Source: Lipingzhangella halophila
Lineage (GTDB): Bacteria; Actinomycetota; Actinomycetes; Streptosporangiales; Streptosporangiaceae
Assembly (NCBI RefSeq): GCF_014203805.1
Contig: NZ_JACHJT010000002.1
Span: 186,001-250,000 of the forward strand
DNA: 64,000 nucleotides
Direction: 5' to 3'
Made by a program: the position numbers and the translations under genes. Below the pieces are notes generated by a model. That model saw only the letters and a program-made list of their open reading frames with translations. It was not told the DNA's origin and searched no databases. Positions 1 through 64,000 of the stretch are shown one piece after another; position 1 is the stretch's first letter; each line of letters opens with the position of its first letter.

Positions 1-684
1 GCGAGCGGTCACGTATTTCCGGGCCATACCGAACTCTTCGCGCACCTGACCGGAACCGAGGAAGTGTCGATGATGCTGTCGACGTCCACGATCAAGGTCA
101 TCCACGTGACCACACACCTCGGGCTGATCGACGCCGTGGCCCGGATCAACCCCGGCCTGGTGGAACGGACCGTGCGCCGCGGCCACGCGGCGGTGCGCGA
201 CTCCGGGGTGGCCGACCCGAGGATCGGCGTGTGCGGGATCAACCCGCACGCGGGAGAGAACGGGCTGTTCGGGTACGGCGAGGAAGAAGAGAAGGTCGTC
301 CCGGCGATCGGCACCCTGCGGGCCGACGGGATCAACGCACACGGCCCGCTCCCGGCCGACACCGCGTTCTTCCTGGCCAGTAGGGGTGACTACGACCTCA
401 TTGTGGCGATGTACCACGACCAGGGGCACGCCCCGGTCAAGGTCCTCGGTATCGAGGAGGGCGTCAACATCACCGTGGGGCTGCCGGTCATCCGCACCTC
501 GGTGGACCACGGCACCGCGTTCGACATCGCGGGTAAGGGGGTAGCCGCCGTCGGTAGCATGATCGAGGCCCTGCGCCAGGCGGCCGAACTGTCCCCCGCC
601 CCGTCCACGAGAGGACACCCATGTCCCGCGGAACACGGGTCCGTCGCGACGCCATCGTCAAACTCGCCACCACGACCGGACTAG
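1..684 (+). CDS. PdxA-family 4-phosphate dehydrogenase, 3' part (N-terminus outside window)
   Basis: The frame is open from base 1, so the start lies upstream. The visible 227 residues are the C-terminal two thirds of a PdxA-type NAD-dependent, metal-dependent dehydrogenase. Signatures are HTELFAHLTG (about residues 9-18), CGINPHAGENGLFG (about 77-90), MYHDQGHAP (about 137) and DHGTAFDIAGKG (about 170); the histidines match the metal ligands of the family. PdxA proper acts in pyridoxal phosphate synthesis, but PdxA2 paralogs oxidise 4-phospho-threonate or -erythronate in sugar-acid catabolism. The adjacent DeoR regulator favours the catabolic role (inference). The frame runs 64 bases into the downstream deoR-type gene, giving an atypical 27-residue tail. 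Confidence 0.85.
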   Translation, partial: ASGHVFPGHTELFAHLTGTEEVSMMLSTSTIKVIHVTTHLGLIDAVARINPGLVERTVRRGHAAVRDSGVADPRIGVCGINPHAGENGLFGYGEEEEKVVPAIGTLRADGINAHGPLPADTAFFLASRGDYDLIVAMYHDQGHAPVKVLGIEEGVNITVGLPVIRTSVDHGTAFDIAGKGVAAVGSMIEALRQAAELSPAPSTRGHPCPAEHGSVATPSSNSPPRPD

Positions 685-1406
685 CCAGCGTGGAGGAGCT
701 TTCCGCCCGGTTCGGGGTCACCGCGTCGACCATCCGGCGCGATCTCGCCCAGCTTGAGTCCGACGGCCAACTGGCGCGCACCTACGGCGGCGTCATGCCG
801 CTGGTGGCCCACCCCGAGGCGTCGCTGCGGCAGCGCCTCGGGGAGGCGTTCGAGGCCAAGCGCGCGATCGCGACGTGGGCCGCGGCGCGGATCGGCACCG
901 GAGAGACGATCCTGCTCGACTCCGGGTCGACCACCGGGGCTCTGGCGCACGAGCTGCGGCCCGCGCACGACCTGACCGTGGCCACCACCGGGCTGACCGC
1001 GCTCCAGGAGCTGGTCAACGCCGAGCACGTGCGTGTGGAGTGCCTCGGTGGCACGCTGCGCCATCTCAGCCAGGGCTTCATCGGACCGCTTACCGAGGAT
1101 GCCCTGGCCCGGATGACCTTCGACCGGGTGTTCCTCGGCGCGGACGCGGTGACCGCGGAGGACGGAATCTGCGAGGCCACCCTGGAACAGACGCGCCTCA
1201 AGGAGATCATGGCCCGGCGTTCCGAGCGGGTGTACGTGCTGGTGCACGCCGCCAAACTGGGCAAGCGCCCGTTCCACGCCTGGGCCAGGATGCCCGAGAG
1301 CTGGACCCTGGTGACCGACTCCAGCGCCGAGGACTCCGCCGTCCGGCCGTTCGCGGCCTCCGGGGTCGATGTCGTGGTTGTGGATCCGGACGGCACCGCA
1401 CGCTAG
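621..1406 (+). CDS. DeoR/GlpR-family transcriptional regulator
   Basis: 261 residues. The N-terminal winged helix-turn-helix contains SVEELSARFGVTASTIRRDL at about residues 23-42, and the C-terminal DeoRC sensor domain has the sugar-phosphate loop LDSGSTTG near residue 100. The ATG is preceded by GAGAGGA at 7-8 bases. DeoR proteins are usually repressors released by a phosphorylated sugar intermediate. Overlap with the upstream PdxA-like gene suggests co-transcription and local control (inference). It converges with the enoyl-CoA hydratase gene. Confidence 0.9.
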   Translation: MSRGTRVRRDAIVKLATTTGLASVEELSARFGVTASTIRRDLAQLESDGQLARTYGGVMPLVAHPEASLRQRLGEAFEAKRAIATWAAARIGTGETILLDSGSTTGALAHELRPAHDLTVATTGLTALQELVNAEHVRVECLGGTLRHLSQGFIGPLTEDALARMTFDRVFLGADAVTAEDGICEATLEQTRLKEIMARRSERVYVLVHAAKLGKRPFHAWARMPESWTLVTDSSAEDSAVRPFAASGVDVVVVDPDGTAR

Positions 1407-1445
1407 GGTCGCGGACTCCCCCGGCCGGACATCCCGGCCGCACTC

Positions 1446-1464
1446 GCCGGCGGTGTCCGCCGGC
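1446..1464. terminator. Hairpin between convergent genes
   Basis: GCCGGCGG and CCGCCGGC form an 8-bp perfect stem with a TGT loop, between the deoR stop and the end of the convergent hydratase gene. There is no U-tract, as is common in high-GC actinomycetes. A bidirectional terminator is likely. Confidence 0.45.
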
Positions 1465-2136
1465 TCACCCCTCGGGAGTGTCCTTGGCGCGCAGCGCGTC
1501 CAGGACCGGGGCGTACATCCGGGTCTTGATGGTGCCGACCGTGGGGCCGGCCTTGGCCGCCTGGGCCTGGGCGAGCCGCACCGCGGTCGCGCGCACCGCG
1601 CTCTCCTCCACGGCATGGTCGACAATGGCGGCGGCACGGGCGTCCTCGCCGCCGTAGCGGCGCGCGGTGATCATGGCCTCGTGGGCGGTCTGCGGCGTGA
1701 GCCGGGCCTGGATCAGCGCGGACATCCCCGGTGTGAAGGGGATGTTGATGTCGGCTTCGGGCAGGCACCAGAATCCGCGGTCGGCGCGCATCACGCGGAA
1801 GTCGTGGGCCAGGGAGAGCATCGCACCGGCCGCGAAGGTGTGCCCCTGCAGTGCCGCCACTGTGACCACGGGCAACGTCAGCACACGCTCCAGGAGGGAG
1901 TGGACACTGGCGACGTAGTCGTGCTGCTGGTCGGGGTGGGCGGCCAGCCAGTCCAGGTCCAGACCGTTGGAGAAGAACTTGCCGGTCGCGGCGGTCACCA
2001 GCGCGCGGGGGCCTTCCGCCCGCTCGACCTCGTCCAGCGCCGCGTTGACCGAGGCGAGCCAGTCGGGGTGGAAGCGGTTCTCGCTGTCCCCGATGTCGAG
2101 GACGAGGACGTCATCCTGGCGTTCGATGGTGGGCAT
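1465..2136 (-). CDS. Enoyl-CoA hydratase/isomerase family protein
   Basis: 223 residues from an ATG with an ideal AAGGAG about 6 bases upstream; the frame stays open further upstream, but that stretch is not protein-like. The crotonase fold shows in the oxyanion-hole region (FFSNGLDLDWL, about residues 52-62) and in GHTFAAGAMLSLAHDFRVM (about 98-116). The family handles acyl-CoA hydration or double-bond shifting. The sequence resembles short single-domain delta3,delta2-enoyl-CoA isomerase-like members, but the reaction cannot be fixed. It is a single-gene unit facing deoR. Confidence 0.85.
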   Translation of the reverse strand: MPTIERQDDVLVLDIGDSENRFHPDWLASVNAALDEVERAEGPRALVTAATGKFFSNGLDLDWLAAHPDQQHDYVASVHSLLERVLTLPVVTVAALQGHTFAAGAMLSLAHDFRVMRADRGFWCLPEADINIPFTPGMSALIQARLTPQTAHEAMITARRYGGEDARAAAIVDHAVEESAVRATAVRLAQAQAAKAGPTVGTIKTRMYAPVLDALRAKDTPEG

Positions 2137-2510
2137 GGCGGCTCCTTCGACTAAGCTACTCAACGGTAACTCATGATGGATGGAACCGCGCGGGCAACCG
2201 GCCGGCCGGTCCGCCCGTCCCGCAGAGCGCCGGCGCCGGTCCACGCGGGGTTCGGCGGAGCCGCGCACCACCCCGCTCCCGCTCCTGCGCGCCGATGGGC
2301 GTCCGAACCGTGCGAGTGGGTACCGGTATCCGCAGGGGCCGGCACAGTCTCCGCGTCCGCGGCAAGCCGCGGGGGCACCGTGGGGAAGCGGCCTTCCGGA
2401 CAGGGGCGGATCCCTCCGCGTGAATCGGCGAACGCGAAACGCTGCGGCATAGGTATATTGGTCATATCATATTTCCAGAGCGTTAAACCAGTCAATATCC
2501 GAAGGGGACC
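2137..2510. other. 374-bp divergent intergenic region
   Basis: The region lies between divergently transcribed hydratase and FadR-type genes. It is GC-rich except for an AT-rich patch at about 2447-2485, with short ATAT arms around TTGGTCATATCA (2459-2470). That patch is the only promoter or operator candidate seen, and its dyad symmetry is weak. Confidence 0.35.
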
Positions 2511-3308
2511 ATGGACATGGCCCGCAACGACGCGTCCGCTCCCAAGTCGCGCGGCACCGACGACCTCTTCAGCAGGGTCCACCTCGGCCGCGCCTCGCAG
2601 GTCATCGTGGACCAGGTCCGCATGCTCCTCCGCGACGACAAGCTCAAGCCCGGCGACCGCCTACCCAGCGAGCGCGAGCTCTGCGAGCGCTTCGGGGTCA
2701 GCCGGGTCACCGTCCGCGAGGCACTGCGCGTACTGGAGGCCAGCGGTCTGGTCGAGATCCGCGTCGGCGCCCACGGCGGTGCCTTCGTCACCACACCCTC
2801 CAACGAGCGGGTCGGGGAGAGCCTCGCGGACCTCATCACGCTGTCGCCCCTGACCGCCAGCCAGGTCACCGAAGCCCGCATTGTGTTCGAGCTGGGCATC
2901 ATCCCCCTCGTGGTCGAGCGCGCCACCGCCGAGGACATCGCCGACCTGCGCGCCCTGGTCACCCAGGGGCAGCAGGCGCTCGACGAGGACAGTTACACCA
3001 TGGAGATGTCCGCCGCGTTCCACGTCCGCTTCGCGGCGTGCACCCACAACGCGGCCATCGAGACGCTGGTGCAGAGCTTCCACGGCCCGATGCTGCTCTC
3101 GCTGCAGAAGGCCCGCGATGTCGCCCCGCTCATGGGCCATCGCGGTGCCGCCGAGCACGCCGACCTGGTCACCGCCGTCGAGCACCGCGACGTCGAGAAG
3201 GCCCGCTTCATCATGCGCCAGCACCTGCAGCGGACCGCCCAGCGCCTGGAGAACGTCGCCACCGACTCCGACAGCGCCGAGGGCGCTGCCGAAGACGCCA
3301 CCGAGTGA
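2511..3308 (+). CDS. FadR-subfamily GntR regulator (GntR-FCD)
   Basis: 265 residues. A GntR winged helix occupies about residues 24-90, with PGDRLPSERELCERFGVSRV and TVREALRVLEASGLVEIR. It is followed by an all-helical FCD ligand domain (about 105-235) with histidines in the FHVRFA and GHRGAAEHADLV motifs that usually bind a metal in FCD proteins. Members repress catabolic operons for organic acids. The original target is unclear; the TctB-like remnant just downstream suggests control of a lost carboxylate transporter (inference). The tail is rich in Asp, Glu and Ala. Confidence 0.9.
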   Translation: MDMARNDASAPKSRGTDDLFSRVHLGRASQVIVDQVRMLLRDDKLKPGDRLPSERELCERFGVSRVTVREALRVLEASGLVEIRVGAHGGAFVTTPSNERVGESLADLITLSPLTASQVTEARIVFELGIIPLVVERATAEDIADLRALVTQGQQALDEDSYTMEMSAAFHVRFAACTHNAAIETLVQSFHGPMLLSLQKARDVAPLMGHRGAAEHADLVTAVEHRDVEKARFIMRQHLQRTAQRLENVATDSDSAEGAAEDATE

Positions 3309-3309
3309 C

Positions 3310-3351
3310 GGCCGTGGGGTGGGGCCCGCGCGCCGGCCCCACCCCACGGCC
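3310..3351. terminator. Strong 17-bp hairpin terminator
   Basis: GGCCGTGGGGTGGGGCC pairs perfectly with GGCCCCACCCCACGGCC around an 8-base loop, starting two bases after the FadR-type stop codon. It also lies at the 3' side of the convergent TctB-like remnant. Confidence 0.8.
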
Positions 3352-3371
3352 CGAATCCGGGCCTCCCCTGG

Positions 3372-3656
3372 TCAGAGCAGGTTCACCTGCAGCACCAGTT
3401 CCATGAGCACGAACACGAACGCCCACACCGCGGCGGTCACCACCGCTGCGGTCCGCCAACGCGTACGCCCGATGAGCACCATGGTGCCGAAGGTGAGGAC
3501 CGGCACCGCGATCAGGTAGCCCACCAGCCACACCAGGAAGATGAAGCCGGTCAGCGCCAGCGTCGTGTACAACGGCGCCCGCCAGCCCGCCTCGGCCGGT
3601 TCCTCCCCGGATCCGGCCGGCCGCTCCGCGGCCCGGCACGTGGCGGTGAGAGGTTC
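3372..3656 (-). pseudogene. TctB-like (tripartite tricarboxylate transporter small subunit) C-terminal remnant
   Basis: The reverse frame is open for 95 codons, with an in-frame stop at 3657-3659 and no ATG or GTG start; only a TTG at 3572 is available. The segment has a polar linker (EPAEAG), two hydrophobic helices, a GRTRWRTA junction and a C-terminal helix, which is the layout of the second half of TctB proteins. The four-helix family is normally about 150-180 residues, so the first half is missing. No TctA or TctC neighbours remain. A small intact membrane protein of 66 residues from the TTG is the alternative. Confidence 0.5.
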
Positions 3657-3792
3657 TCAGAATCCTGAGGACAGGAATCCGGCCCACCGCGCAGCGGAGC
3701 CGTGGTAACCATCGCCCCCGAGGTCAGCGGATCATCGGTCGGCCGGCGCCGCTGTCGACCCAGGCGAAGCCGCCCTGGGGCATGGCGAACGG

Positions 3793-4908
3793 TCAGCCGC
3801 AGATGGCCTCGTCCAGGAACGCGTCAACAGTGTCGTCGGGGTCACCGCTGAAGTCGGGCGTGAGCGCGATCGTAACCTGGTGCCGCCGGTCCTCCGTCGA
3901 GTACGACCAGGACTGGTACGCCAGGGCATCGCCGTCGTTGCCGTACACACGGACCCCACACGAGGTGTCCCGCCAGGCCAGCCCGAGCCCGTACGTCTCG
4001 CCCTCCACACCCGGCGTCGTCATCTCGTCGAGCCGGTCATCCGACAGCAGGCGGCCATCGAGCAGTGCGGCGACGAACTGGTTGAGGTCCTTCGTCGTGG
4101 AGATCAGCTCGCCACCCGCGCCCAACACCGACGGATTCATCTCGGTGAAGTCGACGAGGTGCGTATCGCCGTCCCGCTCTGTTGGCACGTAGCCGTGCGG
4201 ATGCGGACCGCCGATCCGCGGCGACTCCCCCGGCATCGCGGTGCCGCTCAACCGCAACGGTTGGATGACCCGCCGCTCGATCTCCTCACCGTACGACCGG
4301 CCGGTGGCCTCCTCGACGATCTGGCCGAGCAGGACGTAGCCGGTGTTGGAGTACTCGTACTCCGAACCCGGCGGTTCGAACGTCGGGGGGTTCGCCACGG
4401 CGCGCCCGACCAGCTCGTCCGCGGTCCAGGTTCGCCACCGGTTGTCCAGGAACTCCGGATCCGGTGGCAACGTAAGGGTCTTCCGGTAGTCGTACAACCC
4501 GCTGGTGTGGTTCAGAAGCTGGCGCACGGTGATGCGGTCGCCATCCGGTACGGCTCCGGGCAGCCACTCCTCGACCGTGTCGTCCAGCCGCAGCCGGCCC
4601 TCGTCGACGAGCTGCAGAATGGCGGTGGCCAGGAACGTCTTCGTCACGCTGCCCGCCCGGAACCGGCCCTGGGCCGGGACCTCCCGCGTCGTGCCCCGCT
4701 CGGCGACACCGCTGGTGCCGCGCCACACGCCATGCTCGTCACGCACCTCCGCCAGCGCGCCCACCGCCCCAGCGGCCACGACGTCGTCCAGCCGACTCTG
4801 CAGCCCCGGGCGATCCTCATCCTCCGACTCGGCAGTGGCAACGGCCGGCGCCGCGACCACCGCCAACGCCGTCGTCGCGGTCACCAGCACCCGAGACACC
4901 CGCTTCAT
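3793..4908 (-). CDS. Secreted serine hydrolase, class C beta-lactamase / D-Ala-D-Ala carboxypeptidase family
   Basis: 371 residues starting at an ATG preceded by GGAGAGG; the open frame continues upstream without coding character. An N-terminal signal peptide is present (KR, then a hydrophobic stretch, AVATA near residue 26). The catalytic motifs are SVTK with nucleophile Ser87 and Lys90, and YSN at 186-188. The family cleaves D-amino-acid peptides, beta-lactams or esters outside the cytoplasm. It is flanked by gene remnants and has no operon partner, so the substrate is unknown. Confidence 0.88.
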   Translation of the reverse strand: MKRVSRVLVTATTALAVVAAPAVATAESEDEDRPGLQSRLDDVVAAGAVGALAEVRDEHGVWRGTSGVAERGTTREVPAQGRFRAGSVTKTFLATAILQLVDEGRLRLDDTVEEWLPGAVPDGDRITVRQLLNHTSGLYDYRKTLTLPPDPEFLDNRWRTWTADELVGRAVANPPTFEPPGSEYEYSNTGYVLLGQIVEEATGRSYGEEIERRVIQPLRLSGTAMPGESPRIGGPHPHGYVPTERDGDTHLVDFTEMNPSVLGAGGELISTTKDLNQFVAALLDGRLLSDDRLDEMTTPGVEGETYGLGLAWRDTSCGVRVYGNDGDALAYQSWSYSTEDRRHQVTIALTPDFSGDPDDTVDAFLDEAICG

Positions 4909-5041
4909 CCCGACCTCTCCGATCTCCGTGGGCAGTCCGTCGCGGCCAGCCTGACGAAGCGGAGGAACCGGGCACATCCGGGAACGCCCTGGCTCGCCCC
5001 CCGGGATTCGCCCGCTCCCCCTCCGGAGTTCGTGGGGGCCA

Positions 5042-5364
5042 GATCACGGCGGACTCCGCCGCCTCGGGGGCGAACAGCTCCTCGGGGCGCAGCTCCCGGT
5101 CGGAGAGCCCCTGTTCGTGGTGGTAGCGCAGGAACGTGGCCAGTGTTTCGCGGTTGGCGCCGAGCCCACAGGGCCAGTAGTCGCCCCCCCAGTAGCTCCA
5201 CGGTCTCCTCCAGTTGCTGGTTGAGCCGCGAAAGCATGAACCGCAGCACCGAGGAACCGTGCAGCCGGTCGAAGACCTCGTTCTTGGCCTGGGTGAACGC
5301 CTTGTACAGCGACTGGGCCACCCATGGGTACCGCTCGTAGACGCCGCGCCGGATTATGGTTAGT
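5042..5364 (-). pseudogene. 4,5-dihydroxyphthalate decarboxylase-like remnant, frameshifted
   Basis: Reading the minus strand gives a recognisable C-terminal segment: VYERYPWVAQSLYKAF, then LEETVELLG, then, only after a one-base frame change, DYWPCGLGANRETLATFLRY and DRELRPEELFAPEAAES. The break coincides with a run of seven C at 5184-5190 (G7 on the coding strand); six would restore the frame. The upstream part ends at an in-frame stop near 5400 and the downstream part fuses into unrelated sequence, so both ends are missing. The family has a periplasmic-binding-protein fold and acts in aromatic or uncharacterised catabolic pathways. Identification is by remembered family pattern. Confidence 0.55.
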
Positions 5365-5426
5365 CCAATAAATCTCCAGGGCCCGTAAGGTCGCCGTTAC
5401 CGCCAGTACTCGCCAATGGCACACAG

Positions 5427-5443
5427 TTGCAACCAATTTGCAA
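5427..5443. promoter_or_regulatory. Candidate metal-regulator operator: two TTGCAA boxes
   Basis: Two TTGCAA palindromes (5427-5432 and 5438-5443) are spaced 11 bp centre to centre, one helical turn, about 60 bp before the metal ABC operon start. The layout suits a dimeric repressor. The sequence does not match the Streptomyces Zur box I know, so the regulator is unassigned. Confidence 0.35.
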
Positions 5444-5502
5444 GAGCTTTATGGTCGCTCTGGCCGCGATGGCTGCGGCAACGAGCGAAGGGAGAGTGCC
5501 TG

Positions 5503-6459
5503 ATGGCACGATGGCGGGCGTTCGTACTGGTCATCGCACTGGCAGGGACATCGTGCGGTGGTTCCGGCGCGGGTGGGGACACCGCGGAGCCGGCGGTCGC
5601 CACAACGGTGGCTCCGATCACCGACATCACCGAACGGATCGCCGGCGACGACGCCGAGGTCACGGGCATCGTCCCGCCCGGCGTCGACAGCCACACCTTC
5701 GAGCCGGGGCCCTCGGTCGTCCGGGACGTCGCCGGCGCCCGGCTGTTCATCGCCAACGGGCTGCACCTGGAGGAGTCGTCGCTGGAGATCGCCGAGGCCA
5801 ACCTGCCCGACGACGGGGAGATCGTCACCCTGGCTGACCAGGTGGTGACCGAGGACGAGTGGGTCTACGACTTCACGTTCCCCGAGGAGGCCGGGGTGCC
5901 CAACCCGCACCTGTGGACCTCCCCGCCGATGGCCGCCGAGTACGCCCGGATCATCGCCGGGGAGCTGGAGCGCGTCGACCCCGGCAACGCCGAGGGCTAC
6001 CAGGAACGCTACGACGCGTACTCCGACCTGCTGGCGGAGCTGGACGCGGCGATCGAGGAGGCGGTGCGGACCGTCCCCGAGGACAACCGCAAGCTGGTCA
6101 CCTACCACGACTCCTTCCCCTACTTCGCTCCCCACTACGGCTTCGAGGTGGTCGGGGCGGTGCAGCCCGCCGACTTCTCCGAGCCCTCCGTCTCGGAGGT
6201 GGCCGAGCTCATCGACCAGATCGAGCGCGAGGAGGTACCCGCGGTCTTCGGCTCCGAGGTGTTCCCCTCGGACGTCCTGGAGCAGATCGCCGAGGAGAGC
6301 GGAGCCCGCTACGTCGACGAGCTGCGCGACGACGAGCTGCCCGGAGAGCCGGGCGATCCCGAGCACAGCTATGTCGGGATGATGCTGGCCAACTCCCGCG
6401 CGATCGTCGACGCGCTCGGAGGCGACCCGGCCGCGCTCGACGCGGTCGACCCGGCCTGA
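5503..6459 (+). CDS. Metal (Zn/Mn) ABC transporter substrate-binding lipoprotein, ZnuA/TroA family
   Basis: 318 residues from an ATG with GGGAGAG upstream; the open frame extends further upstream but lacks a signal peptide there. A lipoprotein signal ends at Cys18 (LAGTSC). Cluster A-I metal ligands are visible: His in GVDSHTFEPGPS, His in NPHLW, and His in TYHDSFPYFAPHYG, with an acidic residue supplied near the C-terminus. The His-rich loop of classic ZnuA is absent and replaced by an acidic stretch (EDEWVYDFTFPEE). It binds Zn or Mn outside the membrane and feeds the next two gene products. The gap to the ATPase gene is only 9 bp. Confidence 0.92.
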   Translation: MARWRAFVLVIALAGTSCGGSGAGGDTAEPAVATTVAPITDITERIAGDDAEVTGIVPPGVDSHTFEPGPSVVRDVAGARLFIANGLHLEESSLEIAEANLPDDGEIVTLADQVVTEDEWVYDFTFPEEAGVPNPHLWTSPPMAAEYARIIAGELERVDPGNAEGYQERYDAYSDLLAELDAAIEEAVRTVPEDNRKLVTYHDSFPYFAPHYGFEVVGAVQPADFSEPSVSEVAELIDQIEREEVPAVFGSEVFPSDVLEQIAEESGARYVDELRDDELPGEPGDPEHSYVGMMLANSRAIVDALGGDPAALDAVDPA

Positions 6460-6468
6460 GACAGCGCC

Positions 6469-7323
6469 ATGACACCAGCGCCCCCGCCTCCGGCCGTGCG
6501 CATCACCGGTGCCGATCTCGGATACGGCCGCGCACCGGTCCTTAGCGGCGTCGACCTGCACATCGAGCCGGGCGGGTTCATCGGGGCGGTCGGGCCGTCC
6601 GGCTCCGGAAAGACGACCCTGATCCGGGCGCTGACTGGGGGCTGCCGCCTGCTGCGCGGCGGTGTCAGCGTGTTCGGCGCGCCGGTGCGCCACGGCCGGC
6701 CCAGCCGCGACGTCGGCTACGTGCCGCAGGTCGGAGCGGCCGACACCTCGTTTCCCATCACCGTGGAACAGGTTGCCCTGCAGGGGCTCGGCAACGGCCT
6801 CCGGCCCTGGCACACCGCCGGGGAGCGGCACGCCGCCCGCGCCATCCTCGCGCGGCTCGGGCTGGAGCCGCTCGCCCGGCAGGCCATCGCGGAGCTGTCC
6901 GGTGGGGAGCTGCAGCGGGCGTTCCTGGCGCGTGCGCTGGTGCGGCGTCCGCGACTGCTGCTGCTCGACGAGCCCACCTCCGGCGTGGACCTGCGGACGC
7001 GGCACGACGTGCTGCACCTGCTCGCGGAGCTGAACGCCGAGGGGATGACGGTCGTCCTGACCACCCATGACCTGAACTTCGTGGCCACGCACCTGCCCCG
7101 GCTGGTCTGCCTGGCCGGCCGCGTGGTGGCCGACGGCCCGCCCGAGGCCGTTCTCCACCCGCCGGTGCTGCGCGCCACCTACGGGGCGGAGGTCCGCGTC
7201 ATCCACGACGGGAACCTGGTGCTCGTGGCCGACCCGGCGCCGCTGCTCGCCGGGGCCGGCCAGGAGCCGGCCCCGGCCGCGGCGGCGGTCCGGGGCCATG
7301 AGGAGCCACCGTGGAGTGTCTGA
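6469..7323 (+). CDS. Metal ABC transporter ATP-binding protein
   Basis: 284 residues. Walker A is GPSGSGKTT at 42-50, the signature is LSGGELQRAFLARAL, and Walker B is LLLLDEPTSGVD, followed by the H-loop TTHDL. This is the ATPase of the ZnuC/MntB type. Its 3' end overlaps the permease gene by 13 bp, so translation is probably coupled. The tail beyond residue 255 is rich in Ala and Pro and dispensable-looking. Confidence 0.93.
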   Translation: MTPAPPPPAVRITGADLGYGRAPVLSGVDLHIEPGGFIGAVGPSGSGKTTLIRALTGGCRLLRGGVSVFGAPVRHGRPSRDVGYVPQVGAADTSFPITVEQVALQGLGNGLRPWHTAGERHAARAILARLGLEPLARQAIAELSGGELQRAFLARALVRRPRLLLLDEPTSGVDLRTRHDVLHLLAELNAEGMTVVLTTHDLNFVATHLPRLVCLAGRVVADGPPEAVLHPPVLRATYGAEVRVIHDGNLVLVADPAPLLAGAGQEPAPAAAAVRGHEEPPWSV

Positions 7324-8147
7324 CCGACCCGTTCGTCGCCTACGACTACTTCGGCCGTGCGCTGCTGGCCCTGGTTCTCGCCGGGGCCACGTGCGCGGCC
7401 CTCGGCGCGTTCGTGGTGGTGCGCCGGATGTCCTACATCGCCCATGGGCTCTCCCACTCGGTCATCGGCGGTGCGGCCGTGGCCGGGCTGCTCAACGTCA
7501 GCCTGCTGCTCGGGGCCGGCGTGTGGGCGTTCGTGTCGGCGGTGCTGATCGACCGGGTGAGCCGGCGGCACGGGCTGCACGCCGACACCGCGATCGGGAT
7601 CGTGACGACGGCGTCGTTCGCCGCCGGCATCGCCATCATCAGCGCGGCGCGCGACATCCGGCTCAACCTGGACGCCTTCCTGTTCGGCTCGGTGCTCGGT
7701 GTCTCCGAGTCGGATGTGCTGCTCATCGGCACGGTGGCCGCGGTGGTCGCGGCGGTGCTGTTCGCCCGTTACCGGCCCCTTCTGTTCACCACCTTCGACC
7801 CCGGCGTGGCCGCCGCCCACGGGGTGCGCGTCGGCCGCTGCGAGGCACTGTTCGCGCTGCTTCTCACCGCTGGCATCGTCGCGTCGATGCGGGTCCTCGG
7901 CGTCCTGCTGGTCGCCGCCGCGGTGGCCATCCCGCCGGCGACGGCGCGGCTGCTGACCAACCGGTTCGAACGCATGCTGCTGCTGTCCGCCTTCTTCGGC
8001 GCGGCGGCCGCGGTGCCCGGGATGTACCTGTCGTGGTACGCCGACATCGCCTCGGGTCCCGCGGTCGTGCTCAGCCAGACCGCCCTCCTCGCCCTGGCCT
8101 GGCTGTACGCGGGGGCGCTGCGGGCGTGGGCCGCAGCCTCCGCGTAG
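7311..8147 (+). CDS. Metal ABC transporter permease, ZnuB/TroC family
   Basis: 278 residues starting at GTG behind GAGGAG. About eight or nine hydrophobic helices are seen, with the family motif RRMSYIAHGLSHSVIGGAAV near residues 38-57 and VLLVAAAVAIPPATARLL near 207-224. It forms the membrane channel of the importer encoded by the two preceding genes. Selectivity between Zn and Mn cannot be read from the sequence. Confidence 0.92.
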   Translation: MECLTDPFVAYDYFGRALLALVLAGATCAALGAFVVVRRMSYIAHGLSHSVIGGAAVAGLLNVSLLLGAGVWAFVSAVLIDRVSRRHGLHADTAIGIVTTASFAAGIAIISAARDIRLNLDAFLFGSVLGVSESDVLLIGTVAAVVAAVLFARYRPLLFTTFDPGVAAAHGVRVGRCEALFALLLTAGIVASMRVLGVLLVAAAVAIPPATARLLTNRFERMLLLSAFFGAAAAVPGMYLSWYADIASGPAVVLSQTALLALAWLYAGALRAWAAASA

Positions 8148-8342
8148 CGCCCCACAGCTTCTCCCGGCGCTCACCCGGTCGCGGAACAGTCAACCCCACC
8201 AGGAACGCGTTCCGCCATGCCCAGCCCGCAGTGGATGATCAGCCTTGACGGAATTGGTAAAATTGTCAATCCTTTAGCGCTTCACGGGTGATGTGGCGGG
8301 CCCCACACCGGCTCACCGGCGCGAAACGCCGAACCCGCCCGC
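8148..8342. other. Intergenic region with AT-rich patch
   Basis: About 195 bp after the permease gene. The AT-rich stretch at 8246-8275 (TTGACGGAATTGG and AAATTGTCAATCC) has a TTGAC box and dyad character: TTGAC at 8246 and GTCAA at 8266. It could be a promoter or operator for the small ORF that follows. Confidence 0.3.
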
Positions 8343-8495
8343 ATGCGCCTGGACACCACCCGCGGCGGCGGAACCCCCACCGCCATCCCGGAGGAGGACC
8401 TCGCGGAGCTCCCGGACCTCGGTCCGGGGTTCAACGACACCCTCGTCTGGCAGCAGGAGGTCGCCCGGCTCGCCCTCGCCGGCCTCGATATTTGA
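8343..8495 (+). CDS. Small ORF, 50 codons, unrecognised (possibly a truncated gene)
   Basis: ATG to TGA with 47 of 50 third codon positions G or C, which matches real genes here. The protein is acidic and ends in LALAGLDI. The same frame is open upstream to a TGA at 8289 and the residues there also look natural, so this may be the 3' end of a gene that lost its start. No family recognised; it is convergent with the serpin-like gene. Confidence 0.35.
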   Translation: MRLDTTRGGGTPTAIPEEDLAELPDLGPGFNDTLVWQQEVARLALAGLDI

Positions 8496-8534
8496 CCACG
8501 TCCGGCACCGTTCGGATCATCACGGCGCGGGGGC

Positions 8535-9749
8535 TCACCACGCCGCGGCACGGGCGTCCGGCCAGTCCCGCGGTTCGGCGACCCAGCCGGCGAGCAGGAC
8601 GAGCCCGCTGGGCCGGTGCGTGGCCAGGAAACCGAACGGCCGGTCGATGCGGACACTCAGCTCGTACGCCGTGCCCGCGGAGCCCCCCATCGGGAACGCC
8701 CCCGCGGTAGTGACCGCGGCCGCCGTGAATCCCTCCGCGCTGAAGTCGGCGGTGGCATCCTGCCGAGCCTGGCCGATGCCTAAGGGGAACTCGCTGATCC
8801 GGGGAAAGTGCCCGTGTGCCGCGAGGGTGGAGACCGCGGCGAGACCGAACAGCTCCGCGCGTTCCAGGAGGTCATGCTGGGCAGAGACGGTGAAGCGCGT
8901 GGTCGTGACGGTCAGAACGGGCTCCGGGCTGAAAGCGGCGACCTGCCGCAGTTCCACACCCGGAGCCCCGCGGACCCGACGCGCCTTCAGCAGGTCGGCT
9001 CCGCGGCGCACGCGGTGGCGGCCGTTGAACGTCTCGATCCCAGCGGTGACGACATCGTTCGGCGCGCGGCCGGCCTTCCCCACCAGAAGGTGCACGTCGA
9101 GGTCATCCTCCCCCTCCACGGTGACCAGCGTGACCGCTCCCGACGAGGTCGCGGCGACGGCGAGCTGGTCAAGATCGCCTGTACTGCGCCTGAGGGCCGA
9201 TATGGGGCGTTCGCGTGCGGCCCACGGCCCGTCCTTCGGAAGGTGCGCCACATCGTCGAACGGCGTGCGCCACCGCGTCCGGATGCTCAGCGCGGTCGCC
9301 AGCACCAGCAGAGTGTCGGGATCGACGCTGATCGGCATCCGGGTCAGCCGCCCATCGGTATGCCGTCGCACCCACTCGTCCAACCGGGCCTGGTCGGTGG
9401 CGGTATCTCCGGCCAGCTCACCCTGAGCTGTGCTGGGGACGGTGTCGCGCCACCAGGGGTCGATCAAAAGATCGGCGCGCGCCCACACGCCCAGAGCCGC
9501 GCGGGTCGAGGCGCTTGCGGCGACGAGGTCCAGCAGCTCGCACGCGTGCCGTTCGGCACCGTCGGTGTCGACGCCCGCGGCCGCCGCCAGCTCGCGCCGG
9601 CCGGCACCGTCCGCGGCTGCGGCCAGAAGTGCCAAGAGCGGCCACAATCCGGCGCCCGAAAGTGCGGTCGACGTGTCGGTGCTGGTGCCTTCAGCCGCCA
9701 CCCACCGGGCCGTCAGAGTGTTGGCGGCGCGCACTGCCTCACCTGTCAT
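8535..9749 (-). CDS. Serpin-family protein
   Basis: 404 residues from an ATG with GGTGGAG upstream. The N-terminal helix region STALSGAGLWPLLALLAAAA resembles serpin helices A and B. The C-terminus carries the reactive-loop hinge (FSAEGFTAAAVTTAG) followed by IDRPFGFLATHRPSGLVLL and AGWV, which corresponds to the serpin signature in strands 4B and 5B. Small residues at the hinge fit an inhibitory serpin, but the P1 residue cannot be placed. No signal peptide is evident, suggesting a cytoplasmic protease inhibitor, or a non-inhibitory member. It is divergent from the VOC gene. Confidence 0.75.
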   Translation of the reverse strand: MTGEAVRAANTLTARWVAAEGTSTDTSTALSGAGLWPLLALLAAAADGAGRRELAAAAGVDTDGAERHACELLDLVAASASTRAALGVWARADLLIDPWWRDTVPSTAQGELAGDTATDQARLDEWVRRHTDGRLTRMPISVDPDTLLVLATALSIRTRWRTPFDDVAHLPKDGPWAARERPISALRRSTGDLDQLAVAATSSGAVTLVTVEGEDDLDVHLLVGKAGRAPNDVVTAGIETFNGRHRVRRGADLLKARRVRGAPGVELRQVAAFSPEPVLTVTTTRFTVSAQHDLLERAELFGLAAVSTLAAHGHFPRISEFPLGIGQARQDATADFSAEGFTAAAVTTAGAFPMGGSAGTAYELSVRIDRPFGFLATHRPSGLVLLAGWVAEPRDWPDARAAAW

Positions 9750-9903
9750 GGGAACTCCACCATCGACTGCTCTTCTCTCGGATCTCCCGCACTTTCGCAC
9801 CATGCGGCGGCACGGCGCAGCAGTGTGACCGGTACCGGCACCGGAAGAGGCGGCACGGCCGTACGGGCGGTACGTCAACCGCCGTCCTGTAGGCTCCGCG
9901 GTC

Positions 9904-10296
9904 ATGCGGATCGACCTGGTCACGATCATCGTTGACGACTACGACCACGCCATCGGGTTCTTCGTCGATACCCTGGGGTTCGACCTGGTGGAGGACTCGC
10001 CGTCGCGGACCAACGACGGCCGGCCGAAGCGGTGGGTGGTCGTCCGCCCTCCGGGCGGGGAAACGGGCATCCTGCTCGCCCGCGCGGACGGTACGGAGCA
10101 GTCCGCCGCTGTCGGAAACCAGATCGCCGGCCGGGTCGGGTTCTTTCTGCGGGTCGACGACTTCGACGCCGCCCACGAACGCATGGTGGCCGCCGGCGTC
10201 GAGTTCGTGACCGTTCCGCGCACCGAGCCCTACGGGCGGGTCGCCGTGTTCACCGACATCGCCGGCAACCGCTGGGACCTGCTCGGCCCACCGTGA
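9904..10296 (+). CDS. VOC (glyoxalase/bleomycin-resistance fold) family protein
   Basis: 130 residues with the paired beta-alpha-beta-beta-beta layout: DLVTIIVDDYDHAIGFFVDT and LGFDLVEDS in the first half, VGFFLRVDDFDAAHERMVAA and VFTDIAGNRWDLLGP in the second. VOC proteins include glyoxalases, dioxygenases and antibiotic-binding proteins; this short single unit is an uncharacterised glyoxalase-like member. The ATG at 9904 lies inside the 5' extension of the opposite serpin frame, supporting the shorter serpin start. Confidence 0.88.
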   Translation: MRIDLVTIIVDDYDHAIGFFVDTLGFDLVEDSPSRTNDGRPKRWVVVRPPGGETGILLARADGTEQSAAVGNQIAGRVGFFLRVDDFDAAHERMVAAGVEFVTVPRTEPYGRVAVFTDIAGNRWDLLGPP

Positions 10297-10310
10297 GCCC
10301 GGCGGTGGGC
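10286..10310. terminator. Hairpin between convergent VOC and ligase genes
   Basis: GCCCACCG and CGGTGGGC form an 8-bp stem spanning the VOC stop codon, 12 bases before the end of the convergent ligase gene. A short bidirectional terminator is plausible. Confidence 0.4.
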
Positions 10311-10321
10311 GCACTGGCGGG

Positions 10322-11815
10322 TCAGCTGGAGCGCGTGCCGGAAGGGCGCGTGTAACGGTGTTTGACGCCGACGGGGAAATACTCCGGGTCGCCGGCCGGG
10401 AGCAGGGCCGTGTGCGGGAGCTGGCGCTCGGGGGGCACGTAGTTCGCGAACTCGCTGTTGAGGCGGAGCAGCTGGTCCCGGACCGACTCAGCGACCGTCC
10501 GTTGCCGGTCCACCGTGGGCTCCTCGCCGGGCGCCAGTTCGACGACGAGCCGCAACTGCCGGTCGCTGTCGGCGTCCTCCGCGGTCTCCAGGACGAACTT
10601 TCCGGTGACCCAGGCGCTCACCTCCGCCTGTTCCAGCCCCACCGTGACGTTCTCCGGGTAGATGTTCGCTCCGAAGTAGGACACGGTGAACTGGGACCGG
10701 CCGAACACGTACGCGAAAGGCAGCCGCCGGGCGGAGCCCACCTCGTCGGGACCAAGGTCGAGGCCGTGGCGCGCGCAGAACGCGAGCATGTCGCCGTAGG
10801 AGACCAGTCCCCCCTCGTCGGCGATGTGGTACCGGATCAGCGGCACGCCGTTGTCCCCGGAGAACAGCAGCGTCCCCTCGTGGGTCTCGAAGTACCGGTG
10901 GGTGGGGTCGTACTGGACCAGGGTCGGCAGCCGCGACTCGCCGAACAGCTCCCGCGCGGCGCCGGGGTTGGCGGCCAGGAACCGGCGGACACGTACCGAC
11001 AGCGGTGTCTCGTGGCCGAGCACACCGGCGTCCGCGGTTCCGTACAGGGCCGCTGAGTCGTGGTCGGGGTCGGTCATTCCCGACCGCTGGCCCACCAGGG
11101 CGCGCCACTCCTCGCTGAACACCTCTCCGGCCAGCACCAGCTTGAGGGAGTAGCGCGCCCACTCCACTCCGGCGGCGGGTCCGCTGTCGATCACGTCCTT
11201 GACGAACGGGGGGTACCCGAGGAGCACCACCTGGTCGACATGCGGCCCCAGCTCGGGGATCACCCGCAGGATCTCGGCCTTGTTGTTGCCCGGAGCCACC
11301 ACCGTGACCGGGTACCCCTTGGCCGCCAGGTGGCGGACACAGGCTGTGGTGTACAGCCCGCCCACCCAGGTGCCCAGCGGAAAGCACACCACCGCGAGCG
11401 TGCTTCGCTGGTCTGCTGCGAAGCTGTCGGCGAACACCCGCTCGAACTGGGTGGCCACGCTCAGCTCGTCGGTCAAGAAGCGCGGCCAGAATGTGGGCTG
11501 GCCGGTGGAGCCGGAGGACACCGCCACCATGTCGCACCCGTCCATCCGGCCGTCGCGGCACAGTTGCGGCAGCGGGTAGCGGCGGTGGTAGTTCTCCTTC
11601 GAGAGCAGCGGGAGCTGCCGAAAGTCGGTGAACGACCGCACGGTGTCCGGGTCGACATTGTTGGCTCGCAGGAAGTGGCGGTATGCCGGTACCGAGTCCG
11701 CGACCCGGTGGAAGAGGTCGACAACGTGCGCCTCGGGGTCGTCGGGCGCTGGCGGCCGGGTACTGAAGAACTCGCGCAGGGCGGCCACAACCAGGTCGGG
11801 GCGGTCGGCGTCCAT
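10322..11815 (-). CDS. AMP-forming ligase, phenylacetate-CoA ligase (PaaK)-like
   Basis: 497 residues. The adenylate-forming P-loop is SSGSTGQPTFWPR (near residue 97), with further family features ALYGTADAGVLG and the C-terminal NIYPENV segment. PaaK-like enzymes activate aryl or other carboxylates as CoA thioesters, or feed an acyl group to biosynthetic partners. No CoA-pathway neighbours are present, so the substrate is unknown. The ATG at 11815 lacks a clear ribosome binding site; the open frame upstream of it is not protein-like. Confidence 0.82.
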   Translation of the reverse strand: MDADRPDLVVAALREFFSTRPPAPDDPEAHVVDLFHRVADSVPAYRHFLRANNVDPDTVRSFTDFRQLPLLSKENYHRRYPLPQLCRDGRMDGCDMVAVSSGSTGQPTFWPRFLTDELSVATQFERVFADSFAADQRSTLAVVCFPLGTWVGGLYTTACVRHLAAKGYPVTVVAPGNNKAEILRVIPELGPHVDQVVLLGYPPFVKDVIDSGPAAGVEWARYSLKLVLAGEVFSEEWRALVGQRSGMTDPDHDSAALYGTADAGVLGHETPLSVRVRRFLAANPGAARELFGESRLPTLVQYDPTHRYFETHEGTLLFSGDNGVPLIRYHIADEGGLVSYGDMLAFCARHGLDLGPDEVGSARRLPFAYVFGRSQFTVSYFGANIYPENVTVGLEQAEVSAWVTGKFVLETAEDADSDRQLRLVVELAPGEEPTVDRQRTVAESVRDQLLRLNSEFANYVPPERQLPHTALLPAGDPEYFPVGVKHRYTRPSGTRSS

Positions 11816-12064
11816 GCGCCGAGCGTACCGGCCCGGCCTTCGGTCGGGGGCGTGTTCGTACGGGCGGCCCCGCTCAGGAATTCCGGGCCGGGGTCCACTG
11901 TTATGGGGTGTGGGTTCGGCGCGGTAATAAGTGTCCCCGGGCTCCAACAATTTGCCTTCGCGGAATACCGCGCCCTGCCACCCCCGGGTGGCGGGCGGTC
12001 TCGGAACCACGTTGTGCCACGCGCCGAGAGGCGACCGCCGCGTCGAACCCCCAGACCAGTGAGA

Positions 12065-12094
12065 GGCCCCAGCGAGCACCGGCTCGCTGGGGCC
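12065..12094. terminator. 13-bp hairpin terminator after TetR gene
   Basis: GGCCCCAGCGAGC and GCTCGCTGGGGCC pair perfectly around ACCG, just beyond the stop of the minus-strand TetR gene at 12120. The remainder of 11816-12119 shows nothing else recognisable. Confidence 0.75.
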
Positions 12095-12119
12095 CGCTGC
12101 TGTGGGCGGCCGCCGCTGG

Positions 12120-12791
12120 CTAGGTGTCGCGTCGCGTCTTGATCCCCGCCACCACCAGATCCAGCACCTGGTCAAAGTAGGTGTTCTCCACGGCGAGCGC
12201 GTCCGGCACCGACACCGCGGCGGCCAGGGCGTCATCGTGCGCGCCCGAGGGACCTGACCTCATCGCGCGCATCGCGACAGCCGACGTGGCCGCGCCGAGG
12301 ATCTGGTTGGAAACCGCCCGGATCGCCACCGCCTGCGTCTCCTCCCCGCAGCCGCACTCGTGCAGCGCGACGATGACCCGCCGCGACAGGGCGACCGCGT
12401 TCGGGCCGATCAGTGGCCGGGAGCCGGCGAACTCCGCCGCCCAGGTATGGGCGATCAGCGCCGCGTAGAACCGACGGGCGGTCTCCTTGACCGCGGTGTC
12501 CCAGGGTACGTCCGGGCCTGGGAGAACCGCGGCGGCCTCGGCCAGGATCTCGTCCACGGCCAGGTCCACGAGGTCCTCGCGGCGTTGCACGTACCAGTAG
12601 AGGCTCGTCGCGTGCACCCCGAGCTCGGCGGCGACCTTGCGCATCGTCAGCGCGGAGGCGCCGTCGCGGTCGAGCAGCGCGATCGTCGCGGCGACGATGC
12701 GCTCGCGGCTGAGCGCGGGCTGGGATCTGCGCCCCCTCTGCGGTCGGTGGAAGACGCTGTCGAACTGCTGGCCGGGTTGTGGGTCATCCAT
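12120..12791 (-). CDS. TetR-family regulator with TetR_C-type domain
   Basis: 223 residues. The helix-turn-helix lies at about residues 28-75: RERIVAATIALLDRDGASAL, then MRKVAAELGVHATSLYWYVQ. The long C-terminal domain matches the tetracycline-repressor C-terminal class. The gene is divergent from the CPBP protease gene with a 19-bp palindrome between them, so it probably represses both itself and the protease. The inducer is unknown. Confidence 0.92.
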   Translation of the reverse strand: MDDPQPGQQFDSVFHRPQRGRRSQPALSRERIVAATIALLDRDGASALTMRKVAAELGVHATSLYWYVQRREDLVDLAVDEILAEAAAVLPGPDVPWDTAVKETARRFYAALIAHTWAAEFAGSRPLIGPNAVALSRRVIVALHECGCGEETQAVAIRAVSNQILGAATSAVAMRAMRSGPSGAHDDALAAAVSVPDALAVENTYFDQVLDLVVAGIKTRRDT

Positions 12792-12818
12792 TCCAACAGA
12801 ATACTCGGAATCATACTT

Positions 12819-12837
12819 TGTTGGATGATATCCAACA
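12819..12837. promoter_or_regulatory. TetR operator, 19-bp palindrome
   Basis: TGTTGGAT-GAT-ATCCAACA has perfect 8-bp arms. It sits 28 bp upstream of the TetR start and 5-17 bp upstream of the possible CPBP starts, so it must overlap both promoters. A partial copy (TTCCAACAGA) lies at 12791-12800. Confidence 0.75.
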
Positions 12838-12841
12838 GTGT

Positions 12842-13717
12842 ATGTTTCTCCGTATGGCTACTCACTTCGCACCAACACGACCGCACCCCTCCGCACCCGC
12901 AGCCGACCCGGCGCGCACGACGACCCTTGCGCCGCGCGGCCTCACCGCCTTCTTCCTGATCGCCTTCGCTTTCTCCTGGACCGTCTGGTGGGCCGGCTCC
13001 CTCCTGATCGCGGGCGGCAACCCGATGCCTGCCGTGATCATCGGCAGTTTCGGGCCGATGGTGGCGGCGGTAAGCGTCACCGGGGCCACCCAGGGATGGT
13101 CCGGGGTGGGCGCCCTCTTGCGGCGCTACGCCCCCCGACGCAGGGGCGGGTTCACGCCCTACGCGATCGCGGTGGTGGTCGTCCTGGCCATCGCGGCCTC
13201 CGCGACATTCCCGGTGTTCCTGCAGGAAACATCAGTGGACAGCGCCGCACTGGGTGCGGCCCTGCCGCTGCTGCCCGCCCAGTTCCTGCTCATCGCGCTG
13301 GCCGGCGGCGGCAACGAGGAGCTGGGGTGGCGGGGCTTCGCGCTCCCCCGTCTCCAGGGCGCCCTTTCCCCGCTGGCGGCGAACCTGGTGCTCGGATTGA
13401 CCTGGGCGGTCTGGCACGCCCCGCTGGCCGCCATGGCGGGCACCGCCCAGTCGGACATGTACTTCCCCGCCTACGCCCTGCTCTGCGTCGGTCTCACGGT
13501 CGTGCTCGGCTACATCTTCAACTCCGCCCGCGGCGGCGTGTTCGCCACAGTGATCGCGCACGCCGCGATCAACGTCGTCTCAAGCCTCAAGGCCGCCGCG
13601 GTGGGCGACCCCGCCGGGCCGGGCGAGGTCGCGCTCGTCGCCCTCGTCGCGGTGGTCCTCGTGGTCGCGACCCGCGGCCGCCTGGGGGCGCGCCAGCCAA
13701 ACGACGCCGAGCGCTAG
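12842..13717 (+). CDS. CPBP-family intramembrane metalloprotease (CAAX protease-like)
   Basis: 291 residues with about eight hydrophobic segments. The Abi/CPBP motifs are present: EELGWRGFALPRLQ (the EExxxR motif), then WHAPLA, then HAAINVV, which together form the intramembrane metal site. Roles known for the family include prenyl-protein processing, bacteriocin immunity and stress signalling. Starts at 12842 or 12854 both lack a ribosome binding site and follow the operator within a few bases, consistent with a leaderless transcript. Control by the divergent TetR is inferred. Confidence 0.88.
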   Translation: MFLRMATHFAPTRPHPSAPAADPARTTTLAPRGLTAFFLIAFAFSWTVWWAGSLLIAGGNPMPAVIIGSFGPMVAAVSVTGATQGWSGVGALLRRYAPRRRGGFTPYAIAVVVVLAIAASATFPVFLQETSVDSAALGAALPLLPAQFLLIALAGGGNEELGWRGFALPRLQGALSPLAANLVLGLTWAVWHAPLAAMAGTAQSDMYFPAYALLCVGLTVVLGYIFNSARGGVFATVIAHAAINVVSSLKAAAVGDPAGPGEVALVALVAVVLVVATRGRLGARQPNDAER

Positions 13718-13738
13718 AAAACTCCACGGCCAACCACC

Positions 13739-13767
13739 ACCGGTGGGCGGAACAACCGCCCACCGGT
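13739..13767. terminator. Bidirectional 12-bp hairpin
   Basis: ACCGGTGGGCGG and CCGCCCACCGGT pair perfectly with loop AACAA between the convergent CPBP and MFS genes. Confidence 0.75.
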
Positions 13768-13810
13768 ACACGCGTCGGCAAAGAGACAGTGCGGCCGTAC
13801 GGGCACTACG

Positions 13811-15013
13811 TCAACCGTCTCCGCTGGGCTCTCGCGCCGTCGTGGTGGAGCGCGCCAGCGGGCTCAGGGCCAGCCCCAGCGCCATCGACAGGGCAGCGGC
13901 GAGTGGGACGAGACCGACACCCGAGGCGGTCACGGCCCCACCCACCGTCCCACCCAGGGCCGCCCCCACGTAGACGGAGCTGCTGTGGACCGCCATCGCC
14001 TGTGCCGCGGTTCGGGCGCCAACCCGGTCGAGCATCAGGGCCTGCAGGGTCGGTGGCACCGCCCACGCGGCGGCCGACCAGAGCACCAGCAGGACGGTGG
14101 CGAAGGGGACGGGAACCGGGCGCGCGAGCCAGAGCAGCGCGAACGCGGACATCGCCGCACAGAAGAGCATCCCGGCGGCGAGGAACGCGGGCACCGCCCC
14201 GAAGCGGTCCACGAGCCGACCGGAGGCACGCGTGCCGAGAAGCCCACCGATCCCCGAGCACACCAGGAGCACCGCGAGCAGGCCCGGGGTGACACCCGCG
14301 AGTCCCGCCAGCACCACCGAGATGTAGGTCTGGAAGGCGAGGTTTCCCGCCACCGTGAGCACTGTGATGAGGAGGATGGCGGCGACGGCCCGGTTCAGCA
14401 TGGGACGGAGCAGGGTACCGATCGAGCGTTCCTCGTCCTGAGCGTCGGACACCGCGCCGGGCAGTGCGCGGACGAGAACCAGGGCGGCCACGCCGAGCAG
14501 CCCACCGAAGACGAACGTCGCCCGCCAGTCGAGGGTTGCTCCGATCCACGTTCCCGCGGGGACGCCGACCAGGATCGCGCCGGTCAGGCCGGTCATGACC
14601 GTGGCCAGGTAGCGCCCTCTTCGCCCGGACGGAGCACCGGTGCTGGCAGCCGCCAACGCGCAGGGCAGGACGACCGCCGCGGCCAACGCCGCGATGACCC
14701 GAAGCGCCACGAGGGCGGGGAAGGAACCGGCGAGCGGCACCGCGAAGTTCGCCGCCGAGAAGACGGCGAGGGACCCGAGCAGCGCGGTTCTCAGCGGTAC
14801 CCGGGAGAGCAGGAACGCCCAGAGTGGTGCGGTGAGGGCGTAGACGAGAGAGTAGATGGTCACGAGCTGGCCGGCCGCGGCCTCCGAGACATCCAGGTCG
14901 GAAGCGATGGCGGGGAGGACCCCGATGATGATGAAGTCATCCGTCTGGACGGCGAAAGCCGCCAGTGTCAGCGCGGCGAGCCACACGGGGGGTCGTCGGG
15001 AGTTGTTCCACAC
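13811..15013 (-). CDS. MFS transporter, drug/arabinose efflux (AraJ-like) type
   Basis: 400 residues with twelve hydrophobic segments. It starts at GTG only four bases from the operator palindrome, so the mRNA is likely leaderless. The first half shows the DHA1 pattern VQTDDFIIIGVLPAIASDLD in helix 1 and its loop, and VPAGTWIGATLDWRATFVFG in the helix 5 antiporter-like motif. An efflux role for a small molecule sensed by the divergent TetR regulator is likely (inference). Confidence 0.88.
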   Translation of the reverse strand: MWNNSRRPPVWLAALTLAAFAVQTDDFIIIGVLPAIASDLDVSEAAAGQLVTIYSLVYALTAPLWAFLLSRVPLRTALLGSLAVFSAANFAVPLAGSFPALVALRVIAALAAAVVLPCALAAASTGAPSGRRGRYLATVMTGLTGAILVGVPAGTWIGATLDWRATFVFGGLLGVAALVLVRALPGAVSDAQDEERSIGTLLRPMLNRAVAAILLITVLTVAGNLAFQTYISVVLAGLAGVTPGLLAVLLVCSGIGGLLGTRASGRLVDRFGAVPAFLAAGMLFCAAMSAFALLWLARPVPVPFATVLLVLWSAAAWAVPPTLQALMLDRVGARTAAQAMAVHSSSVYVGAALGGTVGGAVTASGVGLVPLAAALSMALGLALSPLARSTTTAREPSGDG

Positions 15014-15017
15014 CGCG

Positions 15018-15041
15018 TTAGGGTAACAACTGTTACCCTAA
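15018..15041. promoter_or_regulatory. TetR operator, 24-bp near-perfect palindrome
   Basis: TTAGGGTAACA-AC-TGTTACCCTAA has perfect 11-bp arms, extending to GC...GC with one mismatch. It separates the GTG start of the MFS pump from the TetR gene, the classic arrangement of a self-regulated efflux pair. Confidence 0.85.
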
Positions 15042-15077
15042 TGCTTGACCCAGGCGAGAGAAGGAGACACCCCGCGC

Positions 15078-15677
15078 ATGCCCAGGACCGCTGATCCGCG
15101 ACGGCGACGCGAGGTCGTGGACGCGGTGATCACGCAGCTCACCCACACGGGCATCGCGAACGTCTCGCTGCGCGCCCTCGCCGAAGGGTTGGGCCAGAGC
15201 ACGCGTGTGCTGACCCACCACTTCCCCGACAAGAGCGCCCTCCTCTGGGCGGTCCTGGAGCGGCTCGACGAACTGCAGCACACGGCACTGCGCTCCACCC
15301 CGGGATGGGACGACCCCTCGACGCCCGTGTCCCACATCGTTCGGGCGGCCTGGGAACGAAACATGAGGCCGGACGAGATCGCCATGACGCGCCTCATCCG
15401 CGAGATCGAGGGACTGGCCGCCGGCGGAAGGCTTCCCGCCGCCGTCCCGGGCTTCGTGCGCGGCCGCGCCGAGTTCGTCGCCTCCTGCCTGGTCGTTCGA
15501 GGAGTGCCCAACGAAGCTGCCATGGTCCAGGCGAGCCTGCTCAACGCGGCCTTCAGTGGCCTCGAAGGCGACTACCTCATCACCGGCGATCAGGAGCGGG
15601 CCGAGGCCGCGCTCGACAACCTGTGCGCCTGGATCGACACCTACGTTGGGCACTCCCACTCCTCCCGCCCGCGCTGA
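15078..15677 (+). CDS. TetR-family regulator of the divergent MFS pump
   Basis: 199 residues from an ATG with AAGGAG upstream. The helix-turn-helix spans about residues 10-55 (VSLRALAEGLGQSTRVLTHH). The C-terminal ligand domain is not class-specific. The divergent layout and the palindrome immediately upstream imply repression of the pump and of itself. Confidence 0.9.
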   Translation: MPRTADPRRRREVVDAVITQLTHTGIANVSLRALAEGLGQSTRVLTHHFPDKSALLWAVLERLDELQHTALRSTPGWDDPSTPVSHIVRAAWERNMRPDEIAMTRLIREIEGLAAGGRLPAAVPGFVRGRAEFVASCLVVRGVPNEAAMVQASLLNAAFSGLEGDYLITGDQERAEAALDNLCAWIDTYVGHSHSSRPR

Positions 15678-15681
15678 GGTG

Positions 15682-15765
15682 TCCGCTTCGCGCCCTACGC
15701 GATCGCGGTGGTTGTCGTGCTCGCCGTCGCGGTCGCTACGGCGTCCCCGATGGACCCGAACATGG
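15682..15765 (+). pseudogene. Fragment of a CPBP-type protease gene
   Basis: In one frame this reads GVRFAPYAIAVVVVLAVAVA, nearly the same as GGFTPYAIAVVVVLAIAASA inside the intact CPBP gene (about 13147-13206). DNA identity is high over about 45 bases, then the reading passes into non-CPBP sequence. It is probably the relic of a second copy, left between the TetR and WYL genes. Confidence 0.5.
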
Positions 15766-15803
15766 CGACGCATCCGGGGTCCTGCCGGCCCTAACCTGGA
15801 GCT

Positions 15804-16772
15804 GTGCGTGCGGAGCGGTTGGTGGCGCTGGTGTTCACCCTGCAGAGTCGGCGCAACGCGACTATCGCGGAACTGGCGGAGTCGCTCGGGGTCTCCGAGC
15901 GGACCATGCACCGCGACGTCGCCGCACTGCGGGATCTCGGCGTTCCGGTGTGGACCGAAGCCGGGCGCAACGGCGGCATCCGCCTCGTCGACGGGTGGCG
16001 CACCCGGATCGACGGGCTCACCTCGCGGGAGGCCGTCGCGCTCTTCGCCATGGGCGCTCCGCGGGCGCTCGCCGAGCTCGGGCTCGGCACCGCGGTCTCC
16101 GCGGCGCACGCCAAGGTCTCGGCCACCCTGCCGGCGCCGCTGCGCGAGCAGGCGCAGCACATCTCCGAGCGGTTCCACCTGGACGCCCCGGCGTGGTTCC
16201 GCCGCTCGGAGGAGACCGAGCACCTGGCCGGAATGGCCCGCGCGGTGTGGGAGCAGCGGCGCCTGCGGGTGAGCTACCGCCGCAGCGACCGCACCGTCGA
16301 ACGCGAGCTGGACCCGCTCGGTCTGGTGCTCAAGGCCGGGGTGTGGTATCTCGTGGCCCGCGCGGACGGCAACCTGCGCACCTACCGCGTCAGCCGCGTT
16401 ACCGGCACCGAGGAACTCGACGATCACTTCGAACGGCCGGCCGGGTTCGACCTCGCGGGCTGGTGGGAGCACTCCTCGGCGCAGTTCGAGAAGTCACTGC
16501 AGCGCGTCCCGGTTCGGGTGCGGTTGGGTCCCTTCGGCGCCCGCTCCCTGCCCGCGCTCATCGACACCGACCTCGCAGTCTCGGCCCTCGACAACGCCGG
16601 CCCGCCGGACACCGAGGGGTGGCGCGAGGTCGAGCTGCCGCTGGAGGAGGACTCCCAGATCGCGGCCGGGCAGCTTCTCGCCCTCGGAACCGACGTCGAG
16701 GTCATCGGGCCGCCCGCCGTGCGGGCGGCGTTCGCCGACACCGCACGGCGGATGGCCGACCGTCACCGGTAA
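15804..16772 (+). CDS. WYL-domain transcriptional regulator (YafY/PafC-like)
   Basis: 322 residues from GTG. An N-terminal HTH_11-type helix-turn-helix (ATIAELAESLGVSERTMHRD, about residues 19-38) precedes the WYL domain, whose key stretch is ELDPLGLVLKAGVWYLVARA near 172-191, and a WCX-like C-terminus. WYL regulators respond to ligands or single-stranded DNA and control varied stress genes. The last 10 bp overlap the end of the convergent SDR gene. Confidence 0.9.
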   Translation: MRAERLVALVFTLQSRRNATIAELAESLGVSERTMHRDVAALRDLGVPVWTEAGRNGGIRLVDGWRTRIDGLTSREAVALFAMGAPRALAELGLGTAVSAAHAKVSATLPAPLREQAQHISERFHLDAPAWFRRSEETEHLAGMARAVWEQRRLRVSYRRSDRTVERELDPLGLVLKAGVWYLVARADGNLRTYRVSRVTGTEELDDHFERPAGFDLAGWWEHSSAQFEKSLQRVPVRVRLGPFGARSLPALIDTDLAVSALDNAGPPDTEGWREVELPLEEDSQIAAGQLLALGTDVEVIGPPAVRAAFADTARRMADRHR

Positions 16773-17680
16773 CCGGTGGTGTCCGCGGGCTTGTCCTGCC
16801 CCGCCACTTCCACCATGTAGCGCCACCCGTCCGGGCGGCTGCCGTCGACGTCGTCGAAGCCGTAGACCTTGGCGAGCTGCCCACTGTTCAGCGTCTGCCC
16901 GGAGAAGCGGGCCCTCTCCGGGTCGGCGGCCAGCGCCGCGACCGCGCGCCCGACGAACGTCGGCGACTCCGAGATCGCGAAGTGCGGTTGCTCCTCCAGC
17001 GCGTCGCGCCAGGTGTCCTCGGTGACGCCGAAGATGTCCAGCATCGCCTCCGAGCGGATCCAGCCCGGGGTCATCGCCACCGCCGTGCACTCGTGGTCCC
17101 GGGTCTCCGCGGCCTGGGCGATGGCGAGGTTGTGGGCGGCCGTCTTGGCGACGTAGAAGGCCAGCGAGGTGCCCTCGCGGAACTTCGCGTTGTACTCGGC
17201 GGTGCCGTCGGTCATGTCCACCACCAGACCGCCTGGCTGGCGAATCACCAGTGGAAGGAGGTGGTGGCTGGTGATGATGTGGGAGTCGATCCCGAGCCGG
17301 ACCATGCGTAGGCTCGCGTCCAGCGAGTGCTCCCACACCGGCGTGGCCCATCCGATGTAGTCGTCGCCGCCCCAGACCCCGTCGACCAGGATGTCGAGCC
17401 GCCCGTGCTCGGCGTCGATACGCTCGGCCAGCCCGCGCACCTCATCGGGGTCGAGGTGATCGACGCGGACGGCCACGCCCGAGCCGCCCGCCTCGCCGAT
17501 GAGATCCACGGTGCCCTCGATCGTCTCCGAACGGTCCACCTCGGAGCGCTCCTCCCGGGTGGTGCGTCCCGTGACGTACACCTCCGCTCCGCTGCGGCCG
17601 AGCTCTACCGCGATCGCCCTGCTCGCTCCCCGGGTCCCCCCGGCCACCAACGCCACTTTGCCAGTCAGATCCTTGTTCAT
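16763..17680 (-). CDS. SDR-family oxidoreductase
   Basis: 305 residues. The Rossmann motif near the N-terminus is modified to AGGTRGASRAIA, with TGRTTRE after it (Arg suggests NADPH use), and the active-site helix is YVAKTAAHNLA. The long C-terminal region matches the larger SDR members in actinomycetes. Start is ATG at 17680; the frame is open 10 more codons upstream. Substrate unknown; the WYL regulator converges with it rather than sharing a promoter. Confidence 0.87.
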   Translation of the reverse strand: MNKDLTGKVALVAGGTRGASRAIAVELGRSGAEVYVTGRTTREERSEVDRSETIEGTVDLIGEAGGSGVAVRVDHLDPDEVRGLAERIDAEHGRLDILVDGVWGGDDYIGWATPVWEHSLDASLRMVRLGIDSHIITSHHLLPLVIRQPGGLVVDMTDGTAEYNAKFREGTSLAFYVAKTAAHNLAIAQAAETRDHECTAVAMTPGWIRSEAMLDIFGVTEDTWRDALEEQPHFAISESPTFVGRAVAALAADPERARFSGQTLNSGQLAKVYGFDDVDGSRPDGWRYMVEVAGQDKPADTTGYR

Positions 17681-17755
17681 ACCGGTCACGATCGCAGCGA
17701 ACCCCGCCACCCACCGTCAGGGTTTCACCGGCGATTTCCCGCCGGTGCCGCCGGG

Positions 17756-17799
17756 CCCGCGCGGCCACCACCCGGGAGGGCGGGTGGTGGCCGCGCGGG
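17756..17799. terminator. 19-bp hairpin terminator
   Basis: CCCGCGCGGCCACCACCCG and CGGGTGGTGGCCGCGCGGG pair perfectly around GGAGGG. The hairpin begins two bases beyond the stop codon of the minus-strand 73-residue gene, so it ends that small operon. Confidence 0.8.
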
Positions 17800-17801
17800 G
17801 G

Positions 17802-18023
17802 CTACACGCGCTCGAACGGTGAGCGCCACACCGGCGGGGGCAGTACAGCCCTGTCGGCGGGCACCACGCACACGAGCGTGGTCACGCCGTGGGTGGCGCT
17901 GAAGATGTCGTGGCCCTCCAGCGTGGTCCCGTGGCGCTGGACGTGCACGCCCATAGCGGTCGCCCAGCCACGCAGGGCGGCCATGTCGGCCACCTCGCGG
18001 ATCTCGCAGTAGGTGGTGCTCAT
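17802..18023 (-). CDS. Small hypothetical protein (73 aa)
   Basis: No family recognised. The residues read as a compact alpha/beta protein without membrane segments. The start codon overlaps the stop of the preceding minus-strand gene in an ATGA arrangement, and the stop is followed at once by a strong terminator, so this is the second gene of a two-gene unit. Proximity to the divergent XRE/DUF397 pair suggests a conserved small-gene neighbourhood (inference). Confidence 0.65.
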   Translation of the reverse strand: MSTTYCEIREVADMAALRGWATAMGVHVQRHGTTLEGHDIFSATHGVTTLVCVVPADRAVLPPPVWRSPFERV

Positions 18024-18421
18024 CAGTGCACCCCCACGAGTGCGCGCCTGGCCGGCGGGGTGCTATCCGGCGCGGGTGTGGGTGCGGGCACCCGCACAGC
18101 GGGATGGGAGAGGTCCTTCAGGACCAGGCGGCCCAGCCGGCGGGCATCGGTGCGTGTCTGGTCCGGCTCGCGCTGTGCGGCGCGGCGCCGCGCGCAGTGG
18201 CCGGCGTCAAGGACATAGGGCCGCACCAACAGCGCACGGGGCGGGACCTCATAGGCCGGCGGCGGCTCGGTGACCGGGATCGGCTGCGCGTAGGGGCGGA
18301 CGCGAGAGCTACGGATGGGCGCGGGGCTCGGTGCGGCGCGCCGTACATGCCGTCCGGGGCGCCGCGCGGCGCCGACGAGCGCCAGCACGAGCGGGATCAC
18401 CAACAGGGACAGGTATCGCAT
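18023..18421 (-). CDS. Small hypothetical protein with N-terminal membrane segment (132 aa)
   Basis: ATG with GAGGAG eight bases upstream. Residues 2-18 form one hydrophobic helix (YLSLLVIPLVLALVGAA), followed by an Arg- and Pro-rich tail, so it is a membrane-anchored or exported basic protein. Family unknown. It is the first gene of the operon with the 73-residue protein and is divergent from the XRE regulator. Confidence 0.6.
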   Translation of the reverse strand: MRYLSLLVIPLVLALVGAARRPGRHVRRAAPSPAPIRSSRVRPYAQPIPVTEPPPAYEVPPRALLVRPYVLDAGHCARRRAAQREPDQTRTDARRLGRLVLKDLSHPAVRVPAPTPAPDSTPPARRALVGVH

Positions 18422-18576
18422 AGTGCGACTCCTCGGGGATGTGCCGGCTGGGAGGGCCGGCGGGGAATAGGTTCCTCCATGTTGACTCTGAATCTTCAGG
18501 TTTTCAAGTCATCATGGGAAGATGGTTCACCATATCGACCATCACAAACGCCCGCTTCACACTTGAAAGGTTCACG

Positions 18577-19485
18577 GTGAGTGATTCGCGTAGATCAGAC
18601 TCCGCTCGTAAAGTCCGAGGTGAGGACCAGAGCGGAGGCAGCGAATTGGCCGACCAGAAGAAGCCGTCTATCCGGCGCCGGCGGCTGTCCGCAGAGCTGA
18701 AGCGTGCACGGCGCGACGCCGGGTTGAGCATCGAGCAGGTCGCCGAGATGACCGAGTGGTCGGCAGGCAAGATCTCCAACCTGGAGACCGGCGTCCGGCT
18801 CTACCCCTCAGTGATGGAGATCAAAGGCTTCCTCGACACCTACGGCGTGACTGACGAACGGCGTCGCGAGGCCGTCCTGGAGCTGACTCGCAAAGCTCGG
18901 GAGAAGGGCTGGTGGACCAAGTACAGCGACGTCTTCACCGATGACTTCCCCGGGTTCGAGGCCGAGGCCAGCACCATCCACACCTACGAACTCGCCCGGA
19001 TTCCCGGGTTGCTGCAGACTCCCGAGTATGTGGAGCTGCTCATGCGTGCCAGCCTCTACCGCAGCGAGGTAGACGTGAACCGGGCAGTCGAGACACGTCG
19101 GCAGCGACAGGAGATCCTCACCAGATCGAACGCCCCGGAGCTATGGGCAGTGATCGATGAGGCGGCACTGCTCCGGTTCCAGACGAATCTGTCCGTGTTC
19201 CAAAAGCAGCTCCAGCACCTGATCGACATGGCCGAGGCGGACAACTCCGTGACGATCCAGGTCCTCCCGTTCGCGAGCGGCATGCACGCCGGGCTGCAAG
19301 GACCCTTCGTGATCCTCGGCTTCGGCGAAACCATGAGCCCCGTGGTCTACCTGGAAACCGACACCGATGGCCTCTACCTCGAAGAGGCAGAGGACGTAGA
19401 TCGATACCGCAAGCTGTTCGACCATGTAAGAACCAGCGCACGCCACCCAGAAGCATCGCTTCAGATTCTGAAGAACCTGATTTAG
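18577..19485 (+). CDS. XRE-family regulator with DUF5753 domain
   Basis: 302 residues from GTG with GAAAGG upstream; the frame is open further upstream but that part is not conserved in type. An XRE helix-turn-helix at about residues 30-85 includes RRDAGLSIEQVAEMTEWSAG and KISNLETGVRLY. The DUF5753 domain follows, with ELARIPGLLQTPEYVELLMR and VTIQVLPFASGMHAGLQGPF. In streptomycetes such proteins (WhiJ-like) pair with DUF397 partners and influence development or antibiotic production. Confidence 0.93.
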   Translation: MSDSRRSDSARKVRGEDQSGGSELADQKKPSIRRRRLSAELKRARRDAGLSIEQVAEMTEWSAGKISNLETGVRLYPSVMEIKGFLDTYGVTDERRREAVLELTRKAREKGWWTKYSDVFTDDFPGFEAEASTIHTYELARIPGLLQTPEYVELLMRASLYRSEVDVNRAVETRRQRQEILTRSNAPELWAVIDEAALLRFQTNLSVFQKQLQHLIDMAEADNSVTIQVLPFASGMHAGLQGPFVILGFGETMSPVVYLETDTDGLYLEEAEDVDRYRKLFDHVRTSARHPEASLQILKNLI

Positions 19486-19493
19486 AGGCCGAG

Positions 19494-19688
19494 ATGAAAC
19501 ACCTATTCCCATCCCACCTGGCGTTCCGCAAGTCCAGCTACAGCGACCGGAACAACTGCGTTGAGGTGGCCACCCTCTCCGAGGGCGCAGCCGTCCGCGA
19601 CTCCCAGAACCCAGAACAGGGCCACATCTCCGTTCCGACTGCTGAGTGGAGCGCGTTCCTGACCGATGTCCAGGCCGGCCGCCTGTAA
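19494..19688 (+). CDS. DUF397 domain protein
   Basis: 64 residues, with the DUF397 pattern FRKSSYSDRNNCVEVA, then AVRDSQNPEQG and WSAFLTDVQAGRL. It lies 8 bp after the DUF5753 regulator. DUF397 proteins are the usual partner of these regulators and may modulate their DNA binding or act as toxin-like components; which applies here is not known. Confidence 0.93.
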   Translation: MKHLFPSHLAFRKSSYSDRNNCVEVATLSEGAAVRDSQNPEQGHISVPTAEWSAFLTDVQAGRL

Positions 19689-19701
19689 CCCGACCCAATA
19701 A

Positions 19702-19737
19702 CGAAGGGCCCCAACCAAACGGTTGGGGCCCTTCGTA
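19702..19737. terminator. 16-bp hairpin terminator
   Basis: ACGAAGGGCCCCAACC and GGTTGGGGCCCTTCGT pair perfectly around AAAC, 14 bp after the DUF397 stop. Confidence 0.85.
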
Positions 19738-19828
19738 CCTATTCCCGCGGTCATGCTATCCGCCATGGGAGTGCGCGACCAGACACCGCGCCGTCAGCCT
19801 GTCGGCAGCACCGCGCCGGACCCGTCGG

Positions 19829-20926
19829 TCAGCCGTGGTGTTCCGGGGTGGCGACTGTCGCGGGCGCGGTTGAGCCGCGTACTACTAGTTCCGGCTCGAA
19901 CCGCAGCCGCTGGTGCACGTGGTCGGCGTCGGAGAGTTCGGAGTGCAGCAGGCGCATGGCCGCCCGGCCCAGCTCGTACTTGGGCTGGGCCACCGTGGTC
20001 AGGCCCGGGTGCACGAGACCGGCGACGTCCACGTCGTCGTAGCCCACGACGGAGAGGTCGTCGGGGACGCGCAGCCCCCGCGCGCCCAGGCTCTTGAGGA
20101 GTCCCAGGGCGAGCTGGTCGTTGGCGCAGAACGCCGCCTGCGGGCGGCGCCGCGGCCCGCCGGCGAGTACCTCCTCCACCGCCTGTTCGCCGGAGCGCGG
20201 ATTGAGCTGCGGTGTCTCGACCACCCGGATCGCCCGCTCGGGGGCGAGCCCGCTCTCCTCGCACGCCGCGCGCAGTCCGTCGAGCCGCCGCGCGCACTGC
20301 TCGATGCCCAGCGGCCCGCTGACGAACGTGACGCGTTCGTGGCCGAGGCCGATCAGGTGTCGGCCCGCTGCCAGCCCTCCCGCATGGTTGTCGACGGTGA
20401 CGCTGCACCCCAGGTCCGCACCGACGTCGCCCCGGTCGAGCACCACCCACGGGGTGCCGCGGCCGCGCAGCCACAGCAGGTCGGACATATCGTCATCGAC
20501 CGGCATCACCACGGCTCCGGCGGCGCGCTGCTCGGCCAGGAGCCGCAGGGAACGGCTCTGCCAGCTCGCCTGCTCGTCGGAGTTGAGCAGCACCACCGCG
20601 CGGCCCTCGCCGGCGGCCGCGTCCTGCACGCCCCGCGCGACCTCGGTGAAGAAGGGGTTGGTCACGTCGTGCACGACCAGGCCGATGGAGTCGCTGCGCC
20701 CGGAGCGCAGGTTGCTGCCGGAGGAGTTGCGCACGTAGTCGAGCTCGGCGATCGCCTCCTCAACGCGCCGCCGGGTGTCTCCGGCGACCCGTTCCGGCCG
20801 GTTGAGCACGTTGGAGACCGTGGCGGGCGAGACGCCGGCGCGCGCGGCGACCTCGTTGATCCCCACCGGACGGCCTGCGGCGCCCCGGACCGGTTCGGGC
20901 GCGGCGGGATCGGCGGCGAATGACAC
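19829..20926 (-). CDS. LacI-family repressor of the rhamnose operon
   Basis: 365 residues from a GTG with GGAG about 8 bases upstream. The LacI helix-turn-helix is INEVAARAGVSPATVSNVLN (about residues 23-42), followed by the hinge helix and a periplasmic-binding-protein-like effector domain (DVTNPFFTEVARG, PDDLSVVGYDDVDVAG). It is divergent from the rhamnose transport and catabolism operon, so it should repress it until a rhamnose-derived inducer binds (inference). Many bacteria use other families for rhamnose; LacI-type control is known in actinomycetes. Confidence 0.9.
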   Translation of the reverse strand: MSFAADPAAPEPVRGAAGRPVGINEVAARAGVSPATVSNVLNRPERVAGDTRRRVEEAIAELDYVRNSSGSNLRSGRSDSIGLVVHDVTNPFFTEVARGVQDAAAGEGRAVVLLNSDEQASWQSRSLRLLAEQRAAGAVVMPVDDDMSDLLWLRGRGTPWVVLDRGDVGADLGCSVTVDNHAGGLAAGRHLIGLGHERVTFVSGPLGIEQCARRLDGLRAACEESGLAPERAIRVVETPQLNPRSGEQAVEEVLAGGPRRRPQAAFCANDQLALGLLKSLGARGLRVPDDLSVVGYDDVDVAGLVHPGLTTVAQPKYELGRAAMRLLHSELSDADHVHQRLRFEPELVVRGSTAPATVATPEHHG

Positions 20927-21022
20927 AGGAACGCTCCAGGGTTCTCGCTCGAATGCGGGTGGCGACGCGAGGGTGCGCCCCCCGGCGCGACACACCAGTA
21001 TGCCCATCCTCGCCCCGGGTAT

Positions 21023-21197
21023 TAAAACGTGTCAACGAATTGCGCCCGCGGCTTCCGGACTCGGCGCGGCGCACGGCCAACCTCCCGCGCACTGATGACA
21101 TTTCGATTTCGTGACGTGGCTGTTCGTAATACTTGGCCAAGTCCTTGACATGCCGTTGTGACCCAGCTTACGTTCAACCGCATATTAGATCGTTTTA
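21023..21197. promoter_or_regulatory. Divergent promoter region with paired TAAAACG boxes
   Basis: The 284-bp gap between the LacI gene and the ABC operon has TAAAACG at 21023-21029 and its reverse complement CGTTTTA at 21191-21197, each in an AT-rich context. LacI proteins often bind sites with a central CG, and two distant half-similar sites would suit looping. The individual sites are not good palindromes. Confidence 0.35.
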
Positions 21198-21210
21198 CAG
21201 AGGGGTTGCC

Positions 21211-22731
21211 ATGGCTCAGCGCCCGCCACCGGAACCACCGACGCTGGCACTGGTCGACGTCGCCAAGTCCTTCGGCGCGGTCCACGCCCTGCGCGGACTG
21301 TCCATGGACCTGCGCCCGGGCCGGATCCACGCGCTCGTCGGCGAGAACGGGGCCGGCAAGTCCACGGTCGTCAAGACGATCGCGGGGGTGCACGCCCCGG
21401 ACGCGGGGCACGTGGAGATCGACGGCGCGCGGGTCGAACTCACCAGCCCGGCCGACGCCCAGAACGCCGGCGTGGCCGTGATCTACCAGGAACCCACGCT
21501 CTTCCCCGACCTGTCGGTGGCCGAGAACATCTTCATGGGCCGCCAACCGCTCGCCCGCGGGCGCCGCATCGACTACGCGACCATGCGGACGCGCACCGAG
21601 GAGCTGTTCGCGCGCCTGGGCGTGCGAATCGACCCGGACCGCCCGGCCAGCGGGCTGTCCATCGCCGACCAGCAGCTCATCGAGATCGCCAAGGCCCTGT
21701 CCCGCGACGCCCGGGTGCTGGTGATGGACGAGCCCACCGCCGCGTTGTCCGGTGTCGAGGTCGAGCGCCTGTTCGCGGTGACGCGCTCGCTGCGCGACAA
21801 CGGCGCCGCCATCCTGTTCATCTCGCACCGCTTCACCGAGATCTTCGCGCTGAGCGACGAGCTCACGATCATGCGCGACGGCGCGTTCGTCGCCCACGCC
21901 CCAACAGCCGAGCTCGACACCGACACGGTGGTGCGGCGCATGGTCGGCCGGGAGGTCACCACCCTGTTCCCGAAGCAGGAGGTCGCGCCGGGCGAGGTAC
22001 TGCTGGAGATCGACGGGCTGACCCGGGCCAAGGCGTTCGGGGACGTGTCCTTCTCCGTACGGGCCGGCGAGATCGTGGCGCTGGCCGGGCTCGTGGGTGC
22101 CGGACGCAGCGAGGTCGTGCGCGCCGTGTTCGGTGTCGACCGCTACGACTCCGGCACGGTCCGGGTCGCCGGGCAGGCCCTCCCCCGCGGCCGGCCCGCG
22201 GCGGCCATGCGCGCCGGCCTCGCGCTGGTACCCGAGGACCGCCGGCAGCAGGGCCTGGTGATGGACCTCTCTGTGGAGCGCAACGCGACCCTGACCCGGC
22301 GATGGGCGCTCAGCCGCCTCGGTCTGCTGACGCGGTCCGCCGAGCGGGCCGCGACCCGCACCTGGGCCGAACGGCTCCGGGTGAAGGCCGCGCGCCTCAG
22401 CGACGCGGTCGCCACGCTCTCCGGCGGCAACCAGCAGAAGCTCGTCCTGGCCAAGTGGCTGGCGACCGGGCCGCGGGTGCTGCTCATCGACGAGCCGACC
22501 CGCGGAATCGACGTCGGCACCAAGGCCGAGGTGCACCGGTTGCTGTCCGAGCTGGCCGCCGACGGGATGGCGGTCGTCATGGTCTCCAGTGAGCTGCCGG
22601 AGGTGCTCGGCATGGCCGACCGGGTGCTCGTGATGCACGAAGGGCGGATGACCGCGGAGCTGCCGCGCGCCGAGGCGAGCGAGGAGTCCGTCATGTACGC
22701 CGCAACGGGCCAGCACGAGGCAGTCGCATGA
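21211..22731 (+). CDS. Rhamnose-type sugar ABC transporter ATPase (duplicated ATPase domains)
   Basis: 506 residues from ATG behind AGGGG. Two ATPase halves are present, as in RbsA/XylG-type proteins. The first has Walker [10 protein letters not shown], degenerate signature [15 protein letters not shown] and [12 protein letters not shown]. The second lacks a good Walker A (GLVGAGRSE) but has [15 protein letters not shown] and [13 protein letters not shown]. It powers import by the two permeases that follow. The co-localised rhamnose enzymes give the substrate assignment (inference). Confidence 0.93.
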
Positions 22732-23777
22732 CCGGCGGCACCGGCGGCACCCACACTCCCGACCCGGCGCCCGCCCGCAACGGCAACGGCACAGCCAAGC
22801 GGCGCACCCGGATGGCACGCGAGCTGGGCCTGCTGCTCGCCATCGGCACACTGGTCGTCGTCACCTGGCTATACAACCCACTGTTCCTGTCCCAGCAGAG
22901 CGTGCAGGACATCCTTCTCGGCGCGACCCTGCTCACCATCCTCGCGGTGGGCCAGGGCACCGTTATCGTCACCCGCAACGTCGACCTGTCGGTCGGCTCG
23001 GTACTGGGGCTCTCGGCGTTCGCCGTGGCGTCGTTCCTCACGGCGTTCCCGGGCGTGCCGATCGTGGTCGGGATCGCGGTCGGCATCACCCTGGGGGCGG
23101 TGTGCGGCGTGGTCAACGGTGCGCTGGTCGCCGTGGCGCGGGTGCCGGCACTCGTGGTCACCCTCGGCACGCTGTACGTCTTCCGGGGGATCGACTTCTG
23201 GTGGGCCTCCGGCAGCCGGGTGGACGCCGCCGACCTGCCCGCGGCGTTCCTCGGTATCGGCCGGCAGAGCGTGCTGGGCATCCCGGTCCCGGCGCTCGTG
23301 GCGCTGGCCGTGGTCCTGGTCGCCGGCCACTACCTGTACTCCTACCGCAGCGGGCGCGAACTGTACGCGATCGGCTCCCAGCCGGCAGCGGCCCGGCTGT
23401 CGGGCATCCCGGTGGACCGCCGGATCTTCGGCGCGTTCGTACTGAACGGCTCCCTCGCCGGGCTGGCCGGCGTGCTGTACGCGGCCCGCTTCGGCTCGGT
23501 CGACGCCACCGTGGGAACCGGGATGGAGCTGCAGGTGGTGGCCGCCACCGTGGTCGGCGGCGTCGCGATCTTCGGCGGCAGCGGCACCGTGTACGGCGCC
23601 GCTCTGGGTGCCGTGCTGCTGAGCACCATCGGCTCGGCACTGCCGGTGCTGCAGATCAACCAGTTCTGGCAGCAGGCCGTTGTGGGCCTGCTCATCCTGC
23701 TCGCGATCGGTCTGGACAAGCTGCTGGCGGTCCGCACCGCGCGCCGGCTTCGGGAAGGGAGGCAGCATGGCGGCTAG
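22728..23777 (+). CDS. Rhamnose ABC transporter permease 1
   Basis: 349 residues. It starts at ATGA overlapping the ATPase stop. BPD_transp_2-type permease with eight to ten hydrophobic segments and the motifs [37 protein letters not shown] and [20 protein letters not shown]. It pairs with the next gene product to form the heterodimeric sugar channel. Confidence 0.92.
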
Positions 23778-24873
23778 CTCCGGAACCGCCGAGCCCACCG
23801 CGCCGGACGGCGCCATTGGCCGGGAGCCGTTCGCGGCCACTCTGGGCTCGCTGCTGCGCACCCGCGAGGCAACCGTCATCGGCGCCCTGGTGGTCGCGGT
23901 CCTGACCGCGAGCCTGCTGGTCGACAGCTTCGCCACCTCGCGCAACGCGGGCTACCTGCTGCTCGATGTCGCCGCGATCGCCATGATCGCGCTTCCGATG
24001 ACGCTGGTCGTCATCACCGCCGAGATCGACCTCTCGGTGGCCAGCACGCTCGGTCTGACCAGCGCCGTCATGGGGCACTTGTGGACGATGGGACTGCCGC
24101 TGGAGACGATCATCCCGCTGTGCCTGCTCATGGGCGCGTGCCTCGGCGCTGTCAACGGCGTCCTGGTCACCGTGGCCGGGTTGCCGTCCCTGGCCGTGAC
24201 CATCGGCACGATGGCGGCCTACCGGGGGTTGGCCTACGTCGTTCTGGGCGACCGCGCGGTCACCGACTTCCCGCTCAGCTGGACCACCGTCATCACCGGT
24301 CGCGTCCCCGGCACCGAGATCCCGTGGATCGGGCTCGTCCTGCTGGTGCTCGCCGCCGCGTTCGGGGTGCTGCTGCACGCGACCCCGATCGGCCGCGGGC
24401 TGTACGCGGTGGGGGCCAACCCCGAAGCAGCGCGGTTCGCCGGGATGTCGGTGCGCTGGGTCAAGCTGTGGATGTTCGTCCTCACCGGCACGGTCGCGGC
24501 ACTGGCCGGGATCTACTGGACGCTGCGCTACGGCAGCGCCCGCGCGGACAACGCCTTCGCGTTGGAACTCTCCGTGGTCGCGGCGGTCCTCCTGGGCGGG
24601 GTCTCCATCTTCGGTGGCCGCGGCAGCCTGCCCGGCGTCATCGCGGGGGTGCTGCTGTTCGGCAGCATCAGCAACGCCCTGCGCCTGGCCAGAGTGCCCG
24701 AGGAGGCGCTCGTCGCCGTCACCGGCCTGCTGCTGATCGTCTCCGTCGTCGCGCCCAACCTCGCCGACCGGGTTCGGGAGCACCGCACCCGGCGCTCCCG
24801 AACCCGACACGCAACCACCCGCACCCCGACAAAGCCCCGCACCGAACAACACACCGGAGGACCCCATGCCTGA
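23767..24873 (+). CDS. Rhamnose ABC transporter permease 2
   Basis: 368 residues; its start overlaps the previous stop by 11 bp. It has the same permease family motifs: AEIDLSVASTLGLTSAVMGH, YAVGANPEAARFAGMSV and LLGGVSIFGGRGSLPGVIAG. The C-terminal tail is basic and Thr/Pro-rich and looks unstructured. The gene overlaps the binding-protein gene by 8 bp. Confidence 0.92.
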   Translation: MAASSGTAEPTAPDGAIGREPFAATLGSLLRTREATVIGALVVAVLTASLLVDSFATSRNAGYLLLDVAAIAMIALPMTLVVITAEIDLSVASTLGLTSAVMGHLWTMGLPLETIIPLCLLMGACLGAVNGVLVTVAGLPSLAVTIGTMAAYRGLAYVVLGDRAVTDFPLSWTTVITGRVPGTEIPWIGLVLLVLAAAFGVLLHATPIGRGLYAVGANPEAARFAGMSVRWVKLWMFVLTGTVAALAGIYWTLRYGSARADNAFALELSVVAAVLLGGVSIFGGRGSLPGVIAGVLLFGSISNALRLARVPEEALVAVTGLLLIVSVVAPNLADRVREHRTRRSRTRHATTRTPTKPRTEQHTGGPHA

Positions 24874-25933
24874 GACGATCTGGCGTCGCGGAGCGGCCGC
24901 CAGCGCGGCAGCGGCGCTACTACTCCTGCTCGCCGCGTGCGGTGGCACCACCCGCGGGGACACCGAGGAGGAGTCGACATCCGCGGTGGCCGACGAGGCC
25001 GACCCGGACGCGGAGATCCCCGCCGACCTCGCGTTCAGCTACGTGCCCAAGCAGATCAACAACCCGTACATGACCTACGCCAACAGCGGCGGCGAGACCG
25101 CGGTCGAGGAGCTCGACGGCGCCTTCGAAGAGGTCGGCCCCTCCGAGGCCACCGCTGATTCCCAGGTCAGCTACATCAACACGGTCAGCCAGCAGGGCGC
25201 CGACGTGCTCGTGATCGCGGCGAACGACCCCGAGGCCGTCTGCCCGGCGATCACCGAGGCCCAAGGGCAGGGCACGATCGTGGTCGCCTACGACTCCGAC
25301 ACCAACTGCCGCGACCTGTTCATCAACCAGTCCTCCACCGAGATGATCGCCGAGACCCAGATCGAGCTGATGGCCGAGCAGATCGACGGCGAAGGCGAGG
25401 TCGCGATCCTCTCCGCCACTCCCAACGCCACCAACCAGAACGCGTGGATCGAGGAGATGGAGAAGCTCGCGGAGTCGGAGGAGTACTCCGGCCTCGAGAT
25501 CGTCGACACGGTGTACGGCAACGACGACGACCAGGACTCCTTCGAGGAGATGCAGGGCCTGATGCAGTCGCACCCGGACCTCGACGGCGTGATCTCGCCG
25601 ACCACCGTCGGTATCGCGGCCGCCGCGCGCTACCTCAGCGAGTCCGAGTACCAGGGCGAGGTCGCCCTCACCGGCCTGGGCCTGCCCAACCAGATGCGCG
25701 AGTACATCAACGACGGCACCGTCGAGGAGTTCGCGCTGTGGGACCCCGCGGACATGGCCTACCTGGCCGGCTACGCGGGCGGCGCGCTCTCGGCCGGGCA
25801 GATCACCGGCGAGGAGGGCCAGACCTTCGAGGCCGGCGATCTCGGCGAGTACGAGGTCGAGGCGGACGGCGAGGTCGTCCTGGGCCCGCCCACCGTCTTC
25901 AACGAGGACAACATCGACGACTACGACTTCTAG
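24866..25933 (+). CDS. rhaS: Rhamnose ABC transporter substrate-binding lipoprotein
   Basis: 355 residues with a lipoprotein signal ending at Cys25 (LLLLLAAC). The periplasmic-binding-protein type I fold has FSYVPKQINNPYMTYANSGG near the N-terminus and LVIAANDPEAVCPAITEAQG in the middle. It resembles RhaS binding proteins of rhizobia and actinomycetes. It delivers sugar to the permease pair. It is very acidic, as expected for an exposed lipoprotein. Confidence 0.9.
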   Translation: MPETIWRRGAAASAAAALLLLLAACGGTTRGDTEEESTSAVADEADPDAEIPADLAFSYVPKQINNPYMTYANSGGETAVEELDGAFEEVGPSEATADSQVSYINTVSQQGADVLVIAANDPEAVCPAITEAQGQGTIVVAYDSDTNCRDLFINQSSTEMIAETQIELMAEQIDGEGEVAILSATPNATNQNAWIEEMEKLAESEEYSGLEIVDTVYGNDDDQDSFEEMQGLMQSHPDLDGVISPTTVGIAAAARYLSESEYQGEVALTGLGLPNQMREYINDGTVEEFALWDPADMAYLAGYAGGALSAGQITGEEGQTFEAGDLGEYEVEADGEVVLGPPTVFNEDNIDDYDF

Positions 25934-25978
25934 ACCGGTGACGCGGGTACGTGGTGCGGCGCCCCTCGGGGACGGCAT

Positions 25979-26004
25979 CGGGAGTGTCCGCGCGGACACT
26001 CCCG
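25979..26004. terminator. Perfect 26-bp palindrome after rhaS
   Basis: CGGGAGTGTCCGC and GCGGACACTCCCG meet without a loop base, 45 bp after the rhaS stop. It may attenuate transcription between the transport and enzyme genes. Its right half also belongs to a dispersed repeat described separately. Confidence 0.6.
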
Positions 26005-26027
26005 GCGACGAATATGTCCCCACGGTC
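25993..26027. repeat. Dispersed palindromic repeat, copy 1
   Basis: GGACACTCCCGGCGACGAAT then ATGTCCCCACGGTC aligns with copies at 34347-34380 and 45497-45530 (GGACAT...ATGTCC core followed by C-N-CACGG). Confidence 0.5.
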
Positions 26028-26146
26028 AGGCTCGACACGGAATGCCTGCCGTCGGGCGCCCACCACTCGCCCGCGTAACCGATCCAGCCGGCCGGGGGCG
26101 GGCCCCAACCGGGCCCGCCCCCCTTCCCCAGCAAGGAGCGCCGATC

Positions 26147-26464
26147 ATGCAGCGCGTCTGCTTCCTCCTCAAGGTCCGCCAGGACCGGCTCGCCGAGTAC
26201 CGCGAGCGGCACGCCGAGGTGTGGCCGGAGATGCGGGCCGCCCTGGAAGCCGCCGGGTGGCACAACTACTCGCTCTTCTGCGACGACAACGGGTTGGTGG
26301 TCGGCTACCTGGAGACCGAGGACTTCGAGGCGGCCCGCGCCGCGATGGCCCGCACCGAGGTCAACGCCCGATGGCAGGCGGAGATGGCGCCCTACTTCGA
26401 AGAGCTCGAAGGCCGGCCCGACGAGGACATGCTCCCGCTGACCGAGATATTCCACCTGGACTAG
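26147..26464 (+). CDS. rhaM: L-rhamnose mutarotase
   Basis: 105 residues from ATG with AAGGAG upstream, the usual family length. Motifs are RVCFLLKVRQDRLAEYRERH, VWPEMRAALEAAGWHNYSLF and the C-terminal EIFHLD. The enzyme interconverts alpha and beta L-rhamnose so that the isomerase and transporter receive the right anomer. It lies between the transporter genes and the isomerase gene. Confidence 0.95.
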   Translation: MQRVCFLLKVRQDRLAEYRERHAEVWPEMRAALEAAGWHNYSLFCDDNGLVVGYLETEDFEAARAAMARTEVNARWQAEMAPYFEELEGRPDEDMLPLTEIFHLD

Positions 26465-26473
26465 GGCTATCGG

Positions 26474-26535
26474 GCCGATCTTGAGGATTCCGTTCCTTCC
26501 GGAGCGCGAGTAGGGCCGGAAACCTCGAGATCGGC
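26474..26535. repeat. Inverted-repeat element with GATCTTGAGG motif, copy 1
   Basis: GCCGATCTTGAGG (26474-26486) and CCTCGAGATCGGC (26523-26535) form a 13-bp arm pair with one mismatch in the rhaM-isomerase gap. The left arm continues ATTCCGTTCCTT, shared with elements near 32711 and 45596. It may act as an intercistronic hairpin. Confidence 0.65.
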
Positions 26536-26570
26536 GCGCCCTCACCTACGAGACGCGGATAGGACTGCCA

Positions 26571-27770
26571 ATGGCCACCGCCAACACCCCCGCCACAAGC
26601 ACCGCCGGCGCCCAGGAGACCGCGAAGGCCGCACTGTCCCGCCAGGAGATCGAACTGCCCTCGTGGGCGTTCGCCAACAGCGGCACCCGGTTCAAAGTGT
26701 TCGGCCAGCCCGGCGTGCCGCGCACCGCCGAGGAGAAGATCGACGACGCGGCGCAGGTGCACCGCTTCACGGGCCTGGCCCCCAGCGTCGCGCTGCACAT
26801 CCCATGGGACCGGGTGGATGACTACGGCACACTGGCCGACCACGCCCGCGCGGCGGGGGTGCGCATCGGCACCATCAACGCCAACGTCTTCCAGGACGAC
26901 GACTATAAGCTCGGCAGCGTCACCAACCCCGACCCGCGGGTGCGGCGCAAGGCCACCGACCACCTGCTGGAGTGCGTCGACGTCATGGACGCCACGGGCT
27001 CGCGGGACCTGAAGCTGTGGTTCGCCGACGGCACCAACTACCCCGGCCAGGACGACATCCGCGCCCGCCAGGACCGCCTGGCCGAGGCCCTGGACGAGGT
27101 GTACGCGCGGCTGGGTCCCAACCAGCGAATCCAGCTGGAGTACAAGCTCTTCGAGCCGTCCTTCTACACCACCGACGTCCCCGACTGGGGGACCTCCTAC
27201 GCGCACTGCCTGCGGCTGGGCGACAGAGCCAAGGTGTGCGTGGACACCGGGCACCACGCCCCGCACACCAACATCGAGTTCATCGTGGCGTTCCTGCTGC
27301 GCGAGGGGAAACTGGGCAGCTTCGACTTCAACTCCCGCTTCTACGCCGACGACGACCTGATGGTCGGCGCAGCCGACCCGTTCCAGCTCTTCCGGATCAT
27401 GTACGAGGTCATCCGCGGCGGCGGCTACGACGCCGACTCCGGCGTGGTGTTCATGCTCGACCAGTGCCACAACATCGAGCCCAAGATCCCGGGCCAGATC
27501 CGCTCGGTGCTCAACGTCCAGGAGGCCACCGCCAAGGCGCTGCTGGTGGACGCCGAGGCGCTGGCCGCCGCGCAGCGGTCGGGTGACGTGCTCGGCGCCA
27601 ACGCGGTGCTCATGGACGCCTACAACACCGACGTGCGGCCCATGCTGGCCGAGCTGCGGCAGGAGAACGGTCTCGGCCCCGATCCCATGGCGGCCTACGC
27701 CGATTCCGGGTACGGCCAGCGGATCGCCGCCGAGCGCGTCGGCGGCCAGCAGGCCGGCTGGGGCGCATAA
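26571..27770 (+). CDS. rhaI: L-rhamnose isomerase (RhaI type)
   Basis: 399 residues. TIM-barrel sugar isomerase of the Pseudomonas-type RhaI group rather than E. coli RhaA. Visible features are SVALHIPWDRVDDYGTLADH, GTINANVFQDDDYKLGS, EYKLFEPSFYTTDVPDWGTS, CVDTGHHAPHTNIEFIVAFL and SFDFNSRFYADDDLMVG; the Glu, Asp and His residues in these are the metal and substrate ligands. It converts L-rhamnose to L-rhamnulose. Confidence 0.95.
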   Translation: MATANTPATSTAGAQETAKAALSRQEIELPSWAFANSGTRFKVFGQPGVPRTAEEKIDDAAQVHRFTGLAPSVALHIPWDRVDDYGTLADHARAAGVRIGTINANVFQDDDYKLGSVTNPDPRVRRKATDHLLECVDVMDATGSRDLKLWFADGTNYPGQDDIRARQDRLAEALDEVYARLGPNQRIQLEYKLFEPSFYTTDVPDWGTSYAHCLRLGDRAKVCVDTGHHAPHTNIEFIVAFLLREGKLGSFDFNSRFYADDDLMVGAADPFQLFRIMYEVIRGGGYDADSGVVFMLDQCHNIEPKIPGQIRSVLNVQEATAKALLVDAEALAAAQRSGDVLGANAVLMDAYNTDVRPMLAELRQENGLGPDPMAAYADSGYGQRIAAERVGGQQAGWGA

Positions 27771-27833
27771 CCCCAACCGCATGGCCCTCCCCAACCCACC
27801 GAACCACCGTCACCAGGGAAGGACAACGCACCC

Positions 27834-29894
27834 ATGGCACCCCACCCCGAGGTCGCCGCACTGCTGGAACGATCCCACCGGCTCGGCTCCGATCCGCGCA
27901 ACACCAACTACGCGGGCGGCAACGCCTCAGCGAAGGGCACCGGGACCGACCCGGTCACCGGCTCCCCCGTGGAGCTGATGTGGGTCAAGGGGTCCGGGGG
28001 CGACCTGGGCACGCTGCGCGAGTCCGGGCTCGCCGTGCTGCGTATGGACCGGATGCGGGCGCTCCCGGACGTCTACCCCGGCGTGGAGCGGGAGGACGAG
28101 ATGGTCGCCGCGCTCGACTACTGCCTGCACGGCCCGGGCGGCGCGGCCCCTTCTATCGACACCGCCATGCACGGCCTCGTTGACTCCGCGCACGTGGACC
28201 ACCTGCATCCGGACTCCGGTATCGCGCTGGCCTGCGCCGCCGACGGCGAGGAACGTACCCGCGAGTGTTTCGGTGACCGCGTCGTATGGGTGCCCTGGCG
28301 CCGCCCCGGCTTCCAGCTCGGGCTGGACATCGCCGCGATCAAGGCGGCGAACCCCCAGGCCATCGGAGTGATCCTGGGCGGGCACGGGATCACCGCGTGG
28401 GGGGACACCGCCGCGGAGTGCGAGGCGAACTCGCTGGAGATCATCCGCACCGCGGAACGGTTCATCGCGGACTACCCCGCCACACACGGCGCGACCCGCC
28501 AGGACAGCCCGTTCGGGGCGGTCGTCCCGGGCTACGAGCCGCTTCCCAGCCGGGAGCGGCACGCCCGCGCCGCCGCCCTGCTCCCCACCGTCCGCTCACT
28601 GGCCGCCACCGACAGCCCGCAGGTGGGCCACTACACCGACACCGAGGACGTGCTGGACTTCGTGTCCCGGGCCGAGCACCCCCGCCTGGCGGCCCTGGGC
28701 ACCTCGTGCCCGGACCACTTCCTGCGCACCAAGGTCCGCCCGCTGGTGCTCGACCTGCCACCCACCGCGCCCCTGGACGAGACGATCGCCCGGCTTCGGG
28801 AGCTGCACGCCGCTTACCGGGAGGACTACCGGGCCTACTACGAGCGGCACGCCGCGCCCGACTCGCCGGCCATGCGCGGTGCCGATCCGGCGATCGTCCT
28901 GGTGCCGGGGGTCGGCATGTTCTCCTTCGGGCGGAACAAGCAGACCGCGCGGGTCGCCGCGGAGTTCTATGGCAACGCCATCAACGTGATGCGTGGCGCG
29001 GAGACCATCTCCAGCTACGCCCCGATCGACGAGGCGGAGAAGTTCCGGATCGAGTACTGGGCACTGGAGGAGGCCAAGCTACAGCGCATGCCCAAGCCCA
29101 AGCCCCTGGCCACCCGCGTCGCGTTCGTCACCGGGGCGGCCTCCGGGATCGGCAGGGCCACCGCCGAGCGGCTCGCCGCCGAGGGCGCCTGCGTCGCTGT
29201 CGCGGACCGCGACAGAGACGCCGCCGCGAAAGTCGCGGCGGACCTCGGCGGGCCCGACGTCGCGGTCCCGGCCCCGGTGGACGTCACCGACGAGGAGCAG
29301 ATCGCGGCGGCGCTGCGCGCGACCGTGCTCGCGTTCGGCGGGGTCGACCTGGTCGTCAACAACGCTGGGCTGTCCATCTCCAAGCCGCTGCTGGAGACGA
29401 GCGCCGCCGACTGGGACCTGCAGCACGGCGTAATGGCGCGCGGATCGTTCCTGGTTGCCAAGGAGGCGGCGCGGATCATGACCGAGCAGGGCATGGGCGG
29501 TGACATCGTCTACGTCGCCAGCAAGAACGGGGTCGTCGCCGGACCGAACAACATCGCCTACGGGGCAACCAAGGCCGACCAGGCGCACCAGGTCCGGCTC
29601 CTCGCCGCCGAGCTGGGAGAGCACGGCATCCGGGTCAACGGGGTGAATCCCGACGCGGTGGTGCGCGGTTCCGGGATCTTCGCTGGCGGCTGGGGCGCGC
29701 AGCGCGCCGCGGTCTACGGGGTGCCCGAGGAACAACTCGGCGAGTTCTACGCCCAGCGCACCCTGCTCAAGCGCGAGGTACTTCCCGAGCACGTGGCCAA
29801 CGCCGTGTTCACGCTGACCGCCGGCGACCTCACGCACACCACCGGAGCGCACATCCCCGTCGACGCGGGCGTAGCAGCGGCGTTCCTGCGCTAG
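27834..29894 (+). CDS. Bifunctional rhamnulose-1-phosphate aldolase / lactaldehyde dehydrogenase
   Basis: 686 residues. Residues 1 to about 410 are a class II aldolase domain (NTNYAGGNASAK, VDHLHPDSGIALACA with metal-binding histidines, GGHGITAWG). Residues about 425-686 are an SDR domain with VTGAASGIGRATA, catalytic Ser in VYVASKNG and YGATK. The fusion is the RhaE/RhaEW type: it cleaves L-rhamnulose-1-phosphate to DHAP and L-lactaldehyde and oxidises the latter. Both active sites look intact. Confidence 0.93.
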   Translation: MAPHPEVAALLERSHRLGSDPRNTNYAGGNASAKGTGTDPVTGSPVELMWVKGSGGDLGTLRESGLAVLRMDRMRALPDVYPGVEREDEMVAALDYCLHGPGGAAPSIDTAMHGLVDSAHVDHLHPDSGIALACAADGEERTRECFGDRVVWVPWRRPGFQLGLDIAAIKAANPQAIGVILGGHGITAWGDTAAECEANSLEIIRTAERFIADYPATHGATRQDSPFGAVVPGYEPLPSRERHARAAALLPTVRSLAATDSPQVGHYTDTEDVLDFVSRAEHPRLAALGTSCPDHFLRTKVRPLVLDLPPTAPLDETIARLRELHAAYREDYRAYYERHAAPDSPAMRGADPAIVLVPGVGMFSFGRNKQTARVAAEFYGNAINVMRGAETISSYAPIDEAEKFRIEYWALEEAKLQRMPKPKPLATRVAFVTGAASGIGRATAERLAAEGACVAVADRDRDAAAKVAADLGGPDVAVPAPVDVTDEEQIAAALRATVLAFGGVDLVVNNAGLSISKPLLETSAADWDLQHGVMARGSFLVAKEAARIMTEQGMGGDIVYVASKNGVVAGPNNIAYGATKADQAHQVRLLAAELGEHGIRVNGVNPDAVVRGSGIFAGGWGAQRAAVYGVPEEQLGEFYAQRTLLKREVLPEHVANAVFTLTAGDLTHTTGAHIPVDAGVAAAFLR

Positions 29895-29930
29895 GGAATG
29901 CCATGGACTCCCACCCCACCATCCCCTGCT

Positions 29931-30121
29931 GCGGCAATGAGAGCCACGCGGGGGTGGGGTGCGGCAATGGGGCACACCGCGAGCGAAGCGAGAGGGGTGC
30001 CAGCTTGCCGCGGAGCGAACGGTACACCGTGCGCTCGGCGGCAAGCTGGCTCGCTCGCTGCGCTCACTTCGCCCCATTGCCGCAACCCCCGGATGAGCTT
30101 CGCCCCATTGCCGCAACCCCC
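29931..30121. repeat. Nested inverted and direct repeats before rhaB
   Basis: The 269-bp gap between the aldolase and kinase genes holds GCGGCAATGGGGC (29961-29973), two inverted copies within a 23-bp direct repeat (30068-30090 and 30099-30121, core GCCCCATTGCCGCAACCCCC, period 31), and an inner pair GCCAGCTTGCCGC (29999-30011) / GCGGCAAGCTGGC (30038-30050). GAGCGAAGCGAG-type words also occur. The whole can fold into a large nested hairpin. Confidence 0.7.
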
Positions 30122-30163
30122 GCGGGTGGCCCCCGCACCGTCCCGGCCCCCAGATGAGGACCA

Positions 30164-31639
30164 ATGAGCGAGCAGCACTCCTTCGCCGCGGTGGACCTCG
30201 GCGCGTCCAGCGGACGCGTCGTCGTGGGCCGCATCGGTGGCGACAAGCTGACCCTGGACGTCGCGCACCGCTTCGCCAACGAACCACTGCCACTCGGCGG
30301 CGGGCTGAACTGGAACATGCCGGCCCTGTACGCGGAGATCCTGCGCGGTCTGGGACAGGTGGCCGATGGCCGGGAGATCACCTCCGTCGGTGTCGACTCG
30401 TGGGCGATCGACTACGGCCTGCTCGACGAGAACGGCGGCATGCTCGGCCTCCCGCATCACCACCGCGACCCCCGTACCGACGCGGTGGCGCCCGCGGTCA
30501 CAAAGCGTCTGGGCTTCGCCGAGCTGTACTCCGTCAACGGCCTGCAGTACCTGCCGTTCACCACCCTCTTCCAGCTCGCCGCCGCCAGTAGCGCCGCGCC
30601 CCAGACCCTGTCGGCCGCGCGGAGGCTACTGCTGATCCCGGATCTGGTCTGCTACTGGCTCACCGGTGAGGTGGGGGCGGAGGCCACCAACGCCTCCACC
30701 ACCGGACTGCTGGACGCAACGGCCCACACATGGTCGCCGCGTCTCGCCGCCGAGGTCGGCATCGACCCGGGGATCCTGCCGCCCCTGCGATGGCCGGGGC
30801 AGCGCATCGGAGCGGTCCTGCCGGACTTCGCGGGGCAAACCGGCGCGGCCGCCGGCACCGCGGTCACGGCGGTCGCCTCACACGACACCGCCTCGGCGGT
30901 GATCGGGGTGCCGGCGACGCGTCCCGACTTCGGCTACATCTCGTGCGGCACCTGGTCCCTGGCCGGGCTGGAGCTGGCCGCGCCAGTACTGACCCCCGCG
31001 GCGCGCTCCGCCAACTTCACCAACGAGCTGGGGCTGGACGGTACGACCCGGTTCCTGCGCAACATCATGGGACTGTGGTTGCTCCAGGAGACCCTGCGGA
31101 CCTGGGGGCTCGACGCCGACGCACTGCCCGATCTGCTGGCCGCTGCCGCCGAGGCGGAGGCGTTCACCGCGCTCGTCGATGCCAGTGACCAGCGCTTCCT
31201 GGAGCCGGGCGACATGCCCGCGCGCATCGCCGCGTACTGCCGGGAGACCGGCCAGCCCGTCCCCGAGAGCCGGGGCGCGCTGGTGCGCTGCGTACTGGAG
31301 AGCCTCGCCCTGGCGCACCGCACGACCCTGCGCCGGGCCGCCGAACTGTCCGGGCGGGACCTGGGGATCGTGCACCTGGTCGGCGGGGGCGCGCACAACA
31401 CACTGCTGTGCCAGCTCACCGCGGACGCCCTCGGCCTGCCGGTGGTGGCCGGACCGACCGAGGCCACCGCGATCGGCAACGTGCTGGTGCAGGCGCGGGC
31501 CGCCGGCCTGGTGCGCGATCGTGCTCAGATGCGCGCCCTGGTGGCGGCGACGCAGCCCACGCGCCGTTACGAGCCGCGGGGCAACGAGGCCGCGTGGCGC
31601 GCCGCGGCGGACCGGATCGGCGCGGGCCACCCGGGATGA
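30164..31639 (+). CDS. rhaB: Rhamnulokinase
   Basis: 491 residues. FGGY carbohydrate kinase with the N-terminal phosphate loop AAVDLGASSGRVVVGRI, the sugar-site segment VGVDSWAIDYGLLDENG, and the C-terminal ATPase signatures YISCGTWSLAGLEL and IVHLVGGGAHNTLLCQLTAD. It phosphorylates L-rhamnulose at C1 for the aldolase encoded upstream. Confidence 0.94.
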   Translation: MSEQHSFAAVDLGASSGRVVVGRIGGDKLTLDVAHRFANEPLPLGGGLNWNMPALYAEILRGLGQVADGREITSVGVDSWAIDYGLLDENGGMLGLPHHHRDPRTDAVAPAVTKRLGFAELYSVNGLQYLPFTTLFQLAAASSAAPQTLSAARRLLLIPDLVCYWLTGEVGAEATNASTTGLLDATAHTWSPRLAAEVGIDPGILPPLRWPGQRIGAVLPDFAGQTGAAAGTAVTAVASHDTASAVIGVPATRPDFGYISCGTWSLAGLELAAPVLTPAARSANFTNELGLDGTTRFLRNIMGLWLLQETLRTWGLDADALPDLLAAAAEAEAFTALVDASDQRFLEPGDMPARIAAYCRETGQPVPESRGALVRCVLESLALAHRTTLRRAAELSGRDLGIVHLVGGGAHNTLLCQLTADALGLPVVAGPTEATAIGNVLVQARAAGLVRDRAQMRALVAATQPTRRYEPRGNEAAWRAAADRIGAGHPG

Positions 31640-31768
31640 CCGCGAACCGTGTCGGCGGGGGTTGCCCGACAGCACGAGATCCGCTGAGGTGGAGCAGAGC
31701 TGTCCGGGAACACATCGGGGGAAGGCCCACGCGGGGTCCCGAGGCGACCGAGAGGAAGTGCCAGGTAG

Positions 31769-32698
31769 GTGAAGATCGTAATCACCGGAGGGGCCGGCGG
31801 AACCGGCTCGTCCACCGCGTTCAACCTGCTCTGCGGTCCGGCGGACCATGCGGGCTACGAGGTCGTGCTGGTCGACACCAGGCCGAACATGATCACGAGC
31901 CACTCGATGGACCTGGAGAACGCGGAGGCGCTGGGCGCCACCGCCTCCACGGTGCGCGGCGGGACCGCTGAGGACGCGCTCGACGCGGACGTCGTCGTGG
32001 TCAGCGCGGCTGTCCCGTTGCGCCTCAACACCTCCCGCATGGTGTTCCTCGCCGACAACGCCCGCATTGTGCGCGACGTCCTCGAACCGCTGGGCACCGC
32101 CGCGTTCCAGGGAGTCGTGCTGCTGCTGACCAACCCGGTCGACCCACTGGTCACCTGGGCGCACCGGCAGGGGTGGCTGCCCCGGCACCAGCTTCTGGGC
32201 TACACCCTCAACGACAGCCTCCGGCTGCGCACCGGTATCGCGCAGACGCTCGGCGCGCATCCCCGCGAGGTGGACGCCTGGGTGCTCGGCGAGCACGGCG
32301 ACGGGCAGGTTCCGCTGTACGACCGGGTCAGGGTGGCGGGCGAACCGGTATCGCTGACCGAGGCGCAGCGCGCGGCGGTCGAGGCCTACACCGGCACCTG
32401 GTACACCCGGCATGTCGCCCTCGACTCCGGGCGCACATCGACGTGGACCACCGGCCTGGGCGCCGCCCGAATGGTCGGGGCGCTCGCGGCGGGCTCCGAG
32501 GCTCCCGTTCCCGCCTCGGTGGTCCTGGACGGCGAGTACGGCGTGAACGGGGTCAGCCTCGGCGTGCCCGTCACGCTCGACCGCGCGGGCGCCCACGTAC
32601 TCGAATGGGACATCGGCGCCGAGAGGCGGCACGCGATGGAACAGGCCGCGGCACGCGTGGACGACGCCGTGGCCAGCCTGGACGACACGCTCGCCTGA
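31769..32698 (+). CDS. Lactate/malate dehydrogenase-family protein
   Basis: 309 residues from GTG. The N-terminal nucleotide loop is GGAGGTGSSTAFNLL, LLTNPVDPLVTWAHR includes the conserved Asn-Pro-Val-Asp, and the catalytic histidine lies in VLGEHGDGQVPLYDR (near residue 175). These place it in the LDH/MDH family, on the MDH-like side. At the end of the rhamnose operon it may process the lactaldehyde-derived L-lactate or a related hydroxy acid (inference). Substrate Arg residues are not clearly canonical, so specificity is open. Confidence 0.85.
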   Translation: MKIVITGGAGGTGSSTAFNLLCGPADHAGYEVVLVDTRPNMITSHSMDLENAEALGATASTVRGGTAEDALDADVVVVSAAVPLRLNTSRMVFLADNARIVRDVLEPLGTAAFQGVVLLLTNPVDPLVTWAHRQGWLPRHQLLGYTLNDSLRLRTGIAQTLGAHPREVDAWVLGEHGDGQVPLYDRVRVAGEPVSLTEAQRAAVEAYTGTWYTRHVALDSGRTSTWTTGLGAARMVGALAAGSEAPVPASVVLDGEYGVNGVSLGVPVTLDRAGAHVLEWDIGAERRHAMEQAAARVDDAVASLDDTLA

Positions 32699-32710
32699 CA
32701 GCGCCAGTAT

Positions 32711-32737
32711 CGCCGATCTTGAGCGTTCCGTTCCTTT
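32711..32737. repeat. GATCTTGAGC motif, copy 2 (single arm)
   Basis: CGCCGATCTTGAGCGTTCCG then TTCCTTT matches the left arms of the elements at 26474 and 45596, but no partner arm is seen. GGGTCTGTTGCAAC at 32757-32770 follows and resembles an insertion-sequence end; a remnant insertion is possible. Confidence 0.5.
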
Positions 32738-32947
32738 GTAGCGCCCTGGTTTCTAGGGTCTGTTGCAACATGGCTTCGTAGGTTGGAGGTGTGTTGCCGG
32801 GGGCGCGGTTGAGCTCGGAAGAACGGAGCCCGCAAGATCGGCCGCTGCCCTCGTCGGGAACCCAACCCCCGCCCACATCACCGGTCCAGCCGGACCCGGG
32901 CGCGTGCGCGGCCCACCACAAGACGTCGAGTACCGGGAGTCCCCGCA

Positions 32948-33553
32948 ATGACCGAAAGCTCCGAAGCCGACCGGCTGGCCCGGACCGAGATCCGCGAGCT
33001 GGTGGAGTGCTGGGCCGTGTGGCGCGACGCGGGCGACTGGGAGCGGTTCGCCACCGTCTGGCACCCGGACGGCGAAATGCAGGCCACCTGGTTCCAGGGG
33101 CCGTACCAGGACTTCATCGAGGCGAACCGCCAGGGCTGGCGGCGCGGCGTGCACATCCTGCACTTCCTCGGCGGATCGAGCGTCGACGTCGCGGGCAGCC
33201 GGGCGATCGCGCAGACCAAGATGACGATCTCGCAGCGCGCCGAGGTGCACGGGGTGCTCTGCGACGTGGTGTGCACCGGCCGGTTCTACGACTTCTTCGA
33301 GTCGCGCGGCGGCCGCTGGGGGCTGGTGCTGCGCCAACCGGTCTACGAGAAGGACCGCATCGACCCGGTCGACCCCGCCGCGCGGATCGGGCTCGACGCG
33401 GAGCGACTCTCGCGCTTCCCCGAGGGCTACCGGCACCTCGCCTACCTGCAGACGGGCCTCGGATTCCAGGTGAAGACCACGATGCCGCAGTTGACCGGCC
33501 CCGAGGTCGAGGATCTCTACCGCAGGGGAGCCGACTGGCTGGCGAACAGGTAG
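32948..33553 (+). CDS. SnoaL/NTF2-like domain protein
   Basis: 201 residues. The cone-shaped NTF2-like fold is indicated by the N-terminal helices (RTEIRELVECWAVWRDAGDW), FATVWHPDGEMQATWFQGPY and the mid-protein beta strands with HILHFLGGSSVDV. Members of this SnoaL_4-type group include cyclases, hydratases and dehydratases, and many are uncharacterised. The 3' third (PEGYRHLAYLQ) extends beyond a minimal SnoaL domain. It is a single-gene unit. Confidence 0.8.
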   Translation: MTESSEADRLARTEIRELVECWAVWRDAGDWERFATVWHPDGEMQATWFQGPYQDFIEANRQGWRRGVHILHFLGGSSVDVAGSRAIAQTKMTISQRAEVHGVLCDVVCTGRFYDFFESRGGRWGLVLRQPVYEKDRIDPVDPAARIGLDAERLSRFPEGYRHLAYLQTGLGFQVKTTMPQLTGPEVEDLYRRGADWLANR

Positions 33554-33763
33554 GAACAGGTAGCAGGTCGGCGCCGGGCCGCGCTCGCCTGGCCAAGGCC
33601 GAGGGGACGCTGTGCACCCCGTCGCCGGCTGCGGCGTTCACTGTCCCGACCTTGCCGGACATCCGGGCCGGATCCGGCCACACACGGATTCCGAACCACT
33701 GCGCTGTCGCGGGCGTCCTATGGAGGAAGCGCGGCAGGATTCAGCGAATTCAGGGAGTGCACC

Positions 33764-34012
33764 ATGTGGAGCCGGCCCGGATCCTGGTTCGGAGCGTTCA
33801 TCGGTGTGGCAATGGGCTTTGCGGTCGGGATATCGATGGGCAGCGTCCTCGCCGGGATCGCAGTGGGGATCGGTCTCGCCGTCGCCATGGGGTTGGCGTT
33901 CCAGGACAGCGCGGGAACGCCGGACAGCGAGAGGGTGCAGGACGCCAAGACGGGGTCGCTGGAGAGCGGCCCCCAAGGCCCGGGTAACAGGGGACGGCCG
34001 GACGCGTCGTGA
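33764..34012 (+). CDS. Small membrane protein with glycine-zipper helices (82 aa)
   Basis: Two hydrophobic segments (about residues 9-25 and 28-46) are rich in Gly, Ala and Met with GxxxG spacing, followed by a polar tail. No enzyme or transporter family was recognised. The ATG follows a GGGAG at about 8 bases. Small proteins like this are common in actinomycetes; function is unknown. Confidence 0.6.
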   Translation: MWSRPGSWFGAFIGVAMGFAVGISMGSVLAGIAVGIGLAVAMGLAFQDSAGTPDSERVQDAKTGSLESGPQGPGNRGRPDAS

Positions 34013-34099
34013 CGACCGGTCGAGACCCGGGCCCGCCGGCTCCGCCCAGCGCGTAACAGCGGCTGGACCGGCTGAGGGGCGCTGACCAGTCCGCGGCCC

Positions 34100-34590
34100 G
34101 CTAGATCGGTGATGTGGGTGGGTGGTGGGGCGCCTAACGAGGGCGGCGAGGACGGCGAGTGGCCCGGCCCCCGGATGATCGCTACGGGTGCCCGATAGTT
34201 GCGCGCGTGACGAGGGCAGCGAAGGCGCCGGCCCTGCGGGAACCGTGCCTTTGCGGGCGCCAGTGCTCCCGTCCGGCGGCGGGGCGCGCATCGAGGATGA
34301 CTGTGCGGACGTTCTCGGCGATGGGCCGCAGCGAGAGTGACCGCGAGGACATTCTCGTCGCTGAACATGTCCCCACGGACACCCTCGCCGCGGACCCCGC
34401 ACCCACACCCGCCCGTTTCGCCGTGTTTCCCCCGAAGTCTGGCCCCACAGCCACGACCGATGGGCCCCAGCCACGGGCCAGACCCCCGATCGTCGGGCGC
34501 CACAACCCCCGGGCACCCGAACCGATCACCCAGGGGCCGGCCCACCACCGTCCTCGCCGCCCCGCCGGGCACCGCACCACCCACCCACAT
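34100..34590. repeat. Composite inverted repeat locus A
   Basis: No gene fits here. Units of the type CGAGGACGG ... GGGTGCCCG occur in forward orientation at about 34100-34240 and in reverse complement at about 34490-34590 (GGGCACCCG, CCGTCCTCG). The palindrome at 34347-34372 lies between them. The same order occurs at locus B (45130-45990). Unit boundaries are approximate. Confidence 0.55.
34347..34380. repeat. Dispersed palindromic repeat, copy 2
   Basis: GGACATTCTCGTCGCTGAAC then ATGTCC has GGACAT/ATGTCC arms and an imperfect inner stem, followed by CCACGGAC. It matches copies at 25993 and 45497. Confidence 0.6.
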
Positions 34591-34606
34591 CACCGATCTC
34601 GGCAGT

Positions 34607-34895
34607 GTTTTTGGGCTCGCTGCCGCTCACCGGGTCGGGCGCCCCGGAGGCCGGGAACCTTCGGGCACCTCCGGTGTGCCGCCCAAACGGCTCCGCCACT
34701 CGCGGACGCCCCACCTCCGGACCCTCCAGAACCCCAGCGGCCCCCGACCCGGTTTTTGGGCTCACTGCCGCTCACCGGGTCAGGCGCCCCGGAGGCCGGG
34801 AACCTTCGGGCACCTCCGGTGTGCCGCCCAAACGGCTCCGCCACTCGCGGACGCCCCACCTCCGGACCCTCCAGAACCCCAGCGGCCCTCGACCC
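34607..34895. repeat. Tandem duplication, 145-bp unit, two copies
   Basis: 34607-34750 and 34752-34895 are the same sequence with about three substitutions, both starting GTTTTTGGGCTC and ending GACCC. No convincing reading frame runs through the units. The low divergence suggests a recent duplication. Confidence 0.85.
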
Positions 34896-34937
34896 AGACG
34901 GCCACTTGGTTCGAAAAACAGGGCCTAGACCTGTGCG

Positions 34938-34977
34938 CGCCAGAGGCCGCCCGGGTTGCTCCGGGTGGCCTCTGGCG
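34938..34977. terminator. 17-bp hairpin terminator of the DUF418 gene
   Basis: CGCCAGAGGCCGCCCGG pairs with CCGGGTGGCCTCTGGCG (one G-T pair) around GTTGCT, 46 bp beyond the minus-strand stop at 35023. Confidence 0.8.
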
Positions 34978-35022
34978 TTCCCGCGGACCTCCCGGGCACG
35001 CCGCCGACACGCGGGGGGCGGG

Positions 35023-36234
35023 TCACGCCCTCCGGCTGGGAATCCGGGAGACCACCGCCTTCTGCAGCGCCTCGGCCGGGCCCTGCCGGAACCATCGCAG
35101 CCACAGCGACGCCGCCACCAGCATGAAGGTGCACACCGCCGCCCACAGGCCCAGCACCCACCACGGCCCGGTTCCCGCCAGGCGGCTGGCCAGCCCGAGC
35201 CCGAATCCGTAGCAGACCAGCATGCAGATCAGGTTCTGCGTAACGTACCCGCTCAACGCCATCCGTCCGAGGGCGGACATGCTCCGGACGAGCCGGCCGG
35301 AGCCACCCGCCCGGTCGACCAGCACACCAATGAGCCCAATGAGCCCGACCGCCACGATGGGTGCCGCCACGTACCGGTCCACCAGGAAGTAGTCGGGGCC
35401 GGCCAGGGTCGTCGCGATGTTCAGCGGCACCCCCGCACCCAGTCCCCACCGCAGCAGACGGCCTCGGATCCGGCGCCCATTGTCGTCGGACGCAAACGCG
35501 CCGGCGCGGAAGAGCCGGACACCGAGGAGGAACAAAAAGACCATGAGGCCGAACGTGAGTACCGGTTCGATGCGGAGCGCGGCGGCGTTCGCGAGCCGGA
35601 ACGCCACCTGGTCGAGGTAGGAGCCCTCCGCGTACAGCCGGATCACCTCCGCGGGTACCCGGCTGGCCGGTTCCGCCGCCACGACCAGGCCTGCGGTCAG
35701 CACCGACATGACCAGCACGTGCAGTGTCGCCTGCACCCACATCACGACCGCCTGGGCGCGCCGGGACCGGGTCAGCAGCCAGGCGACGAGCAGCGCCACG
35801 GCGGCGTAGCCCATCAGCACGTCCCAGGCGAAGATGAGGGTGAAGTGCACGATCCCCTCGAACAGCAGGAACAGCGCCCGCCACAGGTAGCGGCCCGGCC
35901 AGCGCTCCCCGCGGCGGGCGGCCGACTCGAACTGGATAGCCAGCCCGACCCCGAACAGCAGGGTGAGCAGCGCCAGGAACTTGCCGTTGGCCGCGAAGCG
36001 GAACGCGGACTCCGCCACGGCCGCGGCGCTCGGGTCGGCGAGTACGGCCTTCGCGGGCGGGCCCACGTCCGCTCCGAAGAGGACGCTGGCCTCAGCCCCG
36101 GGCGCGGTGAACAGCCACACGTTCGTGGCCAGGGTCCCCAGGATCGCGACGCCGCGCAGCACGTCGAGCAGCTCCAGCCGCTGGGCCGGCTGCGGCGTCG
36201 CCTCTCTCGCGCCCAGGGACGCGGGACTGGTCAT
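35023..36234 (-). CDS. DUF418 family membrane protein (YeiB-like)
   Basis: 403 residues from an ATG with AAGGAG upstream. About ten hydrophobic segments are present. The N-terminal LELLDVLRGVAILGTLATNV motif and the C-terminal DUF418 region (MSALGRMALSGYVTQNLICM, GPAEALQKAV) identify the family. Function is not established; members are proposed to be acyltransferase-like or involved in envelope processes. The open frame upstream of the ATG is not membrane-like. The TetR gene upstream on the same strand may control it (inference). Confidence 0.88.
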   Translation of the reverse strand: MTSPASLGAREATPQPAQRLELLDVLRGVAILGTLATNVWLFTAPGAEASVLFGADVGPPAKAVLADPSAAAVAESAFRFAANGKFLALLTLLFGVGLAIQFESAARRGERWPGRYLWRALFLLFEGIVHFTLIFAWDVLMGYAAVALLVAWLLTRSRRAQAVVMWVQATLHVLVMSVLTAGLVVAAEPASRVPAEVIRLYAEGSYLDQVAFRLANAAALRIEPVLTFGLMVFLFLLGVRLFRAGAFASDDNGRRIRGRLLRWGLGAGVPLNIATTLAGPDYFLVDRYVAAPIVAVGLIGLIGVLVDRAGGSGRLVRSMSALGRMALSGYVTQNLICMLVCYGFGLGLASRLAGTGPWWVLGLWAAVCTFMLVAASLWLRWFRQGPAEALQKAVVSRIPSRRA

Positions 36235-36391
36235 GGTGCGCTCCTTCTCTGGTGGCCGCGCGGGCGGGTTCGTTCGGCCGGCCCCTAGTGCCGGGCCGGT
36301 GGCGGGGTGCGGGTCGGTGCCGGCTCCGGGTACGCGCCGGCCGCGCTCTCCCCTCGCGGTTTTCCTGTGGCGCGCGCCCGTGCCGCCCCCA

Positions 36392-36997
36392 TCACGAACG
36401 CCCGTCCCGGGCGAAGAGCTGGTCGATGAAGCGGTGCAGCGCATCGCGGATCATGCCGGTATCGAAGATCTCCGCGGTGGCGATGTGGTGCATGGTCAAC
36501 CCGTCCACGAACGCGACGAGCGCCGCGGCTTCGGCGCGGGCGTCGACCCCGGTGGAAAGCTCGCCGTGTTTCTGGGCACTGGTGATCCCCCCGGCGATCC
36601 CGTCGACGAGGCGGCGCGTGGTGTCCCGGTGGATCCGCGACATCTCCGGGTCGGTCAGCGTGGCCGGGACGAACTCCAGCCACACCGCCAGCTCGGTGCG
36701 CCGCTCGTCGTCGAGCGGCAGGAGGGTCTCCGTTACCCGGTACAGCACGGACCGCACCGGCGGGACCAACTCCACCTCGGCGATCCGCTCCTCGGCTCGC
36801 TCGTAGAGGTACTCGACACCGAAGCGCAGGAGGTCGGACTTGCTGCGGAAGTACCGCTGCACCAGCCCGACCGACGTGCCCGCCTCGTCGGCGACATCGA
36901 TGAGGGTGGTGCGCGCCAGTCCGCGGGCGGCGACCGCACGCAGCAGTGCCTCGGCGACCTGCCGCCTGCGCTCGTCATGGTCTGCTGTGCGTGGCAT
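36392..36997 (-). CDS. TetR-family regulator (BetI-like)
   Basis: 201 residues. The helix-turn-helix covers about residues 8-55, with ARTTLIDVADEAGTSVGLVQ and RYFRSKSDLLRFGVEYLYER. The C-terminal domain resembles the TetR_C_6/BetI group. The start codon abuts an AT-rich palindrome, so autoregulation is likely. The DUF418 gene downstream is on the same strand, 157 bp away. Confidence 0.9.
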   Translation of the reverse strand: MPRTADHDERRRQVAEALLRAVAARGLARTTLIDVADEAGTSVGLVQRYFRSKSDLLRFGVEYLYERAEERIAEVELVPPVRSVLYRVTETLLPLDDERRTELAVWLEFVPATLTDPEMSRIHRDTTRRLVDGIAGGITSAQKHGELSTGVDARAEAAALVAFVDGLTMHHIATAEIFDTGMIRDALHRFIDQLFARDGRS

Positions 36998-37024
36998 ATA
37001 AAAATATTATCAGCATATTTTTAT
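36998..37024. promoter_or_regulatory. AT-rich operator palindrome
   Basis: ATAAAAATAT and ATATTTTTAT are perfect 10-bp arms separated by TATCAGC, directly upstream of the TetR ATG. The AT content is striking in this high-GC context, and the site would cover the promoter. Confidence 0.75.
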
Positions 37025-37295
37025 TGCCCAAGGGTCCACGACCGGCCGGGACCGGCCGGGGCCGGCCACAGAAAGGCCCACGGCCCAACAACCCTCGACC
37101 GCGGAGTCGGCCGCGAGGAGTCCGCGACCGGCCGGGTCCCACTCCGTCGCGCACCGGGGACACGCCAGCGGTGCACGGGTTGTCGTCCTGCCCGGCACGC
37201 TAGGCCGGATCAGCGGCGGCGGTCCTGAACGTTCTCGCGCCGCACAGCGGTCCAGGGCGCGGGGCGGGCCGCCGGGCCGACACCCCGCGGGGACG

Positions 37296-38237
37296 TCAGC
37301 GCGGGATGATGGCCTCCAGCCCGTCGAGCAGCCGGCGCAACCCGAACTCGAAGACCGACTCGGGGTCCGGGGCGCCCTCAGACACCGTGTCCAGCGAGGC
37401 AAGCAGTGGGTAGCGCCCCGAGGCGAAGAGCTCCCGCACGGTCGAGGCGGCCGACTGCCGCCACTGCTCGGCCGTGACCCCACTGTCCAACTCGGCCTCG
37501 TACTCCGCGCTCAGGAGCATCGCGCTGGCCCGGACGTGGTTGGAGATCATGATGACGATGCGGATCATGGTCACGGGGTCGATTCCGAGACCGTCGACCG
37601 CGCGCATCATCCACTCGGTGTGGTCCATCGCCGCGGGCATCAGCACCGGCCGGGTGAAGGAGACCACCTGAGCCAGCCACAGGTGCTGCCGGTACATCCG
37701 CCACTCCAGCCGGGCCGCCGCCTCCAGCGAGGCGCGCCATCCCGGCGGGGCGGGTTCCGGCAGCGGATTCGCCACGAACACCGCATCGGCCATCATCGCC
37801 AGCAGCGTGTCCTTGTCGGGCACGTGGCGGTACAGCGACATCGCCGCCACTCCGCAATCGGTGGCGATCCGGCGCATGGTCAGCGCGCCGGTGCTCTCGG
37901 CGTCGGCGATGCGGACCGCGGCACGCACCACACGGTCCTGCGTCAAAGGTGCGCTCGTCGTTGTCCCGCCCGGCGTCGATCGGGGGGCGCGGGGTGGCGG
38001 TGCTCCTGGAGTGGACCGGGCGGGCGGTGCCACCACGGTGCCCATCCCGCGGACGGCGCGCACCAGCCCTTCCTGCCGCAGTGTGGCCAGCGCCTTGGTG
38101 GCCGTGGCCATCGCGACTCCCCAGTCCCGGGTGAGCTGCCGGGTCGAGGGCACCCGGTCGCCCGGAGCCAGTGTGCCGTCGGCTATGCGGCGGCGGACGT
38201 CGTCCACGATCCGCATGTATGGAGGCGGGTCGGCCAT
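37296..38237 (-). CDS. GntR-TetR fusion transcriptional regulator
   Basis: 313 residues from an ATG with AGGAG upstream. Residues about 8-75 form a GntR winged helix (VDDVRRRIADGTLAPGDRVP, TRQLTRDWGVAMATATKALA). A Pro/Thr-rich linker (about 76-98) leads to a TetR helix-turn-helix (MRRIATDCGVAAMSLYRHVP) and a TetR C-terminal ligand domain. Two DNA-binding modules in one chain are known in actinomycetes. It is divergent from the GNAT gene and probably regulates it. Confidence 0.9.
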   Translation of the reverse strand: MADPPPYMRIVDDVRRRIADGTLAPGDRVPSTRQLTRDWGVAMATATKALATLRQEGLVRAVRGMGTVVAPPARSTPGAPPPRAPRSTPGGTTTSAPLTQDRVVRAAVRIADAESTGALTMRRIATDCGVAAMSLYRHVPDKDTLLAMMADAVFVANPLPEPAPPGWRASLEAAARLEWRMYRQHLWLAQVVSFTRPVLMPAAMDHTEWMMRAVDGLGIDPVTMIRIVIMISNHVRASAMLLSAEYEAELDSGVTAEQWRQSAASTVRELFASGRYPLLASLDTVSEGAPDPESVFEFGLRRLLDGLEAIIPR

Positions 38238-38247
38238 CGAAACTCCT

Positions 38248-38286
38248 GCACTAGTACGGTCCGGACTCAAAAAATAGTGCACTAGT
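38248..38286. promoter_or_regulatory. Paired TGCACTAGT operator sites
   Basis: TGCACTAGT occurs at 38248-38256 and 38278-38286, 30 bp apart (about three helical turns); the second copy overlaps the palindrome TAGTGCACTA (38275-38284). The sites lie between the fusion regulator and the GNAT gene. Two sites fit a protein with two DNA-binding domains. Confidence 0.65.
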
Positions 38287-38354
38287 GGCGTATTCCCTGC
38301 TTTTTACTAGAGAAATACTGTGTAAGCGTAACCGGATAAGCAACGGAGGGCGTG

Positions 38355-38933
38355 ATGCTGCGAACCGCCGGAGCCGCCGACGCCGAGCGTGCGGTCAGCG
38401 TGCTGGTGCGGGCGTTCTCGGAGGACCCCGTCTGGAGTTGGCTCTTCCCCGAAGCCGAGCGGCGGGCCGCCCTCGCTCCGTATCTATTCGGCTACTACGT
38501 GGACCAGGCGCTGGCCAGCGGCACGGTCACCCTCGCCGGGGACGCGGGCGTGGCGGTGTGGCTGACGGGTCCGCCCACCGACGGCGGCGAGGGGGAGGCC
38601 GAGGCGTTCGACGTCTTCGGCGAGGCCGCCCCGCGCCTCGCCACCTTGGGAGCCCTCCTGGACGAGCGCCACCCCGACGGGCCGCACCGGTACCTGCCGT
38701 TCATCGGAGTGACGTCGGCGGCCCGAGGGACCGGTGTGGGCGGTGCGCTGCTGAGCCACGGGCTGCGGCAGTGCGACGCCCAGGGAGTCGGCGCGTACCT
38801 GGAAGCAACGTCGGATCGTAACCGCGCCCTGTACCAACGCCATGGGTTCGTCGAGCAGGCCCCGCCGATCCGCCTGCCCGACGGCCCGCAGATCACCCCG
38901 ATGTGGAGGCAGTATCGTGTTGAACACCCCTAG
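38355..38933 (+). CDS. GNAT-family N-acetyltransferase
   Basis: 192 residues. The acetyl-CoA loop is VTSAARGTGVGGALLSHGL (about residues 119-137), and the last strand carries NRALYQRHGFVE. ATG at 38355 follows GGAGGG at 4-5 bases; a GTG one codon earlier is the alternative. The acceptor is unknown. The gene overlaps the C45 hydrolase gene by 17 bp. Confidence 0.9.
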   Translation: MLRTAGAADAERAVSVLVRAFSEDPVWSWLFPEAERRAALAPYLFGYYVDQALASGTVTLAGDAGVAVWLTGPPTDGGEGEAEAFDVFGEAAPRLATLGALLDERHPDGPHRYLPFIGVTSAARGTGVGGALLSHGLRQCDAQGVGAYLEATSDRNRALYQRHGFVEQAPPIRLPDGPQITPMWRQYRVEHP

Positions 38934-40083
38934 CATGGTCGCCGGTGGCCCGGACGACTTCATGACCGTGAACCACCTGACCGTGTCGGGCAGCCATGCC
39001 GATATCGGCCGTGCCCTGGCCGAGGAGGCGCGCCGCGCCTACGGGTGGCGGCCGCAACCGGCGGCGGACCCGGTCGTGGCGCGAGCGCGACGCACCTGGT
39101 TCGAGCGCAACTGGCCGCAGTACGCCGCCCGCATGGCCGCCGTGGCGGAGATGCTCGGCGTGGATCCGGACGCGGTGCAGTTGGACGGCCTGTCCGGGCC
39201 GCCTGAGGGGTCCGCCTGCTCGGCGGTGTGGTGCCCGCCGGACATGGCCTCCGACGGACGGGGCCGGCTGGGCCGCAACTACGACTTCTTCACCCTCAGC
39301 CAGCGTGAGCTCTTCGCGATGATGGCGTCGGGACACCCCCCGTCGGCGACCACGCCGGCGTCGGCGAGCGAGCCGGCGATGTGCTCGCGCCCCTACGTCA
39401 TCACCACCCGCCCGGACGAGGGGTTGGCGACCGTCGTCCTCACGATGGACACGCTGGACGGCTGCATGGAAGGCGTCAATGAGGCCGGGCTGACGGTGGC
39501 CCTGCTGATCGCCGACGCCGAGTCGTCGGCGATCCCCGACCAGCGGCCGCAGGTCGGGCTGGACGTCCTCCAACTGCCCCAGTTCGTGCTGGAGACCGCG
39601 ACCACTGCCGACGAGGCCAAGCAGGCGCTGCTCGGTGCGAAACAGTACGACGGGGGGATGCCGCTGCACTACGTGGTGGCCGACGCGGCCGGGAGCGGCT
39701 TCGTGTGGGAGCGCGGCCGCAACGGTGTCGAACATATCATCGAGACCGAGGGGGCGGTCTGCGCGACGAACCACTACCTGCACAGGTACTCCGACCCCAG
39801 CACCCTGCCCGAGGACAACGTGGAGACCATGGGGACCTACCGGCGCTACGCTGCCCTGGCCAAGCGCACCGCCGGCGGGCCGATGTCCCCGGACGACCTG
39901 GAAACCACCCTGCGGGAGGTCGCCTTCGACGCCCGCGCGGCCGAGGCCTACCCCGTGCGCACCCTCTGGCGCACGGTCGCCGACCCGGCCGCGCGGACCA
40001 TGTCGACCCGGTTCTACCTCGGTGACGACCCCGACGGCGGGCTGCGCCTCAGCGACGAGGGCACGTTCTCCGCCACCCGGTGA
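38917..40083 (+). CDS. C45-family autoproteolytic acyltransferase/hydrolase
   Basis: 388 residues from a GTG with GGAGG seven bases upstream, inside the end of the GNAT gene; ATGs at 38935 and 38962 are alternatives. The family resembles isopenicillin-N acyltransferases and linear amide C-N hydrolases. The probable nucleophile is Cys101 (GSACSAVWCP), exposed by self-cleavage in studied members, and GRNYDFFTLS and TNHYLH are typical downstream motifs. Coupling with an acetyltransferase suggests acylation and deacylation of one metabolite (inference). Confidence 0.8.
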   Translation: MLNTPSMVAGGPDDFMTVNHLTVSGSHADIGRALAEEARRAYGWRPQPAADPVVARARRTWFERNWPQYAARMAAVAEMLGVDPDAVQLDGLSGPPEGSACSAVWCPPDMASDGRGRLGRNYDFFTLSQRELFAMMASGHPPSATTPASASEPAMCSRPYVITTRPDEGLATVVLTMDTLDGCMEGVNEAGLTVALLIADAESSAIPDQRPQVGLDVLQLPQFVLETATTADEAKQALLGAKQYDGGMPLHYVVADAAGSGFVWERGRNGVEHIIETEGAVCATNHYLHRYSDPSTLPEDNVETMGTYRRYAALAKRTAGGPMSPDDLETTLREVAFDARAAEAYPVRTLWRTVADPAARTMSTRFYLGDDPDGGLRLSDEGTFSATR

Positions 40084-40124
40084 CCGCATCCGGCGCGCCG
40101 CGGGAGGTCGCCGCCGTGGTGGCC

Positions 40125-40505
40125 TTCCTGTGGGGCGCCGGGGCCGCTCCCGCGGTGGACTGACCAGCAAGGCCCACCTGGCGGTGGACCGGCGCTGGCG
40201 TCCGTTGTTCGTGGAGGTCAGCCACGGGCAGGCAGCCGACAGCCCCCGGTTCATCCCCGTACCGGACACGGTCACGGTCCGCGGCCCGGTCGGTCGGTCG
40301 GTCGGTCGGTCGACCACGCACCCGACCAGAGGCGGCCACCGCCGACAAGGCGTACCCGTCCCTGGCCAATCGCGCCTACCTGCGCCGGCGCAGGATCACG
40401 GCCGTGGTTCCCGAGAAGACCGACCAGGCCGCCAACCGCGCCGAACGCGGCAGCAAGGACGGGCGCCCCATCTCCCAGCCCCACGAACCTCAGGCACCCG
40501 ACGAA
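40125..40505 (+). pseudogene. IS5-family transposase remnant
   Basis: GRSRGGLTSKAHLAVDRRWR and GQAADSPRF in one frame, then DKAYPSLANRAYLRRRRI and VVPEKTDQAANRAERGS in another, match the C-terminal half of IS5/IS4-type DDE transposases. The frame break coincides with a (CGGT)5 run at 40287-40308. The N-terminal half and the terminal repeats are missing. Confidence 0.7.
40287..40308. repeat. Tetranucleotide run (CGGT)5
   Basis: Five CGGT units plus CG, inside the transposase remnant, at the point where its reading frame changes. Slippage here could have caused the frameshift. Confidence 0.9.
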
Positions 40506-40519
40506 GTACCACTAGCCGC

Positions 40520-41410
40520 TCAGCTCCGGTGGCCGGGAGCACGCACGACAGCGAGCGGCACAGGCGAGCGGCGGATAAGCGCGTTGCTCACCGAGCCGAG
40601 CAGCAGTCCCGGAAACCAGCCGTGTCCGTGCGACCCCACGACCAGGAGGGCCGCCTCGGGCGCGGCGTCAAGGAACCCGCGCACCGGGTGACTGGGCACG
40701 ACCCGCTGTTCGAGCGGCACGTCCGGGTAGCGCTCCCGCATCCCGGCCACCGACTCCGCGAGCGTGGCCGCGGCGAGGTCGTGCTGGGGATCGGCACCCT
40801 CCGGCATCATCGGCCAGGCGGCGGGCTCGGGGCCCCAGGCCATCAGCGCGACCACGCCGGTTCCGCGGTAGTCGGCCTCCTCGAAGGCGAACTCCACGGC
40901 CTGCTCGGAGACGCGCGAGCCGTCGACGCCCACGATGACACTGCCTCCCGCGGAGCTTCCCGCGGGATCGCGCGCCACAACAACAGGGCAGGGCGCGTGC
41001 GCCGCCACGTGGCTCGCGACCGGGCGCAGCGAGATGTGGTGCTGGTCCTCGCTCGTGGCAGCGCCCATGACCACCAGTACCGCCTCGTGCGCGGCGTTCA
41101 GCAGCGCCCCCGCCGCCGACCCCCATTCGAGCTGGCTCCCGACGACCAGCTCGGGGTCGCGCGCGTGGGCTAGGCCCCTGGCCCGCTGGAACAGCTCCTC
41201 CGTGCGCTCCGTGGCGCTCTCGGTGATCCGTTCGCGCAGCCGCGGGTCGCGCGCGAGCCAGGGTGGGAGTTCCTGCGCGTGCACCAGGCGCAGCGCCGCT
41301 CTCCTGCGAACCGCCTCACCGGCCGCCCACTCCATGGCGGCCGTGTCGGCATCGGAGCCATCCACACCGACGACGATGGGCCACCTACGCACGGTAGGTT
41401 TCGCTGTCAT
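40520..41410 (-). CDS. Universal stress protein, two Usp domains
   Basis: 296 residues. The first Usp domain (about 10-145) begins WPIVVGVDGSDADTAAMEWA; its ATP loop is atypical (GAATSEDQHHISLRPVASHV). The second (about 155-296) begins GGSVIVGVDGSRVSEQAVEF and has a canonical G-x2-G-x9-GS loop in GSHGHGWFPGLLLGSVSNAL. So only the second domain clearly binds ATP. Such proteins respond to dormancy, hypoxia or starvation. The start is ATG at 41410; no operon partner. Confidence 0.9.
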   Translation of the reverse strand: MTAKPTVRRWPIVVGVDGSDADTAAMEWAAGEAVRRRAALRLVHAQELPPWLARDPRLRERITESATERTEELFQRARGLAHARDPELVVGSQLEWGSAAGALLNAAHEAVLVVMGAATSEDQHHISLRPVASHVAAHAPCPVVVARDPAGSSAGGSVIVGVDGSRVSEQAVEFAFEEADYRGTGVVALMAWGPEPAAWPMMPEGADPQHDLAAATLAESVAGMRERYPDVPLEQRVVPSHPVRGFLDAAPEAALLVVGSHGHGWFPGLLLGSVSNALIRRSPVPLAVVRAPGHRS

Positions 41411-42003
41411 TGTTGGCCTCCAGGGACCGTGCCCGTACAGGTGTCGGATTCGAGTGGGGCCAGGTGGCCAAGACCGTGCGCGGGTTCGAACGCGCCTGAC
41501 CGCTGGTGTCGGCGAAAGCCGGGTCAGTAACCAGTCTCGCCACCTCCCGGGCCGCACCAAAGATCCGCGAGGGGCATGTCCGGATTAGGCGCCCGACCGG
41601 CGCGGCAACGCTGTCCACGCATTCCCGCCACCGGAATTTCCGCTCACCGATCCCACGCGGGGGTGCGAAGTACAGCTCTTCCCGGTACAGGCACGCACCG
41701 GCCCGGCGTTCACGTCAGGAAAGCATCGGTCGCGCTGGTAAGGGAATCCTGTTCCGGCCAACGGAGCGCCCTCGCAACCCCGCTGACTACGCCAAATCCT
41801 CCTTGTTCCCTGGTCGTACGTGATTCTTGCGGCCACTCCGGCACGAATGCGGGTTCGTATCGGTGAAACTACCTATTTCCACAATGCACTGATTGACGGT
41901 CGTCATATTCGCTGCGACCGTTCCAGAAATGGCGCGAACCTGGGGCGGATCCACGCACGCGCACGGATCCGCTCTGCTCCCCCGAATTACGAGGAGAAGC
42001 GAC
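41411..42003. other. 593-bp divergent intergenic region
   Basis: It separates the universal stress protein gene from the secreted hydrolase gene. The base composition is less GC-rich than coding DNA, particularly at 41780-41990. No convincing small gene, hairpin or repeat was seen; promoters for both genes should lie here. Confidence 0.4.
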
Positions 42004-42852
42004 ATGAGATTACGCCGACTTGCTAGCCGAATATGCACGGTCGCCCTCGGCCTGGTGGCTGCCGGCGCGCTGGTGCCCGCGACCGCGGGGGTGGCGCACG
42101 CGCAGACCGGCGGGACCGGCCCCTACACCGCCGAGTACACCACCGAGTGGGACCTGCGCGACCACACGATCTACCGTCCCCAGACGCTCCCCGATGACGA
42201 GCAGCTTCCGATCGTCGTCTGGGGCAACGGCGCGTGCCGGGCCGACGGGACGTGGTTCGAGAACATCCTCACCGAGTTCGCCTCGCACGGGTTCCTGGTC
42301 ATCGCGAACGGTGAGCCCGGCGGCAGCGGCTCCACCGACGCCGACATGCTCACCGAGGCCATCGACTGGGCGGTCGACGAGAACGACCAAAGCTGGAGCG
42401 AGTACTCGGGCCACCTCGACACCGACAACATCGCGGTGATGGGGCAGTCGTGCGGTGGCATCGAAGCCTACGAGGCGGCCGCTGACGACCGGGTGACCGC
42501 CACCGCCCTCTGGAACAGCGGGCTGCTGAGCCCGTTCGACCAGGACCTGCTCGACGACCTGCACACCCCCATCGCCTACTTCACCGGCGGTGAGGGCGAC
42601 ATCGCGCACGGAAACGCCGAGGACGACTGGGACGACATCCCCCAGGACCTGCCCGCCTTCTTCGCCAGCCTCGACGTGGGGCACTACGGCACCTTCGAAG
42701 AGCCCAACGGCGGCGAGTACGGCCGGGTCGGCTCCGAATGGCTGAAGTGGCAGCTCAAGGGCGACGATACCGCCCGTAGCGAGTTCGTCGGCAGCGACTG
42801 CGGCCTGTGCAACAGCGAATGGGAGGACGTGCAGCAGCGCAACCTCGGTTAA
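42004..42852 (+). CDS. Secreted alpha/beta hydrolase
   Basis: 282 residues from ATG with GAGGAGAAG upstream. A signal peptide ends near AHA-Q (residues 31-34). The nucleophile elbow is GQSCG with Ser149; GNGACRADGTWFENILTEFA supplies an oxyanion-type loop, and a late His in SLDVGHYGTF is the likely catalytic base. The fold resembles the poly(ethylene terephthalate) hydrolase and chlorophyllase-like group, but the substrate cannot be stated. A Cys pair near the C-terminus (DCGLC) may form a disulphide. Confidence 0.85.
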   Translation: MRLRRLASRICTVALGLVAAGALVPATAGVAHAQTGGTGPYTAEYTTEWDLRDHTIYRPQTLPDDEQLPIVVWGNGACRADGTWFENILTEFASHGFLVIANGEPGGSGSTDADMLTEAIDWAVDENDQSWSEYSGHLDTDNIAVMGQSCGGIEAYEAAADDRVTATALWNSGLLSPFDQDLLDDLHTPIAYFTGGEGDIAHGNAEDDWDDIPQDLPAFFASLDVGHYGTFEEPNGGEYGRVGSEWLKWQLKGDDTARSEFVGSDCGLCNSEWEDVQQRNLG

Positions 42853-42929
42853 CCCCTTCCGGAACGTCTCCCCGCTGCGGCGCGGCAGACCGGCGACCGC
42901 CGACCCCGGAGGCGGCCGCCCACGAGAGA

Positions 42930-42959
42930 GCGGCGCGGGCCCGGCCGGGCCCGCGCCGC
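42930..42959. terminator. Perfect 30-bp palindrome between convergent genes
   Basis: GCGGCGCGGGCCCGG and CCGGGCCCGCGCCGC adjoin, 78 bp after the secreted hydrolase stop. Confidence 0.7.
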
Positions 42960-42974
42960 CACGTGCGCGCGGAA

Positions 42975-43008
42975 CCGCCCGCGCCGCGGGCAAACGCGGC
43001 GCGGGCGG
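42975..43008. terminator. Second hairpin, 14-bp stem
   Basis: CCGCCCGCGCCGCG and CGCGGCGCGGGCGG pair around GGCAAA, between the first palindrome and the 3' end of the minus-strand membrane gene. Two tandem hairpins insulate the convergent units. Confidence 0.7.
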
Positions 43009-43061
43009 CGGGGACCGCTCGGGGGCGCACCAGCCGTCCTCCGGCACTCCCCCGAGGCGGG

Positions 43062-43748
43062 TCAGTGGGTTCGGGAGCGCAGTGGCAGGTCGCGAACCAC
43101 CGCCCAGGTCAGCACCATGGTCAGCAGGAACACGCCGAGGCAGGTCAGGACCATCGGCACGGCGAGGTCACTCGACCGGAGCGCGCCATGGACCGCCCAG
43201 ATGAGGATGCCCCCAACGGGCATCAGCGCGACCCCGAGGATGGCCGACCGGGTGAGTCCCGCGCCGATCAGGGCTCCCGCGGCGAGCCAGGTCGGCAGCA
43301 CCAGCCAGTTCTCCAGCGCGATCAGCGGGTACTGGTCGGCCGCGGTGTACAGCCCTCCGCTGTTGGAGAACTCCTGTGGCCAGCCCATCAGCCGGTAGAT
43401 CGGCAGCTCCAGCGCGAACCCCGCGGTGGATGCCGCCCCCAGCACGAGGGCCAGCACGAGGATACCCACCGGCAGGTGGACGGCGAACTCGCGGCGGGTA
43501 CGCCCGTGCGCGATGTGCTGGGGCAGCGTCAGCGTGCACATGAAGACGCCGGTTCCCACGGCGAGCCCTCTGACGGCGAGGTGCACCTCCCCCCAGCCGC
43601 TCACCTCGATCGGCCCCTGGAAGACGTTCACGCTGGCGGTGACCCCCAGGGAGAACAGGAACACGGCCGCGACGCCGAGGAGCGCGAGGAAGGCGTACCC
43701 GCCGATGAGGCGGCGTGCCGCTCTGCGGGCTATGGGGTCGGTGATCAT
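43062..43748 (-). CDS. Membrane subunit of YtrA-type ABC system
   Basis: 228 residues with six hydrophobic segments, no recognised domain. The start overlaps the ATPase gene by 4 bp (ATGA), and the ATPase has no membrane domain, so this is the likely permease partner. It resembles the unnamed membrane proteins found beside YtrA regulators in actinomycetes. The substrate is unknown; related systems respond to cell-wall-active agents. Confidence 0.75.
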   Translation of the reverse strand: MITDPIARRAARRLIGGYAFLALLGVAAVFLFSLGVTASVNVFQGPIEVSGWGEVHLAVRGLAVGTGVFMCTLTLPQHIAHGRTRREFAVHLPVGILVLALVLGAASTAGFALELPIYRLMGWPQEFSNSGGLYTAADQYPLIALENWLVLPTWLAAGALIGAGLTRSAILGVALMPVGGILIWAVHGALRSSDLAVPMVLTCLGVFLLTMVLTWAVVRDLPLRSRTH

Positions 43749-44629
43749 CGGGTCTCCCCTCCGGTGAGATGAACGAAGAGGTCCTGCAGCGGGACCGGTT
43801 CCAGGTCCAGCCCGGACTCCTTGGCGCGGACGCGCTCGGACTCGGTGAGCTCGCCGTACACGACCACGGAGGCGCTCCGGCCGAGCCGCCGCTCGTTGAG
43901 AACGGTGCGCCCCGACACGAAGTCCGCGACCTCGTCGGCGGGCCCGCTGACCGCCGCTCCGCGCCCGCGCAGCGTCTCGGCGTCCTCGTTCAGCAGAAGC
44001 TGTCCCTGGTCGATCAGGACGACCCGTTCAAGGAGCGGGCTCAGCTCGTCGACCAGGTGCGAGGAGATGACCAGCATCCGCGGGTGCGCCATGAAGTCCC
44101 GGAGCACCTCGTCGTAGAAGGCGTAGCGGGTGGGCGCGTCCATGCCGAGGTAGGTCTCGTCGAGGAGGGTGACCGGGGCCCGGGAGGCCAGCCCGAGGAC
44201 GCTCGCCAGCGCGGAACGCTGCCCGGTGGACAGGTGCCCCACCCTCTTGCGCTGGCTGATCCCGAACTGCCGCACCAGCTCACCGGCGTAGTCGGCGTCC
44301 CAGTTGGGCCGCAGGTCCGCGGCGAGCCGCAACGCGTCCTTGACCCGGCTGCGGAAGTCGTACTCGACGGTGTCGCCACCGCCGCGGATCAGGCAGATCT
44401 GCGGGGTGACCCGGGGGTTCTCGAAGACGGGCTGGTCGTTGACCCGCACGGCGCCGCCGGTTGCCCGGCGGAAGCCGGCCAGCACCGACATCAGGCTGGT
44501 CTTGCCGGACCCGTTGCGCCCGATCAGCCCGTAGATTCCCGGGCCGTCGAGACTCAGGGTGACCCCGTCCAGCGCGGTCGTGTTCCGGTAACGCAGCCGC
44601 AGGTCCTCGGTGGAGATGGTCGGGCTCAT
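43745..44629 (-). CDS. ABC transporter ATP-binding protein, YtrB-like
   Basis: 294 residues. Walker A is GLIGRNGSGKTS (about 34-45), the signature is LSTGQRSALASVLGL, and Walker B reads VTLLDETYLGMD, with Thr in place of the usual Pro and the H-loop as SSHLVDE. The last 80 residues form a small accessory domain. It is sandwiched between the regulator and membrane genes with 4-bp overlaps at both ends, so all three are one operon. Confidence 0.9.
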   Translation of the reverse strand: MSPTISTEDLRLRYRNTTALDGVTLSLDGPGIYGLIGRNGSGKTSLMSVLAGFRRATGGAVRVNDQPVFENPRVTPQICLIRGGGDTVEYDFRSRVKDALRLAADLRPNWDADYAGELVRQFGISQRKRVGHLSTGQRSALASVLGLASRAPVTLLDETYLGMDAPTRYAFYDEVLRDFMAHPRMLVISSHLVDELSPLLERVVLIDQGQLLLNEDAETLRGRGAAVSGPADEVADFVSGRTVLNERRLGRSASVVVYGELTESERVRAKESGLDLEPVPLQDLFVHLTGGETR

Positions 44630-44997
44630 CGGTTCTCGCTCCTGTCCCTGAGTTCCGCCACGCGCGCGATGACGTCGTCCAGCGGTACCCCGATAGCCCG
44701 GGCCTCGGTCACCATCGGGTCGACGACATCACTGAAGAACCGCGCGCGGTGCTGGTCGCGCAGCTTCTCGCGCGCCTTGGGATGCACGAACATCCCCAGG
44801 CCCCGCCGCTTGTACAGCACCCCCTCGTCCACGAGGTCCTGGAACGCCTTGGCCGCGGTCGCCGGATTGATCCGGTAGTGCGCGGCGTACTGGTTGGTCG
44901 ACATGATCCGCTCGTCCTCCTGCAGCGCGCCGCTGAGCACGTCGGCGCGGATCGCGTCCGCGATCTGCCGGTAGATCGGACTGTGCTCATCGAACAT
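44626..44997 (-). CDS. GntR regulator, YtrA subfamily
   Basis: 123 residues, the short YtrA length. The winged helix holds SPIYRQIADAIRADVLSGAL and NQYAAHYRINPATAAKAFQD; a short two-helix dimer module follows. YtrA proteins repress their own ABC operon. The gene comes first in the operon behind a matching palindrome. Confidence 0.93.
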   Translation of the reverse strand: MFDEHSPIYRQIADAIRADVLSGALQEDERIMSTNQYAAHYRINPATAAKAFQDLVDEGVLYKRRGLGMFVHPKAREKLRDQHRARFFSDVVDPMVTEARAIGVPLDDVIARVAELRDRSENR

Positions 44998-45009
44998 GTG
45001 AGCTCCTTG

Positions 45010-45033
45010 GGTTCATTACTTATCTAATGAACC
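45010..45033. promoter_or_regulatory. YtrA-type operator
   Basis: GGTTCATTA and TAATGAACC are perfect 9-bp arms with spacer CTTATC, 13 bp upstream of the GntR start. This fits autoregulation of the ABC operon. Confidence 0.8.
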
Positions 45034-45212
45034 ACAAAACCAGCGAAGTAGCAAGCTCTCGTTGAGCGTGCGGGGCCGCTGTTCCGCGGTGGACCGCGAT
45101 CCGCCCATCCCGCGCGAACGGCATCAGCGAAGGCGCCGGATGGTCGGGGTGGGTGTGTGGCGGTACGGGTGCCCGGTGGTGACGCGTGCGACGAAAGCAG
45201 CAACGAAGGCGG

Positions 45213-45395
45213 CGGGTGGGCCGGCTCGCGGCGGTCGGTGCGGGTGTCCGGAGGTACGGCCTCCAACGAGGCAGCGAGGACGGTGGGTGGGCCAGCCCGC
45301 GGCGGTCGGTGCGGGTGCCCGGAGGTACGGCCTCCAACGAGGCAGCGAGGACGGTGGGTGGGCCAGCCCGCGGCGGTCGGTGCGGGTGCCCGATG
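45213..45395. repeat. 71-bp tandem repeat, about 2.6 copies
   Basis: GCGGTCGGTGCGGGTG recurs at 45231, 45302 and 45373. The intervening sequence (ACGGCCTCCAACGAGGCAGC) is identical in the first two units. This is the forward array of locus B. Confidence 0.9.
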
Positions 45396-45496
45396 GTGAC
45401 GCGGCCAACGGGGGGCGGCGAAGGCCGGTGGTGGGACCCAGTGGGGGTGTCCGTGGCGTCGTTTGCGGTGCTGGGGCGTATCGAGGGTGACTATGG

Positions 45497-45530
45497 GGAC
45501 ATTCTCGGCGCCGAACATGTCCGCACGGTC
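45497..45530. repeat. Dispersed palindromic repeat, copy 3
   Basis: GGACATTCTCGGCGCCGAAC then ATGTCC is symmetric at 22 of 26 positions and is followed by GCACGGTC. It is the most symmetrical of the three copies. Confidence 0.7.
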
Positions 45531-45595
45531 GCCTTCGGTGCCGCGCGGACCCTCGCGCGCGCCTGCCATGTCCGGATTGTGCGGGCCTGTGTGCG

Positions 45596-45651
45596 GATCC
45601 TGAGGATTTCGTTCCCTTACCGCGCGGCAAAGGAACGAAATCCTCAAGATC
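45596..45651. repeat. Inverted-repeat element with GATCCTGAGG motif, copy 3
   Basis: GATCCTGAGGATTTCGTTCC and GGAACGAAATCCTCAAGATC pair over 20 bp with one mismatch, and CCGCGCGG at the centre extends the stem. The arms are the long form of the motif at 26474 and 32711. Confidence 0.8.
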
Positions 45652-45987
45652 AACGCCGAGAATACCCATAAACCGGGCATAGCGGGCGTGTGCGGCACCG
45701 CCAACCGGGACTGGCCCCGAACGGGACGCACCCCCGACACAGGCCCCGACCCACCCGCTGCCTTCGATGCCGCTTTCGTCAGGCGCGCCACCGGCGGGCA
45801 CCCGTACCGATTACCGGGGGCCGGCCCATCCACCGTCCTCGCTGCTCTCGTTGCGTGCGCCACCACCGGGCACCCGCAGCGACCACCACGGGCCGGTACA
45901 CCCACTGCCCTCGTCGGGCGGCCACCACCGGGCACCCGCACCGATCACCGCAGGAGCCGGTCCACCACCGACCTTCGCCGTCCGGGC

Positions 45988-48723
45988 TCACCCCAGGTCG
46001 AGATCGCGAAGCTGGGACCTGGTGGAGATCTCCAGCTTGGGAAACATCCGGTAGAGGTGCGAACCAACGGTGCGCGGGCTCAACACCAGCCGCTCACCGA
46101 TCTCCCGGTTGCTCAGGCCCTGAGCCGCGAGCCGGGCCACCTCCAGCTCCTGCGCGCTGAGCAGTTCGGTGGCCGCCGAGCGGGCTCGTTGCGCCCGTTC
46201 CCCCGTGGCACGCAACTCGGCGCGGGCCCGCCGCGCCCAGGGCTCGGCCCCGGCACTCCCGAACGCGTCGGCGGCGGTGCGGAGCTGGACGCGCGCGTCG
46301 GCCCGGCGCCGGTTGCGGCGCAGCCACTCGCCGTAGAACAGCGCCGTACGCCCCCGGTGGAACGGCCGATCCGCGACCTCCCCGACCTCCAGCGCGCGTC
46401 GGAAGTGCTGCTCCGGGGCCTCCCACCCGTCGCCGGCATCCCCGCCCTCGCCGGCATCTCCGGCGAGCAGCGCGCGGCAGTGGTGCAGCGAGGCGAGCTG
46501 GCTGCGGGAGTGGGTGGAACCGAACCACGCCTCGAACCCTTCCAGCGCGCCGCGCCCCAGCTCCGGACGCTGGGCGCGCACCGACGCCTCGACGATCTCG
46601 CTGATCGAGGACAGCGCTGTGGGCGGGTGCGCATAGGGCGATCCCGGTGTGACCAGCCGGGCCAGGTGGCGGCACGCCTGCTCGGCATCGCCCTCCCCCA
46701 ATGCCAGCAGGCCGAGCGCCGCGGTCGCCATGCCGGCCGCGGCGCGCTCGCGCAGCGGTGCCGCGATCTCCAGGGCCTGCTCGGCGTACTGCCGGCAGGA
46801 CCGCGTGTCGCCCCGTCCCGCGGCGAAGCGCGCCAGCAGCGCCAGGTGGTTGGCCGTCCAGGTGCGCTGTCCTGTCTCGCGGGTGAACCGCAGCCCTTCC
46901 TCGGCGTGCTCGGTCCCGGAGTCCCACTGGCCGAGCCAGAACTCGATGTCGGCCAGGTAGTAGTGCAGCTCCGGCAGTTGCGCCGTCGCCCCAATGGAGT
47001 GCAGCCGCCGGCCGGTGGCCTCCGCGAGGAGCCGCGCCTGCGCCAGGTCCGGCGACCGCCAGCCGACCACCGTGGCCCACATCCACGGCCGCCCTCCGCC
47101 CTCGGGCTGGGTCCGGGCCAGCGCTTCGGGAAGCTCCCACAACTGGGCCGCGGTCAGCTCCCCGCCCTCGATCACGTACCGGCCCACCCGCCGGGTGGTC
47201 GGTGCGCAGTCGAGGGCGTCGATCCGCCGCACCGCGGCGACCAGCGCCTCCATGTCTCCCGAGCGGAACGCGGCACTCGCGGCCTGCACGAGCGCCCAGG
47301 CGGCTTCCTCCGGATCGCTCGCGGCCAGCAGCTCCCCGCAGCGCAACAGGTGCTCGTAGGCCACCGCCGGGTCACCGGAGTACAGCTCGATGTTCCCGGT
47401 GAGCTGCGCGAGCGTCACCTCGGGTGCGGGGTCGGCGAGGACCTCCTCTGCCAGCGTCCGGGCGACGTCGGGCTGGCCGGAGTCCAGGGCGACGAACGCC
47501 GCGGCCACCGTCCGGTCTCGGCGCCCCTCGGCGGACTCGCTGAGCCCGGCGGCCCGCCGCAGCACCGTCGCCGCGGCCGCCTCCCCGCCCCGGCGCCGCG
47601 CGGCGTTGGCGCTGCGTTCGAGAGCGCTCGCGAGTTTCTCGTCCGGCCCGGTCGCGACCACCGCCCGGTGCCAGGCCGCCTGGTCGGCCGCCGAGTTCGC
47701 GGTCAGCTCCGCGGCGATGGCCTCGTGCGCGGCGCGCCGCCGCGCGAACGACGCGTCGTGGTAGGCGACGGACCGCACCAGCGGGTGATGGAACCGGATG
47801 GCAGTGCCCGTGACGTGCACGAGACCCGCGCGCTCGGCCGCGTCGAGAGCACTGGAGGAGACGCCCTGCCGCGCGGCGGCGCCGACCACCGCCTCCGTGC
47901 TCCCCGTCTCCTCGGCCGCCGCGACCAGCAGCACGTCCCGGCTGTCGGCCGGCAAGGCGGTGATCCGGCGCAGGAACGCGCCGCGGAGCCGGTCGCCCAC
48001 CGGAACCGTACCGGTCAGCGCGAGGTCGGCCAGGAGCCGGTCCGGGTCGCCGAACGCGGCCAGCTCGGTCAGGGCGAGCGGGTTCCCGCCGGTCGCCGCG
48101 AGCACCGTGTCGCGGAGATGGCCGGGGATCTCCCACCCGCGCTCGGCGAGTAGTCGCGCCGCCTCGGGAGGCGCCAGCCCGCCCAATTGGAGGGCGGGAA
48201 GGTCGCTGGTGTCCACGGTGGATGCCTCGCCGGCTCGGGCGGCGAGCAGGACCGCGATGGGTTCGCCGCTCAGCCGGCGCGCCGCGAACACCAGCGTCCG
48301 CGCCGTCGCCCGGTCGAGCCACTGCACGTCGTCGGCGGCGACGAGAAGAGGGCGCTCGCGCGCGGCAGCGGCGAGCAGCGCCAGCGTCGCCGCCGACACC
48401 TGCAGGTCCGTGGCCGCGGCGTCGGTGAGTCCCAGCGCGCCGCGCAGCGCGCCGGCCTGCGCCTCCGGGAGGTCGGGCAGGTGGCCGAGCACCGGGCCGA
48501 GCAACTGGTGCAGCCCGCTGAACGCCTGCTCCACCTCGGACTCGACTCCGGAGCAGTGCAGCACGCGCATGTCCCGGTCTCCGGCGTCCTCCGCCGTGCG
48601 GTGCAGCAGCATGCTCTTTCCGACTCCGGCCTCGCCGCGCACCAGGAGCGCCCGGCCGCGGCCGGCGCACGCCTCGCCGAGTATGCGCGTCAGGGTGTCC
48701 CGTTCCGCCGCGCGCCCGACCAT
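45988..48723 (-). CDS. LAL-type LuxR-family ATPase regulator
   Basis: 911 residues. An AAA/STAND ATPase region starts at the N-terminus, with Walker A GEAGVGKS near residue 30 and Walker B LLVAADDVQWLD near 125. A long helical, tetratricopeptide-like middle follows. The LuxR helix-turn-helix is in the last 60 residues (LSAQELEVARLAAQGLSNRE, LVLSPRTVGSHLYR). LAL regulators are large activators of secondary metabolism or sugar genes. The start is set by analogy with other LALs that begin at the VGR segment; GTGs at 48726 and 48765 are alternatives. Confidence 0.92.
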   Translation of the reverse strand: MVGRAAERDTLTRILGEACAGRGRALLVRGEAGVGKSMLLHRTAEDAGDRDMRVLHCSGVESEVEQAFSGLHQLLGPVLGHLPDLPEAQAGALRGALGLTDAAATDLQVSAATLALLAAAARERPLLVAADDVQWLDRATARTLVFAARRLSGEPIAVLLAARAGEASTVDTSDLPALQLGGLAPPEAARLLAERGWEIPGHLRDTVLAATGGNPLALTELAAFGDPDRLLADLALTGTVPVGDRLRGAFLRRITALPADSRDVLLVAAAEETGSTEAVVGAAARQGVSSSALDAAERAGLVHVTGTAIRFHHPLVRSVAYHDASFARRRAAHEAIAAELTANSAADQAAWHRAVVATGPDEKLASALERSANAARRRGGEAAAATVLRRAAGLSESAEGRRDRTVAAAFVALDSGQPDVARTLAEEVLADPAPEVTLAQLTGNIELYSGDPAVAYEHLLRCGELLAASDPEEAAWALVQAASAAFRSGDMEALVAAVRRIDALDCAPTTRRVGRYVIEGGELTAAQLWELPEALARTQPEGGGRPWMWATVVGWRSPDLAQARLLAEATGRRLHSIGATAQLPELHYYLADIEFWLGQWDSGTEHAEEGLRFTRETGQRTWTANHLALLARFAAGRGDTRSCRQYAEQALEIAAPLRERAAAGMATAALGLLALGEGDAEQACRHLARLVTPGSPYAHPPTALSSISEIVEASVRAQRPELGRGALEGFEAWFGSTHSRSQLASLHHCRALLAGDAGEGGDAGDGWEAPEQHFRRALEVGEVADRPFHRGRTALFYGEWLRRNRRRADARVQLRTAADAFGSAGAEPWARRARAELRATGERAQRARSAATELLSAQELEVARLAAQGLSNREIGERLVLSPRTVGSHLYRMFPKLEISTRSQLRDLDLG

Positions 48724-48857
48724 CACGTGCTCAACCCTAGAACCAATCCGCTGCGGCGTCAGCACGAGTGCGGTCGATTCGACTCAAGCGCCGGACCAGG
48801 CGGCGGTCGGAGACTGGAGACCACCGAGGACGGTCCGCTGTGATTGGAGACTCCGCT

Positions 48858-49628
48858 GTGGCCACGACGACTCGCGAGGCGAGCCCACCGAACCCGCCGG
48901 GCGCGTCCACCCGGACGCGCCCGAGGTGGTGGCGGCGCCCGTGGATCCTGCCACTGGGCCTGGCCACCGTGGTCTTCCTGAGCTTCTCAGTGCCGCCGTA
49001 CCTGACCCTCGACCCCGAGCTGTCGCGCTTCCCGATCCGGGACGACTTCCCGCTGCACTACCCGTTCATGGTGACGCACATCTTCGCCGGCAGCATCGTC
49101 ATGCTCGCCGTCTGCCTCCAGGTGTGGCCGTGGCTGCGGCAGAACTATCCCGCCGTGCACCGGTGGAGCGGGCGGACCTACGTCATGATCGGGATACCGC
49201 TCGTCGGCCTTCCGTCCCTGGTCCTCGCGCCCCTCAGCCACTCGGGCCTCGGCGGCCAGGTCAGCAATACTCTCTGGGGGATCCTGTGGCTGACGTGCAC
49301 CATCGTCGGGTACCGGATGGTGCGCCAGCGGCGGTACGCCGAGCACCGCGAGTGGATGCTGCGCAGCTTCGCACTGATCTTCGCGATCGCGATGAACCGC
49401 CTGTGGTCCACAGCCGCCGTGATAACGCTCATGCCGCAACTCGACACCACGTTCGGCGGCGACCAGCAGATGCTGATCATGATCGCCGGCTCGACGAGTA
49501 GCTGGCTGAGTTGGGTGCTCAACCTGCTCATCGTGGAATGGTGGATCCAGTACCGGAGGCGCGGCCGCCGTACACCGTCCCGCCAGAAAGCCCGGCCAGC
49601 GCAGGAAGACGCCACGCAACCGGCGTAG
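48858..49628 (+). CDS. DUF2306 membrane protein
   Basis: 256 residues from a GTG with GGAG upstream; another GTG at 48840 is possible. Six to seven hydrophobic segments occur. The DUF2306 features are HIFAGSIVMLAVCLQVWPWL, HRWSGRTYVMIG and EHREWMLRSFALIFAIAMNR, where the histidines suggest haem or metal binding (inference from family resemblance to cytochrome-like proteins). Function is unknown. It is divergent from the LAL regulator, which may activate it. Confidence 0.85.
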   Translation: MATTTREASPPNPPGASTRTRPRWWRRPWILPLGLATVVFLSFSVPPYLTLDPELSRFPIRDDFPLHYPFMVTHIFAGSIVMLAVCLQVWPWLRQNYPAVHRWSGRTYVMIGIPLVGLPSLVLAPLSHSGLGGQVSNTLWGILWLTCTIVGYRMVRQRRYAEHREWMLRSFALIFAIAMNRLWSTAAVITLMPQLDTTFGGDQQMLIMIAGSTSSWLSWVLNLLIVEWWIQYRRRGRRTPSRQKARPAQEDATQPA

Positions 49629-49706
49629 CGCGGGCCGGCCGGTGCCGCCTTCGGCGAGCACCGAGGGGGGCCGGGGTGAGGGTGCGGCCGGGCGGACGGC
49701 CGCCCC

Positions 49707-50654
49707 TCACCCCGCATAGAGCTCGGACAGCGCGCGCAGCAGCGGGGAGCAGCCCGCCTCGGCCTTCAGGGTCGCCAGCCCGTCGCCGCGGGTCGGCCCC
49801 TGGTTGATGATCACCACGGGCGTGCCCCGCCGGTCCGCGCGCCGGACGAAGCGCAGGCCGGACCACACGGTCAGCGACGATCCCGCCACCAGGAGCGCCT
49901 CGGCCCGGTCCACGAGGGCGTAGGCGCGCTCCACGCGCTCCTTGGGCACGTTCTCCCCGAAGTACACGATGTCGGGTTTGAGTATCCCGCCGCAGGAGTC
50001 GCAGTCGGCCACCCGGAATCCCTCCGTGGAGGCGATGGCGGCATCGGCGTCCGGAGCGACCTCGACGTCGGCGAGGTCGGCGGTGAACTCCGGGTTGAGC
50101 GCGGTGAGGCGTTCGTCCAGGGCGGCCCTACTGGTCACACCGCGGCAGGTCAGGCAGATGACGCGGTCGTAGCGGCCGTGCAGGTCGATGACGTGCCAAC
50201 TGCCCGCCGCTTCGTGCAGGATGTCGACGTTCTGGGTGATCAGCCCGTTCAGCACGCCGCCACTCTCCAGGCGGGCGAGGGCGCGGTGCCCGTCGTTGGG
50301 GCGCGCGCCGCCCATGTGCCGCCACCCGAGATGGTTGCGCGCCCAGTAGTGGCGCCGGAACGCGGCGCTTGAGACGAACTGCTGGTAGGTCATGGGTTTG
50401 CGCGGTGGGGAGTCGGGCCCGCGGTAGTCGGGGATTCCGGAGTCGGTGGACAGACCCGCCCCGGTGAGCACGGTGATGCGGGCGTCCCCCAGCACGGCGC
50501 GCACGCGGACCGCCGCAGCGGCGATGCCGGCCGCCTCCGGACCGCTGCCCACCGTGACCACGGCCCCGGGGTGCCCGGACTCACGGCTGGCGGACCTCTC
50601 GGGCGGCGGGGTTCCCGCGCCGCGGGTCAGCGGCGCCGGTTCCTGGCGGCTCAC
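49707..50654 (-). CDS. Sir2-family NAD-dependent protein deacylase
   Basis: 315 residues from a GTG with GAGGAG upstream. NAD site GAGLSTDSGIPDYRG (about 63-77), catalytic region TQNVDILHE and LHGRYD with the active His, and two Cys pairs (CLTC and CDSCGG) that bind zinc. GSSLTVWSGLRFV is the late NAD-binding segment. Sirtuins remove acyl groups from lysines, in actinomycetes often from acyl-CoA synthetases. No obvious operon partner. Confidence 0.93.
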   Translation of the reverse strand: MSRQEPAPLTRGAGTPPPERSASRESGHPGAVVTVGSGPEAAGIAAAAVRVRAVLGDARITVLTGAGLSTDSGIPDYRGPDSPPRKPMTYQQFVSSAAFRRHYWARNHLGWRHMGGARPNDGHRALARLESGGVLNGLITQNVDILHEAAGSWHVIDLHGRYDRVICLTCRGVTSRAALDERLTALNPEFTADLADVEVAPDADAAIASTEGFRVADCDSCGGILKPDIVYFGENVPKERVERAYALVDRAEALLVAGSSLTVWSGLRFVRRADRRGTPVVIINQGPTRGDGLATLKAEAGCSPLLRALSELYAG

Positions 50655-50988
50655 TGGCGGCTCCTCTGTCCGGCTCGGCCCGGAACCGCACGGGGCGAGC
50701 CGGGACCAGGCGTGACCGCCCGTGCCCCTCCCTCGTGCTGCTCCCGGACCCGAGGTTAGCCGTTCACAGGCGCCGGAGCCGTGCGGGGCCGCCGTGTTTC
50801 CGCCGGAGGCCCTTCCGCGCCGCGAACTTCGGCTCCGCACCGCGGAGGATCCGGGAGATACGGTGGCACGCCACTCTGGCAGGGCCGCCCGCGGCCGCGT
50901 TCTCACTGGCCACTGGCGTACGCGAGAACCCCGGCCAGCCCGCAGGAGGGCGCGGGCCGGCCGGGGTCCGGAGGGAGGTTCGGCGCGG
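50655..50988. other. 334-bp region between sirtuin and transporter genes
   Basis: Both neighbours are on the minus strand. Apart from the terminator at 50929-50966 the stretch shows no gene, operator or repeat that I can support. Confidence 0.4.
50929..50966. terminator. Hairpin terminator after the transporter gene
   Basis: CCCCGGCCAGCCCGC pairs with GCGGGCCGGCCGGGG apart from one A-C mismatch, 23 bp beyond the minus-strand stop at 50989. Confidence 0.75.
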
Positions 50989-52491
50989 TCAGATCTCCGT
51001 GAGGTCGGCCGAGCTGAGGATCCACACGCAGATGACGACGAGGCCGAGCAGCCCGAGCCAGGCCCACACCATCATGGGGCGGGAGGGCAGGAACTCGCGC
51101 TCCGCCGGCGACGTGAAGTTGTCCCTGACCGCCTTGATGTTCAGCCAGTAGATGACCGGCGAGAACAGCAGGGCCAGGACCGAGGCGAGCTGCACCACCA
51201 GCACGGGCTCCGGGAGGCCGATGATGATGGCCGAGCCGGCGACGATCCACACGATCTGGAAGCCGCGGTAGAGCCACCCGCGCACCTTCGGGGTGTCCCA
51301 CGCCGTGCGCAGCCGCACACAGCACTCCACGAAGATGCGGGGCTGGCCGTCGAAGTAGGTCAGCGTCGTGGAGAACAGTGCCGCCACTCCGCCAGCGATG
51401 ATGACCGGGAAGACCCACTGCCCGAACGTGTCGGTGTACATCCGCGCGATGGTCGCGCCCATCTCGGATTTCTCCGGCACCAGCCCGATCGGGTGCAGCA
51501 CCACCGCGCCGACGATCAGGAACGCCAGCCCGGTGAGGCCCGAGATGACGTAGCTGATGTTCATGTCGCGCTTGAACAGCTTGAAGTTGTTGCGCAGGTA
51601 GTTCGGCGCGAGCTCGACCCGGTGGCCCTGGCGCTCCAGGGCGCGGACCCGGGCCATCCCGGCCCCCTTGGCCACCGCCCAGTTCGACTGCATCGGCGAG
51701 ATCTCCACGGTGGTGGGGAAGTACCCGAACATCGCGCCCACCAGCACCAGCGCGCCGGCGGGCGCCAGCGCCGGGACCAGATTCGCGACGTACTCATCCG
51801 GGGACGGCATGCGCAGCACAAACGCCACCAGCACGGCGACGCAGAAGACGATGATGCACAGCTTGACGACCGTCTCCAGCGCCGCGTACTTGCCGGTCCA
51901 CAGGATGGCGACGCACGCCAGCAGGACCAGGATCCCCCAGGCCGGCAGCGGCAGGAACGGGAACGCCGCCCAGATCATGGCCGCGGTGCCAAGGGCGCGC
52001 CCGGCTGTGCTGAATGTGTTCGCGACGGAGTTGAAGAGCAGGTACCACAACGGCCACTGGCCGTATCCGCGCCCGACGCGCTGGTAGGCCTCGATGATGC
52101 TCTCGCCGCGCACCACCGTGTACCGGTGCGCGAACTCGAAGGCGCAGTACTTGAGGAGGTATGCGACCGGGATGATCCACAGCAGGGTGTAGCCCCACTG
52201 CGCGCCGGCGGTCGGCGCGTGGATGATGTGGCTGGAGCCGATCCCGGTCATGGCGGCCGCGATTCCGGGCCCCATCGCTTTCCACGTCTGGCGGAAGCCG
52301 GTTCCCGGCGCTTCTAGCCGCACCGGTACCGCCTCGGACGGGGTGTCGCGCCGGGTGCCGCCGGTACCCGCGGAGCCGCCCTCTTCGGGGGAGCCGGGCG
52401 CGGAGGTGGCCGACGGGTCCCGGCCGCTGGCGGCGTCGGTGCCGACGTCGTTGCTGTCGTCTTCGTTCGGGTCATCGATGCTGGAATGCAT
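50989..52491 (-). CDS. Nramp-fold transporter lacking the canonical metal-binding motifs
   Basis: 500 residues from ATG with GGAG eight bases upstream. A polar Asp/Ser/Gly-rich leader of about 60 residues precedes eleven to twelve membrane segments. Helix 1 reads GPGIAAAMTGIGSSHIIHAP, where metal-transporting Nramps have DPGN. The helix 6 region reads FGYFPTTVEISPMQSNWAVA, with no MPH motif. The fold assignment rests on helix 1 context and GAQWGYTLLW. Divergence from a catabolic operon suggests an organic substrate rather than Mn or Fe (inference). Confidence 0.8.
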   Translation of the reverse strand: MHSSIDDPNEDDSNDVGTDAASGRDPSATSAPGSPEEGGSAGTGGTRRDTPSEAVPVRLEAPGTGFRQTWKAMGPGIAAAMTGIGSSHIIHAPTAGAQWGYTLLWIIPVAYLLKYCAFEFAHRYTVVRGESIIEAYQRVGRGYGQWPLWYLLFNSVANTFSTAGRALGTAAMIWAAFPFLPLPAWGILVLLACVAILWTGKYAALETVVKLCIIVFCVAVLVAFVLRMPSPDEYVANLVPALAPAGALVLVGAMFGYFPTTVEISPMQSNWAVAKGAGMARVRALERQGHRVELAPNYLRNNFKLFKRDMNISYVISGLTGLAFLIVGAVVLHPIGLVPEKSEMGATIARMYTDTFGQWVFPVIIAGGVAALFSTTLTYFDGQPRIFVECCVRLRTAWDTPKVRGWLYRGFQIVWIVAGSAIIIGLPEPVLVVQLASVLALLFSPVIYWLNIKAVRDNFTSPAEREFLPSRPMMVWAWLGLLGLVVICVWILSSADLTEI

Positions 52492-52630
52492 AGCAGATCT
52501 CCATAGGCCCAGAGCGGACGCGTGTACCCGCTGCGGCCCTCGCAGGGGATTCGTTGACCAGCGGCCCTGCCCGAGTGGCGACGGTGGCCGAAGCGGCGCG
52601 AGACAGGACGTCAGGTGGAGAGCGGCTCCA

Positions 52631-52660
52631 TGTAACGCTTTTCTGTAATGGGTTACAGAA
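52631..52660. promoter_or_regulatory. LacI-type operator candidate, transporter side
   Basis: TTCTGTAA-TGGG-TTACAGAA (52641-52660) has perfect 8-bp arms and is preceded by TGTAACGCTT. It matches the reverse complement of the site at 52911-52937 at 23 of 27 positions. Confidence 0.75.
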
Positions 52661-52910
52661 CTTAGGTCATGACCAGCGAGAGTGTCAATGGTCACACACC
52701 CCCTATCTTGACCAGCCGGATCCTTGGTCCGCGCGAACGACTCGGCCCGCACGGGGCGGCACAGGCCGCTCGCCGCACCGGTCCCCCCGCAAGGGCCTCA
52801 CCTCGACCAACCCACCCCGAGCCTCCGGCCGTCCCCGCGGTGCGGGGCCCGCGCGGCGGGGACGGCCACCGAACGCGAACCCATTGACACCGCATTAGGC
52901 GCCGAATTAA

Positions 52911-52937
52911 TGTAAAGCGTTACAGAAAAGCATTACA
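52911..52937. promoter_or_regulatory. LacI-type operator candidate, operon side
   Basis: TGTAAAGCGTTACAGAAAAG then CATTACA contains TGTAA-AGCG-TTACA with a central CG. Its reverse complement matches the site at 52631. The LacI gene at the end of the operon is the natural candidate regulator. Confidence 0.75.
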
Positions 52938-53085
52938 TCGCCCTCGGTGCGCACTACCGAACCCGATGGGAGCTCCCCGGCGGCCCGATCCGGCGGAGAG
53001 CCCGGAAGCGCAGGTGGCAGGCACCAACGTGGGCGGCTCACACGCTGGTCGAGAATCAAGAACGCGTCACTGAAGGGTGCGGTTG

Positions 53086-53979
53086 ATGGCTGACAAGGAC
53101 TATGTGCACTCCGACTCCGACGAGGAGCGCAAGCACAACATCCTGGCGCTCTCCTACGCCGAGGTCGCCGAACGCCTGAGCGAGAGCGGGCAGGACGTCG
53201 TCCTGATCCCCCTGGGCAGCACGGAGAAACACGGTGCGCACATCCCGCTCGGCACCGACAGCTACGTCACAATGGAAGTCGTCGAGCGCACCGCCAAGGC
53301 GGCCGACGTCGTGTACTCGCCGCTCGTGCCGTTCGGCTACTCGCCGCACCACATGGGGCGGCACCTCGAAGGGGCCGGCACGGTCACGTTGCGCGCCGAG
53401 ACCTACCGGCGCATCATGAACGATGTCGCGCGCAGCCTGATCTTCCACGGCTTCCGAAAGATCATCTTCGTGAGCCACCATGGCTCGAACACCAAGCCGA
53501 TCGACGAGATCATGCGCCAGTTGCGCTACGAGACCGGCGCCTACATCTCCTACTACAAGACCCCGACCGAGCGCGACGCCAACGCGGTCCAGGACCTCTT
53601 CGACAACCCGCCGGAGGAGACGCCGGGGTGGCACTCCAGCGAGCTGGAGACCTCAGTCCTGATGGCCACGGGGGACGGCCTGGTCAACATGGACCGCGCC
53701 GTTGAGGACCGGGCGCACGCTCCCGAGTACATGACCGACGCCTTCTCCAAGACCGACGGCACCGGGACGGTGAAGTTCCGCGGGTCGGAGAACATCTGGG
53801 TACCCATGGAGCACCACGAGTACTGCGACACCGCCGTGATCGGCAACCCGTTCCGCTCCACCAAGGACAAGGGCCTGGCCATGCTCGACCGGATGGCCGA
53901 GCACCTGACCGGCTACGTCGAGGAGGTCCGGCAGTTCAAGGTGGAGGTCACCCACAGCGACTACCCCGAGCGGGCATGA
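53086..53979 (+). CDS. Creatininase-family amidohydrolase
   Basis: 297 residues; the ATG follows AAGGG, with a GTG three codons earlier as alternative. Metal-binding motifs of the family are present: PLGSTEKHGAHIPLGTDSY (about residues 45-63), FGYSPHHMG and FVSHHGSNTKP. Members hydrolyse cyclic or linear amides such as creatinine, or act in cofactor maturation (MftE). As the first gene of a catabolic operon it may open a lactam or cleave an amide to release the acid used by later enzymes (inference). Confidence 0.88.
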   Translation: MADKDYVHSDSDEERKHNILALSYAEVAERLSESGQDVVLIPLGSTEKHGAHIPLGTDSYVTMEVVERTAKAADVVYSPLVPFGYSPHHMGRHLEGAGTVTLRAETYRRIMNDVARSLIFHGFRKIIFVSHHGSNTKPIDEIMRQLRYETGAYISYYKTPTERDANAVQDLFDNPPEETPGWHSSELETSVLMATGDGLVNMDRAVEDRAHAPEYMTDAFSKTDGTGTVKFRGSENIWVPMEHHEYCDTAVIGNPFRSTKDKGLAMLDRMAEHLTGYVEEVRQFKVEVTHSDYPERA

Positions 53980-54009
53980 CACCCGAGTCGACGGGCGAAG
54001 GAGGCAGCG

Positions 54010-54669
54010 ATGCCTGAGGTGGACGCCGCGACCTTGCGGCTGCTGCGCGAGGACCTGGTCGCCGTCTCCCGGCACGGCTACGAACGCGGCCTGGTGCCGG
54101 GCGTCAGCGGCAACAACAGCCTGCGGGTGCCGGAGACCGACCTGGTGCTGATCAAGGCGACCGGTGGCTGCAAGGGCGAGATGGACATCTCGGACACGGT
54201 GCTGATGAACCTCGACGGGGAGGTGCTCGACGAGGGGCGGACGCCGTCCAAGGAGTGGCGCTGGCACGCGGCGGTCTACCGCACGCGGCCCGAGGTGGGC
54301 GGGATCGCCCACCTGCACCCGCCGCACTCGGTGGCGTTCGCCGTCGCCAACCAGCCCGTTCCGCTGGTGCACACGGCGGGGCGGGCGCACCTGCGCCGGG
54401 TCGCCCTGGTCGACCTGCTCCCCGCGGGCTCGGCCGAGCTGGCCGACGCGGTCGTCGCGGCGTTCTCCGATCCCGAGGTGCGCGCCGCGGTGATGCGCGA
54501 GCACGGCACCATCACGGTGGGGCCGGACCTGCGCACGGCCCACTACCGCACCGAGTACCTGGAGGACTGCGCCAAGGTGGCGCTGATGGCCGCGCGGATC
54601 CAGGGCACCACCCCGGACTCGCTGCCGCTCGCGGTCGACACCGCTCCCCTGGCCGAGGTGACCGGATGA
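54010..54669 (+). CDS. Class II aldolase/adducin family protein
   Basis: 219 residues from ATG with AGGAGG upstream. Motifs are VPGVSGNNSLRVPE, the phosphate-site-like LIKATGGCKGEMD, and the metal ligands in GGIAHLHPPHSVAFA with a late REHGTITVG. The family includes fuculose-phosphate aldolase, ribulose-phosphate 4-epimerase and decarboxylases. The neighbouring Tm-1-like gene and dehydrogenase suggest cleavage or decarboxylation of a sugar-acid type intermediate (inference). It overlaps the next gene by 4 bp. Confidence 0.9.
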   Translation: MPEVDAATLRLLREDLVAVSRHGYERGLVPGVSGNNSLRVPETDLVLIKATGGCKGEMDISDTVLMNLDGEVLDEGRTPSKEWRWHAAVYRTRPEVGGIAHLHPPHSVAFAVANQPVPLVHTAGRAHLRRVALVDLLPAGSAELADAVVAAFSDPEVRAAVMREHGTITVGPDLRTAHYRTEYLEDCAKVALMAARIQGTTPDSLPLAVDTAPLAEVTG

Positions 54670-55934
54670 GCGGCCTCGTCGTTCTGCTCGCCACGATGGA
54701 CACCAAGGCCGCCGAGGTCGAGTACCTCCGGGCCGAGCTCCTCGGGCGCGGCCACCCGGTTCGGGTGGTCGACGTCGGACTGACCCCGGTCGACGAAGAC
54801 GTGGACGCCCCGGCGCGGGTGGTCGCCGCGATGGCCGGCCAGGAGCTGGACGGACTGCGCGCGACCGCCCGCAGGGACGAGGCCATGGCGGTCATGGCGT
54901 CCGGCGCCCGCGAGGTGCTGACCGGGTGGCACTCCGCGGGGGAGCTCGGCGGGGTGCTCGCGGTCGGTGGCAACCAGGGGACTTCCATCGCCGCGGCGGC
55001 GATGCGGGACCTCCCCTTCAGCGTGCCGAAGCTGATCGTGTCCACGGTGGCGTCGGGCAACGTGCGCGAGTACGTCGGCGACAGCGACGTGACACTGATG
55101 TTCTCGGTCGCCGACCTGCTGGGTGGGGCCAACCCGGTGGTGGCCGGCGTGCTGCGGCGGGCCGCCGCGGCGATGTCCGGCATGGTGGGCGCGGGCGCCG
55201 GCGCGGACATGGCGGGCGCCCGCGACGGCCGGCCGATGGTCGCGCTGACCGCGTTCGGCAACACCCACGACGCCGTGACGACCGCGATGTCGACCCTGTC
55301 CGACGCCGGCATCGGCATCAACTCGGTCCCGTTCCACGCGTCGGGCGCGTGCGGGTCGGCCATGGAGCGGCTGATCGACGACGGCCTGTTCCACGGAGTC
55401 CTCGACCTCACCACGCACGAGCTGCTCGGCGAGCTGTTCCCGGACGACGTCTACACGCCCGTGCGCCCGGGCCGGCTCACCGCGGCCGGCCGGGCCGCGA
55501 TCCCCCAGGTGGTGGCCCCCGGCGGGCTGGAGTACTTCTGCTTCGGCGGGCCCGACACGATCCCCCCGGCTCTCCGCGACCGTCCGGTGCACCACCACAA
55601 CCCGAACAACACCAACGTGCGGGCCTCCGCCGACGAGCTGGCAGCGGTGGCCGGGACCATGGCGGAGCGGCTGAACGCGTCGAAGGGGCCGGTCGCCGTC
55701 CTCGTTCCGACGTTGGGCTGGTCGGTGGTCGGCAGCCCCGGAGGGGTGCTGCACGACCCCGCCGCCAACAGCGCGTTCACGAAGACGCTGCGCACCCGGC
55801 TGGCGCCGCACGTCGTGCTGCGCGAGCTCGACACCACGATCAACGACCCGGTCTTCGCGACCACGGCAGCGGAGACGCTGCTGGAGCTGCTGCGGGACCA
55901 CACGAGTGTCCGATTCGAGCACCAGGCGGGGTAA
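54666..55934 (+). CDS. Tm-1-like ATP-binding domain protein (UPF0261)
   Basis: 422 residues starting at ATGA in overlap with the aldolase stop. The pattern is typical: LVVLLATMDTKAAEVEYLRA at the N-terminus, LAVGGNQGTSIAAAAMRDLP, STVASGNVREYVGDSDVTLM, TAFGNTHDAVTTAM and late VPTLGWSVVGSPGG. The family is named after the plant Tm-1 virus-inhibitor protein; bacterial members occur in catabolic operons with unknown reactions. Its place between an aldolase and a dehydrogenase supports an enzymatic step here. Confidence 0.9.
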   Translation: MSGLVVLLATMDTKAAEVEYLRAELLGRGHPVRVVDVGLTPVDEDVDAPARVVAAMAGQELDGLRATARRDEAMAVMASGAREVLTGWHSAGELGGVLAVGGNQGTSIAAAAMRDLPFSVPKLIVSTVASGNVREYVGDSDVTLMFSVADLLGGANPVVAGVLRRAAAAMSGMVGAGAGADMAGARDGRPMVALTAFGNTHDAVTTAMSTLSDAGIGINSVPFHASGACGSAMERLIDDGLFHGVLDLTTHELLGELFPDDVYTPVRPGRLTAAGRAAIPQVVAPGGLEYFCFGGPDTIPPALRDRPVHHHNPNNTNVRASADELAAVAGTMAERLNASKGPVAVLVPTLGWSVVGSPGGVLHDPAANSAFTKTLRTRLAPHVVLRELDTTINDPVFATTAAETLLELLRDHTSVRFEHQAG

Positions 55935-55965
55935 CCCGGCGCCCCGCCGGAAGAGGGTGGCAAGT

Positions 55966-57072
55966 ATGGCCAAGACCAACGACATCGCCGCGGCGGGCGC
56001 CGCGGCCGACGTACCCGAGACCATGCGGGGGGCGGTCCTCTACGGCCCCGACGACATCCGCGTGGTCGAGCGCCCGGTACCGGCGCCGGGCCCCGGAGAG
56101 GTGCTGGTGCGGGTCGCGATGTGCGGCACCTGCGGGACGGACCTGAAGATCCTCGGGGGCCACTTCCCGCAGACCCCGCCGTTCGGGGAGTACATTCCCG
56201 GCCACGAGTGGACCGGCACCGTGGCCGCCCTGGGCGAGAACGTCGACGAGTTCCAGGTCGGCGACAAGGTGTGCATCGAGGCGCACGCCGGCTGCGGGAG
56301 CTGCGACAACTGCCTCGTCGGGCGCTACACGGCGTGCCTGAACTACGCCAACCCCTCGAAGGGGCACCGCGCCACCGGCATGACCATGAACGGCGGATTC
56401 GCGGAGTACGCCGTGCACAACGCGAAGGCGCTGTACCGGATGCCCGACTCGGTGTCCTTCGAGGACGCCGTTCTCATCACCACGGCCGGCACCGGGCTGT
56501 ACGGGCTCGATGTCGCGGGCGGCTACGTCGCCGGGCAGTCCGTTGTCGTGTTCGGCCCCGGGCCGGTCGGCCTGATGACCGTCCAGTTGTGCAAGCAGAT
56601 GGCCGCGCGCCAGGTGATTCTGGTCGGCACCCGGCCGTCCCGGCTGGAGGTGGGCAAGCGCCTGGGTGCCGACCACGTGATCAACGCCAGGGAGACCGAC
56701 GTCGCCGAGGAGGTCCTCCGGCTCACCGAGGGCGAAGGCGCCGACCTGAGCATCGAGGCGTCCGGCGGCACCGACTGCCCGCAGCAGGCGATCGAGGGGA
56801 CCAAGCGCGGTGGCAAGATCCTGCTGGTCGCGTTCTACCCGGGGCAGGTCACCCTGGACCTGAGCGCCGCCATCCGCAAGGACATCACGATGTACACCTC
56901 CCGTGGCGAGGGCGGCAACAACGTCAAGCGGGCCGTCGCCATGGCGTCGGAGGGCAAGCTCCGCGGCGCGGAGCTGGTCACGCACCGGTTCCCGCTGGAG
57001 GACATCACCGAGGCGTTCCGGGTGGTGCGGGAACGGGACGGCGACCCGATGAAGGTCGTGCTTATTCCCTAG
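55966..57072 (+). CDS. Zinc-dependent alcohol dehydrogenase (MDR family)
   Basis: 368 residues from ATG. Catalytic zinc region MCGTCGTDLKILGGHFP and PGHEWTG, structural zinc lobe AGCGSCDNCLVGRYTAC with four Cys, and Rossmann motif VVVFGPGPVGLMTVQLC (about 200-216). It resembles threonine and sorbitol dehydrogenases, which oxidise polyols or hydroxy acids. It follows the Tm-1-like gene by 31 bp in the same operon. Confidence 0.93.
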   Translation: MAKTNDIAAAGAAADVPETMRGAVLYGPDDIRVVERPVPAPGPGEVLVRVAMCGTCGTDLKILGGHFPQTPPFGEYIPGHEWTGTVAALGENVDEFQVGDKVCIEAHAGCGSCDNCLVGRYTACLNYANPSKGHRATGMTMNGGFAEYAVHNAKALYRMPDSVSFEDAVLITTAGTGLYGLDVAGGYVAGQSVVVFGPGPVGLMTVQLCKQMAARQVILVGTRPSRLEVGKRLGADHVINARETDVAEEVLRLTEGEGADLSIEASGGTDCPQQAIEGTKRGGKILLVAFYPGQVTLDLSAAIRKDITMYTSRGEGGNNVKRAVAMASEGKLRGAELVTHRFPLEDITEAFRVVRERDGDPMKVVLIP

Positions 57073-57150
57073 CCGCAAATATGCTCTCCAGAAGAGCCGA
57101 GCGGGCGGCCGCGCGGCCCGCCACCGAGGAACAGGTAGTCAGGTATCGCA

Positions 57151-58164
57151 ATGAACATCCGAGACGTCGCCGCCGCGGCGGGGGTATCGGTGGCCACGGT
57201 GTCGCGGGTGCTCAGCCCCAAGCCGGGCAGCCAGACGGTGCGTCCGGAGACTCGCCAGCGCGTGCTGGAGGTCGTCGACCGGGTCGGCTACCGGCCGAAC
57301 GACCTCGCCCGGGCGCTGCTGCAGGACCGCACCGCGACGGTGGGGCTGGTGCTTCCGGACATCTCCAACCCCTACTACCCGCCGCTGGTCCGCGGGGTGG
57401 AGGACGCCGCCTCCACCCTCGGCTACCGGGTGATGCTCTGCAACACCGACCGCGACGAGGAGAAGACGGCCACCTACGTCGACACGCTGATCAAGACGCG
57501 GGTCGACGGCATCATCATCGCGGGCGGCAGCACCACCATGCCCATGCTGCGTGACGTGTTCGAGCCGTACCGCACCAAGGTGGTGGTGGTCGGGCGGCAC
57601 GAGCTGGAGTATCCCTCGATCCAGGTGGACAACGTCGCCGCGATGGGGGAGGTCATCGGGTACCTGACCGGCCTGGGCCACCGCCGGATCGGCTTCATCG
57701 CCGGTCCGGCGTCCTCGATCACCGTCCAGGACCGGGTCGAGGGGTACCGCGCGGCTCTGCGGGCCGCGGGTATCGGCTATAACGAGGACCTGGTCCGCGA
57801 AGGCGACCTGCAGGAGCAGAGCGGGTACGACGTCGCCGGCGAGCTGGCGGCGCAGCCCACCCGGCCCACCGCGCTCGTGGCGGCGAACGACCGGATGGCG
57901 GTCGGCGCCATGGCGGCTCTGACCGACGCCGGCCTGCGGGTACCCGCCGACGTCTCGCTTGTCGGGTTCGACGACGTCTCGCTGGCGAGCTACATCCGAC
58001 CCGCGCTGACCACCGTGTCCGTACCCACCTACGACATGGGCGGCGCGGCCATGGAACTGCTCGCGCGCGAGTTCGAGGAGGGCGGCGGCACCCCCGAGCC
58101 CGGGGCCCGCGTGCTCTCGACCACGCTCATGGTCCGGGAAAGCTGCGCGGCTCCCCCGCGGTAG
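57151..58164 (+). CDS. LacI-family regulator of the second catabolic locus
   Basis: 337 residues, full family length. Helix-turn-helix NIRDVAAAAGVSVATVSRVL at the N-terminus, hinge PNDLARALLQ, and effector domain with LVLPDISNPYYPPLVRGVED and VPADVSLVGFDDVSLASYIR. It is the last gene of the operon, 78 bp after the dehydrogenase. It is the natural candidate to bind the two sites in the divergent control region, in response to a pathway intermediate (inference). Confidence 0.92.
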   Translation: MNIRDVAAAAGVSVATVSRVLSPKPGSQTVRPETRQRVLEVVDRVGYRPNDLARALLQDRTATVGLVLPDISNPYYPPLVRGVEDAASTLGYRVMLCNTDRDEEKTATYVDTLIKTRVDGIIIAGGSTTMPMLRDVFEPYRTKVVVVGRHELEYPSIQVDNVAAMGEVIGYLTGLGHRRIGFIAGPASSITVQDRVEGYRAALRAAGIGYNEDLVREGDLQEQSGYDVAGELAAQPTRPTALVAANDRMAVGAMAALTDAGLRVPADVSLVGFDDVSLASYIRPALTTVSVPTYDMGGAAMELLAREFEEGGGTPEPGARVLSTTLMVRESCAAPPR

Positions 58165-58226
58165 GGCGCCGCGCGCTCCGGCGTCCCACCGCGGGCGAGG
58201 AGCTGGTCGCGGTCTCGTTCGCGGTC

Positions 58227-58264
58227 GGGGCTTGAGCAGCAACCGAACGGTCAGTGGCGTTAGC
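58227..58264 (+). repeat. Tn3-family left terminal inverted repeat (38 bp)
   Basis: Starts GGGGCTTGAGCAGCAA, as Tn3-family ends begin with GGGG, and ends CAGTGGCGTTAGC, where the family has TAAG-like inner bases. It lies 128 bp upstream of tnpA. The flanking CGGTC (58222-58226) would be the target duplication. Confidence 0.75.
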
Positions 58265-58392
58265 GGGTCGCGCCAGGCGGATGTACCGCCACCCAGCGTT
58301 CCGATGCGGGTGGCGCCGACACACCCCAGGGGTTTGTAACGGTTCGGTCGCTCTGGGTTGGTTACTGGTCGGTCGGCCCTACTTTGTGGCCT

Positions 58393-61300
58393 ATGCCAGT
58401 GGAGTTCCTGACCGATGACGAGGCGACCGCTTACGGGCGGTACGCGGGGCCGCCGTCGCGGGCGGATCTGGAGCGGGTGTTCTTCCTCGATGACGAGGAC
58501 CGGGCGCAGGTCGCGCAGCGGCGCGGCCAGCACATGAAGCTCGGGTTCGCGCTCCAGCTGGTGACGGTTCGGTGGCTGGGGACGTTTCTGGAGGACCCGC
58601 TGGACGTGCCGGGCACGGTGCTGGAGTTCGTCGCCGAGCGGTTGGAGATCGAGGACCCCTCCCAGGTGAAGCGGTATGCCGAGCGGCGGGAGACGCCGTT
58701 CGATCATCAGCGCGACATCCGGCGGGTGTACGGGTGGAGGGACTTCGCCTCGGCGGAGGCCGAGTTCGCGGCGTGGGTGGCGGCCAGGTCGTGGACGTCG
58801 GGGGACGGCCCGAAGGCGATCTTCACCGAGGGAGTGGGGTGGCTGGCCGAGCGCAAGGTGCTGCTGCCGGGCGTGACGACGCTGGCCCGGCTGGTGGCGA
58901 AAGTCCGCGACGACACGACGGAGCGGTTGCGGGGTGCGCTGGAGGGGCTGCTGACCCTCGGCCAGCGCTACGTGCTGGATCAGCTGCTGGAGGTTGCGGC
59001 CGGGTCGCGGGTGTCGGATCTGGAGCGGTGGCGCAAGGGCGTGGCGCCGCGCGCGTCCGGCCCGACGATCATCAAGGCGCTGGACCAGGTGGCCGAGATC
59101 GAGGGCTTGGAACTGGCGGACCTGGGGGCGGAGGCGCTGGTGCCACCGCGCCGGTTGGGCGAGCTCGCCAAGTACGGGATGCGGGCCGACGCCTCGGCGC
59201 TGCGCCGCCATCCGGACGGCCGCCGGCTGGCGACACTGCTGGCCACGGTCCGCCACCTGGAGTCCAAGTCGGTCGACGACACCCTGGAGCTGCTCGATCT
59301 GCTGATGACGACCGAGCTGGTGAACAAGGCGCACAACGCCTCCGACAAGGAGAAGGTCCGCAAGCATCCCAAGCTGGCCAAATCCGCGGCCAGGCTGGCG
59401 GTCGCGGTGGAGGCGCTGTTCGCCTCCGAGGGCTGGGGCGGCTCCGAGGAACGGGTGCGGGTCGCCCAGGTGTGGGAGGCGATCGAGGCGGTCACGTCCC
59501 GCACCGAGCTGCGTGCCGCGCTGGTCCTGGTGAACGAGAACGCAGGGCCGGCGGAGGCCGCTGTCCCCGATGACTGGCGCTCAGAGCTGGTGGGCCGCTA
59601 CACGACGGTGTCGGGGTTCTTGAAGGTGCTGCCGGAGGTGATCGAGTTCGGCGCGAACGCCGAGGGCGCGCCGGTGCTGGAGGCGATGAAGTGCCTGCCG
59701 GGGGTGCTGGCCCACCGCAGCCGTCTGAGCGCCCCGCTGATCCCCGGCCGCCTCATCGACGCCGGCGTGGTGAACGGCCCGTGGAAGCGCCTGGTGTTCG
59801 GGCACCCGGCCCGCGAGGACGGATCGGTGAACCGGCACGCCTACGCCTTCTGCGTGCTGGAGCGGTTTTGGCGCGGACTGAAGCGCCGCGAGATCTACGC
59901 CGGCGCATCCACCAAGTGGCGCAGCCCCCAAGCGGAACTGCTGGAAGGCGCCCAGTGGGAAGCGATCCGGCCTGAGGCCCTCACCGCGCTCAGCCTGCCC
60001 GCGAGCCCGGATGAGCTGCTGGCCGAGCACTCCCGCGCCCTGGACACCGCGCTGCGCCAGGTCGGCGGGCGGCTGATCGCCAACCCCGACGTCGGGGTGG
60101 ACGAAGCGGGCAAGATCCACCTGAGTGGGGCGAAGGCGGTCGAGGAACCGCCGTCGCTGGTGGACCTGCGGGCCCGCACCACCGCGATGCTGCCGCGCGT
60201 GGAGCTGCCCGAGGTGGTCCTGGAGGTCATGTCGTGGGTGCCGGAGCTGGCCGAGGCGTTCACCGCTGTCTCCGGCGGCCGGTCCCGGCTGAAGGACCTT
60301 CCGGTCTCGGTCGCGGCCTGCCTGACGGCCCACTCGCTCAACGTCGGGTACCGGCCGATCGCCAAGAAGGGCATCGAGGCGCTGGAACGCTCACGGCTGT
60401 CGCACGTCTATCAGAACTACTTCCGGCCCGAGACGCTGAGCTCGGCGAACGCGCCACTGGTCGACAAGCAGGCCGGGCTGCCGCTGGCTCAGGCGTGGGG
60501 CGGCGGTCTGGTCGCCGCGGTCGACGGGATGCGGTTCGTCGTCCCGGTCCCGGCCGCGTTCGCCCGCCCCAACCGTAAGTACTTCGGCTCCAAGCGCGGA
60601 ATGACCTGGCTGAACGCTATGAACGACCGCGGCATGGGACGCGGTGCGAAGGTGGTGTCGGGGACGATCCGCGACTCCCTGCACATGGTCGACGTCCTCT
60701 TCGGTCTGGACGGCGGTGAACTCCCCGAGGTCGTGGTGTCCGACACCGGCTCCTACTCCGACCTGGTGTTCGGCCTGCTGGAGCTGCTGGGCATCTCCTA
60801 CCGGCCTGCGCTGGCGGACCTGCCCGACCAGAAGGGGTGGCGGATCAGCCCGTCCGCCGACTACGGCCCCTTGAACACCTTCGCCCGGGGAAAGGTCGAC
60901 CTGCGCAAGATCCGCCGCAGCTGGGAGGACATCCTCCGTGTGGTCGCCTCGATCTACACCGGCACCGTCCGGACCTACGACGTGGTCACCATGCTCCAGC
61001 GCGACGGCCACCCCACCGCCCTCGGCGAGGCGATCGCCTCCTACGGCCGGATCTTCAAGACCCTGCACATCCTGCACTACATCGACGTGGACGAGACCTA
61101 CCGGCGCGACATCAAGGACATCCGCAACCTCCAGGAGAACCGCCATTCCCTCGCCCGCAAGATCTGCCACGGCAAGAAGGGCGAGCTTTACCACCGCTAC
61201 GAACGCGGTCTGGAGAACCAGCTCGGCGCGCTCGGTCTCGTCCTCAACTGCGCCACCCTCTGGACGACCGTCTACCTGGATGCCGCTGTGGGCCGGCTGA

Positions 61301-61470
61301 AAGCCCAGGGCTACCCGGTCCGGGAGGAGGACATGGCTCGGCTGTCCCCGTTCGTCCACTCCCACCTGGGCGTGCACGGGACCTACACCTTCGCCCTCCC
61401 CGAGCTGGCCCCCGGCGCCATCCGCGACCTGCGCGATCCTGATACCGCTGAAGACGACGACGAGATCTGA
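58393..61470 (+). CDS. tnpA: Tn3-family transposase
   Basis: 1025 residues, the normal full length. The N-terminal DUF4158-type domain begins EFLTDDEATAYGRYAGPPSR. The DDE catalytic core shows the first Asp in AAVDGMRF (near residue 707), the second in VVSDTGSYSD (near 782) and the Glu in NLQENRHSLARKI (near 914), followed by LGALGLVLNCATLW. ATG at 58393 is preferred over a TTG nine bases earlier. It looks intact and potentially active. Confidence 0.96.
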   Translation: MPVEFLTDDEATAYGRYAGPPSRADLERVFFLDDEDRAQVAQRRGQHMKLGFALQLVTVRWLGTFLEDPLDVPGTVLEFVAERLEIEDPSQVKRYAERRETPFDHQRDIRRVYGWRDFASAEAEFAAWVAARSWTSGDGPKAIFTEGVGWLAERKVLLPGVTTLARLVAKVRDDTTERLRGALEGLLTLGQRYVLDQLLEVAAGSRVSDLERWRKGVAPRASGPTIIKALDQVAEIEGLELADLGAEALVPPRRLGELAKYGMRADASALRRHPDGRRLATLLATVRHLESKSVDDTLELLDLLMTTELVNKAHNASDKEKVRKHPKLAKSAARLAVAVEALFASEGWGGSEERVRVAQVWEAIEAVTSRTELRAALVLVNENAGPAEAAVPDDWRSELVGRYTTVSGFLKVLPEVIEFGANAEGAPVLEAMKCLPGVLAHRSRLSAPLIPGRLIDAGVVNGPWKRLVFGHPAREDGSVNRHAYAFCVLERFWRGLKRREIYAGASTKWRSPQAELLEGAQWEAIRPEALTALSLPASPDELLAEHSRALDTALRQVGGRLIANPDVGVDEAGKIHLSGAKAVEEPPSLVDLRARTTAMLPRVELPEVVLEVMSWVPELAEAFTAVSGGRSRLKDLPVSVAACLTAHSLNVGYRPIAKKGIEALERSRLSHVYQNYFRPETLSSANAPLVDKQAGLPLAQAWGGGLVAAVDGMRFVVPVPAAFARPNRKYFGSKRGMTWLNAMNDRGMGRGAKVVSGTIRDSLHMVDVLFGLDGGELPEVVVSDTGSYSDLVFGLLELLGISYRPALADLPDQKGWRISPSADYGPLNTFARGKVDLRKIRRSWEDILRVVASIYTGTVRTYDVVTMLQRDGHPTALGEAIASYGRIFKTLHILHYIDVDETYRRDIKDIRNLQENRHSLARKICHGKKGELYHRYERGLENQLGALGLVLNCATLWTTVYLDAAVGRLKAQGYPVREEDMARLSPFVHSHLGVHGTYTFALPELAPGAIRDLRDPDTAEDDDEI

Positions 61471-61498
61471 CGCGTCATGCCGGCGGCGGCGTCCGCGC

Positions 61499-61631
61499 GT
61501 TCATCAACCGCTCGTTTGACGAACACCCGCCGGGCCGCATCCGGGTGTCCCGCCGTGTCCGGTTCGAGCGTTCATTTTGCCGTTCATTTCCCCGTACGGT
61601 TCATCTGCCACGCACACGGCGTTTGATGAAC
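61499..61631. promoter_or_regulatory. Resolvase res site
   Basis: The 175-bp gap between tnpA and the resolvase gene has an inverted pair GTTCATCAA (61499) / TTTGACGAAC (61515-61524), then GTTCAT at 61570, 61582 and 61599 and the inverted ATGAAC at 61626. Several related half-sites in the correct place fit a three-subsite res; crossover would be within the first pair. Confidence 0.7.
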
Positions 61632-61645
61632 GGGAGGCGGCCGCC

Positions 61646-62209
61646 ATGGCGCTCATCGGCCTGGTCCGGGTCAGCACCGACAAGCAGAACACCAAGCGGC
61701 AGCGCGACGCCCTCGACCCGATCTGCCTGAAGGTGTTCGAGGAGAAGGTCAGCGGTAGGCTCGCCGCCGGCGACCGGCCCGCGCTGCTGGAGGCGCTGAC
61801 CCACATCCGCGACGGCGACATGCTGACCGTCCAGGAATTCGACCGCCTCGGCCGCAACCTCCTGGAGGGACTGATCGTCCTCAACGACCTGTTCCAGCTC
61901 GGCATCGCCGTCAAGGTACTGGAGGGCATCGCCGCCGGCGAGCACACCGAACGCTCCCTGATCCTCGACCTGGCCCTCGCCCTGGCCGAAGACCGGCGCC
62001 GCGACATCGTCCGCAAGACCAACAACGGCCTGGGCGCCGCCCGCCGCCGCGGCCGCATCGGCGGGCGGCGCCCCGTGGTCGATGACGACAAGCGTGCCGC
62101 GATCCTGGCCCGCCGCCGGCGCGGAGAATCCATCCGCACCATTGCCGCCGGGGTCAAGGTCTCGGTCGGCGTCGTCCACAAGACCCTCGCAGCCGCCAAG
62201 GACTCGTAG
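61646..62209 (+). CDS. tnpR: Serine resolvase
   Basis: 187 residues from ATG behind GGGAGG. The catalytic region is GLVRVSTDKQNTKRQRDAL with the nucleophile Ser near residue 9, then LTVQEFDRLGRNL and EDRRRDIVRKTNNGLGAARR, and a C-terminal helix-turn-helix (SIRTIAAGVKVSVGVVHKTL). It resolves cointegrates formed by tnpA at the adjacent res and probably represses its own promoter there. Confidence 0.95.
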   Translation: MALIGLVRVSTDKQNTKRQRDALDPICLKVFEEKVSGRLAAGDRPALLEALTHIRDGDMLTVQEFDRLGRNLLEGLIVLNDLFQLGIAVKVLEGIAAGEHTERSLILDLALALAEDRRRDIVRKTNNGLGAARRRGRIGGRRPVVDDDKRAAILARRRRGESIRTIAAGVKVSVGVVHKTLAAAKDS

Positions 62210-62231
62210 GCCGCTCCGCGGACACCTGGGT

Positions 62232-62254
62232 CCGAACGGCCAGTGGCGGTAAGC
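62232..62254 (+). repeat. Inner part of a Tn3-type inverted repeat, direct orientation
   Basis: CCGAACGGCCAGTGGCGGTA then AGC matches the inner 22 bp of the left repeat (58243-58264) with about three differences and in the same orientation, pointing towards the SDR/TetR pair. The outer 16 bases (GGGG...) do not match. Confidence 0.6.
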
Positions 62255-62261
62255 CGCGGAT

Positions 62262-62999
62262 CTATCTCTCACCACCGTCGGCGGTGAGTTCGGTGCCGGT
62301 GACGAAGCTCGATTCGTTGCTGGCCAGGAACAGGACGGCGGCGGCGATCTCCTCGGGGTGGGCGACGCGTCCCAGGGTGGTGGCGTCGGCCATCTGCTGG
62401 AGCATCGCGTCTTGGTCGTCGGGGTTGAGTCCTCGCAGTCCCGGGGTGTCGGTGGTGCCGGGGACGATGGTGTTGATGCGGATGCCCCGGGGGGATAGCT
62501 CGGCGGCCCAGACGCGGACGAACTGGCCCAGTGCTGCCTTTGAGGCTGAGTAGGCCCCGAAGTTCGGGACGCCGCGGTGGGCCGCGGACGAGCCGGTGAC
62601 GACGATGCTCGCCGAGTCGTTGAGCAGGGGCAGGGCTTTCTGGACGGTGAAGACGGTGCCGCGGACATTGGTCGCGAAGGTGCGGTCGAACCCGTCGGGT
62701 GTCAGCTCGTCGAGGGCGGCGAACTCGCCTCCTCCCGCGTTAGCGAACACCACGTCGAGTCCCTGCCCGTCCAGCTTGACGCGCTCGAAGAGCTGTTCCA
62801 GGTCGGCGTTCTCGGAGACGTCGGTGCGGACCGGGACAGCGCTGGGTCCGAGGTCGCGAGCCGCGCTGTCCAGCTCGGCCTCCCGTCGTCCCGTCAGGTA
62901 CACCCGTGCGCCCTCGGCGACGAACCGCCGGGCTGTCGCCAGGCCGATGCCGCTGCTTGCTCCGGTGACCAGGGCCGTCTTGCCCTTCAGCTGATCCAC
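62262..62999 (-). CDS. SDR-family oxidoreductase
   Basis: 245 residues from GTG with GAGGAGAGG upstream. Cofactor loop VTGASSGIGLATA, TGRREAEL after it (Arg suggests NADPH), NAG as FANAGGG, and active site with Ser in VVTGSSAAH and YSASK. The Thr-containing tail TGTELTADGGE is typical of classical SDRs. It is divergent from a TetR gene with a shared operator, as is common for electrophile-responsive reductases. Confidence 0.92.
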   Translation of the reverse strand: MDQLKGKTALVTGASSGIGLATARRFVAEGARVYLTGRREAELDSAARDLGPSAVPVRTDVSENADLEQLFERVKLDGQGLDVVFANAGGGEFAALDELTPDGFDRTFATNVRGTVFTVQKALPLLNDSASIVVTGSSAAHRGVPNFGAYSASKAALGQFVRVWAAELSPRGIRINTIVPGTTDTPGLRGLNPDDQDAMLQQMADATTLGRVAHPEEIAAAVLFLASNESSFVTGTELTADGGER

Positions 63000-63023
63000 G
63001 GGTGCCGCCTCTCCTCAGAGTTA

Positions 63024-63039
63024 TAGACCGATCGGATCA
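63024..63039. promoter_or_regulatory. TetR operator resembling a NemR box
   Basis: TAGACCGATCGGATCA has a perfect left half of the known NemR box (TAGACC-N4-GGTCTA) and a degenerate right half, in the 88-bp gap between the divergent SDR and TetR genes. Confidence 0.55.
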
Positions 63040-63087
63040 TAACTTGTTGTGGACCGTTGCGTCTAGAACCTGGGTAGGATGAGAGGC

Positions 63088-63708
63088 ATGGCACGTCCCA
63101 GAACGTTCGACGAGACGGCGGTGGTCGCGGCGGCCCGTGACCGGTTCTGGTCCTCGGGCTACGCCGGCACCGGCATGAGCGACCTGATGGACGCGACCGG
63201 GCTGAGCAAGGCGAGCCTGTACAACACCTTCGGCAACAAGCACACGCTCTATATGCGGGCGTTCGCCGACTACTGCAGCGGAACCCTCGACGCGATCGAG
63301 GCCGAGCTCGACGTGCCCGACGATGAGGCCGCGGGCAGGTTGTGCCGCCTCATCGAGCGTCTCGCCGACAGCCCCAGCGGTTCGGGCGGGGGACAACCGC
63401 CGCCCACGGCCTGCTTCCTGGCCAAGGCGCCCGCCGAGCTCGCTGCCCAGGATCCCGAGGTCGCGCACGCCGCGCGGCAGACCTACGGCAGGCTCGAAGA
63501 GCTCCTGGTGCGCGGCGTCGCGGCCGCTCAGCGGGCCGGCGCGGTGTCGGACTCCCACGACGCCCGCTCCATGGCGCGCCACGTCCTGGTTGCCCTGCGC
63601 GGGATCGAGGCCCTCACCTCGGCCGGCGTCGAGCACACCGTGGTCGCCGATGCTGCCGCCAGCCTCATCGAGACCGTGTTCCGAGACGCCACACCACGAA
63701 ATCGTTGA
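63088..63708 (+). CDS. TetR-family regulator (NemR/YezE-like)
   Basis: 206 residues. Helix-turn-helix region: ARPRTFDETAVVAAARDRFW, then GTGMSDLMDATGLSKASLYN and TFGNKHTLYMRAFADYC. A single Cys in PTACFLAKAPAEL, near the start of the ligand domain, is where NemR-like repressors often carry redox-sensitive Cys. An ATG at 63079 is an alternative start. It probably represses the divergent SDR gene. Confidence 0.9.
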   Translation: MARPRTFDETAVVAAARDRFWSSGYAGTGMSDLMDATGLSKASLYNTFGNKHTLYMRAFADYCSGTLDAIEAELDVPDDEAAGRLCRLIERLADSPSGSGGGQPPPTACFLAKAPAELAAQDPEVAHAARQTYGRLEELLVRGVAAAQRAGAVSDSHDARSMARHVLVALRGIEALTSAGVEHTVVADAAASLIETVFRDATPRNR

Positions 63709-64000
63709 GCCTCGACAGCGGACCACGTCCGCCCGGTCGATCGACTGACGCTGGTGGTTCACTTCCCCGGCTCGACGAGCGCACGCTCGCCGTCCTCGGC
63801 CCGCGCGTCACTCCCGAGGTCGTGGCCCGGCTGCGCACCCTGATCTGCCCGGCAACGGCGGCCGGGATCATGCTCGGTCTGGCCACCGACGCCGAGGCCC
63901 GCTTCCTGCGCTACTGCACCACCAGCACCGGCGCCCCGAGCAGGTCACGCTGCTCGCCGGTACCTGTAGAGCGACGGGAGAACGGCAGTGCCCTCGTGCC
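63709..64000. other. Terminal stretch with coding-like but unrecognised frame
   Basis: On the plus strand, a frame through 63752-63940 has nearly all third positions G or C and reads LDERTLAVLGPRVTPEVVAR, then LATDAEARFLRYC. No start codon with a ribosome binding site was seen and the frame loses coding character after about 63940. It may be a gene remnant. Confidence 0.35.

Follow-up and report, generated by a model that had tools for sequence, protein, structure and literature searches.

What does a transporter of the Nramp family carry when the residues expected to hold its metal have been replaced? The question is raised by a gene in the 64,000-nucleotide stretch of Lipingzhangella halophila DNA analysed here (the window). 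A first-pass annotation of this DNA had described the gene without stating its strand, together with a catabolic operon on the other side of the promoter. The limits given for the gene are exact and its strand is minus, and the operon is present, with genes for a hydrolase, an aldolase, a UPF0261 protein, a dehydrogenase and a LacI-type regulator running divergently from the transporter gene:

50989..52491, minus strand: P0001, Nramp-related transporter (clade P) of 500 amino acids, with GSSH in helix 1 and TTVEISPMQSNW in helix 6
53077..53979, plus strand: creatininase-family hydrolase (CREA; PF02633), scoring less than the creatininase and IolN models require
54010..54669, plus strand: class II aldolase/adducin family protein (PF00596)
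54666..55934, plus strand: UPF0261 / Tm-1-like protein, whose start codon overlaps the aldolase stop
55906..57072, plus strand: zinc-type dehydrogenase, threonine dehydrogenase/IolM-like, under the model cut-offs
57151..58164, plus strand: LacI-family regulator, the likely reader of the double operators described below

The P0001 frame runs from an ATG at 52491 to a stop at 50989. GTG codons lie further upstream in the same frame at 52752 and 52695, but both sit upstream of the transporter-side operator, which makes 52491 the better start. The protein opens with a polar leader of 73 residues ahead of the GPG of helix 1. The first-pass annotation had put this leader at about 60 residues and thought it unusual; it is real, but leaders of 38 to 93 residues precede helix 1 in the other clade P members with a plausible start, and leaders of 46 to 84 residues are found in five proteins of a second Nramp-related family, NrQ. 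These ranges leave out L118 (221 residues, start probably called too early) and L033 (22 residues, start set at the match boundary); the value for L049 is 76.

P0001 belongs to the Nramp superfamily in the wide sense, as had been proposed. It scores 69.8 bits against the Pfam Nramp model PF01566 (cut-off 29.8) and 96.7 bits against NCBIfam NF037982, ‘Nramp family divalent metal transporter’ (cut-off 50), and falls far under the cut-offs of two MntH/Nramp models. Of the solved structures, EleNRMT (7qia, E 3e-9) is closest to P0001 in sequence. The AlphaFold model of P0001 is poor (mean pLDDT 52.8, from a 9-sequence alignment that one scan of viral contigs, which returned nothing, did not deepen), too poor for placing side chains. 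A Foldseek search with this model returns only Nramps down to rank 16 (E 2.3e-6 to 6e-5), with the canonical MntH/Nramp proteins (DraNramp, 8e5s, 8e60) at the top, EleNRMT among the best matches and a YcsG model at rank 19.

The two motifs on which the first-pass annotation turned, GIGSS in helix 1 and EISPMQS in helix 6, are both present. In an alignment with 11 canonical rows, D-P-G-N of helix 1 corresponds to G85-S86-S87-H88 of P0001 and M-P-H of helix 6 to T261-V262-E263. The helix-6 register is unsure, with M-P-H falling on E263-I264-S265 or S265-P266-M267 in our own reading of two other alignments, and none of the three alignments recovers an MPH. DPGN and MPH are therefore absent rather than merely shifted, for MPH across the three alignments. 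The proton-pathway glutamate E134 of DraNramp aligns with R165, in a register that a nearby gap makes less secure than the helix-1 register, and all 16 clade P members have Arg there. The roles of these metal-site and proton-pathway residues in canonical Nramps are described in PMC12873925. G85, S87, H88, T261 and E263 are likewise identical in all 16 members, so the clade P site is conserved and not decayed. The helix-1 Asp is also gone from the other non-canonical rows, save six NRMT-like rows and three VDIGD rows; helix 1 reads GNDAGG in EleNRMT and GIGSSH in P0001, which does not have the EleNRMT-like Asp motif.

Loss of DPGN and MPH is in itself nothing new. According to PMC12873925, it is a known feature of the Nramp-related proteins, a paraphyletic and mostly uncharacterised assemblage outside the canonical clades A-C. 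P0001 resembles them in being homologous to Nramps, in lacking DPGN and MPH and in having its proton-pathway residues replaced. Judged by its sequence, P0001 is an Nramp-related protein and not a canonical Nramp.

A phylogeny, which had been proposed as a check, agrees with this placement. In a 65-row maximum-likelihood tree, which represents NRMTs by six rows named NRMT-like from the helix-1 motif and lacks EleNRMT itself, the 11 canonical DPGN rows group together (100/100) to the exclusion of P0001. P0001 instead lies in clade P (16 rows including P0001, 100/100), separate from the NRMT-like rows. Its sister is the protein from Allosalinactinospora (L027; 100/100), followed by L028 (100/99) and then L029 (93/98), both of which are located in formyl-CoA-transferase (Frc) operons; the deeper branching order within the clade is unsupported by this tree. 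Clade P is rare, being found in 6/394 genomes of the class (E<=1e-45) and 3/397 genomes of the Ancylobacter order, centre genome included. Its actinobacterial hosts are Allosalinactinospora, a Nocardiopsaceae bacterium, other genomes of the window's family and Haloechinothrix, and its alphaproteobacterial hosts are Ancylobacter, a Rhizobiales MAG, and Skermanella and Azospirillum, in the latter two on plasmids. At the eight alphaproteobacterial loci examined (L030-L036 and L053) neither the window operon nor the Frc operon adjoins the gene. In L030, L031, L032 and L034 a gene for an FdhF/YdeP oxidoreductase is divergent from it (family scanned in L030; the other three copies are 93-95% identical), and in L033, L035, L036 and L053 the neighbours are varied.

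The gap of 585 bp between P0001 and the catabolic operon contains sequence elements that suggest joint control of the two transcripts:

52630..52666, no strand: inverted copy of the double operator-like element, transporter side
52661..52688, minus strand: promoter-like site of the P0001 gene, TTGACA at 52688 and a weak -10 with 3 mismatches (consensus match only)
52884..52911, plus strand: promoter-like site of the catabolic operon, TTGACA, 16-nt spacer, ATTAAT (consensus match only)
52902..52938, no strand: double operator-like element, catabolic operon side, TGTAAAGCGTTACA with 0 mismatches and a second box with 2

The operator-like elements form two inverted arms of 37 nt, 78% complementary, one by each promoter, and each arm comprises two TGTAAnGCnTTACA-like boxes. 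The 64 kb contain four boxes that match TGTAANGCNTTACA with <=2 mismatches, every one of them in this gap, against 0.13 expected, a count that is post hoc because the pattern was taken from the same intergenic region. Better support for operators comes from L027, where the sequence has the same inverted arrangement with 30-nt arms that are 93% complementary (L027:7640-7669 on the operon side and L027:7429-7458 on the transporter side). Each promoter-like site points at its own gene and runs into its operator-like element. That box pairs adjoin both promoter-like sites indicates one regulator for both transcripts, and we infer that the LacI protein encoded at 57151-58164 is the reader. Boxes with <=2 mismatches were not found ahead of the related operons L128, L136, L137 and L138.

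The enzymes of the window operon leave its pathway unnamed: among the NCBIfam matches listed, only the UPF0261 protein exceeds a model cut-off, that of a ‘hypothetical protein’ subfamily. In related operons other carriers stand in place of P0001. The Tct and lactate-permease families are carboxylate carriers. Outside the pair formed by the window and L027, CREA proteins at least about 65% identical occur on Thermus plasmids (6 records) and in three actinobacterial genomes of another family; by E value, CREA is found in 2/200 family genomes (E<=1e-60) and in 5/346 phylum genomes (E<=1e-75), the latter including the window's own and one at only 47% with a different layout. Five of the relatives examined have an intact operon, and their carrier is of the tripartite tricarboxylate type in three, a lactate permease in one and an ABC system in one. 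On the Thermus plasmids L128 and L145, the genes for CREA, UPF0261 and aldolase are followed by tripartite tricarboxylate genes (identities to the window 64.8% for CREA, 37% for aldolase, 44% for UPF0261 and 48% for dehydrogenase; the TctB place of L145 is annotated hypothetical). L136 (CREA 82%) has TctCBA, L137 (CREA 79%) has an L-lactate permease with an MFS gene further on, and L138 (CREA 78%) has an ABC set with an NMT1-like binding protein. Because L128 and L145 are alike throughout, the independent cases of carrier exchange number at most four. No Nramp-like gene adjoins any of the five operons (tblastn with P and NrQ queries, E<=1e-8). The comparison leaves out L129, L130 and L131 (UPF0261 relatives that have no annotated creatininase gene next to them or lack annotation), L139 (47% CREA, other layout), L144 (broken) and the Thermus records H57-H59. 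In L144, which is from Thermus thermophilus, a transposase interrupts the creatininase/UPF0261 operon (L144:7868-9214).

A second line of evidence comes from the other actinobacterial clade P genes, which come after genes for a thiamine enzyme, a formyl-CoA transferase and an ATP-grasp CoA ligase. The L028 Frc protein exceeds its equivalog cut-off (666.9 against 504.2) and its closest structures are of YfdW. The thiamine enzyme resembles HACL and oxalyl-CoA decarboxylase and lies under the cut-offs of the models listed. Its scores support neither a true oxalyl-CoA decarboxylase (256.2 against a cut-off of 739.4) nor a true AcHACL (363.8 against 600), and the position of AcHACL E493, whose role is given in PMC13327070, is Ile in the thiamine enzyme of L088 by our own reading of the alignment. 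Because the thiamine enzyme is under both cut-offs, oxalate is not proved as the substrate.

The gene after the CoA ligase was surveyed in 45 Frc loci, 40 picked by hand from the 78/200 Frc-positive family genomes and five chosen for carrying P. GC3-based gene calling erred, returning ‘no frc’ for 13/45 loci, and the counts were therefore redone by tblastn with 15 reference proteins, which detects only genes resembling these. The first recognised gene is NrQ in 32 loci, NrP (the clade P gene) in 7 and MFS in 4, with 2/45 unreadable; without the five loci chosen for P the counts are NrQ 32, NrP 2, MFS 4 and unread 2. NrQ is taken as Nramp-related from its 446-bit match to NF037982; it has no Pfam match at E<=0.001, and it aligns with P only weakly by hhalign with shallow alignments (probability 27, E 0.00067). 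NrQ groups elsewhere than P in the tree, so two Nramp branches have filled the same slot. Two of the four slot MFS proteins were scanned, and their best matches are to the L-lactate and oxalate/formate families, under cut-offs. Extra MFS genes flank many Frc loci, which may therefore have more than one carrier.

Frc also co-occurs with clade P at the level of genomes. It is present (E<=1e-100) in 6/6 family genomes with P against a background of 78/200, and in 5/5 alphaproteobacterial genomes with P against 50/170, where both background samples include some clade P genomes. Three of the five alphaproteobacteria are Ancylobacter or a close relative, and the counts therefore represent few independent lineages rather than 11 cases. 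The window's own genome keeps an Frc operon with NrQ (L088, where NrQ spans 11758-13359), and so does that of L027 (L089, assigned to the same genome as L027 on 3,894 identical bases). This suggests that P0001 belongs to a branch that has moved to a new operon.

The Frc loci differ in one further respect. A TerC/Alx gene, of a metal-homeostasis family (361.8 against a cut-off of 246.4 in L088), is present in 29/32 NrQ loci, 1/7 NrP loci and 0/4 MFS loci. That TerC/Alx tracks NrQ and not the substitute MFS suggests that NrQ imports metal, either alone or with its acid. No yybP-ykoY riboswitch reached the gathering score in the eight loci searched. Between NrQ and TerC, L088 encodes a 190-aa protein without Pfam or NCBIfam match (L088:13359-13931), and an ORF of similar size occupies this place in several other NrQ loci. 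L047 has a Guanidine-III riboswitch (L047:16134-16196, 57.8 bits) ahead of a 104-aa ORF (15790-16104) that resembles a small multidrug-resistance protein.

Other Nramp-family proteins encoded with catabolic operons provide precedents that point in two directions. C. glutamicum needs PxpT, a YcsG-like protein, to grow on 5-oxoproline; the evidence is from growth and complementation, and the authors leave metals possible (PMC13274462). YcsG of B. subtilis, also called MntG, is a low-homology Nramp-family protein of a catabolic operon whose overproduction raises cellular Mn (PMC10448178). MumT of A. baumannii, encoded in a urea-carboxylase operon, is required for the cell to accumulate Mn (PMC5050338). 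P0001 is like PxpT and YcsG in being an Nramp-family secondary carrier whose gene accompanies a catabolic operon, but its locus has no 5-oxoprolinase genes. It is also like MumT in being a low-homology Nramp-family protein in a catabolic operon, and for MumT the published evidence concerns Mn. YcsG/MntG and MumT were compared with P0001 by their published descriptions rather than by sequence. Apart from the groups of NRMT and MntG, those described in PMC12873925 are wholly uncharacterised, whereas for P0001 the operon, the operators and the carrier exchange make a case for organic acids. Our search of the open literature found no uptake assay of a clade P protein and nothing linking Nramp with oxalate and formyl-CoA transferase, nor any such title under broader terms; for Nramp-related and catabolic together, it turned up only work on manganese in Lactococcus.

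We consider it likely, with a probability of about 0.72, that P0001 is a secondary transporter with the LeuT fold and an Nramp origin, no longer selective for transition metals, and that it takes up the small (hydroxy)carboxylate on which the divergent operon acts. The first-pass annotation had offered an organic solute or a different ion. Of the possible readings, that of an organic solute is now supported best, on the indirect evidence of shared operators, carrier exchange and Frc co-occurrence; an ion is still conceivable since YcsG/MntG and MumT are reported to raise cellular Mn. What is new for P0001 is indirect evidence on the class of substrate, from the operators, from carrier exchange in two operons, from Frc co-occurrence and from the Arg at the E134 position. 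In the mechanism that we envisage, a LacI-family repressor would read both operator-like elements, and entry of the substrate or an intermediate would cause it to release both promoters. The substrate anion would bind where canonical Nramps hold the metal, and the positive or polar residues H88, R165, Q268 and N270 may help to bind it. The older actinobacterial substrate of clade P was probably that of the Frc operon, oxalate or a 2-hydroxy acid, with the P0001 branch having changed operon.

Creatininase-family, class II aldolase and zinc-dependent dehydrogenase enzymes use metals. It is thus conceivable that P0001 is co-regulated with the operon because it imports a divalent metal, Mn2+ or Mg2+, through an altered site and so provides the operon's metalloenzymes with their cofactors; H88 and E263 could bind a metal. 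We regard this as unlikely, because the alignments place no DPGN, MPH or E134 in P0001 and an Arg at the E134 position, because carboxylate or other organic carriers occupy the slot in relatives of both operons, and because P0001 stands apart from the NRMT-like rows; membership of PF01566 and NF037982, the YcsG/MntG and MumT precedents (PMC10448178 and PMC5050338) and the Mg2+-moving Nramp relative EleNRMT (PMC12873925) weigh on the other side. That P0001 is a passenger, a redundant Nramp from a mobile element whose neighbourhood is meaningless, seems to us highly improbable: a 1028-aa ORF at 58384-61470, after the LacI gene, looks like a Tn3-type transposase, but L027 has the same operon with the same operators and the site residues are strictly conserved across clade P. 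A resolvase-like ORF comes next in L054, and the window's contig measures 967,692 bases.

Oxalate and hydroxy acids chelate metals, and P0001 could take in its substrate bound to a metal, as metal-oxalate or metal-hydroxyacid for instance, in which case both literatures would be partly right. The association of TerC/Alx with NrQ and not with MFS would fit such a complex, but TerC accompanies NrP in just one of seven loci, no TerC-like gene was noticed among the genes at the window locus and the yybP-ykoY search was negative, so that for P0001 itself we think this decidedly unlikely. A broader version, in which P and NrQ are both carboxylate importers and at least NrQ works through a metal complex, with TerC/Alx re-exporting the metal, is a speculative possibility that we think unlikely. 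If true, part of a metal transporter family would have become metal-carboxylate carriers, and the Mn and 5-oxoproline results for YcsG and PxpT would be reconciled.

Import of a carboxylate by P0001 and its relatives would have consequences for annotation and physiology. Public records label clade P proteins ‘Nramp family divalent metal transporter’ (hits H1 and H2), and if clade P and NrQ carry carboxylates this divalent-metal label is wrong for whole branches. Soil actinobacteria would then have a way of taking up oxalate or related acids that has been overlooked. The dispute over YcsG, as an importer of Mn or of 5-oxoproline, becomes testable in relatives with a clean operon context, and clade P offers a way to study how the metal site of a LeuT fold is rebuilt for an anion.

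A general rule, that all Nramps with a helix-1 G motif lie in catabolic operons, proved too weak when neighbours (<=2 genes each side) were compared between 16 G-motif and 16 canonical loci. The G-motif set comprised 12 loci from the class sample and four from the window's genome, chosen by hand and leaving out the near-duplicates L203, L204, L208, L210 and L213 and the partial L222; the canonical set was 16 of 18 loci with a called Nramp gene. GntR, LacI and DHDPS each match 2/62 G-motif neighbours, with the window's own genome supplying both GntR matches, one LacI and one DHDPS, and all three are absent from the best 25 of 74 families for the 61 canonical neighbours.

The window's genome encodes several other Nramp-related paralogues. 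One, with AIGPGF in helix 1 (G000:C1:3230431-3231435; L140:9240-10538), lies directly upstream of a gene for a 1220-aa hydantoinase/oxoprolinase fusion and has a GntR-FCD regulator on its other side. From this gene context it is possibly a 5-oxoproline carrier paired with the other kind of 5-oxoprolinase; as a PxpT it is a candidate by context, since it matches no PDB chain and the hydantoinase/oxoprolinase neighbour is what speaks for it. Two more have neighbours of sugar-acid type, namely an enolase-superfamily (MR_MLE) gene with GntR-FCD (G000:C1:5680617-5681633; L142:8890-10296) and a DHDPS-family gene with LacI (G000:C2:772186-773223; L143:8348-9811). Another is situated between genes for a BNR-repeat protein and a TRAP-type DctP binding protein (G000:C1:2123584-2124414; L141:8665-10059). 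Elsewhere in the window, at 45020-45940, short GC-rich repeat units are common to several overlapping ORFs, flanked by genes for a GntR-like regulator and a LuxR-type ATPase.
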